DNA of 64,000 bases from Plumapathes pennacea (Eukaryota; Cnidaria; Anthozoa; Antipatharia; Myriopathidae), in NCBI GenBank assembly GCA_964036295.1, contig OZ038463.1:4827274-4891273 (forward strand). Direction: 5' to 3'. The position numbers were made by a program, and so were the translations under genes. A model generated the notes under the pieces. That model had not been told where the DNA came from. It searched no databases and saw nothing but the letters and a program-made list of their open reading frames with translations. Position 1 is the first letter of the stretch. Each line of letters opens with the position of its first letter. Of the stretch, positions 1-64,000 are shown one piece after another.

Positions 1-153
1 GTCATAATTTAGAACATTTTATTTCCTTGTCAAAAAATAAGCAAACACAACCACAGTGCAATGAACCTTATCTCTTTAGAAGAAGCAAGCATTATGTAGC
101 TGGCAATAAGTCATTGCAGCCAAGTGGCGCACAATCTTTGGTTTTGTTTACAG

Positions 154-693
154 ATATCTTATGTTGGAGTATATCAAAATAAGTTACTGAAAGTGAAGCA
201 GGATATGGCTCTAACACAAGAAAGAGTCACCAAACTAAAGGTAAATGTGTGAATAATTTATTATGCACAAATAGATCAGTAGTGCTGTTGTAAGTTGCTA
301 TCATATCCAATAAACTCTCACAGTAGTATACAATATCCATGGGGATAAACTGTGTATATGTCTATAATATTTATTTATTTATTGTGGTATTTTGTAGTCT
401 TTATGCATTGTATTTTCAGTGCTTTGTTTTGCACCCTTTAATGATTGAAACATGAGCATCCCTCTGGTATACATAGTTGAAACTTCAGGCCAGCAACAAA
501 CAACTGCGTTGTTTGAGATGAAACTCTTGTTTTGTTTGTTTGTTTGTTTGCTTGTTTTTCCATGCAGAAACGCTCTCTGAAGCTCAAGGCACAAAAGGAA
601 AAGGATGAGTTAAGTCGAGCTGAAGCACGGGAGCGGGAAAGAGAACTTGAACGACAACTGACTGCTAAACTTGCTACTGAATACAGGCACTGA
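154..693 (+). CDS. BLOC1S6: BLOC1S6 (pallidin), 3' part: last two coding exons
   Basis: Pallidin is a coiled-coil subunit of BLOC-1, the complex that sorts cargo from endosomes to lysosome-related organelles. Two exons are visible: 154-240 (after a TTTACAG acceptor, ending AAG|GTAAAT) and 568-693 (after CATGCAG, ending in TGA). Both are in phase 0. The 70 residues they encode are charged and helical. They align in order with the C-terminus of animal pallidin as I remember it, including the junction stretch KLKKRSLKLKAQKEKDEL and the tail with ERELERQLTAKLA. The protein ends a few residues after the conserved QLTA, as in vertebrates. The 5' exons lie outside the window, so the gene is cut by the window edge, not truncated in the genome as far as can be seen. 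Confidence 0.82.
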
Positions 694-1444
694 AGAGTAC
701 AGCATGAAGTTAAGGAATGCCAAGGAAAAAATCACACTGTATTTTGGGCTAAGCTGTATAAAGATGCTTTAGTAAAGAACAATATTATATAAATATTATT
801 AGTTACCACACTTTTGACATAATTTATATGTAATTTTGACTAAATGTTTTTAAAGGGATATACTTTAGGAAACAAATAAGATTACATGAGAATCAAAGTT
901 TATGTGCATGTACTTCAAACCTGAATGTAAGACAAATATAATTTATTATTTGTTCATGTAGTATCCCCTTGCACAACTTTAGGCTAGGCCATACAAGACA
1001 GAACTAGACAAGACAACAAGAGAATTTATGTCAGATGTTCAAGATTCCTGCATTTCAAAACATTTGCACAACCACCCTCTCTTATGACCATCTACCCCAA
1101 TAGCCTCTCCCCTATCAACTCCATTATAGATCTTATTATACAAATATGAACATCATAGGGAGCAGTAGATATTTGTGCAATTGTCTGGCAAGTAATCGAC
1201 TCAACCACACACGTACACATGCACACCCAACTCCATTCGGACTCTGGGCTAGAGAAAAAGCTATACATTTTTACTTTGTGGTTGGGTCAAAGTCCTGGTA
1301 TGTTGGATGGTGTTTTAGGTGTGTCATTGTTATTGCATGCTTTTTGCCCATTCAAGATCAGCCCAATGCTTTTCTTGGGGCCTTCGGGACAAGGTTTTTC
1401 AAAGCCAGTCTCCTTGTCAAGTATTGATCAGTTCACCTTTTACA
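694..1444. other. Gene-free interval between BLOC1S6 and DUT
   Basis: AT-rich 3' flank of BLOC1S6 followed by unremarkable sequence. Short open frames at 1146-1458 lack family resemblance and start context. I see no RNA gene here. Confidence 0.5.
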
Positions 1445-1586
1445 GACCAATCAAATGACACCGCGGTACAAGGACCGCTGACCCAAACATAAGTGTTGTC
1501 CAATCAAATTGATTGATTGAAAATCTGAAGCGCGCGAAAGAAGGCAGTGGAGGGTTCGAGGCTGTGATAACGCGATTACTGAAAAG
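1445..1586 (+). promoter_or_regulatory. Probable dUTPase promoter with two CCAAT boxes
   Basis: Two CCAATCAAAT copies, at about 1447 and 1500, lie in the same orientation within 140 bases upstream of the dUTPase ATG. No TATA box is evident. Paired CCAAT boxes in a TATA-less promoter are common for S-phase and housekeeping genes, so assignment to DUT is an inference from position. Confidence 0.45.
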
Positions 1587-3188
1587 ATGGGCCAGATTTT
1601 GACGACAGTATTGAGCGCAGCTGGAATCTCATGTCCCTCGATAGAGGAGAAGGTTTTGTACTTCAAAAAACTCACAGAGCGTGCCATTGCTCCAACACGT
1701 GGTTCAGAAATGGCGGCCGGATACGACTTGTACAGTGCGTACGATGTTGAGATTTCTGCACACGGCAAAGCCCTAGCCAAGACAGACATCGCTGTTGCTT
1801 TGCCTGAAGGATGTTATGGAAGAGTAGCGCCGAGGTAAGCGAGCAACATCGTGGAAAAATGCGCGCGAGTTCTTGATCTTTGGCACCCGAGAGATCGCGA
1901 TCCATCATGTGTTCAGGAATGGCCAAGTGGTCAAGATCAGAATAGGTTTAGTTTTCGGAATAAACTTGGCATTTGTTACATTTCATTCGTATTGGTTAAG
2001 TGAAAATATCATGAACATAATTTTATACTTAAGTGACCTATGGCAGCTTCCAATATATGCTAATAGTTGTAGATCTGCAGTAAATTGTTTATGGTGTTGT
2101 TTGAAAGACAGACAGACAAGCTGAGCAACCTCCCCTTCACCACATTGTTAATAAAGATACGAAGAAGAAAAAAATCAAACTGAAAGCCACAAGCATAAAA
2201 GTGAGAACTATTATTTATTTTCCTCTTCAGATCCAGCCTGGCCTGGAAGTATCAACTTGATGTTGGAGCAGGAGTCATTGATAGAGACTACAGAGGTAAT
2301 GTTGGGGTAGTCCTATTTAATTTGGGAGCAAACCCCTACGAGGTGAAGCAAGGAGACCGCATAGCACAGCTAGTGGTGGAGAGAATCTACCAACCAAGTC
2401 TAGTGGAAGTTGAGGTAAGGAGAAACTGCATGCTAAACCCTTATATGTTCTCTTTCAGTTTCACACATTCAGATATATCTGAGGGGGGGGGGGGGGGGGG
2501 GGTACTCAATTGGAATTGGGGCAGGGAGGTTCTGCTGACTCTAAAAATGTAAATTTTCCTATCCTGTCTAAGACAAAGTGCTCTAATTTGTGACCCTGTT
2601 CAAGACTGGGTAAACTGTTCCCCTAATTTCAAGACAAAGATAAGTTAGCCTGCATTGCACACATTTCCACCAGAGCATACAAAGAAATTGCATGAAAGTT
2701 ATGGCAAGTGCAAAAATGTGGTCCAAGGGGGAGGGGAGGAGTAGAAGATCTTCAGGAGATAACCCAGTTTAAGACCCAGAAGTGTAAAATTTTATACCCT
2801 ATTTAAGACAGAGGACCCTGAAAACAATACCTTATTGGGCTGACACTGTCCATCAACACATTGGCGTATACTTTGCCCACACTACCTTTAGTACACACCA
2901 CACACAATATTTAACGCTGAGCTAAAATGAAATGTTTGTTCTGTGCCTGACATGTTGTGTTTGGGGCCAGAGTTCTTTGAATCTGGGCCAGTAAAGGAAA
3001 AAGAAAACTTTTCAAGCCCTGTCTCTTATAAACTAATATTATATGGTATGGAAGTAGTTCCCAAGACAAAGTTATCATTTTGATAGACAGTATACAGTGT
3101 GCAAAATGACTCAAACTTCTATATTCTTCTTCAGGATCTGGATGAAACTGATCGTGGAGCTGGTGGTTATGGCTCAACTGGAAAATAG
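1587..3188 (+). CDS. DUT: dUTP diphosphatase (dUTPase), complete, 3 exons
   Basis: Hydrolyses dUTP to dUMP and pyrophosphate, supplying dUMP for dTMP synthesis and keeping uracil out of DNA; the family enzyme is a homotrimer. Exons are 1587-1834, 2231-2414 and 3135-3188, all GT-AG, giving 161 residues. All five family motifs are present in order: [22 protein letters not shown] (the arginine is split by intron 1), [20 protein letters not shown], with the Asp and Tyr of the nucleotide pocket, [10 protein letters not shown], and [11 protein letters not shown] on its own short last exon. The start ATG fits a nuclear-form N-terminus; I see no strong mitochondrial presequence. Intron 2 carries a long G tract at about 2481-2502 and a degenerate dispersed repeat. 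An AATAAA signal lies near 3478. Confidence 0.96.
2480..2830. repeat. G homopolymer plus degenerate dispersed repeat in DUT intron 2
   Basis: A run of about 22 G is followed by a block repeating variants of 'accctgttcaagac' / 'ccctatttaagaca'. The same style of sequence ('ccctatttcagaccc') recurs at 23650-23950, so this looks like an old copy of a dispersed repeat rather than unique intron sequence. Confidence 0.45.
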
Positions 3189-4235
3189 GCATTCTGCAAA
3201 CAACATGGTGTACAATGGAAAGCTACAAACACTTTTGTTTATCTGTGATAGCTGTACAAAATGCCATCCTTTAAGTTTGACAGGGAATCCACTCTGTTTC
3301 TCAATATGTCAACAAATCCTGTTTTTCAAAGCTTTGAAGTGCAGCCTATGCATGCAAGTAGTGCTATGGAAAATCTGAAATTATTGTTACTTGAATGAGC
3401 AACAGCTTTATATTTTGTTTTGGAGTGAATGTAAAAGCTATTTATGTAAAAAAAAAAAAAAAAAAAAAAAAGGTTGAAATAAAGTCATTTAGTTATACAA
3501 TGCATTTTGCAATGACTGTTCTTTATCCTCCACCCCAGTCTGTCAGACCAGGAGCCAAATGGTTTAATCACTCTCAAATGGTTTCAAAAAGATTATCTGT
3601 AAAAGGGAAACCTACAGTGTAGACTTTACATTAACATTTTCATGGTATCACTACCCTCCCCACCCTACCAAGAGCTTTGGCAAGACCCTGCAAAGTCAAG
3701 TCAAGATTCTCAAACTGGGCTGCCAACTCTCCCACACTCCTGCATTTCTTTCCCCTGTGGTAATAAATTAATTTCATTTTTTGCGGCAAAAGTCGGCTTT
3801 AGCTCATTCACCCCCAGAGCTCTACTGAGTGGGGCCCAGATCCCCATCCAGGTCAAGAATACTAACGGACGCGATGAGAGAAGTGTCCGCGAAATGGCTG
3901 ATGACGTCACTTAGAGCACTACCGTAAATGCTTGCTTCGATATGATAAGAGTGCATTTCAGTCTGAGGATTAGCACAAAGCTGAGTTTGATTTGCTTGAA
4001 AATTGTCGATGTGGAGCAGAATTAAAGCATGGATAGAAGTAACGGCTGAGATTGCCTTGCCTTGGTCGATCGGGATGCGCCCGACAAGGGCCGCGGCCCA
4101 AATCCCGGGAGTATAGTAGTTGTTGTGCACTCAAAAAGGAAATGTATGGTGATTTTACGATCGCGGAAAATCAAAGGATTTGATAAAAAAACTAGAAATA
4201 AACCTCAGTCTTCTGTGTCCCTTATGTTAATTTAA
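3189..4235. other. DUT 3' flank and intergenic DNA
   Basis: Contains the DUT 3' UTR, an A homopolymer at about 3450-3471 next to AATAAA (near 3478), and a TGACGTCA site near 3903. Open frames at 3642-4130 on either strand show no recognisable domain. No gene is called. Confidence 0.5.
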
Positions 4236-4470
4236 AGGGCGCTGTGCATCCAGAAGGGGACGGGAATGCTCGTCGTACCTCTTAGGGTGCTCAACATTAA
4301 TGACAATTAAAGGCATTAAAACTTTCAATTCTTGGTATGCTTTTATTGGTATCTTTTAGGGGTCAAAATAAGCTCGAGCCACGCCCGTTTTAGTAAAGCG
4401 TTAAGGGTCAAAAAGAAAATTCCCGACGAGCACCGCCGTCTTTTATATGTGGGAGTCCACCCCGGTGCTG
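4236..4470. repeat. Dispersed repeat with 'gacgggaatgctcgtcgtac' end
   Basis: The left end 'ggggacgggaatgctcgtcg' is followed by 'tcttaggg' and 'ttttaggggtcaaaa' blocks. It closes with an inverted-like end containing 'cgacgagcaccgccg' and 'gggagtccaccccgg'. A second copy of the same end is at 8937-8985. This resembles a very abundant coral repeat known to me by its GCTCGTCG ends; the identification is from memory. Confidence 0.55.
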
Positions 4471-4559
4471 TGTAGCCAGTATTATAGTGGTCAAATTCCC
4501 AGCGGTGTTTCCCATACATTTCCCTATAACTCTGACTTACGCAGCAATTCGCGATTTCA

Positions 4560-6343
4560 TACCGCCTGTGACCTCCGGCCATAGCAACAGGAGGACCCCA
4601 AAGGATCATGGGCCAACCGCTCCCTTTCTACTTCCGCCTTTCTTATTGAAAGCTTGCGCGGCACTAGATTTCTTGAGGTAAGTTTAGCTTATCGCTGATT
4701 TAAAAAATAGACACGTCCTCATGTCGGACATGAGTGCTAACTGAATACAAGGTGCACAAACGGGTGAAGCAAGCGGGTACTTTACGTTACTCAGTGCACA
4801 AACCTTTGTTGATACTTGTATCCGAGGGAAATTGGCAGCTTTCTTAAATTCAAGTCCAACCCAAAGTCGTATTTTATTCTCTGCAAATAATATTGATCAT
4901 TGCAAGACGTTAATTGTGCAGATAATAACATCAATCCAGAGGATTGAAGACGACTGCAGGCCCGAGAGTGGGATCGCTTCCAGAGAGCGCGATCGCGGCC
5001 ATAACAATGTAATCGCGTTCAGATAGAGGCGCTGATTGAAGACGTTCTAACTTACGTGTAGTCAGGTGTTTTCGCACAATACACTAGGAAATTCCGAAAA
5101 CATTTATACTGGCGTTGGCTAAAGCATGGAATGTATATCCACGCGGCGGGCTTCCAAGATGTTTATTACCCGAGGTGAAATTTGCATTTGTTTTTCTACC
5201 CCTCCGAGTGTAATGAGCGTACACCGTTGTGGCTGGGGCGTGGCTGGGACTTTTTTTATAGTCATCACTCGTATAGTATACTTTTCCCGGCTGCTATTCC
5301 GTTCATAAGCATTTCAGAAGTTCTGGTTCTGCATGACGTACTCGAATTGGTCCGACTACTCTGATTTGAACTTGTCAATGCGCAAAACAAAACAAATCAA
5401 GAAAGCAGATGCGTCTCTTGTTGTAAAGAAGATAAACTGAAAACAACTCGTCTAAACTGACGAGTTCAATAATAATGTATAATTATCTTCTTTATTCCTT
5501 TGCCAAAATCAGCGAGTCCACATTTTGCCTCATTTGTGCTCTCTTCCAGTCACCTTTTGACCATCCTCGACTTCTTTTATTCTGATTCTGATCCGTTTTC
5601 AGTTTCCAATTAAATTACCGTTAAAATCGGCATTTCGGATTGCAGCTAAAGCTAGATCACAAACGACATTTGGCAACTACGGCAGTGGCGTGATAAAGAA
5701 TTTGGACATCCGCAATCAAACGAACTGGACACGCGATGCATAAAAGAGTCACGCGATCTGTCGAAAAATCTTGAGAAGCATGCTAGTGGTCTTTTTTTTT
5801 TTTTACTACCGTTTACCCCCTATTTATAGTGTATTATTTTTCATGATAAAACAAAGCAAAGCTATTTTAGTATTTCTGCATTAGTCAGTCGATCGAGTTT
5901 AGTAAAAGTTGTAGAATTTGACGGGTACAGTTAGAGCACTGGAAGACTGTGGGCTTCCGTAACGCGGTACTAGAGGTTATTGATTGCTTCGTCAATTCAC
6001 ACATTGACCATTAAACAGGAACAAAAGTACTACAAAAGAGGTTCTGAAAAGGTTTGCGCCTAAACTTTAAATTCAACGTTCAACTTTCTTTCAATTTCTT
6101 TCGTGACGGACTGTAGTTTTATATGTTGCTGCTTTTGTTTCTCAGTTATACTGCTAAGATAAATCCCCGAACCATTTGTCTAGAACCGTACTGCAGTTGC
6201 CGACAGTTGCCACTGCCATGATTCAGATCCCCGCACTCGCATATTAATCAAATTGTACTATTCGTAGGCGAAATTTTCTCTTGCTCCCTCACACTCTATT
6301 TATTGTTTCCCTCCGCCCTCCTCCACTTCTACAGATTTTAAAG
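4560..6343 (+). promoter_or_regulatory. Likely promoter and 5' UTR intron of the glycosyltransferase gene
   Basis: A candidate donor TTGAG|GTAAGTTTAG sits at about 4678. A strong acceptor with a pyrimidine tract, ending CTTCTACAG at 6334, lies nine bases before the glycosyltransferase ATG at 6344. Together they suggest a non-coding first exon and a 1.65 kb 5' UTR intron. A T homopolymer lies near 5791-5804. No coding exon is recognised in between. This is an inference; RNA reads would settle it. Confidence 0.3.
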
Positions 6344-7528
6344 ATGGCAGATGCACCCGTACATATTTTGTTTCTGGCGGATGAGTGGGGCCCATCCAAG
6401 GGAGGATTGTCCACAATCAACAGAGAACTGGCCAAACAATGTGCAAAACTTACCAGCGGCGACAATAACAACAACTTGTTTAAAGTAAGCTTCTTAGTTC
6501 CTCCCACGCAAGTCACCGATGTCGCCAAAAGAGAGACAGCGGAGTGCAGAATTAACCTTGTGGTGGCAGGCGAGGGGTACGTTGGCTTTGATGACCACAT
6601 GTCCCTCTGCTTCCTTCCTGAAAGCCTTGGGGACATCGATGTCGTTGTTGGCCACGGTCGCAAATTGGGTCCGCAGGCTCAGCCAATCAGAGCTTTTAGG
6701 CACTGCAAGTGGGTCCAGTTTGTACACGTGGCCAGTGAAGAGATTGGCATGTACAAAGAAGAGATTGAAGAAAGCGAAAAGAAACACGAGATTGAACTTT
6801 CATTGTGCAAAGCGGCTGACCTTGTTGTTGCAGTGGGACCCAGACTGTACGATGTCTACAGGGGGCAGCTCCATACTAGCCAGCCACCCGTCCTACACAC
6901 ATTCACGCCTGGAATATTTGAAGAGATGATCGTGGAGAGAGCAAAACTTGCACAGCTGAATGTTAAGAAACCGATGATTATTTTGATGTTTGGTCGTGGC
7001 GCACAAGAAGAGTTTGAGCTGAAAGGGTACAATCTGGCTGCCAAGGTTATCGCCTCCCTTGGTAATAACTACCACCTCCGGTTTGTTGGAGCACCCAAAT
7101 CGGAACACGAAAATGTGAAGAAACGATTCCTAAAATATGAAATCTCTCGCAGCCAGTTGGTTATTAGAAGTTTCTGTGAAAGTCGAGAGAAGCTGTCATC
7201 AATGTTCTGTGAAGCACACCTGGTCATTATGCCTTCGCAAACCGAAGGTTTCGGACTGACCGCTTTGGAAGCCATATCTGCCGGAGTTCCAGTTCTTGTT
7301 AGCACTAATTCTGGTCTTGGTGAAGCTCTGGGAGGAAAAGTACTACATGGCGATAGTGTCCTTGTTGAACCAGAGAATGAAGAAGCATGGAAAGAGAAAA
7401 TTAGAGGTGTACGAGAAAATCACAAGATTCGACTTGACGAAGCTGCCGACTTACGAGCAAATTACGAGAAAACTTACCCGTGGAATGAGGAGTGCAAGAA
7501 ACTCTATGAGGTGATTAGAAAGCTGTAG
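6344..7528 (+). CDS. GT4-family glycosyltransferase, intronless
   Basis: A single uninterrupted frame of 394 residues from ATG 6344. An in-frame ATG at 6281 is less likely, because a strong splice acceptor (CTTCTACAG, ending 6334) lies between them. The N-terminal Rossmann half starts with HILFLADEWGPSKGGLSTIN, carrying the G-G loop typical of GT-B enzymes. The C-terminal half has the Glycos_transf_1 pattern: MFGRG strand, LRFVGAP, then MPSQTEGFGLTALEAISAGV, which contains the E-x7-E nucleotide-sugar signature, then LVSTNSGLGEAL. There is no signal peptide or membrane segment, so it is predicted cytosolic. Donor and acceptor are unknown. Unlike every neighbour it has no coding intron, which fits retroposition or bacterial origin. 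From memory, related domains occur fused to NACHT-type receptors in corals, but no such domain follows here. An AATAAA signal lies near 7612. Confidence 0.85.
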   Translation: MADAPVHILFLADEWGPSKGGLSTINRELAKQCAKLTSGDNNNNLFKVSFLVPPTQVTDVAKRETAECRINLVVAGEGYVGFDDHMSLCFLPESLGDIDVVVGHGRKLGPQAQPIRAFRHCKWVQFVHVASEEIGMYKEEIEESEKKHEIELSLCKAADLVVAVGPRLYDVYRGQLHTSQPPVLHTFTPGIFEEMIVERAKLAQLNVKKPMIILMFGRGAQEEFELKGYNLAAKVIASLGNNYHLRFVGAPKSEHENVKKRFLKYEISRSQLVIRSFCESREKLSSMFCEAHLVIMPSQTEGFGLTALEAISAGVPVLVSTNSGLGEALGGKVLHGDSVLVEPENEEAWKEKIRGVRENHKIRLDEAADLRANYEKTYPWNEECKKLYEVIRKL

Positions 7529-8239
7529 ATTTTAGTGAAGTATCGGATAGGCAAGTACCGCAACAGAAACTGAAGATGTTCTAGTTGTAAGGGAGAACAA
7601 AAAGAACTGTAAATAAATGTTTTAATGACTTCTAAAACCCATTGATGTGTTCATAAACTATTCTACATAAGCAATATCTGGAATGGTTCCATCAAATGTT
7701 TTTCGTGCGCGATTATTGGGCACGTGACACCTATAGCCAGGTCCACACGTATAAATTTTCGTTTAAAAATTAACTGTTTATTTTCTGTTTTGTAAATTTC
7801 TGTCCAACGATAGTGTTTTTGATTCGTTTCTACCCGTCCAACACAATTTTAGTTTGAAAAGGCGACTATTAGCATTTTCGAATCACGTGATCATCATGAC
7901 GTGGTCTGGACCACAGACAAAGGACTGAAGGTCGTAATGTTCCCAAAATTCTTCATTATAAATAGATCTGTTTCACTCCAAGTGAAAGGATGCCAGGGGC
8001 TTGGCCCCAACGAGGGGAAAAAATAACACAACTGAATTACTGTTTATTCGATATTTGTCTATTGTGACCCATCAAATATTTCTTCCCGCGCGTGATTGGT
8101 GGAATCGTGACACGTGACCGAATAACGTCCGCTCACGAGCGGACATTATCAGCGAATAACCCCCGCCTGGCGAACTATCGCTGTTTATTGACAATATCCG
8201 AACACAATTTTAAATATTAATCACAAAAAACCATTACGA
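7529..8239. other. 3' flank with repeated GATTGG/CACGTGAC module and palindrome
   Basis: Two related blocks occur at 7690-7730 and 8067-8120: 'catcaaat-ttt', then a GCGCG-GATT(A/G)(T/G)TGG stretch, then CACGTGAC. The second is followed by a perfect short palindrome, TCCGCTCACGAGCGGA, at about 8128-8143. This looks like repetitive element DNA rather than gene regulation. Confidence 0.35.
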
Positions 8240-8350
8240 GATGACTACCGAGGAGGACATCAATTCATTTGTCGAAAAAGCAGTTGCAGAAAGCACCAAA
8301 GAGCTTCACAGTCCTTGCGCCGTTATTTGCGCTGCGAGAGGAAATAGTTG
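8240..8350 (+). pseudogene. Short open frame (MTTEEDINSFVEKAVAES...), probable repeat-borne remnant
   Basis: ATG 8240 opens 36 acidic-helical residues before a TAG, then runs straight into a large hairpin (8365-8543). Residue use looks protein-like, but there is no continuation, splice donor or domain. It is best read as the 5' end of a degraded mobile-element ORF; function unknown. Confidence 0.3.
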
Positions 8351-8364
8351 AAGGATAATAAAGA

Positions 8365-8543
8365 CAATAAACTACTTTTGGCTTCGGAAATATGCACGGA
8401 TAATTGTCCTTGGACATTATCTGTTCCTCGAAGCTCAGAGTTGCCCTCGAGCTTCGCTCTCGGGCAACTGTTCCCTCCTCGGAACAGATAATATCCTTGG
8501 ACAATTATCCGTGCATATTTCCTCGCCAAAAGTAGTTTATTGT
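8365..8543. repeat. Large hairpin (foldback) element
   Basis: The left arm begins 'aataaactacttttggc' and contains 'gcacggataattgtccttgg'. The right arm is its reverse complement, ending 'gccaaaagtagtttatt'. The centre is a second small palindrome, 'cgagcttcgctctcg'. Arms are about 85 bases with few mismatches. It ends about 100 bases past the RING gene's stop codon. Confidence 0.8.
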
Positions 8544-8644
8544 TTATATAACGACCACTGATCTCTAAAGGATTAAATTCAATATGCTTAAAGTGGATTA
8601 AGTTTACATTTGTGATCGCTTGATCTGTTAATTTCCTTGCCGCG

Positions 8645-11600
8645 TCAGTGAGGTAACACGTCACGACAAGTGGGACAAGTAGCGTGCTACAAAAAGAACA
8701 AAAGAAAAAACAAACAAACAAACAAAAACAAACAAACAAAAACGTCAGAACATTAACCATACGACCCACGACCGGGGGGGGGGGGGGGGGGGGGGGGGGA
8801 GTGGAGGGGGTAACACGACAAGTGGGACAAGTATCGTGCTACAAAAAGAAGAAGAAGAAGAAGAAAAAGAACGCGTGAGCACATTAACCAGAATAACTCA
8901 TACAATACGACCTAAAACCCGGGGGGTACTCTCATGTAAAAAAAGGACGGGGATGCTCGTCGTACCGCTTAGGGGTCAATACGAACCCCCCTCCGAGACT
9001 TACGAGTGCCGCACCCTATTGACGGTTTGCTTCCCTTACTGGACAAACGATTATGACAAGGCGGGTAATCATGGTTTCCAAAACAATCTGGAATAGCATC
9101 TGTTTGGGCTGTATTTGCTATTTCTACTCTGGCATATACCCAAACGTTCGGCCCTTATTAGGCTACAGCCCGTCACTTGTAGCCAGCGTCGCTGGACTAA
9201 AGTAGAACCCTCACCCTCTCAAAGGAAGCAACAAATAGTTCGAGATTGCCGTGGATCGAGATAGCAGGGTTCTACCGAGGGAAATTTCTGCAAAGTTTAT
9301 TTCCGAAAGAAGTCGGATTCCGTTCGAGAATGCGGGGAGTACAGGTAACAGGATTCTACTGTGTACTAGACAGACTATATCGGTGAATAAATAAACGAAG
9401 AATGCACGCAAGAAGCCACAAACACGCACGCACGCACCCACACGCACACGCACATGGCACTGACGCACATCCACGCACGCACATCCACTGACGCACACCA
9501 CACGCACATACACTCACGTACACGCACACGGCACTCACGCACATCCACGCACGCACATACACTCACGCACACCACCCACACACGTACATTGCCCATCTCA
9601 CCATTTTGAGCCAGGTCTCGACACAAGGCGCGTGATATTTGTGAGCACACGGCAACTGAAGAACTTCCTCGTCAACTTCAAAGTCGCAGCGACATATGCA
9701 GCACACCAAGTTTGAGTCTGAAGAAAATTTGAAACATTCTATAAAATAAATACAGTATACATTTTATGTAATTTTAAAGTTCATTTAATATTGGCCCCCG
9801 GCTAAATGAAAATTTCCCATCAATGCAAGATACAGTGAGACAACTAGTGATTCACGCCATAAGTTACAGTTCACTTACCGACTTCTGTTTGGGTGATCTT
9901 GACTTTTGGTAAAGATTCGATTACCGCTGGTAGGGCACCTGGTGGTGAATTCCCTGCTGACATCTCAGGATGATGCATCAAAAACTACAACAAACAAACA
10001 AACAAACAAACAAACAGTCACTCACCCTTCTGACTGCAAGTCCAGTCTGAACACCGAATGTGTGTGTGCTAAAAGCCCTGGGAAATGGTGCAAGATACAG
10101 GCTATTTATAGATGGAGAGGATATACTGAGCAACAAAAGAAACGTTACACTTAGTAAGCAACAAACAAAATATCACATCAGTAAACTAGTCAAATATTTT
10201 CATTTTCAATAAAAATTAAGCAAACATTTCTTGCCGTTCCCAGATTGACTTTAGCGTGATTTTTGCTACTATATGATGTATTTTTGATAATTATATATGA
10301 ATTGAAACCAATAAAATATATATCATAATGTAGAGATGCTTCTTTTGTTGCTCCATATATTTTACTGAATAGAAACCCTGACAAGGTTAAGCTCCTGTTT
10401 CAAGGTCAAGACTTTTTGTTTTGTTTTGTTTTGAATAGCAGAATTTTTCTCGTATTAAAATTCATTTGCAACCTTCTTGCTTTGTACAGTAATAGTACAG
10501 AAATCTTGGTTGATGAAAACGCTTGTGATTATACTTGCCCAGGTCTTCACTATAAAGACAGATATTTACAAGCTCTGTCAATCCCATCCCCACATTGTAC
10601 GACAAATGTCGTACAAATTTTAGAAATCTCTGTTTATTGAAAATTGCTTTAACATGAGTGACAGTGCAGGCACATCCAATACTTTCCTGTGCAAACTAGA
10701 TGTTTTATAATCAAACTAAAGCATTACCTGTTGAATAACTGACAGAAGGAATCCCTGGTTTACCTGATGAATGACATGTTAAATAATTAAAGTCTGAGAC
10801 AGACAGAGAAACTTGATTTGGTACACTGAGAGCCCAAAGTCAACACTGGCTACTGGAAAGATGAGACTAAAACATACCTGAAGGCTTTTCATTGATACAG
10901 AGCCATTTACAAAGAAATTTCTTTTACAGTACAACAAGCCAAAAGTCAAATACAAACCTCAAACATGGGGCGCACAAGGGGAAAGAAGGCAGCAAGGCCA
11001 GCAGCTGCCCCACCAGAGAAGCCACGCCTAACCACAACAAGAGACAACATGTAAGAATGATAAGCAACTGTTTACTTTACAAGTACTCCTGTTACACTAG
11101 AGTTAAAGCATCAAAAGCTGCCCCACCAAAGAAGCCATGCCTACCACAACAACAGACAACATGTAAGAATAATGAGCAACTGTTTACTTTACAAGTTTGC
11201 CCATCACACTAGGGTGAAACATCAAAAGCTGCCCGATGGGAGATGGCTGTATTCACAGGCTAGAAGATGACAATGTTTTATTTACTTTTCTAAACTCACT
11301 AAAAACTAAATGTATAGAATAATTAATTTCAATTCTCATTACATTGAATTGCTTGGGCAATCTGACTTGATCATGAGATCTGGACTGTGTGAAACTGGGT
11401 CACTGCATGGGCTAGCACACTGCTGGCTAGCCTGAGGAAGAATATCGCAGCTTTCCACTTCAAGGAATTTTAGTACTGTGATTTACTGGTAAAGAAGACT
11501 CACCTGTTGCGCTCCAGCTCTTCCCGGTCGTATGAAATCATGTCACTATCATCTGCAAAATCGAAACAAAGGCTCAATAATCTGTGAGTTACTATTTTTA

Positions 11601-13166
11601 CTGAGAAAGTAGTACAGAATTTAGAGGTGTGTGTACCTGAAGAAGTGTCTGAGAAAATGCAGTCCAGGTCGGTTACACCATCACTTCCCGATGAAGTGTC
11701 ACTGTCAGAAGCAAGTGAAGGTGGTGAGTCCGAATCGGACTTGTCACACTCATCTGAGCTGTCACTGTCATCACTGTCTGATTCTGCTCCACTGCTGGGT
11801 AAGTCATGATCACTGTAGCTGTCACGTGATGAGCCATCATCCTCCTTTTTGTCACCATCTGTGAGAAAAGTAACATTAATAATATTGATTGTGAGGCTAG
11901 GGAGGGATGCATTAGCATGGAAATTTGGTTTTCATTGGTTGATAACTTACAATTTCACTCAGAAGTTTTAAATTTCGTCACACTTTTATGATTAATATTT
12001 TTTTACACTGACCATTTTGGGACATCTGCTATGTAGACCAACCCCTTCATTCCAGTTGGTGAAAATAATATTGAGGGAGATAGTTTAGTTAAGAACATAA
12101 ATATATTTACACTGGATTGCACGGTAAAATTTTCCCAAGCTTGATATCCATGAAACCACTACTCACGACCATTTTGATATACAATGTGACTTGATTTATG
12201 ATTTAGTATTTATAAAGCTCTGCTCTTGCTGAGGCAGGTCACTGCCAGACATCATTGTTTGCATCCTCAGCAGTTCTTTTATGTCCCCATGATTCTTCTT
12301 CAATTGACTGTTCTCTGAGCCACAAGTAGAGAGCCAAGTTTTAACACATTGAATGTTCAAATTGCCTTAAATGGGGCTTGAACTCTCACCCTCACCATGA
12401 AAGTTGGCTGTGCTAACTGCTGGGCCACCGTACCACGGCATGAAAGTGTATAACATTTGATCATGTTCAGTTTGATCATTGTTATTGGTAGATGAATAAA
12501 ATAGATTAAGTGCCATATGGGTTATAATAGGAAGGGTGGCAAATGGTACCTAGAAAATTGTGGGTCTCAGAAAGTTTTGGTCTGATTTTGGTATCTCAAC
12601 AGCTCTTTTTATGAGTCTCAGAATCTAGTTTTTTTTTTTTTTTTTTTTTGTTTCTTTCCGTCTCAGAGTCTCGGAGTGGTTGAAGTCTTGGTCTCAGAAT
12701 TTCAAACAAGGGTCTCAGCGAGTCTCTGATTTTAGCATTTGCCACCCCTAATAGGGGCAGTGATATAAAGCTTAGCACACTTCAAGCAAGCACATGTACT
12801 GCAAATGAACCTGATCTATATGACTTTAAAATTTGTTATTATTGATGAAGAACATGCAGATACCACTGGTTGATCTAGTGAGCTTCAGCATATGAAGGCA
12901 ATCCTCTGCACTGTTTAATCGTTTTCGTTTGCTATCCAGGTAAGCTGGTTGAGAAGAGCTAGCATCTGCACCTATAAACAGGAAAAATTAAATAATATAG
13001 GGAAATGGTGGGATAATTTGTACTGGGAATGAAAGAATAACTATATACTGTAAGCTTCAGTTTCTAGTTATTATCGAGATCCATGACCACTTTCATTGGA
13101 TGCATGGTGTACCTTTGGATGGATTCCTTTGCTTGCTTTTAACAGGGTGAGACTCACTGGGCCTTT
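8645..13166 (-). CDS. RING-H2 E3 ubiquitin ligase-like gene (5' end and a middle exon unresolved)
   Basis: Exons found, in transcript order: 13166-13113, 12971-12864, 11858-11637, 11552-11504, a gap, 9984-9879, 9717-9602 and 8686-8645. Phases agree everywhere except across the gap, so at least one exon between 11504 and 9984 is missing. The N-terminal part is basic (SKQRNP, LDSKRKRLN). Exon 11858-11637 is about 74 residues dominated by Ser, Asp and Glu. A Pro-containing linker (ALPAVIESLPKVKITQTEV) precedes the RING: C-x2-C with CCICRCDFEV, then LPCAHKYHAPCVETWLKM, then TCPTC on the final exon, ending RDVLPH. This is the C3H2C3 pattern of single-RING ligases with a C-terminal RING, related in style to RNF38/44 and RNF115/126. 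The RING binds two zinc ions and recruits an E2; substrate unknown. The true start is upstream of 13166. Confidence 0.75.
8770..8838 (-). other. Second copy of the RING gene's terminal exon
   Basis: On the minus strand the acceptor TTTTTGTAG at about 8839 is followed by codons for HDTCPTCR. This nearly duplicates the terminal exon at 8686-8645 (HATCPTCR) 152 bases downstream. After R the copy reads VTPST and runs into a C/G homopolymer (8774-8799), giving a proline run instead of DVLPH. Both copies have long pyrimidine tracts and can complete the last two RING cysteines in frame. Confidence 0.7.
8774..8930. repeat. Homopolymer and local tandem duplication
   Basis: A run of about 26 G on the plus strand, followed by a duplicate of the 8655-8773 segment: 'acaagtgggacaagta', then a purine run, then 'acattaacca' and 'acgacc'. 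The two copies differ by several substitutions and purine-run length, so the duplication is not brand new. Confidence 0.6.
8937..8985. repeat. Second copy of the GCTCGTCG dispersed repeat end
   Basis: 'aggacggggatgctcgtcg' followed by 'taccgcttaggggtc' matches the repeat end at 4250-4290 almost base for base. Confidence 0.6.
9418..9590. repeat. CACGCA-type microsatellite
   Basis: Imperfect repetition of 'cacgcacgcac', 'cacgcacatccac' and 'cacacgcacatac'. It lies in the intron just downstream of the RING exon, so long open frames read through it on the minus strand are artefacts of a repeat with no stops. Confidence 0.85.
10996..11236. repeat. Two-copy tandem duplication of about 118 bp
   Basis: 'agctgccccaccagagaag' through 'tttactttacaagt' is repeated with about 10 percent divergence, starting near 11000 and near 11118. 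A third partial start ('atcaaaagctgcccgatgg') lies at 11220. It sits in the interval where an exon of the RING gene should be. Confidence 0.7.
12532..12750. mobile_element. MULE-like short inverted-repeat element, copy 1
   Basis: Starts 'agggtggcaaatgg' and ends 'gcatttgccacccct'. The interior is built from 'gtctcagagtctcgg'-type repeats and a T homopolymer. Flanks share 'aatagg', an imperfect target-site duplication. The same family occurs in opposite orientation at 17983-18195. Confidence 0.65.
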
Positions 13167-13180
13167 CTGCCTATGACGAG

Positions 13181-15292
13181 AACAAGAGCACGGCACCCAA
13201 AAATGTGAGCTGAGAAAATTCCCCAAAAATATTCACACCAACAGAAGGGTGAGACTTGTTTCAGAACAATTAGGCTAACTGCAATATATTAAATATTTAT
13301 TTGAAAATGCATTTGATTTGCATGAAAATGAAAAGTTATGCACGCAAGAAAATATTTTCTCATATGCAAGATGTTGCATCTAGTCTGCTTCACTTTGAAC
13401 CAGAGTAATTGAATAAAATTTTTTGGTAAGGTATACAGCAAATTCCTTAAAAATGTACTTTGCAATTTAACTTTTTGCTGTGTACAACATTGCACTTGTC
13501 TTCAGTAGAAATCAGTTCTACAGTACTTTTTGCAACAACATTACTAACAGCAACAACTTCAATAACTGTTGCATAGTGTACTACACCTCCAGCAGCTTGT
13601 CTCACATTTTTTCCTGTGCACGATCAAGAAAGCATGTGCAGTACTTCTTTCTAAGATTTCAAATTCTGCCATGTTGACATTAACTCCCCTGTGTGCCGAT
13701 CAAGAGTTCTCCCCATGAACCTTTCTCAGCATAAATTGTTGCAAGTTGCTGAGATTGTGTTGCATAGCGTAACATCTCATAGGAGAAATAAGCAATTACA
13801 CAGACGAGCCTCGCATGCAGGGAGTTGGTGTTCGGTAAAACTCAACATGTTTTTTTTTATGCTCTTTTCATTTGTATGTAAGCATCCACACAACACCGCA
13901 CGAATCAATTCCTTGGTCGTACAGGTCGTGGGTAGGCATGCTATGTCAAAATAATCACCACGGGGTATAAACTGAGCCTGTCAAACCCCCACTCTTTCCC
14001 AAGCCCTCTGACATTAATAGGTGCATTAACCAAGGTAGCACTCACGCACGCCAAGGATACTACTTGGGGGGGAGGGGGAAGGGGGCCCTGGTTGGAGTAA
14101 ATTGCAAATTGGAATCATCATAAAATTAGAACTATTTTCTGGTAATAGAAACTTGACTAAGCGATATAACGACGTTTGCTGCTCTCTGAATAATTTTAAT
14201 ACCTCGGTGAAATCCATAGTGAAATTTGTCGTTCCGTCTGATGCTGGATTCATTCCGACTTCAGGTATAACGCGAACACCGTCACATTGAAGAGGGTGGA
14301 AGCTAAACGGCGTTACAAACCTGAGTAGTCCACACGAAGCTAAGTCCAGTGCGAGGTTAGTTTATGAAACATACCTCACGTAACATAACGTGAATCTTGC
14401 TTCCTCTTCGAAATTATTCCTGCGCCCTGGGCATTCTGGATACCCAAGATGCACTGCTGACCTTTTTCGCGCCCCAACCTCCTACGCAGGAGTCTTCCTC
14501 ATTCACGTATGCGCCTCGTCTCTCGCGAAGCTACTGCATGTGCTGTTTTGCGGATAAAGGCTTTTTAAAAGAGCTTGAAGCGCGCCTCAGCCATGCAATC
14601 ACCAAATCCAATCTCCTCAACCGAGTGGGTCCAGATCCCTGGTCAGGAATATCTGAAATGGGGTCAGGGTTTCAAGAACCAAAAATCACAAACATTGCCA
14701 ACTCAACCAGAAGCCAAAGTAATTCGGTTCTATTTTGGCAAAGATCCATTTAGAAGGTGAAAGAAACTCAGGGTGGATAAATTCCAGGGAAAAGCTGACC
14801 ACTTTCAGTGCTTTTGCTAGCTTGTTTGGATCAATCAAACAGCACAGAAAATGGAAACAAAAGCGGGGCAAGCAAAAACTTCTCTGAACCCACCCACTCT
14901 TTTATGCCCCATCCCAATAAACCAACACAAGACACCATCAAAATACACAGACTTTTTTTTAGTTACTTTACAGTAACATAAAAGAAGCATGAAATAAAAG
15001 TTTCCTAAAACACTGGTTGAATAAAACACTAACTTGTTATAACACATACATTCATCAAAATGAAGGCCTACACATCCTAGTATCTGCTTTGATTTTATCA
15101 TAGAAATGTGGTGCATTCTCGGGGAGTACTACAAGTGACTGTTATGTGCACCTTGATGCAAATTCCAAGGTTGAAAACTTGATAATGGCTTATTAAAAGA
15201 ACAAGACTCTTGGAAATTATGAACTGATGTACATTGTAAGTATATTTTTACAGAACAAGAAATAAAGCTAAGGATGTCTTCGTCTCTAAGAT
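13181..15292. other. Interval between RING gene and MAGOH; possible promoter and first exon
   Basis: No confident gene. A minus-strand open frame from ATG 14253 (MNPASDGTTNFTMDFTE, then a GTATTA donor-like site) could be a first exon of the RING gene, but its phase does not match the exon at 13166. A plus-strand frame at 14397-14760 (ending YFGKDPFRR) has no recognisable domain. CpG-richer sequence at 14260-14600 fits a promoter. The MAGOH 3' UTR lies at the right end. Confidence 0.35.
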
Positions 15293-17256
15293 TTATATTG
15301 GTTTTATCTTGAAGTGGAGGCCAATCAGTGAGAACACCAGGCACTTGAGGTCTTGTACAAGGTAGTAGAATGCTCTGAGCCCCTCAGCATCTCTGGAGAA
15401 CAAAGCAGAATTGTGGTAAGTGGGAATGGAGAGGAGCATGGATGAATGAATGAACAAATGAGACTGTAAGCAAAGGTTTTACATAGTTGAACTCTTGGGA
15501 TGTAATGGTATTAAAGAATCCTACTTGTGGTCATTATTGATGATGATGGTGGTGCAAGTGAATGGTGGTGATACAATCATGATAACATGTATGTGTTGGT
15601 GTTTTTGTTAGTGTGGTAGTGGTATAAATGTCAAGGCACTGTACATATATTTGTCAGTGAATAATAACAGCAAATATCAAAATACTTCAATAACCATTCG
15701 AAGGATAATGTACTATGTGATATAGCAAGGATATTTATAAATCAGTAATTGGCTAGTTATCTGAAGTCAATCAATTACATATATATATTCAATGACCTGT
15801 ATTCTATTTCTCTGGTAAGAGAAATTGAATTTGATCACATGCAGAACTGTACTCTTGGGAGTAAAAAGGTTACATCTTGATCTGTCAATGAGAACAAAAA
15901 CAATTTAAATAACTCACTTGCACTGGCTTACATCCACAAGAGAACCAATCTTAGATGTAGTAAAGGAAATATGCTGATCACCCATAACAATCTCCAGTTC
16001 CTGCAATACAACATTTCAAAAATAACATTAAAACCTGAAGTGTCAGAACAATCTTGAAAATAGACTGAACCCTTTTCTGTATACAGACATGCACACAGTG
16101 CAGTTACTGACAGTACCTGTCGACCAACTTTGTCAGGTTGAGGCCAGAGTTTGTCATCTTCTTTCATTATCTGATACAGACAAAAAATGTAATATCATTA
16201 ATATATCAGTTATCAGTGATCAAAGAAATGTACAGAAAAACCAAAAAAATACATGTGCTGTGAATGCTTAGAGAACTGGTAACAGAGCTGATATGCCAAG
16301 TAAATATGACCACTGGTATTTGTTATAAAAATCATAAAACTATCTGTAGTGGTGTAATAAAACTTGCGATTAATGTATTCTCAGTATAGAGTCAATGACA
16401 GTCTTTTTGGGTTGAAATTTAGGTCACTCTATAAGAAGTATAATATAAATCCATTGTACCTGGCCCAGGATAGAACAGATTCTCACCTCACTGTCATCAA
16501 TTATCCTTCTCAATTCATCCATCACAGCCTTGTGCACATAAGCCTGGGTTTGGAGTAAAATACTAGTGAAAACATGCTGAGTTTCTATTCCTCCTGTACT
16601 TCCTTAGGAGGGCATAAAATGGAAGAGAGTAACTAACACACACCACAGCCAGGATATGCATGCACAGCTAACAAGATCTAAACCTAAAGTAACCCTACAC
16701 ATGTGTTTCAACACCACGTGAGGCCATCAAGAGATGGATGGGGAAACCAAAACATGACTTGTGGACTGAGCACAAAAACAAAGTTAATTTCGAACCCTAC
16801 ACAGGAGTACCGAATTCTGGGAAACGATTACGTACAGGATCAAGCTAATGCTTCCTATCTAACTAGTGCCTAAAGTAGGCTATGTAGCTTCGTTTTATAG
16901 AAAAATATAGTACAAGGTAATAGCTGAAAGTTACTAATTTAACTCTGATTATAGACACTCTTTGAGTGTGTTAGTCAATTTCTGCTACCTATCCAAGAAC
17001 AGTAACATAGAGAATCACGTTGCATAGCACTTACTTGTTTGCGAATCATCACATCGTTCTTGTAGTTCGAGTTGTTGGCGTAACGAAGTTTGCCTGAAAT
17101 CACACAAGATCTTGCTTAGACACATATCAGATCAACTGGACCTCGGGAACAAGTACAAAGAAAGCAAATACCATCAGGTCGAAACTCGAACTCCAGGAAC
17201 TCGTGGCCGAATTTGCCTTTGTGACCGACATAATAGCGAAGGTAAAACTCTCCCAT
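15293..17256 (-). CDS. MAGOH: MAGOH, exon junction complex core subunit, complete, 6 exons
   Basis: Mago nashi pairs with RBM8A/Y14 and clamps eIF4A3 on spliced mRNA as part of the exon junction complex, acting in nonsense-mediated decay and mRNA localisation. Exons: 17256-17172, 17093-17035, 16543-16487, 16170-16117, 16000-15918 and 15392-15293. Phases agree throughout and give 145 residues, one short of the human protein. The whole chain aligns with human MAGOH as I know it: [18 protein letters not shown] near the start, [36 protein letters not shown], then [15 protein letters not shown], and the tail [17 protein letters not shown]. The ATG is fixed by the conserved [14 protein letters not shown] start. 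Introns range from about 80 to 525 bases and contain nothing notable. Confidence 0.98.
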
Positions 17257-17982
17257 ACTTGAAAACGTTTGAGAAGGAAAGAAGCGTGCAGGCGACGAAA
17301 CTGCAATACCTCTTGTCAGCGGCACTGAGCCTCGTTACCAGGAAAAAAGAGTCGACCTCAGTCCCCAGAACCGGGGCGCGTCCCCTCTCTCTTTAGACGA
17401 GGATAACAATCAAATGTTTGTGCTGTTGTTTGTTCAGGAGTTGAGCGGTCCGTCTGCATTTGGTGCTAAAGTGACAACTCGCCTTTGGTTGAGGCAGCTC
17501 TTCTTTGTGAGTTTGCGTTTATTACCCTCTTCTATTGGTTGGAAGCAAAATTTGCCAGCAAACAGAAACAAAATAATTAGGAGCTGAACTGAGCTGACGC
17601 TGATGAAATAAACGCGGTGGACTAACTAACACTCATGGCAATTTATGATTTGCGTCATGACTGAAAAAAGCGTTAATATCAGTGAGCGTGTGTTAGGGCC
17701 AATCACAGAAGAGGAACAGCTGGAAAGTTATTGTTTCAATCCAAATTTGTCCAAATTGCCTCCATCAACAGTTGTAGACAAGATTACCCCAGGGCAAAAC
17801 ACAACGACACAATGATATTTAGTTCGGCCCTTTTCCGGCTGGATAGTTCAAAGCTAAGAAACAGTGGTTGTTCTAAGTGCAAGACGTACGTTCTGTTTAG
17901 TGGTTGTTCTAAGTGCAAGACAACCTACTATATGGTTGTAGAAAGCTGATTATTTATGCCGTGCCATAGTACCAGACACAAG

Positions 17983-18195
17983 TGGTAGCGAATGGTAAAA
18001 TCCGAGATTCGCCGAGACTCCGAGACCCTTGTTTGAAAATCCGAGGCTGAGTCTTTAGAAAACTTTAGAAAGTCCGGAAAAAAGCGACGAAAAAGAAACA
18101 CGCAAAAACGAGACTTCGTGACTCATCACAAAGTCCGAGATTTCGAGGTCGGATCAAAAGTTTCCGAGACCATCTAGGCACCATTCGCCACCCCT
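17983..18195. mobile_element. MULE-like short inverted-repeat element, copy 2, with 9-bp target-site duplication
   Basis: The element begins 'tggtagcgaatgg' and ends 'ccattcgccacccct', and is flanked on both sides by the perfect direct repeat AGACACAAG (17974-17982 and 18196-18204). A 9-base duplication is characteristic of Mutator-like elements. The inside carries 'ccgagactccgagaccc' repeats, complementary to those in the copy at 12532-12750. No transposase is present. Confidence 0.75.
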
Positions 18196-18443
18196 AGACA
18201 CAAGCTAACATAGTATTTGTGGTGACTCATGCATCGCTTGACCTTCCCATGATTATTAGTGGATGAAGTATATTACTGTAAAAACAAATTTGAGTGAACC
18301 CCAACAACTGAAATGCCAAAATAAAACCTGAAGGTGTAACTACATTTTCTCCAGGCGGCGAGTACATTTTTATAGTAGCATTGCAGTGTTCACATGCACG
18401 ATTGCTCTTGAGAGACATTTCACATTTTTTGGACAGTGAAAGG

Positions 18444-18660
18444 TTTAACTCTTTAACTCCCAAGCTCAAAATACAGATTCTCCCAACTTTTTAAGAAGAA
18501 ACTGTGTGAGTAGTACAGTGGAGAACTGATAGTTTAATCAACTTTGATGTAAGCAAGGTATGAAAACCCAAGTTCTCCATACTGTATAATCATACATCTC
18601 TGGTGAGAAATTGATGGAGGAAAATAAAGTTGATCACTCTTGGGAATGAAAGGACTAAAC
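18444..18660. mobile_element. TTAACYC-family MITE, copy A
   Basis: Inverted ends 'tttaactcccaag' and 'cttgggaatgaaagga'. Between them are the shared core blocks 'gatagtttaatca', 'agcaaggtatgaaaa' and 'aagttctcc'. It matches elements at 42505-42692 and 54995-55207. Confidence 0.75.
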
Positions 18661-19131
18661 TAAGAGGTAGAAGTGGACAATGGGAGCTGTCCTGTATTGT
18701 CTACAGAAGACAGTTGAAGTAACAGCTTGTATGGTATAAAACACGGTTTCACAGTGAAACCTTTCATATATTTTCTTCAGCAGTCTGTACAAACACTGAC
18801 GCAGACCTGGCAGGGAGTGTTTTAACAGGCTTCATTATGGCTTTGTGTAAAGTCTCGTTTTTTTAATTCTCACATTTGGCTTGTGGCACCCTCATAACAC
18901 AAATCTTTTATTCTCCTCCTACATGTGCACGTGTACGTCACGTACAAAAAAAAAGCTAAGGTGTCATTATGTGAACAGCAGACAGTTGCTTTATTGTGCA
19001 ACTCCAACTAAGATACACAGATTTGGTTAATTTAAAGGCGCTGCACTGACCAGTTCCGTCGCATACAACACGAACCCAAAGGAAGAGGCGAAAACTGGCT
19101 TCACGCTGAGGAGAAAGTGAACGGAACAAAA

Positions 19132-21435
19132 ATGGCGATCCAGCACATTCACGTTCTAGTTTTGGTCCTTTCAGTCATATTTGCTGTGGATGCACTCAAG
19201 TGGAAGAATTGTGGTACGTATATGGCTTGTCTAAATGTCCATTAGGGCGATCCTTTGGTCAAAGTGTGTTATAACTATTAAACCGGTCAATAACTCGCAT
19301 GCATGTTCTAGTATATTTTCCTTTCATTTTTTTTATCCCGTGTTTTTTCCTGCTCTACTGTCTTGCAATGTTCTCGAGAGGGAGAATTAACACAAAAGGT
19401 CGATAATATATAGTTTTATAAAACAATGAAAAAAGTTCGCCCTTGTTGCTTTCTATTTTTACATAAGCTACGTACAGGCTCACATCATTCAATTTCTCCT
19501 ATTTTGTTGACCTGTACAATTGCCCTGACTTCAGGCGGTTCTAGAAATTTTGAACCAGTTCACCCACTCCGTCCACACAGTGTCATACGGGATGAAAGAA
19601 ATTGGTCGACTTACAAGAAAAAAAAAAAAAAAAACAAAAACAAAAAAAAAAAAAAAAAAACATATCAAAATCCAGTGTGCTCATATTTAGAATGATTAAT
19701 TCAAACTTCCATCCTTCCCGGCTTCACTCTTTTGTAGATGGGAGTGCTCCGGTTCAGATTTCGAAACTCTCTCTCAGCCCGCATCCACTCCAACTGAAGG
19801 CAGGAAACAAGTTCCAGATTTCTGCAAAATTTCGAGTTTCTGGAGATGCTGGCCAACAGTACAAAGTGGACCTCGAGGTTCAACGGAAAGCGTGGCGACT
19901 TTGGGTGCCTGTTCCTTGCATAGGGAAAATTGGATCTTGGTATGCATGTTTTTTATTCTTATGCTTACTGAACCACGATCAAAAACAACAAAAATAACCA
20001 TGACACTTGAATACGTATACTTTGTCATGCACGTCCCCGCTCTGAGCTTGCCGAACCCCTGCAAATTCGTTGCGGCAATGTCAGTCCCAGGCACAAAGGA
20101 ACATATATAGTGCCTGACTCCACTGCCACTTATGGGTAATGAAACAGATAAGAGCCCGCGAGCCGGCTTTGAATTCTCCGTTCTAGTAAGATATATACCG
20201 TGTGGCAGGAAATTTTCGTGGGAGTTTAATTTCGTGGATTGCTAATTTTTTGCGTTTCGCGGGAAGAAACTTTCTCTAATTTAGATGCCAGATTTTACTG
20301 TTGGGAACAAATTTTCGCGGATTTCAGACAATCTGTCCGGTATTTCACGTTTGGCACTGGTACATACAACACTGTTACAGCTGTTACACAGACAATGTTC
20401 ATTTTGTTTCAGTTGCAAAGAAGAAGGCTGTGATTTTGTTTGCAGTCAATTTAATTGAAATTCAGTAATCTAAGTATATAATGGAGTAAATTTTCGCGGA
20501 TTTTGTTTTCGCGGGAGTTTATTTTCGCGGCCGGATTCAATTTTCGCGAATCGTCGGAAAATCCGCGAAATTCGCGAAAATTTTATGCCACACGGTAGTG
20601 TTCTTCGTTGACTGACATCTCGACCGCCGACTCACACCGTCTCAAAGGTACTCGCGAGTATTGCAAAGATTTATGATGGGAATTTTAGTTTAAAATTGTG
20701 ATTTTTGGCAGCTAGTAGGCCGAGCCAATGCTCAAACAGATACAGTCGAGGACTTGTTAATGTCCCTCCGATTTTCTAAAAAACATATTCCGTAACTCTC
20801 GTAAGTTGTGTGGGTCACCGCGGTCATATTTATCTCGTCCTCTAGAATTTGCGCTGTAGTTCTATTATATCAGTACATATTGTTTGTTGAATGAACGTCG
20901 ACGATGCGATAGATTTTTAATTTTTGCAATTTAATTTATTCTTACGCCTCTGGTTCTTGGATTTTCCAGCACTCACTCGGGTCCCAATCTGAACTGCAAC
21001 AAAATGAAAGCCCTGGTCAACGAAAACACCTGTCCCCTGCCTCATAAAGAGCACGAGATTCCGCTGAGAGAGATTACCTTCCCAGACATCCCCGTGCCTT
21101 CTGTCGTCACGAGCGTAAGTAGAGGCATAGTCAGATTACGTAATCATACAGACGAACAGCCCCTTGGCAAATCCCAATTGTTCAGAGCAAATTTGAAATG
21201 ATTAAAAGACAGTAAGTTTTTTACGTGCAAAAACAAGTTGTGTTTGGGACTCAGTGAGAAAAAAACAGCTACCTGCATGTCTGAACGTCTCGAAAGCGCC
21301 CAGAATCATTTACTTATTATAAAAGCTATAATTTTGTTTTGACAGGGACAATACTGGTTACGTGGCGATCTAAGAGATGTGTCAGACAACAGGAGGATTG
21401 CCTGTGTAGAGGTCTATGTGGACATAAAGGCCTAG
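19132..21435 (+). CDS. GM2 ganglioside activator-like (ML-domain) secreted lipid-binding protein, 4 exons
   Basis: Exons 19132-19213, 19738-19939, 20970-21114 and 21346-21435, all GT-AG and phase-consistent, give 172 residues. The first exon is a signal peptide (VLVLVLSVIFAVDAL hydrophobic core). Mature sequence: LKWKNCDGSAPVQI, SLSPHPLQLKAGNKFQIS, KVDLEVQRKAWRLWVPVPC, IGKIGSCTHSGPNLNC, then CPLPHKEHEIPL, SGQYWLRGDL, RRIACVEVYVDIKA. Cysteine spacing and the closing RRIACVEVYVD pattern fit vertebrate GM2A better than NPC2. The family folds as a beta cup that lifts glycolipids or sterols out of membranes in the lysosome. The ligand is not deducible, and a generic ML-family lipid recognition role is the alternative. 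An AATAAA lies 10 bases after the stop. Intron 2 holds a TA-flanked MITE. Confidence 0.85.
20196..20597. mobile_element. MITE with TA target duplication in GM2A-like intron 2
   Basis: Perfect terminal repeats TACCGTGTGGCA and TGCCACACGGTA at 20196-20207 and 20586-20597, with TA on both outer edges. Many internal 'tttcgcgg' / 'ccgcgaaaa' blocks make it largely self-complementary near its ends. TA duplication suggests mobilisation by a Tc1/mariner-type transposase. No ORF inside. Confidence 0.75.
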
Positions 21436-21749
21436 GACATGCAACAATAAAAGAACTTCGTCAATTCATCTTGCTATAGCTATACTATGATCACTGAAAG
21501 TTGTCCGCTAAAATACCAAATTGAGCACCCCACCCCCACCCCCCCCCCCCTCCCTAATTCGCACCGCAATCCAACACACTCAGCCCTCTGTGCATTCTCA
21601 ACAAGAGCTCGTCATTTATGCAACCAGAGTGGCGGCGCGGGAAACTCTTCGACGTCCTTTCCTTTTGCGTATAAACTCGCTCCAACACTAGGACCAGTTT
21701 CTGGCGTTATGAAGTACAAAAACGCCACGAATCTTCCGCCGCGTGAAGA

Positions 21750-22003
21750 CTGGCAAAACGAGGACACATGGTGGCGGCAACATTGCTAGCACTCGCATAT
21801 TTCCCAAATGTTGCCCCGTTTAGCCTCGCGCGAAACATTTGCTGCCGACACAAAATTTGTCCTGGACACAAGAAATGTTTCTGAAAAACCTCAGAAACAT
21901 TTGTTGTGTCCGCGCTGTGCGCAACAATGTTGCAGCCGTTTTGCAACCCAGGAAAAATCGAAGGACACAATGTTGCAGCAGCAATGTGTCCTCGTTTTGC
22001 CAG
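21750..22003. mobile_element. 254-bp MITE with perfect 20-bp terminal inverted repeats
   Basis: CTGGCAAAACGAGGACACAT at 21750-21769 is the exact reverse complement of 21984-22003. Inside, blocks such as 'gaaatgtttctgaaaaacctc' and 'agaaacatttgttgtgtcc' add further self-complementarity. Immediate flanks show no obvious target-site duplication. The palindromic stretch has open frames on both strands that are not genes. Confidence 0.8.
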
Positions 22004-22299
22004 GCCTTAACATGAATTCAAATCACGCGAAAGCACATCTAGCGGTATTTTGCTACAAATCTTTCATTGTCGGAATGTTTCTTGCTGAGTATGCGTTCAA
22101 TTTTGCAGTATTTTTATCAAGAGGGCGCGGGAAAACAATGGTGAATCCTCGGTATAGCTCTATCGAACAAGGGGCCCTAAATACAGTTAATGCCTAAGAG
22201 AGAAGACGAACAGAAGGGTAAGAGTTTGAAGAAATATAGGCTTTGTATCAGACTGGCTTGTACTCTAGAAATGATCAGTTATTTATCATGGTACCTGAT

Positions 22300-22559
22300 T
22301 GGTTTGTCTGCGGCGCGCGCTAGCCAATCACGAATTTCCATAAAACGAGCGACCGCGCGAGCACTCTGACGTCACAATGAAAAGAACAGGGAAAGCATAA
22401 GGCAGACTTTCTAGAGCTGCTAGTGTTTTACGTGCAAGCCAAGTGCACTGTTTTGCAGAGAAAGATCATCGTCAAGTTCACCACAGAGAATCAAATCAGA
22501 GAGTAGTACCAGAAACAGCAGTTTGCCACAGTTAATTCCATCCGTTGCAGTTTAATATT
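22300..22559 (+). promoter_or_regulatory. Promoter of the duplicated-repeat gene: CCAAT box and perfect CRE
   Basis: AGCCAATCACG near 22322 and a full TGACGTCA cAMP-response element at 22367-22374 lie about 190-240 bases upstream of the ATG at 22560. This sequence supports a real promoter here; the responding factor (CREB/ATF family) is inferred from the consensus. Confidence 0.5.
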
Positions 22560-22712
22560 ATGGGTAAGTAACGCTTTACTGTGCTGTTTTGCCGCTTGTT
22601 AAGACTTTGGAGACTTCCGTCGTCAATAGTTGCGTATAGTGAAGCTACCCAAACAAGAAAAATAATGGCGGACAACTGCGTTCGAGCTAAAACATTTACT
22701 ATAGGCGCTCTC

Positions 22713-22743
<31 letters not shown>

Positions 22744-23369
22744 AGTAAATAAACAGAGAAAAAGAACTGGAGATATTATCGGATACGTTTACGATATACT
22801 CTGCGGCAACAATGAGACTTTTATGATGTTAAGGCGGAGATCCACTGAGTCCCGACAAAATGACTGATGTCGCCCGGTCGCTGTTTTCCCTTTAAAGAAT
22901 TGTTGGGTTATCGTTGTTGTTGCTGTTGATGGTGTTGTTTGCGCCTTTCTTGTCTTTCATCGTAGATCATTAAAACTTATCGCATTATTTTTTTCTAATT
23001 TCAGGTTTTCTAAAGAAGCTTTTGACGGTATTTTCATTCCATTGGATAAAAAGAGCGAAAAACCGTCAGATCGGAAAACCTAAGAGACAACTTCCTCGTG
23101 ACTTCTCCTCAGCAAGGGATGCTTTCTACACAATTGACGTGAGAGAAATCACCAAGAACTTCCCCCAGGAACTGTTTATCCCGCTGGTTTGTGCTCAACA
23201 TGAAATCACGAGACCACCTACGGTTCGTGACTTCTGCTCTGCGAGGGATGCATTCTACATAATTGACGTGAAAGAAATCACCAAGAACTTCCCAGAGGAA
23301 CTTTTTGTCCCTCTGGTTTGTGCCAAACATGGAGTCACCAGGAGCGCCAACAAGGACAAGAAAGAATAG
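22560..23369 (+). CDS. Unrecognised 122-residue protein built of two near-identical 44-residue repeats
   Basis: Exon 1 is only ATGG (22560-22563, donor GTAAGT). Exon 2 runs 23005-23369 after a TTTCTAATTTCAG acceptor. The short N-terminus is hydrophobic then basic (MGFLKKLLTVFSFHWIKRAK), resembling a membrane-associating helix or weak targeting signal; Gly2 could be myristoylated, but this is only an inference. Two repeats follow: RDFSSARDAFYTIDVREITK then NFPQELFIPLVCAQHEITR, and RDFCSARDAFYIIDVKEITK then NFPEELFVPLVCAKHGVTR. The tail is lysine-rich (SANKDKKE). No family is recognised. A CCAAT/CRE promoter lies upstream and AATAAA near 23594, so it looks like a functional gene. The intron holds a (CAA)n run. 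Confidence 0.7.
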
Positions 23370-23639
23370 ACTTGCACATAAAATATCCTGCAGTATGAAG
23401 GGTCGAATAGCGGCTTACAGTGCGGAAGATATGATGATTTTATGAAACTATCGCAAAGCCAGTAAAAGCCTTGACTTTGTAGAGTTCTTTTTTTATCTTT
23501 CTCCACGATCAACATAGAAGCCGAACTGTATCAATTATGACTTCAAAGGCTGGATTAGACTCGCTTGATCGCACTTTATGCCAATTATTTCAAATAAAAT
23601 ATGGTTCCTGTCACACCACTCAGTTTTCATTTGCCACTT

Positions 23640-23950
23640 TCCTCATAATGACCTCGGGGTACTAACTCCTCATAACCTTGGGTGGGAGTGTGCCGCACGG
23701 TTCAGAAATACCTTATCTGCTTCAGACCAAAAATACGATTTTGCTAAACTATTTTAGACCTGTTATACAAAACTTTCCCACTTCTCAAAACTGGGTACCA
23801 AAATTGTCGCCCTATTTCAGACCCGTTTCCCCAAAAATTTGCAAACAATTCTACTGTCCTATTGCAGACCAACAGACGAAATCTATACCCTATTTTAAAT
23901 CAAAATCCTTAAAAGCAATACCCTTTTGACCGGGAGTACCTTAGGGCCAA
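23640..23950. repeat. Degenerate dispersed repeat ('ccctatttcagaccc' type)
   Basis: Starts 'cataaccttgggtgggagtg' and continues with repeated 'ctatttcagaccngtt' motifs, matching in style the block in DUT intron 2. No coding content. It separates the convergent repeat-protein gene and PRUNE1. Confidence 0.5.
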
Positions 23951-24198
23951 AACATACTGTGTACCGACCCGACCGCTCAGTTTAGAGGCTTTAAAAGGGG
24001 CCCCGCGTACCTTTTTCACCAGTTAATCTTACAGAAATTCTCAAAAGGAGTTATGGTTTGCTCAAACGTACCTTTAAAATGCTGTTTCAGGGAAATTTTG
24101 GAATGCCCTGAACCTCGAGGTTTTGGAAGCCCCCCTTATTGCTTTTTTGTCACGAAATGTTGCCAAGTATGCCAAGTATGCCAAGTATGCCAAAACAC

Positions 24199-27068
24199 CT
24201 AATCACCACCGGTACTAATAAAGCTATTTACAAGAGGCAGCAGAACTTTCCTAGATGCTGTGATGTTTTCCTGGTCGAATGCAAGACAGCTTGTGGAGCA
24301 CAAGTCATCAATTTTTCTCAACTTTAACTGTTCTGAACTGGAAAGGAAATCAGCGATTTGCTTTACTTTGGGATGACGTCCGCACACTGCTACCTGCCTC
24401 CTTGGTGGATCATTCAACGTAGGAAAATATATCGTCATTACGATAAGCACATCCAGCTTCTGGCTGCTGCAGAAACGTTCGCTGCCTTCAGATGCATCTT
24501 CCCGCGAAAAAAGTTCGTCTAGGTCCATGCCCCCAACAGAGCAGATTCCAACGCCAAGGGGATTGGGTTCGGCGCGATACAAAGCTTTGTAATCTTTGCG
24601 CATTAAATCCAGGACAGATAAAGTCGCAACATCAAATTTGGCTGAAAAGAAGTGAATAAGAAAATCGACATTTATCTATGTTATCATTCAAACACCCCCC
24701 CTCCCCCTCCCTGAATTTCAACCTGGATTTCTCATCTTTTGTCCAAACCTCCGCTCCACACCCCTGCCACGAAAATCCCATACCTATTGATCACTATTTC
24801 TCGACTGTGTACTTCGTACTATTTGATTCACTATTTCTCAACTATGTTTGGAAAAATATCCCATGTCATTCTCTTGCATCCTTTGTCTGGTGATGCAGTG
24901 CAGGAATAGTTTAAACCTCTCTTTGATTTGTTTTCCAAACGTTGAATAAAACATTGTGACTGGAATGTCCTCAACCCCACGATCTGCCCTGATGCCTCAT
25001 CCCATACAAATTGTATGAATTGAAAAAATCAAACAAAATAAAATAAAATAAAATAAAGTAAATAAATAAATGAATGAATGAATAAATAAATAAATGAATA
25101 AAATAAATAAATAAATAAAGTAAATAAAGTAAATAAATAAATAAATAAATATTAAATAAATAAATAAATATTAAATGAATAAAAGAAATAAATAAAGTAA
25201 ATAAATAAATAAATAAATGAATGAATGAATAAATAAGTATTAAATAAATAAATAAATGAATAAAAGAAATTAGAGCACTTCAAATCATCAGTGCTCACCT
25301 TTACTGACAGACTTGTACAGCTCATCTCTGGATTCAGTACAACAATCTAACTTTTGCAATCTTTCCACAACAGTACAGTCCTTTTCTGTTGCTCTCCCAC
25401 CTCTAGGGTCCAGATTAACAGAGTCAAGAGCAATTGTTGCCAGAAGAAGTGTTGCCATTTGTTTGTCCAGTAAAGAAGGCAGCAAATCCAGGATTCTCTC
25501 AGCAACCAGAGTAGCACAGGAGCCGACAGGCTCAATGGTCCTCTTGATTGGGGTTTTCCCAGCCCACTCATCCTTATGGTGATCTGGAAGCAATATAGCA
25601 GTAACAAAATAACTTTAACAGTGTGACAATTAAGAAATAACTTTTCCTGAGAGGACATTCTGTTGAGAAAAACCTGTAGCACACCAAAATTTCATGTACC
25701 TGTAGATGACCTTATTCTGTGAAAATGATATATTTTGGAAAATCTGGGAGTGTTGCCTAAATCAGCAACCCTATATCTAATAACTACAGGGTCCAACCTC
25801 TACAAGCGACACTTTAGTGTTTCTATTAGCCACCCCTAATCTCAGAAAAAACAGAGGTTAAAAGCAAGAAAAGCAGAGAAAAATTATCTTGACAATATAA
25901 AGTCACAAAACAATACCTAAAGTTGAAATCACTAACCAATTACTTCTACAACAGACTGTTCTAATCCTTTCTGATGTTGAGCCAACAAGTTGTGGTCCAC
26001 CAGGGTCACTTGTAGTTTCTTGCTTGACTGGAGCTCATTCAAATCAACATCATTGGTAAATACCAGTTTACTGCAATCAACTCCAACTCTCTCCAACAAA
26101 TACACTGCCTCTGTACGGAGTTTGAAGTCTTCTTTGGGAATGTTCAAGATTGGGAGGACAGCAGTCCTCAGGTTGGTAGAGTTAGTTTCAGGCAATACAC
26201 TTCGATGATGGTCTTCAGACTTCTTGAAAACAGTTGGCTTGCTGGAGAGTTTTCCCTGTGTACACAAGTCAGTTTGCATCTCCCTGTTGGAGAGACATCC
26301 CTGTGGAAAAGAGTCAGCTTGTCCTCCCTTGATGCAGAGTTTCTCCTGTGAACACAACAATACAGTATTAGCCTGCATGCAGATGTCCTGTATCACAGAA
26401 TGTCTGCACGCAGGCTAGCTTGTATGCAGATGTATAATTATAGAATGTACATGCATGAATGTGCCATGTAGTGACTCTTATTGATAGCTTAATCAGCTTT
26501 TATCTGAGAAAGGTATGAAAACTCAAGTTCTCCTTACTGTTAGTATCATGTTTCTGGTGAGAAACTGAAGGAGAAAATCAAAAATGATCACTCATTTGGA
26601 GTCAGATAAGGTTAACGCCGTCCCTACATTTATCTCTACTAGTTTGTACTCCCGGCAAATGAGAAATGTTTACTTCATGCAATCTGTGAAGGTCTGCAAA
26701 TTAAGCTATAATTCTACAGACTATAAAAAGTGGACATGTGCATAAAAATGTCTCACCAGAGAGAGGAACAATCCATAGATCAGTGAAGAAACAATGGAAT
26801 CCAAATCACACGCCTCATTTCCAAGAACTACGTGAACAACATCGAACTGCGGCAATTTCCTTGACTGCTCCTGTGGAAAAATGATACGCCCGCAAATGTC
26901 TGTGGATGACGGGATACCGATTTATCCAGAATTCTCATTCAATTTTCTGCGCCTTAGCTTCGCCTCATTTTCCCTGCTTTCAAGATGGACTACAACATTA
27001 TGCTAACAGGCACTGACTAGTGCATCAAACGTTTATCTTACCTTAGAGCGGGCAAGAAATTCTTCCAT
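24199..27068 (-). CDS. PRUNE1: PRUNE1, DHH-superfamily exopolyphosphatase/phosphodiesterase, complete, 5 exons
   Basis: Exons 27068-27042, 26870-26757, 26345-25937, 25583-25299 and 24641-24199 give 425 residues with consistent phases. The DHH domain shows motif I LGNEACDLDS (about residues 25-34), a second motif TNDVDL, motif III LVDHNLL, and VIDHHKDEWAGK. Further matches to human prune are EPVGSCATLVAERILDLLPS and ALDSVNLDP. The DHHA2 domain includes LMRKDYKALYRAEPNP, VGICSVGGMDLD and LDVLIVMTIYFP. The family hydrolyses short-chain polyphosphate and interacts with NME1 and GSK3 in vertebrates. Human PRUNE1 has a longer C-terminal tail, absent here. A 45-nucleotide repeat at the start of exon 3 inserts extra residues between motif I and the VLPILNIPKED strand. 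The 24.9-25.3 kb intron contains an AAAT repeat tract. Confidence 0.96.
25028..25268. repeat. AAAT/AATG tetranucleotide microsatellite
   Basis: About 240 bases of 'aaataaataaatgaat' variants within PRUNE1 intron 4. Confidence 0.95.
26223..26345 (-). repeat. 45-bp tandem repeat spanning the 3' splice site of PRUNE1 exon 3
   Basis: Two full 45-base units, 26345-26301 and 26300-26256, and a partial third from 26255 (minus strand). Each full unit ends in CACAG, so three in-frame acceptors exist: before 26345, 26300 and 26255. Because 45 is a multiple of three, any choice keeps the PRUNE1 frame and changes the loop length by 15 residues. Confidence 0.75.
26481..26616. mobile_element. Fragment of a TTAACYC-family MITE
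   Basis: Shares 'agcttaatcagctt', 'aaggtatgaaaactcaagtt' and 'tggtgagaaactgaaggag' with the full copies, but its left end is missing. It lies in PRUNE1 intron 2. Confidence 0.6.
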
Positions 27069-30000
27069 GACTGTGTGTGCTACCGTAGCTGTGCTCAAGT
27101 GGCCGTGCGAGCCCTGGGACTAGTTGTTCGACCGCTGTTGGTTTGTGAGTACTGTCATGCCACAAAGTGTTCGTGGGGCCTTTGGAAAGCCAGTTTGCTA
27201 TGGCCGAGCATACAAACGTCGGTTGAATGCAGATCTCCCCGATCTCTCCTGCGAAAGGTCTTCAGGTGGGCTTCATCGACATACTCTAAACATATATATA
27301 GTCCCTCTAATCAGGTATTCCCTCCTAGATCGTGTAAGCGAGCAATAAAGCAGCAAGTCCCATTCTCCGCGCGCCCTGACCCTTCCGCGCTCGTTTCTGA
27401 GGGAACTCAGTTCGCAGTCTAGTTATTCTGACACTTATTTCGAGACAAGGATGATTATTGGATCCCAAGAACGTACAGTGCTCAGTTTTCCGGGGTGGTG
27501 AGGGGTGTTCCCCAACATGGGTTTAGTAGGAGCCCATTCCTCTTCAAATGTCGAGTCTCCTCTTTCTCCAAGGGTGAGGAGGGGCAGGGGGCAGGGGGGA
27601 GTGGGATGGAGGGGTCCCGTACAGCCCATAATAGGGAGTCCCCCTAGGCAATTCCAACAAAAGTGGTCTTTCCTATGGGGGGGGGGGGGGGGAGGGAGTG
27701 GAAGACTCCATGTGGAGTACTCTGTTTCGGACTCCAATTTATGCTACAAGGATAGAGAAAGGGTTTGGTATGGAATAATTACGATATCATAAAGAACCAA
27801 TACAAACCGGCTAGATTTAAAGAAAAAACTTTTGTTTATGGTGTTTTTGTTGTTGTTTTTAATTCTTGCATCCTAAAAAAGATATTCGGCTGAGGTCTTC
27901 TCCAGTGTTGTTTACTCTATTTCTGACGGTGTGCTTTAGCGGTGAAAACGGAAAGGTCTTATGTCCTGACCTAGAACAAGTTTTGAAACGTTTTAAACTT
28001 GACATATCAAACTCTTCCCATACAAATGGAACATTTGTTATTTTCTAGTCCCAATCTCACGCGGCCGAAAGCGGCACGATTGATTTCAAAATGGCGGATA
28101 GATTCAAGAGGACTGAGTAACCGAATTGGTTTGTTTAGAAGACAAAATCGGATAAAAATATCAGAAAACCTTGTGAGATTGAAGTAATTTATGCCAACAA
28201 GGTTCGCCAGCAGTTGGAGTTCCACTATAAAGACTGAACTTCGAAATTCGATGATTGGTGGCGGTTCGATGTGGAGGCTCTTCGGTGTTTCCCATTCCAG
28301 CGTGTGCAAAAATGTTTGTCTTGAGCAGTGAGCTGTTTAATGATCAAGCAATATGATTCTTTGGTCAGACTTCCCGTGAAACTAAAATAAAGCTGTGGCC
28401 TATGATGCCATGTAGATTCAAACATGACATGCATGGCTGTTATCTGCATTTATACTGATCATGTTTCCTCTCTGAATTTTACAAGGAGTTTATATTTAAA
28501 GAATGTTTTTCACGCTAGCTCGCAAACTGTCCACACAAAATGTGAGACAACTGATTTATTCTACCTATTTTCCCCTCCTTCCAATGTTTTAACTTGAATA
28601 TAACAATAAATTGCAAGCTGTTTGAAAACAGAAATGTAGCACATCCTCCAATGTTTCACATTGCACATGGCTTCCATGTGCCATCCTATTCTATAATGTG
28701 GCCAAAGATTAAATGCTTTGCACATAAAAAAGTGGAAACTATTGACAGATATACAGTTTACCCATTTGTCAGCTGCTGCTTCAAGAAACTAAATTTCTTG
28801 TTTACAAAAACCTGTTAGAAGACAATTAACTCCATTATGATTTATAGGTCTAAAGTGTGTTTCTAAACTGTTTATCTCAGCCAACAGTATTTTGAAGATA
28901 AATTGATGTGTACAAAGTCATTCCATTTTAAACTAGTGCTAACTGAAATCCACACTCTGAGATTTTAACTGTTGGCTAAAACATGAGTATTTTAACTTTA
29001 AGTTTTTTTATATCACCTGCGCCATAATTAATACTATATTAACTAAGACATACATTTTTTAGTATGTACAATTTATTAGTACAGCATTGCACTTCAATCT
29101 TTTAGTATTAGTGTATTCACTAGTTGGAAGTATACTGTACATTCTAAGCTTAAGTTCGAAGTGTACACAGTTGTTGACATACAGAGCTATATCAATTTTT
29201 GACTGGAATATATGACAAAAAATACACTAAAATGTGGGTTGTGATTGTCCGAGTGACAATTTTCCTGAAGAGTACTCTTACCCAGACAACCACAATCTAC
29301 ATGCTGTTCAAACTCTGGTTCACACCATGCAAATACACTCAATCTTCTGATTTGTGATATATGCCTCATTCTAAAAATATACCCATCGAGACAGCTTTAT
29401 ATGTGTTCTTTTAGAGCCCCTTTCACACAAAATACAAAGAGGAACAAGTTTTCTATTTTTTAATGACCCAGCCATTTTCATATTTCATGTGCTTTACAAA
29501 ACTATACATCTGAGAAATCAAAGCTATAATGGTTCCCCGCGAAATATGCCGGCGAGAGCATTTTCGGTGTATAAATACTGTATTAAAAAGTTATTGTTAT
29601 CGTTCGAGACTCTCCGAATCACAAAACAGGAATACGAAATTCATTTACTTGCTTATTTTGTAGCCAACTGACCAAAGTTGTGCTCCAAAGGCGCCTTCCG
29701 AACCTTGATAAATCCTCTTCAGCTGCACCGTACACGACGCTGGCCGCTATCTCAACATCGAGCACATCTGGAGATTTGAATGTCGTTTTCCCGCACCTAA
29801 ATTTTACCGAATGTGCAAGTTTTATATACCAAAATGCGGGGAATTTAACCATCTTTCGCAATCCGTTGGTGCATCTGAGATACACGCTTGCGCAGAAGAA
29901 CTAGAACCCAATGTTTGCGGCCAGTTGTCTCAAAACGCCAAAATGCCTTGTTAATTTCATCCAACTGATAGAAAATAACCTAAAAAACCCGCACCTAAAA

Positions 30001-30675
30001 TGTTGTTATAAGGGCCAAAAAATATATACTTGGAAAGCATGAAGATTACATTTTTCAAATCCGGAGGTGCATCGACGGATTTTTAAACGAGAAACGAGCG
30101 CGAGAAGAAAAAGTGCGAAAAACGCGATGATTCTGAGTGAGCCATTGTTATGGGCGTGGCAGTAGATACGTCATAAGACCTTTTGTTAAGAGTGAGTTTC
30201 ATATGATCTTTATAACCGCATATTAGTCGGATTAGGTGTATTTTGTCTTAACAACAACGAAAAGCCCGCAGTTTGGTGGCCAGCAAGAGAGAGAATTGGA
30301 TAATGTTTGCATCCGCAACGATAAACTTACTTCTTCTTTAGCAACGACCAAAAACCCGTAGTGTCAGTGTTGGCCAGCAAGAGAAAGACTAAAGCTAAGT
30401 TAATCTTAGAGTAGATAATATTTGCGTCCTCAATCCGGATTAAGCTCTCTGTTTCTTTAACAACAAGATGTTTCCCAATTGGCACTTTTTCGATGTGCTC
30501 TGCCGCACTTCAACAATATATAATTAGAGTTCACACATAGATTGCGTCGATCAATAGCAGGTCATTGTTACACTCTAATTGAAAATGCAAAACCTCGTAT
30601 GTTGGACGTGTTGATCATAGTTTTGTGTGTGTGATCACTTTGAAGCGTTTATAAGAGCGAGTTATCGTTGTTACT
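27069..30675. other. Divergent intergenic region between PRUNE1 (-) and the CACHD1-like gene (+)
   Basis: No confident gene. G-rich blocks at 27570-27700 include a G homopolymer at about 27678. The 28450-29450 stretch is AT-rich and stop-dense. A frame open on both strands at 29619-29904 has a minus-strand TATATAAA near 29830 but no domain, so I leave it uncalled. Paired 'acaacgaaaagcccg' / 'acgaccaaaaacccg' blocks near 30250-30360 are an imperfect direct repeat. Confidence 0.4.
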
Positions 30676-33600
30676 ATGTGTCGGAGAGTTGTATTCACAC
30701 AGTTTCTGGCTGTATTCTTCTCGTTGTACTTAAAATCATTTGCTGACGGGATTATTATCAAATGCCAGGTGAGAACCACCTCCCTCCAGATAACATATCT
30801 TTGCAACTAATCTTTGCTCAATCATATGTTTGTTTCTTACTTGACATATCGTGTTTGCCGCCAATGTTTGTATTATTTGATCGACTGGAAGTATAGTACG
30901 GCGGTCTGTATACATCGTGCGGTATTTCAACGGACTAACGATTTATTCAAAATCATGATAGAATTCGTTCCTGGCAACGCGGCCCTGCGGTATTCCGCCG
31001 AGCTGTGTCGTGGAAATTCTTGCAAATAAATTTCTCTTATCATTCTAAGTAAGACCTTAAAAGTGTTCTCTGCTATACTGGACTACAGACATACTAGCTA
31101 ACTGTAGAACTGATTATGATGTAGTAAAGTTTAGATTTACCTTGCCCAGTCCATATGGTACTGTATAAAGTTTTCCCATAGTAGGCATGTCATATCGATT
31201 CACTGTTGTTTGTTTCCGGCTTTAGTTTCAGATATTTTTGCTTCTTTTCTCGTTTTTATAGCATGCAATTGTCTTCCAAAGAGATAACCCAAAACACCAA
31301 GGCAGTGTCAATACTTTTCTAAAAATATTACATGCAGTTTTTCCGAATTAATATGGCGGGCCGAGAAAAACGGGCCAAGCAAAGGACTAAGTATATATGT
31401 CTCTGGGTACAGTAGTGGTAAGAGGGCCGAGTGGAGCGGTCCGATTTGGTGTGTAATCATACCAGCTGCAGTTATAAAATAGAGGTGGCATTGTTATTTT
31501 GAGTATGATTGTTCGTCCAGTGTGGTTGTTTAGGTGCTCGCTTTTATCGGCACGAACAGAACTGTCAAAAAGATAAACGATTTTACACGGCAAGATTTAC
31601 TTTTACAAGTCGCCAATTGTGCATTTTCATGTTTTGTTTGTCAGCAATAGGCAGAGCAACAGATTCAGCGTGTTGGCCTATTTTTAAATCGCGCGCCATT
31701 CCCTCCAGTCCTTTTGGTTTTTGGTTTTTTGGTTTTTTGGTTTTTGTTTTTTTATTTTATTTTGTTTTTTGTTTATTTTATTTTTTTGTGGCGCTGTAAC
31801 GGCTTGTGAACAGGGCTTTCCCTGGTATACTCTCTTGAGGGCAGCAATTTAGCGTTTGTGAGTAATTCCAAACAAAATAAATTGCAATTACAAAATGCAA
31901 ATCATTTTACGGTTCGGTCAGTCCAATATTGACTCAATTTGGGCTCAAATATAAAATAAATTGGCGAGGAGTTCAACTAGATTTAATTTCTGATCATTGT
32001 CGTTTATGTTTTTGCTCGGAAAACTCACAAAGACTATGCGCATTATTGTTTCATAACCGGAGCCATTTTGTTTAATCGAACCTTATCAAAATCTTCCTTA
32101 GGAAGATCTCCGTGTAGCCTTTTTATAGTGCGCCCCCGCGTTTAAGAATAAAGTAAACGTTATTTAGAACTTTAGATTAATTATGCCTCTTCTCAGGTGG
32201 TTTACATCGTAGATTTCACCTTTTAATGATTGGCTGTCCGGTAGTAAAGTGTCAAATTACAAAGTTGACGATCAAATGAAAAATATATCTTATTTATTAT
32301 TTATAACATAGTCACGATACAAGCCGCGCGCTGATTGGTCGAAAACCGTGGTTTGCCAGAGTATAAACCACACTTACCCGTGGTTTATAAGTTATAAACC
32401 ACGCTTACGTCATCCTCTGACAAAAAAGAGAAAATAATGCGAGAATGGAGTCACCAATGCCCAACTTCGAGATAAAATTTGGCTTTAAGTGAGAGCACCG
32501 GCTAGTACGGTCCACCGTGAATCGGTAAAGAACGTGACCTCATCAAAAAGCACTTCAACAGTTCGGAGAGGGAAAATCTATGTCGAAGAACGGCAAGTTT
32601 CTTGCGTCGTGGAAAGCAACTCGGTTTAAGCACTGTCCCTAAGTACAGCAAATTTGGGAGTCACAATTACATCAGTGGTTGTTTGAATGAAGTTTAATGC
32701 TTCAACAAGGAAGGAGAGAGCAAATCATTCAGTTGAAGAAGATCAGCCGTGAGCAATCACTGAACATGAACGGCGAAGACAGACGAACAGACGTGTTTGT
32801 AGTGATGCAAGAGAAAGAATTTCCGACGATGTGACTGAAAAAAATGATTGAAGAATTTTCGGACGGACTTCAAATGATTGTACTACGAGGTAGAGTCAAG
32901 AAATCGGTAAGTTTTCATTCACACAATTTTCGAGTCGGCCGTTGGAGCATTTGTTGATTCCCTTCAAATTTGCATTTTATGCACTAGCCGACTGTATGAT
33001 TTCATGTACTTGTAGTCCAAAGTTCTACAGGAAATATAGTTCTTTACTGTGAGATGTTGTCTAATTTTATAGAACAGACGGCCTGGTTGAAAAATTGAAG
33101 CGAAACTGTACTGACTTGGCAATTCGGACCGCCGAGCCGTTTAGGAGAATCTATTTTTTCATCGCTGTTAGCATTCCAACATTTTTGATGAATAAAGACA
33201 GTTTTATTGTGAAAGTTTAAGTTCTATGTTATAAAACAAATAAACCAGCTTCAAGCGTGCTCCGTTCAGAAATAAAGCACTTAGCAAGTGCCGAGAGCAC
33301 TCAAGAAGTGGGGAAAAACGCTCGCCTTCGGCTCGCGTTTCTCCCTACACTTCTTTCGTGCTCTCGTCACTTGCTGCGTGCTTTATTTCTGAACGGAGCA
33401 CGCTTGAAGCTGGTTTATTTGTTAAATAGACACGTCGAGTGTTTTACTGGAAAATATACCGTGCGTAAAATCCATACGAAGCTATATCCGGGACCCGAGT
33501 GGCGTATTTTCCATATCCTCACTAGTGAGGATATCGTTGGTATCATTTCCCGCTTTTGCACAGTTGTTTGTGCAATTTCTTGTAAAACACTCGTGTCTAA

Positions 33601-36600
33601 TATAATAAAAAGAAAATTACACGGCGGCTTGAAGATATGGATTTTATTTTCTCGTGGTAAAAACAATATTTTACTCACTCGCGAAGCGCTCGTTCGTAAA
33701 ATATTGTCTTTACCACTCGAAAATATCTTCATATCATAATTCATATCTTCGCGCCGCCGTGTAATATCCTCTATATCTGCTGGGTGTGAGGTCTACACGC
33801 AGGAAAATTATCGGCCCGTCTCATACATCTCGGCTCGTAGCCACAAGACCAGACCACAGGAACCACTTTTTGCTTGTGCTGGCGAAAGGAGAAAAACAGT
33901 AATTATAGAGTATATCTTCGTGATTTGTGTTAAACGCACTAAAGAACACAAATATAAATTGGATGGAGGACCGCCCACACGCAGATTACTTTCGACGTCA
34001 TCCGAAAACCGCTCTGTGTGATGATCACTGTAAAATAAAACAATTATTTTACTCACACAATTTATTTTTGATTGAGAATTTTTTGTCACTTCCTTGAAAA
34101 TCTTGATGCCAGGCATTTTTCACTGTAACACCGAAAGATAATTCACAAAAATCTCCAAGATACAGGAGGACGAATATTCCCATCAAACTCTTATTATGCA
34201 ATGATAATGCGCATATTATTGCGCATTTTGAGTGGCTAGGAAGGAAACCAAAAGACTCACATCCCTTTCGCTTCTTGAATATTTTTGGTGTTACTCATCC
34301 ATGATCGTCTAACATAGTCAAACTAGGAAATCAAAATAATACACAGAAATAGTGCTTCTTTATCTGGTACAGACTTTTTGCGTGCATTGCTTGAACTGTA
34401 CAGTGGAACTCCTTCTTATGGTTGTTTGCATTCCTTGGTTTTGTCAGGTGAAAGACGCTACATCAGATATCGAACGAGCTGCGGTGCCTGGTGCGGAATG
34501 TATCCTGCTCTCTAATGCTGGAATCTTCTTGAAAACAGCCAAGGACTTAACAAATTCCTACGGAGTTGCTGTGATTGAAGACGTGGAACCAGGTCATTAT
34601 AAGGTTTGTTGCATATCACCTTTACATTTCTAACCATAAACTCACGTAGTGCACAGTAAAACTATGCCAAAATGAAGTGGCTGTTTTTATTTTATTTTAT
34701 TTATTTTTTATTTAAACACTATTTGAGCGTTACATTTTCTCCAGGAGCTAAAGCTCATCGAGGAAGCTTATGTAAATTTAATACATGCAACGGTATATCA
34801 GACACAAAATAGAAACAGAGTTTTCGGACAAAAAATAAATTAATTAATTAATAAAATAATAATAAAGCAAGTTACCATTAAATGCTAAGATGTAAATCGT
34901 GCAGACTGCATGATATAAGATTGAACTGCTTTGAACAAGTTTACGTTGGTCTGAAAGTCGATATGAGGAGAACCATATAAAAACCAATGAATCTTTGGAG
35001 CCTTAGTTGAATGCAGCCAGTTACCGCCAAGATTCTGGCTGTTTTTATCGACTTGATCGTGAGAAACTTACAATAGAGACTTGGCCGGAAAAACGTTACA
35101 GACACAAATCTGCGAATGTATCATGTACAAAACTTTCTTCCATTGCATTTTCAGGTCCGCGCTTCCAGAGTTGGCTACTACACGTTAAACGAAGACCTGA
35201 CAATTCGTCCCGAAACCTCTCCAGGGAGCATGCTCTCTATTGACATGGTGGTGTCGCCGAGGTTGTCACTTAGCGGAAATGACGACACGTATCGGATTGT
35301 GTTGACGTGGGGTAACATGCCAAAGGATCTGGATTCCTATCTTATTACTCCTTGGCCTCGGGGACCCTCCTGTTACAAGGGCATGGTAGGCGAACTTCCG
35401 CTTTGCAGAGCCTTCTGGTCAGATGTCACCAAAGGTCGCCAAAGCTTATAAAAGTTTGCATGGGGAAATACTGCATGCCCTGAATATGCGCTAAAAGTGT
35501 TGACAGAGATAAACTGGTACCTCTCAACAAGGATTTCTCTGCAAATATTAATCAATTTAACCTGAAAATCGTTGTGCAGAGTCGACATGCATAGTTCTGG
35601 GCAATGAATTATGTATTTTTTATTTGCCGCAAAATAGTTGTGTATCCATGGAAACATAGATATCAGACCCTTAACCATGCGTAAAAACTCTCACAAGCTT
35701 TGGCGACCCGTAATATCACTCTCATACATTTCCATTCAAAGTTACATCGTCGTTTTCATGCCCCTTCCCAGCATCCATATCACATTTTTCTTCCTTTCTA
35801 CTTCTTAAGACCTTCATCTTTTCTCCTTCCTCCTTTGTTCGTTCTTTCCTTCCCTTGCTCATTCTATATATTCCTCTTTAACCTATTCCTCACCTTTAGG
35901 TTTACTACGATGCCCAGAAATGCAAGCACGGCTCTCAAATGATCGATCTTGATGTCGACGCAACAAACATGTACGGGCCGGAGACGATCACATTAACAGG
36001 AGTGCAGTCGGAAGCATTCAGTTACTACGTCCACATCTACACCAACGGCATCTGCTGGGACAGAATATCTGCCAACGTAAAGGTCTACCAGGCATCCACA
36101 GGAGGACTGCTGTACAATATCGACCAGCCAAGGTGTAGCTGTAAGTACGGGAGAGTATTCAAAACCCTCTGGATCTGGTTGTGTCCAGGCACACTGCGCC
36201 CGATGGAACCCTGACACCAAGCTTAACGCCGGGACGGGAAGGGACGTTACTAGGAATAGGACTCAGGGACCTCTGGAGCGTAGACTTCCCCATCCCGGCC
36301 TTAAGTATGGGCGCTCCATTGGGTGCGGTGCGCCAAGATCAAGATATGACGTTTACCAAGAGGGTATAAAGGTAAGAGAGGTAATCCCCCGTATAGGTTT
36401 TATTCCAAGGTAATCCCTCCTAAAGTTATTTTAAAAGGTACGAGTCCCCCGCGGATATATTACCTCACGCGTAACAGTGAGAAAAGCGAGAAACGCGTTT
36501 GGTCACTCGAAACATGATGCGTGAATATGTCGTGGAGGATAAAAATTTTGAGTATCTGAACGCGTTCTCGCGTTTTTCGTTTTTACGCGCGAGGTAATAT

Positions 36601-39600
36601 ATCCGCGGTAGACTGGGTACATTCTAAAAATAACTTTGGGAGGGATTACCTTGGAATAAGACTTATACAAGGGATTACATCTCTCACCTTTATACTATCT
36701 TGCGTTTACCAAACTCTAAAACTAGTGATATGTAATAGCACGCTGACAAGTGCTCTATTCCTTTTATAAGTTAAGGTAAACGATAACTTTGCAAAAATGA
36801 CAAGAAAAGTAATTGAGTCTGACGCAGACTGTCGTCAAACTGACACGCGCGTGCTATGTACTACGTGCTATGTGCTATGTACTGACGCACGCGGCATTTA
36901 ACAGCGTCCACCAATCAGATCGCGTGACGTACTTTTCACCATTTCATATAATACGTTGCCCTAACAAATGGTGACTGTATTTATATTATCTTCATCAGCT
37001 GGTCAGGGCTTTACTAATGCAAACTGCTCCAGATATTGGCACGTCCTTGACTTTGACGCGTCCACTGCGAAATTCAGGATTCATCAGAACAAGCTAACTT
37101 CAATCGCACCAACCCTCCCCTTGCGAAATTCTGCCAACCCCAACTGTACGTGCAACGCAGAGACGTATGGAATTACTAAACGCGACGTCATCCAGTCGGC
37201 TGTCAAGCTTTCTGAGACGGCGGAGGGGCTGATGGTTGATAAGCTGTGCGTGAATGAGATGAAGACAATTTACAAAAGTGCAAGTGAGTATCTAAAGCCC
37301 GTTTCAGGCGCCGCTATTCACATGCGACGAACTTAATGAAAATTAGCCGAAACAATCGTTTTTGCCCATTTGCATTGGGTTCGGCGCATATGAAGAGCGG
37401 CGTGCTTGAACTGGGCCTAAGTAAAAATGTATTGAATATGACTGTACTAATTAGCTACAAACAGATAGAGGAAGGAATTAATATCAACTGACTGGTGTAC
37501 ACAGAGACTTTTCTAATCCAGCAAGAATAATCTTGATTCATCAAGCCACGAGGCGCGCAGTGTTTTATGGGTTTTTACTTCCTTTTTTTTTTTTTTTTTT
37601 TTTTTGGCCACTGGTTGACTGAGGAACACCTATCCGATCACCTTGTCTAGAAACTTGTGTATTTTTGCTTGCAGCTAAACGGGACGTCCACCTTAACCCG
37701 TCTGAGTTGGCCTCCACACTGGCCAGGTTCATTAGCGATATAATTCAGAAAAAGCGATTTCTTGCTATGAACTTGAAGCGAATCATCGAAGAAGAGTACG
37801 AGAAGCGGGACTCGTCCCACAAAACAAAACTGCAAGAAATTGCATACAAGCAATGTTGTCGATACGATGGCGACAAAGTCAAATACTCCACTGAGTTTCA
37901 TCGATGGGTCGATAGCGAATCAGTAAGTATCAGGTTCTGTGGATCGATTGAAGTATACTTTCTTCAATGCCTAACCATAAGTGTATTGTAACCACGTCAC
38001 GTGATTAGGAACTCGGATCCAGTTGACTTGTGGATAAGCAAGAAAAAAACAAACAAACAAAGATCCTCTGCGCGTACACTCATATCTTGCAGTGAAATAA
38101 CGATCGGTTTTGAAGCGCCTCGTGGATCCACAGCTTTTTTACAGTGTTACGACGCGTTTCATTATCGGTAACAGGACAGACACATAAAAAAACTGACATC
38201 AATTTCTTAATTTTATTGTCAGGATTGCTGGTCTTGGCCAAACGAAATAAGTCAGGTAATTAACTACTATCACTACCACTACCACTACCACTAACCACTA
38301 CCACTACTACACAGTCAGTTACAACTACTACCAACAACAACTACTATAATGCTACTCTGTTATGATACAACTACTCTGTCTTCTATATATCTATTGTTGT
38401 CTGTACCTGTTGTTGCCGTAGTTGTTGTCGTTCTTCTTTCATGCACTCTACAGTTTTGCCATGTTTGTTTCCAGATGCCCCCCGAGCTTGTCTCTACGTT
38501 TGATTGGACTGCACCATTGGCCCTGAAAATGAAAGAAAACTTGAGATCACAAAACGTACGGTAACTTTGATGAAGTGATTTATCTTAACTAATACAGAAC
38601 TATAATACGTTATCGATACATTATTTACTTACTAGTTACCGGCACGTGACGCTCAAAACATAGCAAGGAAGTTGTCTATGTGAGCAAAGCTTCTTATTTC
38701 CAGGCTAAAACTTACGACAAAGTTTCGCCCTAATCCGGGATTAACCTAAACGAACTCTGAACAGCCGGGCCGAGGACTTTTGTTTTGTTACTTCACTGCA
38801 TATTTATGAGTGATTTTGAAAACAGAAAACTTACTGCTGATCACATTTTTAAAAGAATGAAAGAGACATGAATATTTTCAGTGCTGCGGCGGCTGTTTTA
38901 TGGATTACATTATGCTCATGTTTTCTTTATCGTTCATGCGTTTATCTTCAGGGCCAGCTCAAGTGGCAGTATTTTGCTGACGATTCCACTGGTTTCTTTC
39001 GAAAATTCCCCGCAGAAGTGTTCAGCTCTGCGGAATGTGGTACGTAGGGCACAAAACCAAAGCAAAGGAACAGAATAATTTATGATCATATCATAATAGA
39101 TCACCTCATATGTCTACATACAATAACGAACATGACAGAAGCAGAGAAAGCGCAGAGTAGTCAGATCAGAGAAGTTTATGACCAATAGATCACCACACGA
39201 GTTGTTTCTTTCCACAGGAACTATTGATCAGCGTCTGCAGCCTTGGTATATAGAAGCTGTTCGCAAGCCAGAGAACATCATCATTTTGTTCGACATAAGC
39301 TATACAATGAAGGAAGACAACAAAATCAAATTTGCGAAGACAGCAATCACGCAAGTCCTTAAAGGCCTTCTGCCTAATGACTTTACGAATGTAAGGCAAT
39401 AACAAGTGGGTAGAACAGTAAAGCACTGTACATATCGTACTCGGTGTGCCATACCAATCCATACCACTCCAACCATGTCATGCATACCATACCATAACGT
39501 AACATACCATAACACAACATACCATACCATAACATGCCATACCATACCATACCATACCATACCATACCATAACACAACATACCATACCATACCATACCAT

Positions 39601-42600
39601 AACACAACATACCATAACATACCATAACATGCCATACCATACCATACCATGTAATGCCGTACCATTACCATAGCAACCATGCGATTACCTTATCGTACCA
39701 TACCATACAGACAATAGCATACCAGACCATACAATTCAATACGATACTTTACAATACTATACAAAATCATGTCATGCCATGCAATTACTATCTGCATACC
39801 ATAACATGTATACCATGTCATATCATGCCCCATCATGCAAATGCTATTAGGTACCGCAGTGTACCGCCACTCTTCTTATTTATGTACGATTTGCGTGCTT
39901 TGAAGGTAATCGCGTTTGCCACACTCTTCTTATGTATGTACGATTTGCGTGCTCTGAAGGTGATCGCGTTTGCCCCACTCTTCTTATTTATGTACGATTT
40001 GCGTGCTTTGAAGGTAATCGCGTTTGCCACACTCTTCTTATGTATGTACGATTTGCGTGCTCTGAAGGTGATCGCGTTTGCCCCACTCTTCTTATTTAAT
40101 GTACAATTTGCGTGTTTTGAAGGTGATCGCGTTTGCTGAGTCAGCTCTGTTACCGGGCATGACTCACGGAGGACACTCTGATGACACTTATGACAGTTGT
40201 TTCGCAACGCAGTTGGTTCAGGCGAATGGACAAAATGTGCACAACTTGAAGAGGTAAACAAACGGACAGACCATGTGGTCGCAGAGGGATTGAGAATTGT
40301 GGAGACTAACAATAACTGAATAATCTTATATATATTTGCTTAAATTAGCCGTGGCTACATTTGCAAATGGTTCATTATGTTATACTCAAGAATTTAATCT
40401 TGATTTTAATTTTGTTGCAGGTTCCTTCAAGACGTCCCACTTGCCTCGGAGAAAACTTCAAATTATTATAATGCTATTTCGAAGGCTTTGAAGCTGATAA
40501 CCACCACAAATAACAAAAGGCAGAACAAGGTCAGAATTAAGTTCGACTGGGGCAGTTGCACCCGTTGCCGTACGCAGTAGGTTGATTTGTGCCTTAAATT
40601 GTGCTGTGCTCTGCAGTGCAGTGCAGAAATAATTCCGTGGGGTGTGCTGTTCTCACTGTTTACTGTATTTGTAATGCACCGCGCTGTACTATACTTTATT
40701 GTACTGCAGTATACTGCTATGCTATGCGGTGTATTTTGTTAATTTTGATTGGCTTAGTTGGTACTGCAGTATTTTGTAGTGTAACTTAATTGTATTCTAG
40801 ACGGGTATATTTTAACAGTGCTTAGCGTAGATTCGTGTACTTGTGTAGTATGGAGTGATGTAATTTAGAACAGTAATGTAGCGTAGCGCACAGTACAGTA
40901 CAGTGCAACACAATATTCGCTTTGTTCAAAGACTTTTTCTCTGCCTCGTATTTTTTTGCAGTTGATATTTCTTGCCGGAAGTCAGGACGTATCTAAAGGT
41001 GACTTATCAGGCCTCCTGTCGCAGTCAAATGTCACTGCCACGGTTTACGCGTACGTTCTTGCCAAGAATAGGTCCCACGTCTCGCTCGAAAAAACCATCA
41101 TGGAATTGACAAGAATTGCGGACAGACGAGCAGGGAAATTAGAGGCATGTATCAAAGACTAGTGTATAATAGTTGTTGCCAACTAAACGACATCAATTCA
41201 TGCACATAAAATGAGGACAATCTAGACGGTTTACAGACGATTGAAGACACTAAAGAAATGGAGTAAAATATGAACAAAATAAAGGGTGATGACTGCGTTA
41301 AAAAAAGAAACAAAAAACAAAAAACAAAAGAGCATGATCTTATTTGACTCGCTCTGCGCTCGAAACGTCAACATCAACCTTAGGGTCGACTGCATTATAC
41401 AGTTTATCTCTACGCCAATACGGACAAAACCTAGTTCGCACTGGGACTAACATTCCACTGTATTAATCTATTTGCCAATATAGAGTTAAAATATGTTTAA
41501 TATTTATTTATTCCGCTTGCTAAGCCATATGTAGGCATATCAGTATATTCGAACTTGTGCATCCACTTATTTTCGTGGATTTTCAGATTGTTTCAGATTA
41601 CCGAGAGTTGCCTTTCAGAATGGGAAGGTTTTACAAGGATACTCAAAAAATTAAGCATGAACACCAAAAACCTCATGTAAGTATAAACTCTTGCTGAATT
41701 GGTCATTACTTTTAACGGGGATCCAAGTCATTATTCACTGAGTGACATGTTTCTCTGAACTAAGAAATAAAAAAAAAAAAAAAAAAATAGACAAATTAAA
41801 ACTAAAATGTACTGATTGAAAAGTTTTATAAAGTGGTCAATTCCTTTACTAGGTTTCACTTGACAGTCCAGGGAATTTTTAGCCGTTTAGTTTGGTTCAA
41901 GAGATTAGAGACAAAATTACTAGAGATAATATAAGTATCCTCTTGAAGTAGTTTTAGTTTGCGAACCAATCACAGGCATAATTTTAATTTAAGTGAATTT
42001 AAATAATTAGGATTCAAATTAATCAGCAAAGCGGTATATATTCTGTAAATTAAGTGTGTCAGAGGTGTAATTCGTTGATAGCTTGGAGTGTATTTCCATG
42101 TATCCGCATTCCTGAGCTAACACGGCATCTATACCGTTCTTCACATTTTGTTCATACATTTATTTAGCTGTCCTCGCCGCATTTTGATGAACGACTTGGC
42201 ATGTATGTGACTCTTGGTGAACCTTGTTACAGCAAATCAAAGGTATGAATGCATAAAATCATAATTAATGTTGATTGTTGCAAAATTATATGACGGAGAA
42301 AGACTCGATAAAGTTGTAGCACACCGTACAAGTGGTCATATTAAAATATCTGGAAGACGGAATGGATATGTTTTGATCAAATTGAAATAATGAGCCGTGA
42401 CACTAGGAATATTACGTTCACTTAAGACAACGCTCAGAGAACTGGCTAAAGATTTCTTTACATCGCAACGTCCCTCAATGACAGCCTGTTTACCCTGAAC
42501 ATCTTTAACCCTTTCACTCCCAAGAGTGATCAAGTTCAATTTTCTCCTTTAGTTTCTCACCAGAGATATATTGTACGGTAAGGAGAAGTTGGGTTTTGAC

Positions 42601-45600
42601 ATCTTGCTCACGTGACAGCTGATTAAACTATCGCGGTTCACTTTACAAGGTTGAGAGAATATGCACTTTGAGCTTGGGAATGAAAGGGTTAACATATCGG
42701 TATACTTGCTTACTTTGATACAGTTAATTTTCTTGTGGCTAGGTTTTTAATTGTGCAAGACCAGAAAATGTCAAAGAAATTTACTTTTAATAAAATATTT
42801 GGACAAAACTTAATTTCTGTATAAAATTACATTATTGTAAAGTGGATAATAATAATCAAAATCTTTAATGTGTTTAAGCACTTCAGTAATGACTTTTGTT
42901 ATCTGCAGACGTTAATAGGTGTTGTTGGAATCGACATAGCATTGCGTGAATTACTTCAAAACACAGTGGTAAGAGTAATAATGACCTCATTTGATACATT
43001 CCCGTATTTCACACCGTTGTGTATTAGCTTACATGAAGTAAATGTTGACTCCAAATAACACGCCTTATACAGGACATAAAATTGCATGTAAAGTGCCGAA
43101 CCCCCTAAAAATTTTAAACTTTATGGAGCTACTGAACAATAGTACTCTCACATGCAAAAACGAAACGCTCAAAGCGTGTACTTTTTGTGAAATAGCCAAT
43201 TCTGAAAATCAGCTTCAACATTCGAATTTTCTTGTGTGCATGTAATCGTGCCATTATTCAAAAGAAAAGAAAAGAAAAAGGAGGGGAGTTATCATTTTGA
43301 AACTTACTTAGCTATAGAGGGTTTGCACGGCGGCCGTGTTGGATGGCAGGAACAATGGAATTCAATTCCTCTGGGAAAGTAATGCTATTGTTATGAAAAA
43401 ATATTTCATTGTTCCTGCCTACCGACTTGGCCGCCGTGTAAACCCTTTATTGGTAATACTCTACATCCTATGACATGACAACGGTGAGTGGGAGAACTTA
43501 CAGAGGTCGTCGCTGATTTTTTTGTTTTTGTTTTTGTTTTTGTTTTTGTTTTGTTTTTCAGACTCTCGGTCCTGGTGAGCTGTCATACACATTTGTAATT
43601 GAGACCAACAGTGGGCGATGTTTGGTGCACCCGCAACTCCCAGAGCCCGAGTTCATCCAAGAAGAACCTGTCGTCATTAAAATCAACGACTTAGAAACAA
43701 GTCCCGGTAAGTCGAATCCGCACCACGTGGTCCCATCCACAATCCTATGCGCACCTGAAATTAGATTTTTCTAATTTCAGTTCGATATCTGGTAAATGAG
43801 CTCTCTATACACTTATTAGCCAATTCGGAGCACTATTGCAAGAGATACAGTGTTGAAAATGTTTTGTGAATGCGAATTGATCTATCCATCTATTTTTATA
43901 TTTTGTTTATCTGTGCCTTTCCTTCTATCTCTCCTGTCCAGGTTTTTCTGCCATATTAGCATCAATGATGAGGCGAGAGACTGGAACCCAGACCTTAATT
44001 TCGGAGAAAGTGTTATCGCGAGGCGATCCAAATTTTAATGGTAACGTTTATACCTATGACTTATTCCCCATGAAATTAAAGATATTTAGAAAGGACAGAC
44101 AAGACGGCACATGATAATTAGATTTTTGCCCCAAAATTTCGGATTAGTAGAGCAATATTAGTTAGTACTGTTTTGGTATCCCAGATAATGTTAATTCTGT
44201 GTTGGCTGGTATGGGATTTCGAGCTAATAATTACTATTTATTTCCTGACTTCCGTTTCCGCTTTGATTATAGCAGTCTAGCGTCCTCTTAACGGTACATT
44301 TTTTGCAAAGCGTTTCGCCAAGCAAAACTAACAAACATAAAAGCAGCCCACTTATTAAATTTGCCGTGTCTTTGACGTAAGAAACGGCAAGAGCCTGTGG
44401 GCAGATATCAGAAAAATCTGCCAGCTCAGGGAGCCAATCAGATTGCAGGATTCTTTGCCGTATGGACCGCCCGCGCTCAGGAAAAAAAATAAATGCAATT
44501 ATTCCATAGGTTACCGCGGTGTGGAAACTGAATTCACGTACTCATGGAAACCAGTGAACAACACTGACTTTGCCGTTTGTGTCGTAGTGTCAAATAACGA
44601 GTTGGATACCAAGGTAATTTTTAGTTTAGAGCTACAATTCTTAAAAAAAAAAAAAAAAAAAAAACTTTTGTATGCGCTAACTCTCAAATAGTGTCTGACT
44701 AGTTCTCAATACCTTAGTTTACTGTCCTTATTTTATTCTTGTTTGTTTAATTTGCATTTTTTCATGCAACGCGGATCCTATGGGTCTTGTTTCGTCGTCC
44801 TGCTCAAGCTTTCTCACCTTCACTTTAAACTATAAAAGTAATGATATTCACTCGTCCGTCTTGCTCTTTTCCCGCTTCAGGCCATTACAGTTCCAAAGCC
44901 TTACTCCAAGCCAGACTTGTATCACCGCTACGACTTTGTTAAACATCTCAAAGTAGGCTCCATCATAGTGGATAAACCGATCGCGTTTCTCAGCAACACT
45001 TCTTTTCCTGCCACTCTGTCTCGCTCCAAGTAAGCTTTGACACTTCTTTTTTTATAGCTTTCACTAACACTGGGGACCGGGCAATCTTCAAGAGCCACTC
45101 TGAGATGCCTCTTGTCTCTGCTTCAAAGCGAGACCTGCGAAATCTTAATTTCTTCTTGTGAAATTAGTTTTACTTGCATGTTCATTTCATACAAATCTGG
45201 TTTACACCTACAAGCCTCGTTTCGACAGAGAGGCAACATACATATTGAATATGACCTAACGATGGCTCTAGTTGTTCAGGTTAAAGTTAATTGTTATTAT
45301 ATTTCTTAGTACATCAGTTTCGTTGTGAATGATTGGGAGTTTGTGTTATGAGCTCAGGAGTGAACGTGCTTTAAAATAATTTATCGATGCTAAATACTGC
45401 ATAAATCAGTGTATTTTCTTTTTTTTTTTGTCAGTTATTATCTCAGCTCAAACTGCTTTGTGGATCCTTACATGTTTGAGAACACAAAAGTAAGTACTTT
45501 TCACAAACATTTTTGATTTCAGCAAAACTAACGTAAAATGTGGTAAGTAGTAATATTTTGCAACCTTCCTGGAGATAACAAATACGGAGCAAATTAAGCA

Positions 45601-48600
45601 AAATAATGTCAGTCTCTTCCTGTAGTGAGTTAAGGTCTTAAGCTCTTGCCTGCGTATATTTCTCTGCGTCTTGTCGTCCCTGGCTCATTCTGTCCCCTGT
45701 ATGGTAAAGGTAAAGTTATTTTATTCAACGTCAGTAGTTTCGTCAGTTCTCAACTATTACAGGCTCACGAATGTAGAATTCCTTTGAACTCATACCAGGC
45801 ACAGAGAAATTGATGAAACATTTGACCATTCCTGACCATGGCGTTTTATTTGTCTTACTTATTATTTAAGGAAACTCTCGAGTTCGTCAAGAAGCTATCT
45901 GATTACGTAGATGGTAAAACCAAGAGCCCACCGACTCCAGCTCTAAAGGATGGAGTTTTGGCCGACATCAGATTAACGCGAGAACTGGAGCAGTGGTGAG
46001 TAGATCTTTCAACATTCCCATCTAGATAACGTACTAATCCCAACAAATATGTTTCTAAATCTCAGGGTTTATTGTTAGATTGAGGGCTTGGTTAGTAGTA
46101 CATAACTATGGTGGACACGTGGGTTTAGTGCATGTTATTATCTAGTGCCTTTTCCTAGGCTAAGTTCATGGGGCCACGCTGAGCACAAAGATTTGTTGAA
46201 ACATTGCTTGAGATTATGGATTTTCTTCTTTAATTATTCAGTTGGAATCGGAACCCCATGCGAGTGTTAGGAGGTGATGCTGCCTGGAGATATATTGCAA
46301 CAAATTCCGGAGCGATGAGGCAGTACCCCGGACGGCAGACATACAATAATAGGTAATACTATATGACGTCACGGTTTAATAGGTATGTGACGTCACTTGA
46401 TAGGTATGTGACGTACCTCTGCGTAGTGTTTTCTCTGGCTTTTCACTGCGTCCATGTTTCTTTGCTCAAATTGAACAAAATGCAGAAGTCCAGTGTGTAA
46501 CGAGATCACTGCTATAATAGAACGTAGTTATAATTTAGAGCTTTTATTAGAGTGTTTCCTACGTTTTATTCGTTTTGTTCCGTTTAGAATGAGTTGTCCT
46601 TTTCTTTTTCAAATGTCACCAGACCATCTTAGAAGAATTTAGGTTTAGAGAAAGTTAAATAAAATATTTCGTCAGCTTTAACTGAGACAATGATCTCTGA
46701 AAGTGAAAAAAAAAGCTGTTTATAGTTAAGCCGTTTAGTTAGTCTCGTTTGTTTGTTTGTTTTTCCAGGTATGATCCGACTACTCGTCCATGGTATTATG
46801 CTGCTCAGTCCTGTCCAGGAAAAGTTACGTTTTCAGTTCCTTATTTGGTAAGTGATTCGATTGTGTACGAATCAGGGATGATACCTTAATACTCTTAACC
46901 TCAATATTCGCATTTCTACAAATATTTCCTAATTCCAGTCTGAATTTGAAAAGTATTTCTTTTTGCTTACTTGAACCACATTTTCACCTTACATATTACT
47001 TTGAATTAAATGTAATTGTAACCAATACGTCAACATCATTTTATCCTTTTGCTGCCACTGTTATTTGCAATATTCATTTTGTAAAAGGGCGCCCAAAACC
47101 TTATAAGCCTGGGGGTTTCTTTTTGGGCTTCCTTGTCACGATATCTGTGTATTTTTTTACCGTGTTGTTGTAAAATATGACAAAAAAAAAAAAAAAACAC
47201 ACACTGAAACTGAAACTGAAGTCTCGGATAACACAAGATAACAAATCATAGCTACAGATTAAATCATTCAAAATGTTGAAAAAATCATCCGCAGCTTACA
47301 CTACTGCCTACAGCGCACAATATCCCAACTTAGTGCAGCACACCGCAACACAGTATGCCTTTCATAACACTGTTTTTTACCAGGATAATGGCGGTGCAGG
47401 CGTTGTCGTGACAACCAGTCAGACAATCAGCAGTGACTTCATGGTAAGAATGACGTGCTGCACTCCAAATCGAGTTCATGTACTGTCTATTTGTTTCTTG
47501 TACTATTTTTATTTAAAATCCTTCAACGTGAAAGCAACTACTTAGGCTTTGTTGTGAGTTTGTCATGACATAAATATTCTGTAGCTATTTACCTAGATTT
47601 TACTTCAATGTTTTGTCTCGTTCTCCATGTCTGTGACACTGTTTAATGAACTGCTCCTCCTTTGGTTGTGCTTGTAGGTTAGGGCAGTTATGGGAATTGA
47701 CTTTAAAATGAAGAAAATTCATGAAATTGTCAGAGACAGCGGAACTATTTGCAAACAGGAATCAGGTGAGTCATGTGCAGTGCGTTAGTGAAGAAAAGCG
47801 GTGAATGAGTTACAATTAATACAGTTCAGTGTATAAAAGGGGATCTGTTCTCTCACCCAGGATTAGCCATTTCTGGCTCACTACTACCAAAAGACAGATG
47901 TATTTATCGAAAAACTGACCTAAGTGTTTGCTCTAGTTCAAAAACATTTTGTGAGCGAATCAGTATGCCTCTAAGCCTAATCGTGCTTTGAGTAACCAGG
48001 GCCTAGTTTTAAAGTGAAAGCTTTTTTCTTGCAGTTACGTGCATGCTGATCGACCCGAACGGCTACGTGGTTTACAGCAAGCAGTTTATTTCTCAACCAA
48101 GGTCAGACTGCTAGAAATGATGCAAAAGTGTAATTGCAAACAAAAAATAGACTTGTATAGCTGTTTCTGTCTTTGCCTTGTTGTCAATTGATGATATTTA
48201 CTGTTTCAATAGTATGGCAAAACAGAGGGTTCACCTGGCATACAAACATCCCGAGCTACTTCTAAAGTTGATGGAAAAGAACGTAATATCCACCAACTTG
48301 GCATGTAATGATTTAGAGGTAAGAATTTGGTTATAGTTTGCTTTATTATCCAACTCCTTAATTAATAACGTGCGATTATTGCATAGTAACGTTCAAAATA
48401 TACACCCGCATTGCATGTTTTGCATGTGTATTTCATTACCAAGAGAAACAAAATCACAATATTTGACCGTTACTAAAGGAGTTTGATAATAAATATCGTA
48501 TATTGTATATTTGTACGAGTCGTGCAGTGTCTTATAATTATAAGGGCTAGATATATATGTATTTTGAAATTGCAAACTGTCTCTTTTTACAGCTTGGACA

Positions 48601-49951
48601 GACCTATATCAACTACAAAATAACTGAAGAAATCCCAAAGTAAGTACTTCCCACTAAATATAACTACTACAAACTAATGAAACAAGCTTAAATATTTATT
48701 CCAACAACAGCTGAAATTGGAGAAGCACGGTATAACAAAAATTATTTTTTCAGCGACAAAGTTGAAGGATTGCTAAAATGTGGGACATATACCATGGTCC
48801 CTGTTCCCAACACAAACGTGTACCTCGTGGCCCTTGATGGAGGTGACTGTCCGGACTCTCATGTAAAATGCACTTCAGTAAGTAGTCCCAAAATCGCACG
48901 TTATTGCCCCCCAGTTGCAGCTTTTTCTGTTTTATATGTACGGTCTTTCAACCTTCAAAAACCAGTTGAGACACTGCGTATAGCCTACATTGCAAATCCA
49001 TTCAATCTGACTGAACATCACTCATACAATTTCCTCTTAAGGTTAGGAGAGTCTGCATAATGGTTGTTTAGTTTTCCTTTGTTTAGTTTTCCTTTGTTTA
49101 GTTTTCCTTGTAAGCGATGATGAAATTTGTATGAAAATAGATCAATGCGGGTCGAGTAAAAAGTAAAAAGTAAACTAAAGTCTTTATTTATACACGGTAA
49201 GTAATTCAGCAGAGCTGGTGGGGCCGTGTTTTAAACTCAACGTAAATCTGTTAAAAATCCCAACTGGTCGAAGGCTAACCAGTTGGCTATTTACATAACG
49301 TGGCCGAGGATTTGAACGCGGGGTTACCGTGTTACAAATTCAGTGAGTGATCATTGGATTTTTCTTTTTTCTTTTTACAGTGCTCAAAGAAGTCATGTGC
49401 TGACGGTATAACAAAAGATAATTCCAAATCAACACCAATCTGTGTGCCGTGTGTATGCAGCGTGCGGTATAACCCATGTGCTCTGCATTACTATAAGGTA
49501 CAGCTGCATATTATCATTAATTTTATTGTACAAACGATGCCTCTAATGGGAAACATAACACTCGTAGAATCTTAACGTAACTGCTAGCTGGCCCATTTCT
49601 TTTTTCTGTATAAAATATAGAGGAACTTTTCTGCCTTGCACTGCCCTAGCTAATTTAAAAGGTCCTAACGAGTTTTGCGAGACTGATGACGTCTCTCGTA
49701 TTTTCTTGTTTCAGAATCCTAACGCTGGCGTCGCATGTCCCGCTATTCCTCGCGGCATTGCAACTAATAAGACATCGTGTGAGAAACCCGACTCGTCACA
49801 TCTGCCCCTTCCGACCCAGACTCCTGGACACGGCTCAGAAAGACCGAGTGGAAAGGACAATCCTAAGGGCTCTGCGTCGAGTGTTAGCTGCTTTATCCAA
49901 GTGTGGCAAATCCTTATTTTGATTTCTTTAACTCTGGATGGCTTTTGCTAA
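30676..49951 (+). CDS. VWA/Cache-domain surface protein (CACHD1 / alpha2delta-like), 32 exons, probable GPI anchor
   Basis: A hand-built model gives 1329 residues with every junction in phase: exon 1 30676-30768 (signal peptide, FLAVFFSLYLKSFADG), exon 2 34448-34603, exon 3 35155-35385, exon 4 35900-36140, exon 5 36999-37283, exon 6 37675-37922, then 26 more to 49715-49951. Domain order: a carboxypeptidase-regulatory/Cna-B-like beta domain (exons 2-3); a DUF2135-like module (YRIVLTWGNMPKDLDSYL; NMYGPETITLTG); a VWA_N-like region; VWA (ENIIILFDISYTMKED, exons 10-13); first Cache (DYRELPFRMGRFY, LIGVVGIDIALREL); second Cache (YDPTTRPWYYAAQ, VMGIDFKMKKI); a Cys-rich segment; then a Ser/Pro linker and hydrophobic end LILISLTLDGFC, typical of GPI attachment. 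CACHD1 and alpha2delta proteins modulate voltage-gated calcium channels. The N-terminal module is not in the vertebrate proteins I know, so orthology is uncertain. Confidence 0.85.
32280..33440. mobile_element. Composite palindromic element in CACHD1-like intron 1
   Basis: Begins with 'gcgcgctgattggtcg' and a palindrome of 'gtggtttataagttataaac' at about 32385. An ATG frame (MESPMPNFEIKFGFK) soon stops, and the block ends in a long hairpin at 33233-33427, whose arms include 'gtgctccgttcagaaataaa'. The plan of a GATTGG block, palindrome, short dead ORF and hairpin matches 8067-8543. Confidence 0.5.
33233..33427. repeat. Large hairpin, about 90-base arms
   Basis: The left arm 'aaataaaccagcttcaagcg' pairs with the right arm 'cgcttgaagctggtttattt', and the loop region is 'gctcgccttcggctcgc'. 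Pairing is close to perfect over most of the arms. Confidence 0.85.
33615..33766. repeat. Hairpin with nested palindromes
   Basis: Ends 'ttacacggcggc' and 'gccgccgtgtaa'. Inside, 'tggtaaaaacaatattttac' pairs with 'gtaaaatattgtctttacca' around a 'cgcgaagcgctcg' centre. Confidence 0.8.
36361..36705. mobile_element. Long foldback element in CACHD1-like intron 4
   Basis: The left arm 'gggtataaaggtaagagagg' pairs with the right end 'ctctcacctttatact'. Further pairs are 'ttattccaaggtaatccctcc' with 'gggattaccttggaataag' and 'ccgcggatatattacctc' with 'gaggtaatatatccgcgg'. The centre holds several 'acgcgttt' / 'cgcgtttttcg' runs. About 345 bases with imperfect arms. Confidence 0.75.
38262..38345. 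repeat. CTACCA microsatellite
   Basis: Repeated 'ctaccactaccac' units within the short intron 7 of the CACHD1-like gene. Confidence 0.85.
39455..39845. repeat. ACCAT-type pentanucleotide satellite tract
   Basis: About 390 bases of 'accataccataacacaac' variants in intron 10 of the CACHD1-like gene. Open frames through this tract on both strands (repeating YGMVWYGM or similar) are repeat artefacts. Confidence 0.9.
39850..40139 (+). repeat. 54-bp minisatellite, five copies, ending at the exon 11 acceptor
   Basis: The unit runs 'gtacgatttgcgtgctttg', then AAG|GTAATCGCGTTTGCC, then 'acactcttcttatgt'. Acceptor-like AG positions fall at 39905, 39959, 40013, 40067 and 40122, spaced 54, 54, 54 and 55. 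Copies 1 and 3 resemble each other more than copies 2 and 4, so there is a 108-base higher-order unit. The last copy supplies the real start of exon 11 (VIAFAES). Confidence 0.85.
42505..42692. mobile_element. TTAACYC-family MITE, copy B
   Basis: Perfect or near-perfect ends 'ttaaccctttcactcccaag' and 'cttgggaatgaaagggttaa'. It lies in intron 15 of the CACHD1-like gene, in opposite internal orientation to copy C. Confidence 0.85.
43316..43448. mobile_element. Short foldback MITE
   Basis: Ends 'agggtttgcacggcggccg' and 'cggccgccgtgtaaaccct'-like, with internal 'ggcaggaacaatg' pairing with 'cattgttcctgcc'. About 133 bases, in CACHD1-like intron 16. Confidence 0.75.
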
Positions 49952-51314
49952 AATAGGGGGAAATGGTTGTTTGTGCTGCATTATAATAGAACTTTCTAAA
50001 GCATTTGGAACACAGAAAAAAAGAAAGCAGAAAATATTCTGTATTTCAATATTATAAATGATCGTACTTCCATTTATAACTTCTTCCTGTCCGCTTCACT
50101 TCTGGAAATATTTTCAGGTAGGAAGTCTTATGGGTGAATATGCTACATGAACCATTGATTTGGCATTGTAATGCTAATTTCCTATCATTATCTGCAAAGA
50201 TGTCGAAGTTAGTTAATATACGAAGATGTCATTTTATCGAAGTGTATAAAATTTACAAGTAATCTTTTGGACAATTTTATCTTCGTCACAAAGCTGTCAA
50301 GGGTTGCGTTTGATGCTCGATAATGCGTTTGATCAACTCAGTTACGTTGTTTGACTCGCCCCTTTTTTCATGTCTGGTTCTTTTCTCTTATTAAAGTTGG
50401 TAACATTCATCGTTCTAATATCTTCTAATATTCGGATATCTAAGAGCAACAGAAACATGACTTGTTTTAGTTTGCTTAGAGAATTATAACCCTTAACTGC
50501 TGAAGCCTTTTAATAGTCATTCTTCAAATTAACCAATGTCTAAGTCGGTAAGTCCTGAGCTTTCGTCTAGCAAAGTAACTGAGTCTGCAAAGAAAAATTA
50601 ATTTCATCAATCTCAGGAGTAAGTTAAAGGCTTCACTCTTGTTATGCTTTAGCGCGACTCTGAATAATTGATATTAAGGTTTCAACTCTTGACCGTTATA
50701 ATATTGTAGGACATCAAGATATTAGATAACTAAAGCAGGGAAAATACATTTTAACTTCTTTAGTCTGTTAAAAATGAAATTGCTGTATGTATGTTGTCGT
50801 TATAACACTCGGTCTTCAAGCTGTGTAAACTACTCCGTTGTTGGTCAATAAACGCCGTGTTCAGCTGCCTGCCTGAAAAAACAATATCCAGAAAATCTTG
50901 CTTGAAACAATTAAGGACGGATGAGTTTAGTTTAGACAGCTACTGAATGTGTGTAAACAAATTACTTTTTGGCTCTCCTGGCCCCGCCCTCCAAAAGGGC
51001 TTCCTAAGAAGTATGCACAGTTTTACCTGTTTCGATTAACAAGCATATATCTCAGCCGAAAAGACTTTATTGTACGTCCTCATCATCCTTTATATATCTT
51101 CCTTCACGCGTGGCCGATTGTTATTCACTCACTGATGATTACCGTCTGGCCGCCAAACGTTATATTGAGTCACGTGCCATGATTCCACCAATCATGCGCG
51201 AGAGAATATCGGATGAGTCATACAATGTCAAATATCAGCTGCGTAATCGGTTCTGAACCATTGAGCACCAAAAACTTTCGGGGTGAAGATCAAAGGCCAC
51301 AGAAATACCTAGCA
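49952..51314. other. Intergenic interval between the CACHD1-like gene and the astacin-lectin gene
   Basis: AT-rich, stop-dense 3' flank, then about 250 bases of more balanced sequence upstream of the astacin ATG. A GATTCC-ACCAATCATGCGCG stretch near 51180 resembles the GATTGG repeat modules in reverse. An in-frame ATG at 51213 could extend the astacin protein, but would bury its signal peptide. No gene called. Confidence 0.45.
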
Positions 51315-54300
51315 ATGAGCGCTTTTTTTCTTTGTATCCTGACTTGCATCGTGGCGGCGACTGCATCTCCAGGTACGTGTCGTGAACCTCGGCGATTAAT
51401 CCTTTCATCTCCAATAAACCACAGCTGAATTAATTAACCCTTTGAAATTTTGTGGATTGGCGAAATGGGTTGTTAATTATCACTCAAATGAAATATCCCA
51501 TAGATTCGAACAAATTTAAAGGCTAAATTCACGTTGTAAGCGAAAGAGTTAAATTTGTAAAAAAATATTTCTGGTTTTTTTCTTTCAACGATGACACCCA
51601 TATCATGATCACAATGACGACGATAACATTCTTGATGATATGTTGATGGTGATAATAACTTGCGTATGCGGATGTGTGGTGTGACGATGTTCATGATGAG
51701 GGTGGTAATTCATGATGATGGTATAGTGGACAATTTGGTTACGACTGATTTGATGCGGCTGATAATATGATGCTGTGACGATAATGATGTTGATTATACT
51801 CAGTGATGGTTTGCAGGAGGATCTTCGCCGGATAGTTATGTGTTCGTAGGAGACATGAAACTGAGCATCAGAGAGAGGCAAGTTTACTTTGGTAAACCGA
51901 CAAAGGCGATGCTGAGGAAAGTCTGGCCTGACAACACTATCTATTATGAGATTGATGACGCACTGAGTGAGTCTTTTCTTTATTTATTTGCTGCACATTT
52001 TTATGCTAGTATTGTTCGTAAACAGAAAGACTTGTAAGTAAAACGGTCTTTGTTTGAAGTGTTAAAAGATGTTGTTTGACCTCTGTGCGCAGCCACGCAG
52101 TCACAAACAGATAATTTTTATGAAGAAATTAGAAAAGCACACTTTCATAAACTGCTTTCCTGTTACAATTTTGTAATTGTTGTAATGAACACATTGACTG
52201 AGAACTTCCCATGGAGTGGTCGAATTTTTTAGAAAAGCTTAGAAAATGGAAGTTATCTGGGTAAAATATTTAAAGCTTGATTTTCGCGAGTGACATGCGT
52301 CAAATGAAACCGAGACGCAGCAGGTTTTTTTTCCTTGTGCAGAGTGTAATTTCGCTTGCGTTGGGCACTGTTTGCACTGCTATAGTGATAACACGACTCT
52401 TCTCCTTGTCACCGTTACCGTCGCTCGTGAAAGGTTCATTTTCTTGTTTGATTGTTTTCTTTGCTCCATCTTTCAGTCCAGCAACACATCGCACACACGA
52501 TGATAAAGACTGCTTTGGCTCATTGGGAATACCGCACGTGTCTGAAGTTCAAAAAGAGAACCACACAACCCGACTACATCAAGTTTATTCCCAAAGTGGG
52601 GTGCGTTTAAAGTTTAGCGATTAGTTTTTTTTTTTTTTTTGGATATTAATCCATGATCACCGCAACGAACTCATATTTACATCTCACTACGCTACTATAA
52701 TAAAACCTTAACAATTACCAAGAAAGACAAACAAATTGTCTTGGGGTTTTATTCTAGTCGTGCTTTCTTTCTCAGTTGCTGGTCACGTGTTGGTTTCCAG
52801 GGAGGCGCACAGGAGATCAGTGTTGGTATAAGGTGTTGGACTCATGGAAGCATTGTTCATTTAATAGGTAAGATGGTCGAGTGCACAGCCAAACACGGCA
52901 CGACACGACCACTTGACAACACTACACTACACAGCACGACACGACACGACCACACGACTACACACACTACACAGCACGACACGACATGACCACATGACTA
53001 CACCACACTACACAGCACGACACGACCACATGACTAAACTACACTGAAACGAGACAACGGCGCAACTCCACTACTACACAGCACGACACGATACGACACA
53101 TGACTAAACTACACTGAAACGAGACAATGGCACAACTCCACTACTACACAGCACGACACGGCAAGACACGACACGACACGATACATGAAGATGCCATACC
53201 ATACAAAAGGACGTGACAACACCATGTGAAATAGCGTTGAACGGCACGTGACACAAAATGACACCACGTGACAACATGACTACATAATTATGGTGCGTCA
53301 GTATAACCATCAGTACAAAACAGACCTGTCAGGCGCTTGATGGCTATATTTTTTGTTGCTTTCGGTTGTCAGGACATGCTTTAGGATTCTTGCACGAAGA
53401 GAATCGTCCCGACCGAGACAGTTGGGTCCAATTTCACCCGGAAAATCTTAAGGATGGTAAGTGCATGTCGGCACAGATCGTGTCTGCAGTGACGTGAAAT
53501 GTTTTGTGTTGTAGTAACGATTATAAAAGACGTCAAGTTTTAGGGCCCGGTTGCTCGAAAGCCGAATAAGCTAATCCAGGATTAACGAAATTCTTTCTTT
53601 TGACCTCTCTGCCAATAAATCGCAGAGTTTTGTTCAAAGCTTGTTACAGTGTATCAAGGAAGTCGTTGTGGACGAAACCTTCACTTTTTTAGGCTAACAA
53701 ATTATAAAAAAGTTTAGACCTAATCCAGGATTAGCCTAATCGTGCTTTGAAAAACCGGGCCCAGAGGATCGTACTGTTAACTAACAAATAATAAGACAGA
53801 ACCAGAAAGCAACTATCGACTTAATATAAATTTGATATTTTCACTACGTCGACAATACGACACTGCTTACTGTATGCTTCCAAAAAATAACCAAACGATC
53901 TGATATTACTCAAAGGTAAATTTCCTTCAAAAGACAACAAGTAGAATTAATATACTAATAAAATTTGCTTAACACAATAAATGTGTTTCTCAAATCTTGA
54001 AGGAGAGCGTGTTTCAGACGTCTTTCCCAAGCTACAAAGTTCGTATTTTAACTGGATGAGCTTTGGCACTCCTTATGATTACTTCTCCTGCATGCATTCT
54101 CGAGTGGACGCACACAGCAAGAACGGGAAGGTCACTTTGACACCAACACTACCCAAAGTAAGTGGCAATCTTTGATATATCCTGCGATAAGCGCTCCGTG
54201 ACAAAAGTCGGACGAAGGGGAAGGGGGTAGAAACGCCTGCTTTCATTCTGGTCTTCTTTCTCCACCCCCGTCCCCTTCGTCCGACTTTTGTCACAGTTGC

Positions 54301-56424
54301 CGACTGTCTTACAGCACAAAATGTCTGCATGAATCTGTAAGAGATACAATCATGGGAGAAACTTTGGAGAAAGGGTTAATTATGACATCAAAATTACTTT
54401 AACTAGGTCCTGAACTAGCAATACTTTAGTTTAGAGTGTTTAGCAAATGACCAAATCTGATTTCCAAATTTCAAGCATTGCTAATGTACACAGGATGAAG
54501 AAATGTTTAAGCAAAATGCTCATAGCATTAATCCAGTTTGCAATGTCTCATACACTCTATGTACGATTTTTCGTTTAACAAACTAATGTCAAATTTGCGA
54601 CTTAGTCAGCCTATGCGTTAGACGCATAAACGTGCGTTTTTTACGCATATTTTTTCTTGAAAACGCATTTTTAATGACGCGATGCGTTTGCTGACGCGTT
54701 TTTAATGTCGTTGAAGTTACGAGTGAGACCGGAGCTATGGTAATACGTATTTTTCAGACCGTCATACGCATTTTTACGGCAGGTTCGCGTTTTTAAACGC
54801 ATTTTTCAAAAACCTAGCGCGAAGGCTGTTAGTGTTGTTTAAAAACATACCAAGGTTTTATCTGCTACTGCATGAAATATATAGCAAAGGCTATTCTCCA
54901 AACCTTTTCTTGTGTTTATATTGTAGTCCTGATACTTAATTCAGTCGACAAAAGCTGATACTACCATCAAATTCTCGCCATATCCGTCACGGTTTTAACC
55001 CTTTCACTCCCAAGCTCTAAGTACAGATTCCAACCTTTTAGGAGGAGATTGTATGAGTGACGTAGTGGTAACTGATAGTTTAATCAGCTATTACTGTAGC
55101 TTAGCAAGGTATCAAAAGCCAAGTTCTCCTTACCGTATAATATATTTGTGCTTCCGAAACTGAAGGAGAAAATTGAACTTGAACACTCTTGGGAGTGAAA
55201 GGGTTAATGGTTGAGAGAAGTTGCATGTTGTGCCTGGGAGTTTAAAAAAATCAACTTAGTTTGTTCGGTCCAACTTTTTACCGTTCACCAGGAGCTCTCA
55301 AGTCTTTATAACTATGCACTTATATTTACTAAATAACGCTGCCTCTGTGATTACATACAGGTTCCTCTAGTCGCTGTTGGGGATAGTAGCTACGGACCGA
55401 GCTACCTGGATTTTCAACAAACAAATCTTCTGTATAAGTGCCCTGGAGGTACCCAATATTTATCACCATTTGCACTATGGCTAGGGAAATTTCTAGAAAG
55501 ATACGAAGATATTGATAAAGATTAATGTTGATGTTGATACTAGTGCTTTATTGTTTATTAATACATTACCCAAACTGTTTTATTCAGATTCTGGAAAGTA
55601 CAGAGGTGTAATATGTGAACACCGGAAGAGCACTCTGTCTTGTTTTGGAGGAAGGAAGATTAAGATTATCAATGCCAATTACGGACGAAAAAGATTTTCG
55701 CTTTGTGGAGTTGGTTTCAATCTAAACTGTGGAAAAGAATCTTCATTTAAAAAGGTTTGTAGTACTGTTTTGTGTACCAGATTAATGATTGGGTATAATT
55801 AGTAAACACGGTGTCTGTGCATGTACACGTGTTGGTTGTTATCACTTATGTTATGTCTGTGAAGAGAAGTAGCATCTAAATATCTGAAATATATACGTCA
55901 TCTGAATATTTAATGTTACATCAATCATCCAAATATCTGAAATATACATCATCTTAACATCTAAAATATGCACGATGTGCACATCTGAAATATATGATCT
56001 AAATATCTAAAATTAACACTCAAAGTGTATACTATTCCTTATGTTTTCATTTCTGGTGTATGTCTGCATATATGTGTTTGTACATGGATTGGTACGTTAA
56101 TGTGCGTGTGCATATAAATCATGGATACAGATATTTTAACATTTTATGCACATTTTATCATTTCTTTAATTTGCAAGCATTCAAAAGTTGTGCCCACTGC
56201 AGTAAACGCGGCTGTTCAATACGCCACATTCTGTTGAGCCGACATGAGCATGTGCTAGTAGGTTAGCCAGTCCGGTCGCTCAAACTGTATTCCTTGTTCG
56301 TCAGGTACAAGAGCTGTGCAATGGTAAAGCAACCTGTTTACTCCACGCCTCTAACAGCGTATTTGGAGACCCCTGTCCTCTTAATCTGAAATACCTGGAT
56401 GTGAGTTGGGAGTGTCATCCGTGA
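51315..56424 (+). CDS. Secreted astacin-like protein with SUEL-type lectin domain; protease motif degraded
   Basis: Nine exons: 51315-51372, 51817-51966, 52477-52600, 52776-52867, 53373-53456, 54003-54157, 55361-55448, 55588-55754 and 56305-56424, all phase-consistent, give 345 residues. The signal peptide is MSAFFLCILTCIVAATASPG. The prodomain keeps the astacin Asp-switch motif FVGD (residues 29-32). The astacin domain is clear from WPDNTIYYEIDD, GCWSRVGFQGGAQEISVG, the zinc region IVHLIGHALGFLHEENRPDR, and YDYFSCMHS. All three zinc histidines (139, 143, 149) remain, but the family Glu after the first His is Leu140, and the Met-turn Tyr is Ser202. Residues about 251-343 are a galactose/rhamnose-binding lectin (SUEL) domain: VICEHRKSTLSCFGGRKI, CNGKATCLLHASNSVFGDPC, KYLDVSWEC. 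It is probably a secreted, carbohydrate-binding, catalytically inactive astacin. Confidence 0.9.
51590..51815. repeat. Degenerate GATGAT/ATGATG tract
   Basis: Imperfect 'gatgatgttgatggtgat'-like repetition in astacin intron 1, reaching to the exon 2 acceptor. Confidence 0.6.
52876..53290. repeat. ACACGAC-type degenerate satellite in astacin intron 4
   Basis: Repeating 'cacgacacgaccac' and 'ctacactgaaacgagacaa' units. A roughly 80-base higher unit ('catgactaaactacactgaa' through 'cagcacgacacg') is present at least twice. Confidence 0.85.
53541..53764. mobile_element. Inverted-repeat element with GGGCCCGG ends
   Basis: Ends 'tagggcccggttgctcgaaa' and 'gctttgaaaaaccgggccca', with internal 'aatccaggattaacga' and 'aatccaggattagcctaatc'. 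A fragment of the same family ('taatccgggattaacctaa' and 'cagccgggcc') lies at 38730-38775. Confidence 0.7.
54198..54294. mobile_element. 97-bp foldback with perfect 23-bp arms
   Basis: The segment starting GTGACAAAAGTCGGACGAAG at 54198 is exactly inverted at 54272-54294. The interior is purine/pyrimidine asymmetric. It lies directly after astacin exon 6. Confidence 0.85.
54995..55207. mobile_element. TTAACYC-family MITE, copy C
   Basis: Ends 'ttaaccctttcactcccaag' and 'cttgggagtgaaagggttaa'. It shares the core blocks 'gatagtttaatcagc', 'agcaaggtat' and 'aagttctccttaccgta' with copies A and B. It lies in astacin intron 6. Confidence 0.9.
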
Positions 56425-57588
56425 GGTACCGTAGTTTAACTTCCTACTCCATAATTATATTTTCACTTTTTGACGTATATTATCACGTGACCGATGAAGT
56501 TTCAAAAATGGCCGCCAAATGGGGAAACAACTAACAGTTTGCAACTGTCTTTGGTGTGTTATTTCTGCAGATGATTGAATTTTCGATATATGTCAACACT
56601 TTGTACACTGATAGCTGCTATTTTCTTCTGTTTTGACAGGCACCAATGAATGGGATAATGGCCAAAATGAACAACCCAGACTTGCATTGCTTGATATTCA
56701 ATAAATGATTTTTTCACCCGTGACGCTGTTTTATGTCCCCTTTCTTCTCAATAAGAAATCTCTCTCCCCCTGCTGCTGCCGTGCCCGAGCTCTGTTTATT
56801 GGGCAATAATCACAACGCAAGGTTGGAATAATATGGCTATGAGTAAAGGCCCATAGCCGCCTTTATTAACTATTATTATATCAAATATATTAAAATCATT
56901 TGGACTGTATCGATATATAATGTGGCCCAGTAAAGGTGAGGGCAAACATAAACGCAAACACAAGCTACTAGTGTAAATAACTCAGATGTGGTAGGAAATG
57001 GGGGAGGAGGGATGAACAAACACGTCTAGCTTCGGCGACAACTTGAAGCGAGTGACCACCTCATGGCTTAATGTAATCACATGATCACCTAACTAAGGTT
57101 AACTAATTAACTCCTCCCCAGACTATAGCTAACAAATATTAATACCCTAAAGAGGACATAAAAATCCTATTTGCAGGCAAATATTCCTACGTATGTTTTT
57201 AGTATTTACTGTAAGAAAATATTATGCTATAGACATGATATAATATTTTTGATATAAAACAGAACCCATAAAAGTATCTAAATTGTTTATTTTAAGTTTT
57301 GCATTACATAACCGATGTACACAGTATTCTATTCTATTTGTATAGTTTCAGCCGATTACTTGACCATAAACAATGCAATTAAGGCTAACACAAATTTGAA
57401 AAAGCCCAAGTTGCTGACCCCTATATTTGTAGAAGATTACAAAACCAATTTTCAAAAAAAGCCGGTGCTGTGTTAAACAAAAGAAGCAGCACAAGTACAC
57501 CCCGATTTAGAAACAAAATACGTGCAGCTCCTAAATATGAGCGATACGTTGCAAATAGTCGCAAGGACAGTTAGCTTCCGGCGCCAGC
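56425..57588. other. Convergent intergenic region between astacin-lectin (+) and BBOX1-like (-)
   Basis: Holds an AATAAA at about 56699 that may end the astacin transcript, and AT-rich flanks. A TTTTGACAG acceptor-like site near 56640 could serve an alternative last exon spliced from CTGGAT|GTGAGT at 56400, but that would cut the lectin's last cysteine. No other gene seen. Confidence 0.4.
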
Positions 57589-60500
57589 TCAAACGGCCTG
57601 AAAATCCTCTATTGTTTGTCCCCAATCCTGCAAAAGGATGCGCTTTCTCGAATTAAGCGCGTCCCAGTCAACATAGCCACCCTCTGCCCAGCGCTTCCCA
57701 TTGATTCCCAAATCAAATGCTCTACGCCCATGGAAAACACGTCGATTGTTGAGTGTATACATTTCTCCCGCTTTCATCTTTATCTCGACAATATTTCTGG
57801 GATCACGGATCAATTTAATAAACTTGGCGTAGGCTTCGTAGAATTCCTGGGTTTCTTTTACCGTCATGTCTAACTTCGTGCCTCGACTGTGTTCACTGCA
57901 TGTGATTTGACGGAGTTTCCCTTGATGGTCAAGCCTAGAAATAACAAGAAATATATATTCATATATTCATAGTAATAGTGATAGTGGTGACAGTCCAAGG
58001 TTTAAGAAGATCAGGAACTTGGCAAAGATAATATAGTCTGAGGATTCATAACTGAGGATTTGTATGCATGTACGACTTTGTTCGCATGTGCACCAAGACA
58101 GCCAATGAAGACGCTTGAATGTTATGAATGTTAAATATTATGCTGGACTGTTCCAGGCAATGGACGATGTAGTTACCGTAAAAATTTTCGGGGGTCGAGG
58201 AGGGGGGGGGGGGGGGGGGCGCTTATTCGAATTTTTACGGTAATTGCAATTATTGATGCAGATCTTAAAATATTATAGATTTTGAACTGCAATTCACCTT
58301 GGCACAAGGGTATCTGTGGAGGAGGGAGAGGCTAAATTAAGTCTCTTGATGCAAACTAAATTATGTGACACAGTGTATGGACGCAATATAAAGAAAATGT
58401 ATGGGCAAAACTGACACATGATAATTTAAGATTTTGTGAGTGTGTATACAGGTAACCCCTCTGCTCTTTACTCAGGCATGCAGAGCGGTCTTCCGACAAC
58501 TATCGTAAACTAAAACCAAAGCCAGTCACACAAGTATACAGACTGTTTTAACCAGCCGGAACTCAAAGTAAGTAATTTACGATAATTGGCTGTATTTAAT
58601 TTACAATTGAGACCAATCAGGGCGGAAGAAAACGGCATCGGCACTGCTAGTTTGTTCTTCAGTCAATATTATCTGCGGTATCCACAATTGCAAGTTTTGT
58701 GATGGCAGTCATCTGGAAAACGTAACCATACCTTATTGGGGTTTTATGGCTTCGAACTAGGTGTCGCCCATTACTGTGAATTCCCTCGTCGATGTGAAGA
58801 AGAGAAATTTTGGTCAGAAAGTCAAATGCCTTTGGGTCCATCTCCTGTAGCTTCAGCGCCACATTGAATCCATCAATAAACAAACTGTGACCCCCTTTTG
58901 GTGCTTGCTTTAGAAAGTGGAGGAGGAACACCTTAAAAGATCAGGAAGGGCCGTGTTAGCATCACAAATAAATGTGTCTCATGCAGGATGGTCCTCACAT
59001 ATGTTTCCTATATATGGCCGTCCCGCTAAACAGCGTATATGATTTTCATTCTCCTCTCCTCCTTCCCCCCCCCCCCCCCCCCCCCCACTCCCGCCCCCAC
59101 CCCCACCCACCAACCCGGTAGAAACGTACTTACATCGGGAGTACTGTCAAAGTATGCCAAATCAAGGTGCAGAAGCAGGCTTTGATTTCTGTAAGCCACC
59201 CCAATATTCTCTGGTCTGTCTATCAGCTCAAAGGTTTTACTGAAAATTTAGGACAAGCAACTAAGTCTTTTTTTTTCCTTTCTCTTATTTTTCTTTTGTA
59301 TTTTAGGGATCGAGAATTGGTACGCGTTGATTGCATGATTGATGCGTGACATAAACTACAGCTCATCCAAGTATTGAGTTTCTTGGCTGAGAATTGAAGT
59401 CGTAAGAGCGTTGCTATAAAATCTGCACTGACCGCTGACTCAAAAATAAGGTGACTGCACGGTCAAAAAACCTTTTTAACACAACACACTTGATTCTCGC
59501 TCTCTGATTGGTCGATTTACCGTGGTAAATAAGAGTCCAGACAACGATGCTGACGCCAGCATGTCACGCTTTGCAGCGAAATACAACAAAACTTTCCTGT
59601 ATATTTCTAAATATTGTAGTAAAAAACAAATTTCCACTGATTTGCCGTGGTGTGGACTCTTATTTACCACGATTTACGTCATCACATGGTCATAATTAGT
59701 TGTGGACTCACTCGGCGAAGCGCCCTCAACATTTTGACCAAATGATGACGTAAATCGTGGTAAATAAGAGTCCACACCACGGCAAACCAGTGGAAATTTA
59801 TTAACTTTCCGGCGGTCAGTGTCGGTCATGATTCTTTTTCTTAATCGTGGTGGCTGCTTTTGTCTTGGAATCAGCACACAGAAACTATTGTAACAGACTC
59901 CTTTGCTTACTCACCGGCAAAACAAGCAAGGCGATATCAGGCTGCCCGGGTCACGCCGAAATAGATTGATATGCATCAAGTAATTATGAGGGCCTTGATG
60001 GGGTTTACTGTTGAGTGTTATGGGCCTGAATTTTTTACTATTAAGTGTTATGCAGACTCTGCCCCCCCGCACCCCATCTAGGCCCTCAATTATAGAACTT
60101 ACCCGAACAGAGTGCTATGAATGCATCCAGCCGCGTGTTTCCCCAGCCGCGTCAGTTGTCCTAACTGTTGAGGAACGTCCTTTATGATTACCAGGCCGTA
60201 AATCTGCAGAGCCTCAATCCACCTAGTATATAGTTCAATTAATCAATCAACCAATCAATTTTTAAGTGCCACATAATTGCAACTGTTTGTGCCAAACGCT
60301 ATCTAGAAGCAGCACATGGTTCTTGTCTCCTATATTGTTCATATACGAAGTCTTTGCATATATTCGGCCGAACTTGTTTCTTAGTTCTGTTGACTTTGCA
60401 ATTTTGCTCGCGGACTTAGAATTGGGTATTTTGGGGATGACTGAATTTACAGGTTCGGATTTGGAGCGCGATTGCGCGTGTGTTGTAACAGCGGCTGCGT

Positions 60501-63500
60501 AATGTGTAACGATATCACGTGATCATCAAGCACTATTTTTTTGTGTAAGGATAAGAAATGTGGCTACTTGATAGCACAAGCTTAGTGAGCGATGCTGTGA
60601 GCAGTGATTGGACAAACATTTAAACCTGTACAGCGCCCTGTCGTCCGACAGAATCTCGTCGAAACTCATCCAAGGAATTTTCTCCGTTTGCTCGCTGCCC
60701 CATGTTTCAACATCTTCGGGGAGGATAGATTTTAATGCTTTTTCTCCTGGAAGCCGTCGTTTGTGGAGCCAATCAGCGTCAAACGTACTTTGATGACCGT
60801 CTGACCACGTGATGCGTAACTGGTCAGTGCCGTTTGGAAGCGAGAACTGAGTATCAGTATACGTCAAGTCACAAGCCTATAGCGAAGATAAATTACTAGG
60901 TTACTTGGATAGGAAGTTAAGTCGATAATAACTCAACATCGAGAGCAATTAAACTGGCTTCTTCAATGTTTGGTAGTAACTTGCTGACATACATTTCTGG
61001 CGACACGCGCAGCTATTTGAGAGAAAAAAGCGACAATATCAACTCATTCTGACAAATTAATAACAAATCATAAACCAATAGTGCCAGAATTTAGTAGAAG
61101 AAACCAGGCTTCACATATCCTGGGTTCCAGAGATTTCTCGCTCTCGGAAGCTCCGGTGCGGCCGCGTAGAGCTGGGGGCGAAACCACTGGCGGCGAGGGG
61201 CTGGGGGCGAGGGCCTCAGCTCCGCCTCGCCCCCAGCCCTCCGCCGTCCGTAGTTTCACCCCAGCCCTACGCGGGCGCACCAGAGCTTACGAGAGCGAGA
61301 AACTTCTGAAACCCAGGGTAGGCTTGACATACACAACGAGTCTAACACTCAAGACTTTCCACAATGGTATGGCGATGAATGTTGGAAAGACAGAAACGAT
61401 GCTAGTCATAGACACAAAGAACAAACTGGCTTGCTTAGCTGGGCAAAGACTAAATATCGAGATAGATGGTCAAACAATTAAGAACACAGACAGCGATAAA
61501 CTATTAGGCCTCGAATTAGACGAAAGTCTAAGCTGGGACTTACACATTGACAGTGTAAGCAGTAAATTATCGAAATGAATAACGCTATACTTAAGTCCAT
61601 CAAAGCCTTCTTACCTTTCTGTGCAACGCAATCATTTTACATAGCCTTAATTCAGCATATTATAGATTATGCGTGCTTTGTGTGGGGGCTACAAAGCAGT
61701 CCAATATCAACTGAATACTCAGACTTCAGAAGTATGCAGCTAGAGGGATCTTAAATGTTAAGCACCCACAGGATATACCCTCAACAGAGATGTTTAAGAA
61801 ACTACATTGTAAGACGCTACCTCAGCGAATACGCGAGTTTACCTCAATTTTAAGTATAAAACTGTAAACGGTCTTACGCTAAATTAGTTAGCTGAGAAGT
61901 TTCAATTTGTCAAAGACAAACACAATTTGAATACCAGACATGAAACCCAAGAAAAGGTCTGCATTTGCTAACTTTTCTACACAACAGGGCAGCGATCTTT
62001 TACAGCTACAGGGGCGTGAAACAGTGGAACAACCTACCTTCAAAGTATAAAATTAGCAGTCTAAGCAATTTTAAAAGTAAATTAGGCACGAATACCTAGG
62101 TGATTTTAGAATTAGTATAATTAGACCACGCAAATGACAATTTTGTGCTTTAAAACGTACAATCCCTAGTCGCGTTTTTTAATCTAGTAGTAAGTTGTAA
62201 TTATTATAAGGTCGGATTATTGATCCTATGTTCTATATACTTTAATAGTAGTCTTACAATAGTTTTAGTTGAAGAGTTAATCATTTCTTAATTGCAAACT
62301 AGGCTTTTGGTGAATACTGTGCACTAGAGGGCCACCCTATTAACCTGTTAGCTCGGTGTCACCCTCTTAGAGGCAGTCTCTGTAAAAAGCACCTGCCGAT
62401 TTTCGGGTCAAAAATGGATTTCGCTAATTTTCTCCCTACAAGTCAACATTGTCATGCAACTTATAAAAGTGAAACCCTTTCGTCTGAATTATTTCTCTGA
62501 CTTCCGAAATTGAACGAAATGACCTTGACCCCGCGTCAGCCGTTTGGCACCCTGTTGAAATTCTGAAAATTAGGCAAGTTCGACGAATCGCTTCGTCGAA
62601 AGTATAAGATCCCGAGCTTTAAACTTTGAATTATATGGAAGTTTTGTGTCTTTTCTTTATACAGAAGGGTTAAAATCTCCTTTCCTTTAATATTCGCGAA
62701 ATGCGAGACCGAATGGTCGACCTACCCAAGGCTGTGTTTTACGAGGACCACTTTTGACCATTTTCATAATGGATTTAGCAAAAAGTGGGAAACTTTATTC
62801 CAAAGCAAGGCACATCAAATTAAAGTTTAAGGTTCCATCTACAACTTTCTGCAATAAGACCATTTGGCCTCAATCTCCTTCAGTGTGCGGTGAGCTTCCG
62901 AAGTTCACTCACTTCGCCGTTTTTGCCGTAAATTCGCCTAGTAGAATGCCACAATTGGCGATTTTAATTGCTGTAAATTCTCCCAACCAAGCCTCATAAT
63001 GTTTTAGGCAACTGATAAGGCCAGCAGAGCGGATATTTGGTAGATTTGTGTGAGTTTTGAGCCATAAAACATCTGCGAGAGCCACCCGACTCACCCGACG
63101 TGCTAAAGGTCACGCACCACACAATTTGCCAGTCGCCGCCAACGGCGAAATTTAATAAACAAACACTCGCTTGGAGGATATACACACAAAATTTGCAACT
63201 TGAAGTTAATTACATCAAAGAAACAATTAGTTATTTTACCCTGCGAGCAGCGGTTTCTCCTACGCTTGACCACTGCTCTCAGGATTTCACTTTTATGAGT
63301 TGTACGACAATGTTGACTAATGTAGGGAGAAAATTAGCGAAATCCATTTTTGACCCGAAAAACAAAAATCTCTTTTATATTGAACTTCATAGTGAATATC
63401 AAAAGAGAACACCTTGCAAAGAACAATGTCGGCACTAAATGTCGGGAGTTTGAAGGTATGGTACAAACACTTTACGTGATTTGAGCGTGATTTAATGCTA

Positions 63501-63984
63501 TGTCTCTTCGGTTCATTTCGCTAGCCTCAAAAACACAGCCCGGGCGTTATACTAATTGATATGAAAGTTTTAGGAGGGGGTCAGTATTTTATAGAGGTGG
63601 TCAGCATATTATAGAGGGGGCGTCAGCAGACTCGGAGGTCAGTCTTTTGTCGAAACCCAACTAAAGTGGCTCCGAGTGAAGATGGAAGATGCAACTGAAG
63701 ATGCAGATAAAAGACAGGAAGCGGATACTCACTATCAGAATGTCGGATTCCCTATTTCTTGGGTCTGGATTGAAACAAATCGGACATTGGCAGTTGTCTC
63801 GTAAGTACACGAATGGAAATCGGTTGCAGGTGTTATCTGTCCACTTCACAGTGATGGTGTTCTCTCCTTCCTTTGTATTTACATCTTGTATAAGGCGAGT
63901 GCTGGAGCTTCGGACCAGAAATCTTCTACCGATTTTCGGCAATGTGGGTCGATATGTCATGTATCTTCTTAGGGCACGCAGCAT
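57589..63984 (-). CDS. BBOX1: Gamma-butyrobetaine/trimethyllysine dioxygenase-family protein, 6 exons
   Basis: A 2-oxoglutarate/Fe(II) oxygenase of the carnitine pathway; BBOX1 hydroxylates gamma-butyrobetaine to L-carnitine. Exons 63984-63733, 60876-60626, 60222-60103, 59215-59134, 58931-58732 and 57934-57589 give 416 residues, phases consistent. The N-terminal DUF971-like zinc domain has FVYLRDNCQCPICFNP and ITWSDGHQSTFDADWLHKRR. The catalytic domain shows the HxD pair in SLLLHLDLAYFDSTPD (about His224, Asp226), GGHSLFIDGFNVALKLQE, and the distal ligand in RRVFHGRRAF (about His370). The first 30 residues are Arg-rich and free of acids (MLRALRRYMTYRPTLPKIGR), a plausible mitochondrial presequence, which would suit TMLHE better than the cytosolic vertebrate BBOX1. 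The Cys pattern favours BBOX1. Intron 1 (2.86 kb) holds mobile-element debris. Confidence 0.88.
58173..58243. mobile_element. 71-bp palindromic mini-element with G tract
   Basis: Ends TTACCGTAAAAATT and AATTTTTACGGTAA, with a G homopolymer of about 19 in the centre. It lies in BBOX1-like intron 5. Probably the two ends of a larger element collapsed together. Confidence 0.7.
59500..59790. mobile_element. GATTGG-type element with 44-bp hairpin arms
   Basis: After 'ctctgattggtcgatttacc' the block 'ggtaaataagagtcca' occurs three times. At 59641-59684 and 59743-59786 it forms nearly perfect 44-base inverted arms containing 'gtggtaaataagagtccaca'. It lies in BBOX1-like intron 3. The opening resembles the modules at 8090 and 32330. 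Confidence 0.7.
61100..61320. repeat. GC-rich imperfect palindrome
   Basis: 'cctgggttccagagatttct' through 'gctgggggcg' is mirrored by 'cgcccccagc' through 'agaaacttctgaaacccagg'. GC content is far above the surrounding intron. It abuts the retrotransposon remnant on its right. Confidence 0.65.
61330..62110 (+). pseudogene. Non-LTR retrotransposon reverse transcriptase C-terminal remnant
   Basis: The frame 61330-61578 encodes MNVGKTETMLVIDTKNK, then DGQTIKNTDSDKLLGLELD and LSWDLHIDSVSSKLSK. This matches the conserved 'K-T-xx-M ... KxLGvxiDxxLxWxxHI' block after the palm of CR1/L2-like reverse transcriptases. Beyond it, other frames still show fragments (AFLPFCATQSFYIALIQHII; CFVWG) typical of the same proteins, interrupted by stops and frameshifts. 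Only the 3' end is present, as expected from 5'-truncated insertion. It lies inside BBOX1-like intron 1 on the opposite strand. It cannot make a working protein. Confidence 0.75.
62401..63360. mobile_element. Approx. 960-bp element with 72-bp terminal inverted repeats
   Basis: 62401-62472 (starting TTTCGGGTCAAAAATGGATT) is matched in reverse complement by 63289-63360 with only a few differences. The interior shows no transposase-like frame, so it is a non-autonomous DNA element. It sits in BBOX1-like intron 1. Confidence 0.8.
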
Positions 63985-64000
63985 CGTTCAAAGGTTAAAA

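What the first reader, a model, noticed from the sequence alone, without database searches (positions are those of the whole stretch)
51315..56424. Astacin-SUEL lectin fusion whose zinc motif has lost the catalytic glutamate
The sequence reads HLIGHALGFLHE where astacins have HExxHxxGxxHE. All three zinc histidines, the Asp-switch FVGD in the prodomain and the surrounding fold signatures are kept, but Glu is replaced by Leu and the Met-turn Tyr (SVMHY type) by Ser. Both changes fall on residues that polarise water or stabilise the transition state, so the domain should bind zinc but not cleave. Joined to a C-terminal SUEL lectin, it may be a secreted carbohydrate-binding decoy or scaffold. All nine exons keep clean splice sites and frame, arguing against a decaying pseudogene. 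That it is an inactive protease is inference.
Basis: partly seen in the sequence, partly recalled or inferred. Interest (0 to 1): 0.75.

Follow-up and report, generated by a model that had tools for sequence, protein, structure and literature searches.

The report
Dead astacin protease fused to lectin
An animal gene encodes a probably secreted protein whose protease domain has lost the two side chains it needs to cut, while its zinc-holding residues and its attached sugar-binding domain look intact, so it most likely binds things rather than cutting them.

Summary
Nine exons (51315-56424, all introns GT-AG) encode 345 residues: astacin domain (E 8.1e-42) then SUEL lectin domain (E 2.3e-18). 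The zinc motif reads HLIGHALGFLHE, the Met-turn SCMHS.

New evidence comes from the host genome (G000, 290 Mb). Glu is kept in 36 of 36 paralogs counted (3 further loci were not readable). Ten of them share the intron that splits this motif and read HEIG|H, so HEIGH became HLIGH here, by at least two base changes. Of 39 columns conserved in 31 paralogs the gene lost 5, two being the catalytic Glu and Tyr; the zinc histidines, family Glu, Met and disulfide cysteines remain. Five losses lie within the paralogs' range (0-8, median 2). The lectin keeps 8 cysteines and 5 of 6 sugar-contact residues.

Best reading: a catalytically dead, probably zinc-binding pseudo-astacin carried by a working lectin. 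Its partner is unknown. Against this: its end branch is long (1.26, median 0.58), and no other species or transcript could be examined, so relaxed decay is not excluded.

The parts
51315..51372 (+). Exon 1: start codon and hydrophobic signal-like N-terminus (MSAFFLCILTCIVAATASPG)
   Evidence: signal peptide judged by eye, no predictor run
51817..51966 (+). Exon 2: short prodomain with FVGD (Asp32, Asp-switch position) and start of the astacin domain (WPDN, Trp56)
52477..52600 (+). Exon 3: astacin domain, Cys91
52776..52867 (+). Exon 4: astacin domain, Cys112, Cys131, first half of the zinc motif (HLIG)
52861..52863 (+). Codon TTA (Leu140) in place of the general-base Glu
53373..53456 (+). Exon 5: second half of the zinc motif, HALGFLHEENRPDRD
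54003..54157 (+). Exon 6: Met-turn SCMHS
54098..54100 (+). Codon TCT (Ser202) in place of the switch Tyr
55361..55448 (+). Exon 7: end of the astacin domain, Cys248
55588..55754 (+). Exon 8: first half of the SUEL lectin domain (Glu261, ANYGR)
56305..56424 (+). Exon 9: second half of the SUEL domain (Asn323, Asp328, DPC, KYL) and stop
56640..56720 (+). Possible tenth, non-coding 3' exon (donor just after the stop, acceptor before 56640) with AATAAA at 56700; its end is not determined
   Evidence: inference

Best explanation
A single-copy gene for a probably secreted, modular protein: signal-like N-terminus, short prodomain with the Asp-switch FVGD, an astacin domain that is catalytically dead, and a C-terminal SUEL (L-rhamnose/D-galactose type) lectin domain with its binding site largely kept. 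Shown by sequence: the general-base Glu and the zinc-switch Tyr are replaced (E140L, Y202S), whereas the three zinc His, the family Glu, the RPDRD stretch, the Met-turn Met and the four disulfide cysteines remain, and paralogs in the same genome keep the Glu. Inferred: the domain folds, holds zinc by three His (and Asp32 while the prodomain is attached) and cannot polarise water or stabilise the transition state. Most likely mode of action, inferred: the lectin anchors the protein on glycans of mucus, matrix or microbes, and the dead cleft acts as a non-cutting binder, either a substrate trap or a decoy for astacin substrates or inhibitors.
For: Gene model and domains. Glu kept in 36 of 36 paralogs counted, 10 of which share the intron inside the motif and read HEIG|H, so the loss is derived; GAA (L087, L110) or GAG (L086, L089) to TTA takes at least two base changes. 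Of 39 conserved columns 5 are lost, two of them the catalytic pair; if the five had fallen at random among the 39, both would be hit about once in 74 times (20/1482, arithmetic). Of 16 columns invariant in the paralogs, 15 are kept and only E140 is lost. Total loss lies within the paralogs' range of 0-8. SUEL: 8 of 8 cysteines, YGR and DPC motifs, and 5 of 6 CSL3 sugar-contact residues. Limulus Glu140Ala zymogen as structural precedent.
Against: End branch 1.26 against a median of 0.58, among the longest. Three further conserved columns are lost (G130R, I167L, F207H). No expression, dN/dS or second species. Decoy or trap role has no direct evidence. The paralog models come from an aligner that used the window protein as query, so their ends are rough.
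Confidence: 0.58

Rival explanations
1. Relaxed decay: the gene lost catalysis by drift and is on its way to a pseudogene; the intact frame only means that the loss is recent.
For: Long end branch; no close paralog; five conserved columns lost, reached or passed by 5 of 31 paralogs.
Against: 345 codons open with 8 of 8 GT-AG introns. The Glu codon differs from GAA by two changes, through GTA (Val) because TAA is a stop, plus a separate Tyr change. Structural columns, disulfides and the lectin site are kept.
Confidence: 0.25
2. The domain still cuts, by another general base or a rearranged site.
For: Zinc His and Met-turn Met are kept; an extra Cys199 sits beside the Met.
Against: The Glu is described as the general base/acid of astacins (PMC9848320) and its replacement by Ala was used to make a catalytically impaired Limulus astacin. 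The transition-state Tyr is also lost. The bond at the usual activation place reads Lys46-Pro47, whereas 7 of 7 paralogs with a readable FxGD prodomain have Arg followed by Ala, Gly or Asp (read by eye).
Confidence: 0.07
3. Assembly or sequencing error at the Glu codon.
For: No reads were available.
Against: Two adjacent base changes in an otherwise intact frame, together with an independent change at the Tyr 1.2 kb away; the motif is preserved on both sides; no second copy in the assembly.
Confidence: 0.03
4. The SUEL and astacin exons belong to two genes.
For: It is the only SUEL match near an astacin match in this genome.
Against: Phase-1 junction in frame over a 139-base intron; no start codon with a signal-like stretch was noticed before exon 8; domain follows domain with a short linker.
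Confidence: 0.05

Closest known systems
Limulus astacin LAST-MAM, Glu140Ala zymogen (PDB 8a28; PMC9629494)
   Same: Best astacin hit among solved structures (E 4.2e-30); same motif numbering; Asp-switch prodomain; the same Glu replaced
   Different: There the change was engineered and the Tyr is kept; its C-terminal domain is MAM, not SUEL
BMP1/tolloid astacin domains (PDB 3edg, 6bsl)
   Same: Astacin fold, cysteines, zinc histidines, RPDRD
   Different: They keep HELGH and SIMHY
Inactive ADAMs of family M12, such as ADAM7 (HQLGHNLGMQHD) and ADAM29 (HHLGHNLGMNHD) (PMC11266112)
   Same: Metzincin domains that keep the zinc histidines and the Met-turn but have lost the Glu
   Different: Other subfamily of M12, membrane proteins with a disintegrin domain; ADAMs do not use the astacin Tyr switch (recalled)
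SUEL/L-rhamnose-binding lectins CSL3 (PDB 2zx0) and 5h4s
   Same: Eight cysteines, YGR and DPC motifs, most sugar-contact residues
   Different: Those are tandem lectin domains only; here one SUEL domain follows an astacin domain; contact Gly83 is Leu332
Cnidarian ShKT-astacins such as Hydra HAS-7 (PMC8191133)
   Same: Secreted astacins; typical cnidarian kind according to that paper
   Different: Active enzyme (HAS-7 cuts Wnt3) with ShKT domains instead of SUEL

Membership tests
Astacin family M12A (PF01400) | Profile match over the whole catalytic domain | tested here: met
   E 8.1e-42, 143.5 bits against a cut-off of 22.5, profile 2-189 of 189
Astacin family M12A (PF01400) | HExxHxxGxxH with general-base Glu | tested here: not met
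   HLIGHALGFLH; histidines kept, Glu is Leu140
Astacin family M12A (PF01400) | Family Glu after the third His and ExxRxDRD | tested here: met
   HEENRPDRD
Astacin family M12A (PF01400) | Met-turn SxMHY with zinc-switch Tyr | tested here: not met
   SCMHS: Met kept, Tyr is Ser202
Astacin family M12A (PF01400) | Four cysteines of the two disulfides | tested here: met
   Cys91, 112, 131, 248
Astacin family M12A (PF01400) | FxGD Asp switch in the prodomain | tested here: met
   FVGD, residues 29-32
Astacin family M12A (PF01400) | Peptidase activity | not testable with these tools
   Predicted absent from the two lost residues
SUEL lectin family (PF02140) | Profile match | tested here: met
   E 2.3e-18, 66.8 bits against 31.4, profile 1-80 of 80
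SUEL lectin family (PF02140) | Eight cysteines, YGR and DPC motifs | tested here: met
   Cys260, 269, 290, 298, 311, 317, 330, 343; ANYGR; DPC and KYL (motifs as described in PMC3269628)
SUEL lectin family (PF02140) | Sugar-contact residues of CSL3 | tested here: met
   5 of 6: Glu261, Tyr282, Asn323, Asp328, Lys335 kept; Gly83, a main-chain contact, is Leu332 (alignment, residues)
Pseudoprotease (functional, non-catalytic homologue) | Catalytic residues lost with the fold kept | tested here: met
   by sequence only
Pseudoprotease (functional, non-catalytic homologue) | The loss is conserved between species under purifying selection | not tested
   No animal genome other than the window's own was within reach; scans of viral contigs and of genome contigs with this gene gave no relative, and the alignment scan gave bacterial loci

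The most novel reading that the evidence does not exclude
A lectin-anchored pseudo-astacin: a dead, zinc-holding protease domain kept by selection as a glycan-localised regulator that captures substrates or inhibitors of the animal's many active astacins, in the manner in which iRhoms and inactive ADAMs serve in other families. The unpaired Cys199 next to the Met-turn and the Lys46-Pro47 activation bond would then be further steps of a domain rebuilt for binding.
Probability: 0.25. Interest if true: 0.6.

Novelty: new variant of a known kind. Interest (0 to 1): 0.42.

Why it matters
Dead members are well described in the ADAM branch of the metzincins but the passages and listings seen here describe none for astacins, a family that has expanded strongly in this genome (150 exon matches scored out of 284 candidates). 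A natural Glu-to-Leu and Tyr-to-Ser astacin tied to a lectin would give a test case for whether animals use dead astacins as regulators or recognition proteins, and it warns against naming every PF01400 gene a protease or venom enzyme.

Tried and rejected
Alternative splicing giving HExxH: rejected; no other exon with HE before a donor between exon 3 and exon 6, and skipping exon 4 would break the frame (phases 2 and 1). Second copy or haplotig with Glu: none; the protein search of the genome found the window's own exons, and the next best match has 43% identity (117 of 186 candidates scored). Tandem paralog in the window: none.

Relatives in public contigs: viral contigs nothing; genome contigs with the single protein 10 pattern matches, 0 relatives; with the alignment 47 bacterial loci, used as a control only. 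The search patterns do not cover the Glu position, so they do not select for it.

My first exon table put the end of exon 7 one base short and gave a broken frame; corrected. The branch of the tree that holds the gene is not well supported (85/85, no starred set), so no nearest paralog is claimed. dN/dS was not computed because no close relative was found. Structure prediction was not run: whether a spliced product counts as the window's own letters was unclear from the rule of that tool.

Literature on natural dead astacins or astacin-SUEL fusions; in their listings and in the passages read I saw none described. This covers open-licence papers only. I did not open most listed papers. [quoted passage not shown]
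Full report
1. Gene and motifs. Reading 50000-58500 and splicing at canonical sites gives nine coding exons from 51315 to 56424, 8 of 8 introns GT-AG, 1038 bases, 345 residues. Pfam gives Astacin at residues 56-249 (E 8.1e-42) and SUEL_Lectin at 267-343 (E 2.3e-18). Residues 139-150 read HLIGHALGFLHE and 198-202 read SCMHS. The motif is split by intron 4 after the first base of the Gly codon. My spliced aligner recovers exactly these exons. No exon encoding HE before a donor lies between exons 3 and 6. The stop is followed at once by a plausible donor, with an acceptor before 56640 and AATAAA at 56700, so a tenth, non-coding exon is likely; this is inference.

2. The host genome settles the direction of change. 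The window is C2:4827274-4891273 of a genome of 290,015,204 bases in 24 contigs. PF01400 gives 150 scored exon matches out of 284 candidates, a lower bound. The window protein finds its own exons and then only distant relatives (best other match E 1.6e-12, 43% identity; 117 of 186 candidates scored), so no near copy was found. I spliced 31 paralog astacin domains from fetched loci, taking the best-scoring gene of each locus. All 31 have Glu after the first His. Eight more paralogs chosen because an exon starts at the same place were fetched as 901-base pieces; five were readable and all read HEIG followed by a donor, three did not reach the exon. Three further genes inside fetched loci (L084, a third gene of L102, a second gene of L090) also read HE but were not counted. 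Ten paralogs (L086-L090, L108, L109, L110, L112, L113) share the intron position and read HEIG|H. The Glu codon is GAA in L087 and L110 and GAG in L086 and L089; L110 reads CACGAAATAGGTAAG where the window reads CATTTAATAGGTAAG. So the Ile and the splice site are kept and only the Glu is gone, by at least two base changes; since TAA is a stop, the route from GAA runs through GTA (Val).

3. What was lost and what was kept. Among columns with at least 85% agreement in the 31 paralogs and at least 24 letters, 39 are covered by the window gene; it departs at G130R, E140L, I167L, Y202S and F207H. Sixteen columns are invariant in the paralogs; the gene keeps 15 and loses only E140. Left out one at a time, the paralogs lose 0 to 8 such columns, median 2, and 5 of 31 lose five or more; the models are rough at their ends, which inflates some of these counts. 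Both pre-named catalytic columns fall among the five lost; at random among 39 that happens about once in 74 (20/1482). In bacteria 47 of 47 loci have Glu, and 29 of the 31 that reach the column have Tyr; 5 of the 47 are weak matches. Tyr is lost in one paralog too (L101, which keeps Glu), so Tyr loss alone is not unique.

4. Against a simple story. In a tree of 31 rows (window and 30 paralogs; L071 left out) the end branch of the window gene is 1.26 against a median of 0.58; L081 has 1.76 and L105 1.26. Its place is not well supported. A long branch fits relaxed constraint as well as a change of role.

5. Zymogen part. FVGD (29-32) keeps the Asp of the switch. In 7 of 7 paralogs with a readable FxGD prodomain (L075, L079, L080, L089, L096, L097, L101) an Arg followed by Ala, Gly or Asp lies 7-10 residues before the Trp of WP (read by eye). 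Here, 9 residues before Trp56, the bond is Lys46-Pro47. Proline after the cut site usually blocks trypsin-like cleavage (recalled); a cut at Lys49-Ala50 is not excluded.

6. Lectin part. The SUEL domain has all 8 cysteines, ANYGR, DPC and KYL. Residues that bind the sugar in CSL3 (Glu7, Tyr27, Asn74, Asp79, Gly83, Lys86; PMC3269628, passages) align with Glu261, Tyr282, Asn323, Asp328, Leu332 and Lys335. The genome holds 30 SUEL matches, 33 of 33 candidates scored. By comparison of the lists, the window's is the only one close to an astacin match; the next nearest pair is about 214 kb apart (contig C9). A weak astacin exon outside the scored list could have been missed.

7. Function. PMC9848320 (section 5 part 1, section 11 and passages read) describes the Glu as general base/acid and the Tyr as a zinc ligand that swings out to stabilise the intermediate. 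PMC9629494 (passages) made Glu140Ala in Limulus astacin to stop autolysis and reports a catalytic zinc ion in that structure. By analogy the window protein should fold and hold zinc but not cut. I take it as a glycan-anchored binder. That it traps substrates or shields inhibitors is a proposal without direct evidence.

8. Comparison with what is known. PMC11266112 (passages) lists inactive ADAMs in M12; in the passages seen, astacins appear only as active metzincins. The domain list in Figure 1 of PMC9848320 holds C-type and ricin lectins but not SUEL. [quoted passage not shown] I rate it as a new variant of a known kind.

Noticed in passing
L101 (G000:C1:28949000-28954500): A second odd astacin: Glu kept, but the Met-turn reads SLMHL (no Tyr) and the third His is followed by Thr instead of the family Glu; the model holds one in-frame stop.
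   Followed up: partly
window 54095-54097 (Cys199, within SCMHS): An unpaired cysteine directly before the Met of the Met-turn; all other cysteines of the mature protein fit known astacin or SUEL pairs.
   Followed up: no
window 57589-57966, minus strand: An exon of a TauD-type dioxygenase gene (PF02668, E 1.6e-11) lies downstream on the other strand.
   Followed up: no
window about 52890-53200 (intron 4): The intron that splits the zinc motif is filled with imperfect CACGACACGAC/CTACACTACACAGCACGACACG repeats.
   Followed up: no
G000:C2:8525123-8565987: Seven SUEL matches within about 41 kb, a cluster of lectin genes without a scored astacin match near.
   Followed up: no
G000:C1:40692123-40692903: A SUEL domain in two pieces (57% and 35% identity to the window protein), apparently with an intron near the place of intron 8 of the window gene; nearest scored astacin match about 400 kb away.
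   Followed up: no
G000:C1:2849636-2976725 and C11:1067510-1205821: Dense clusters of astacin exon matches, which suggest tandem expansions.
   Followed up: no
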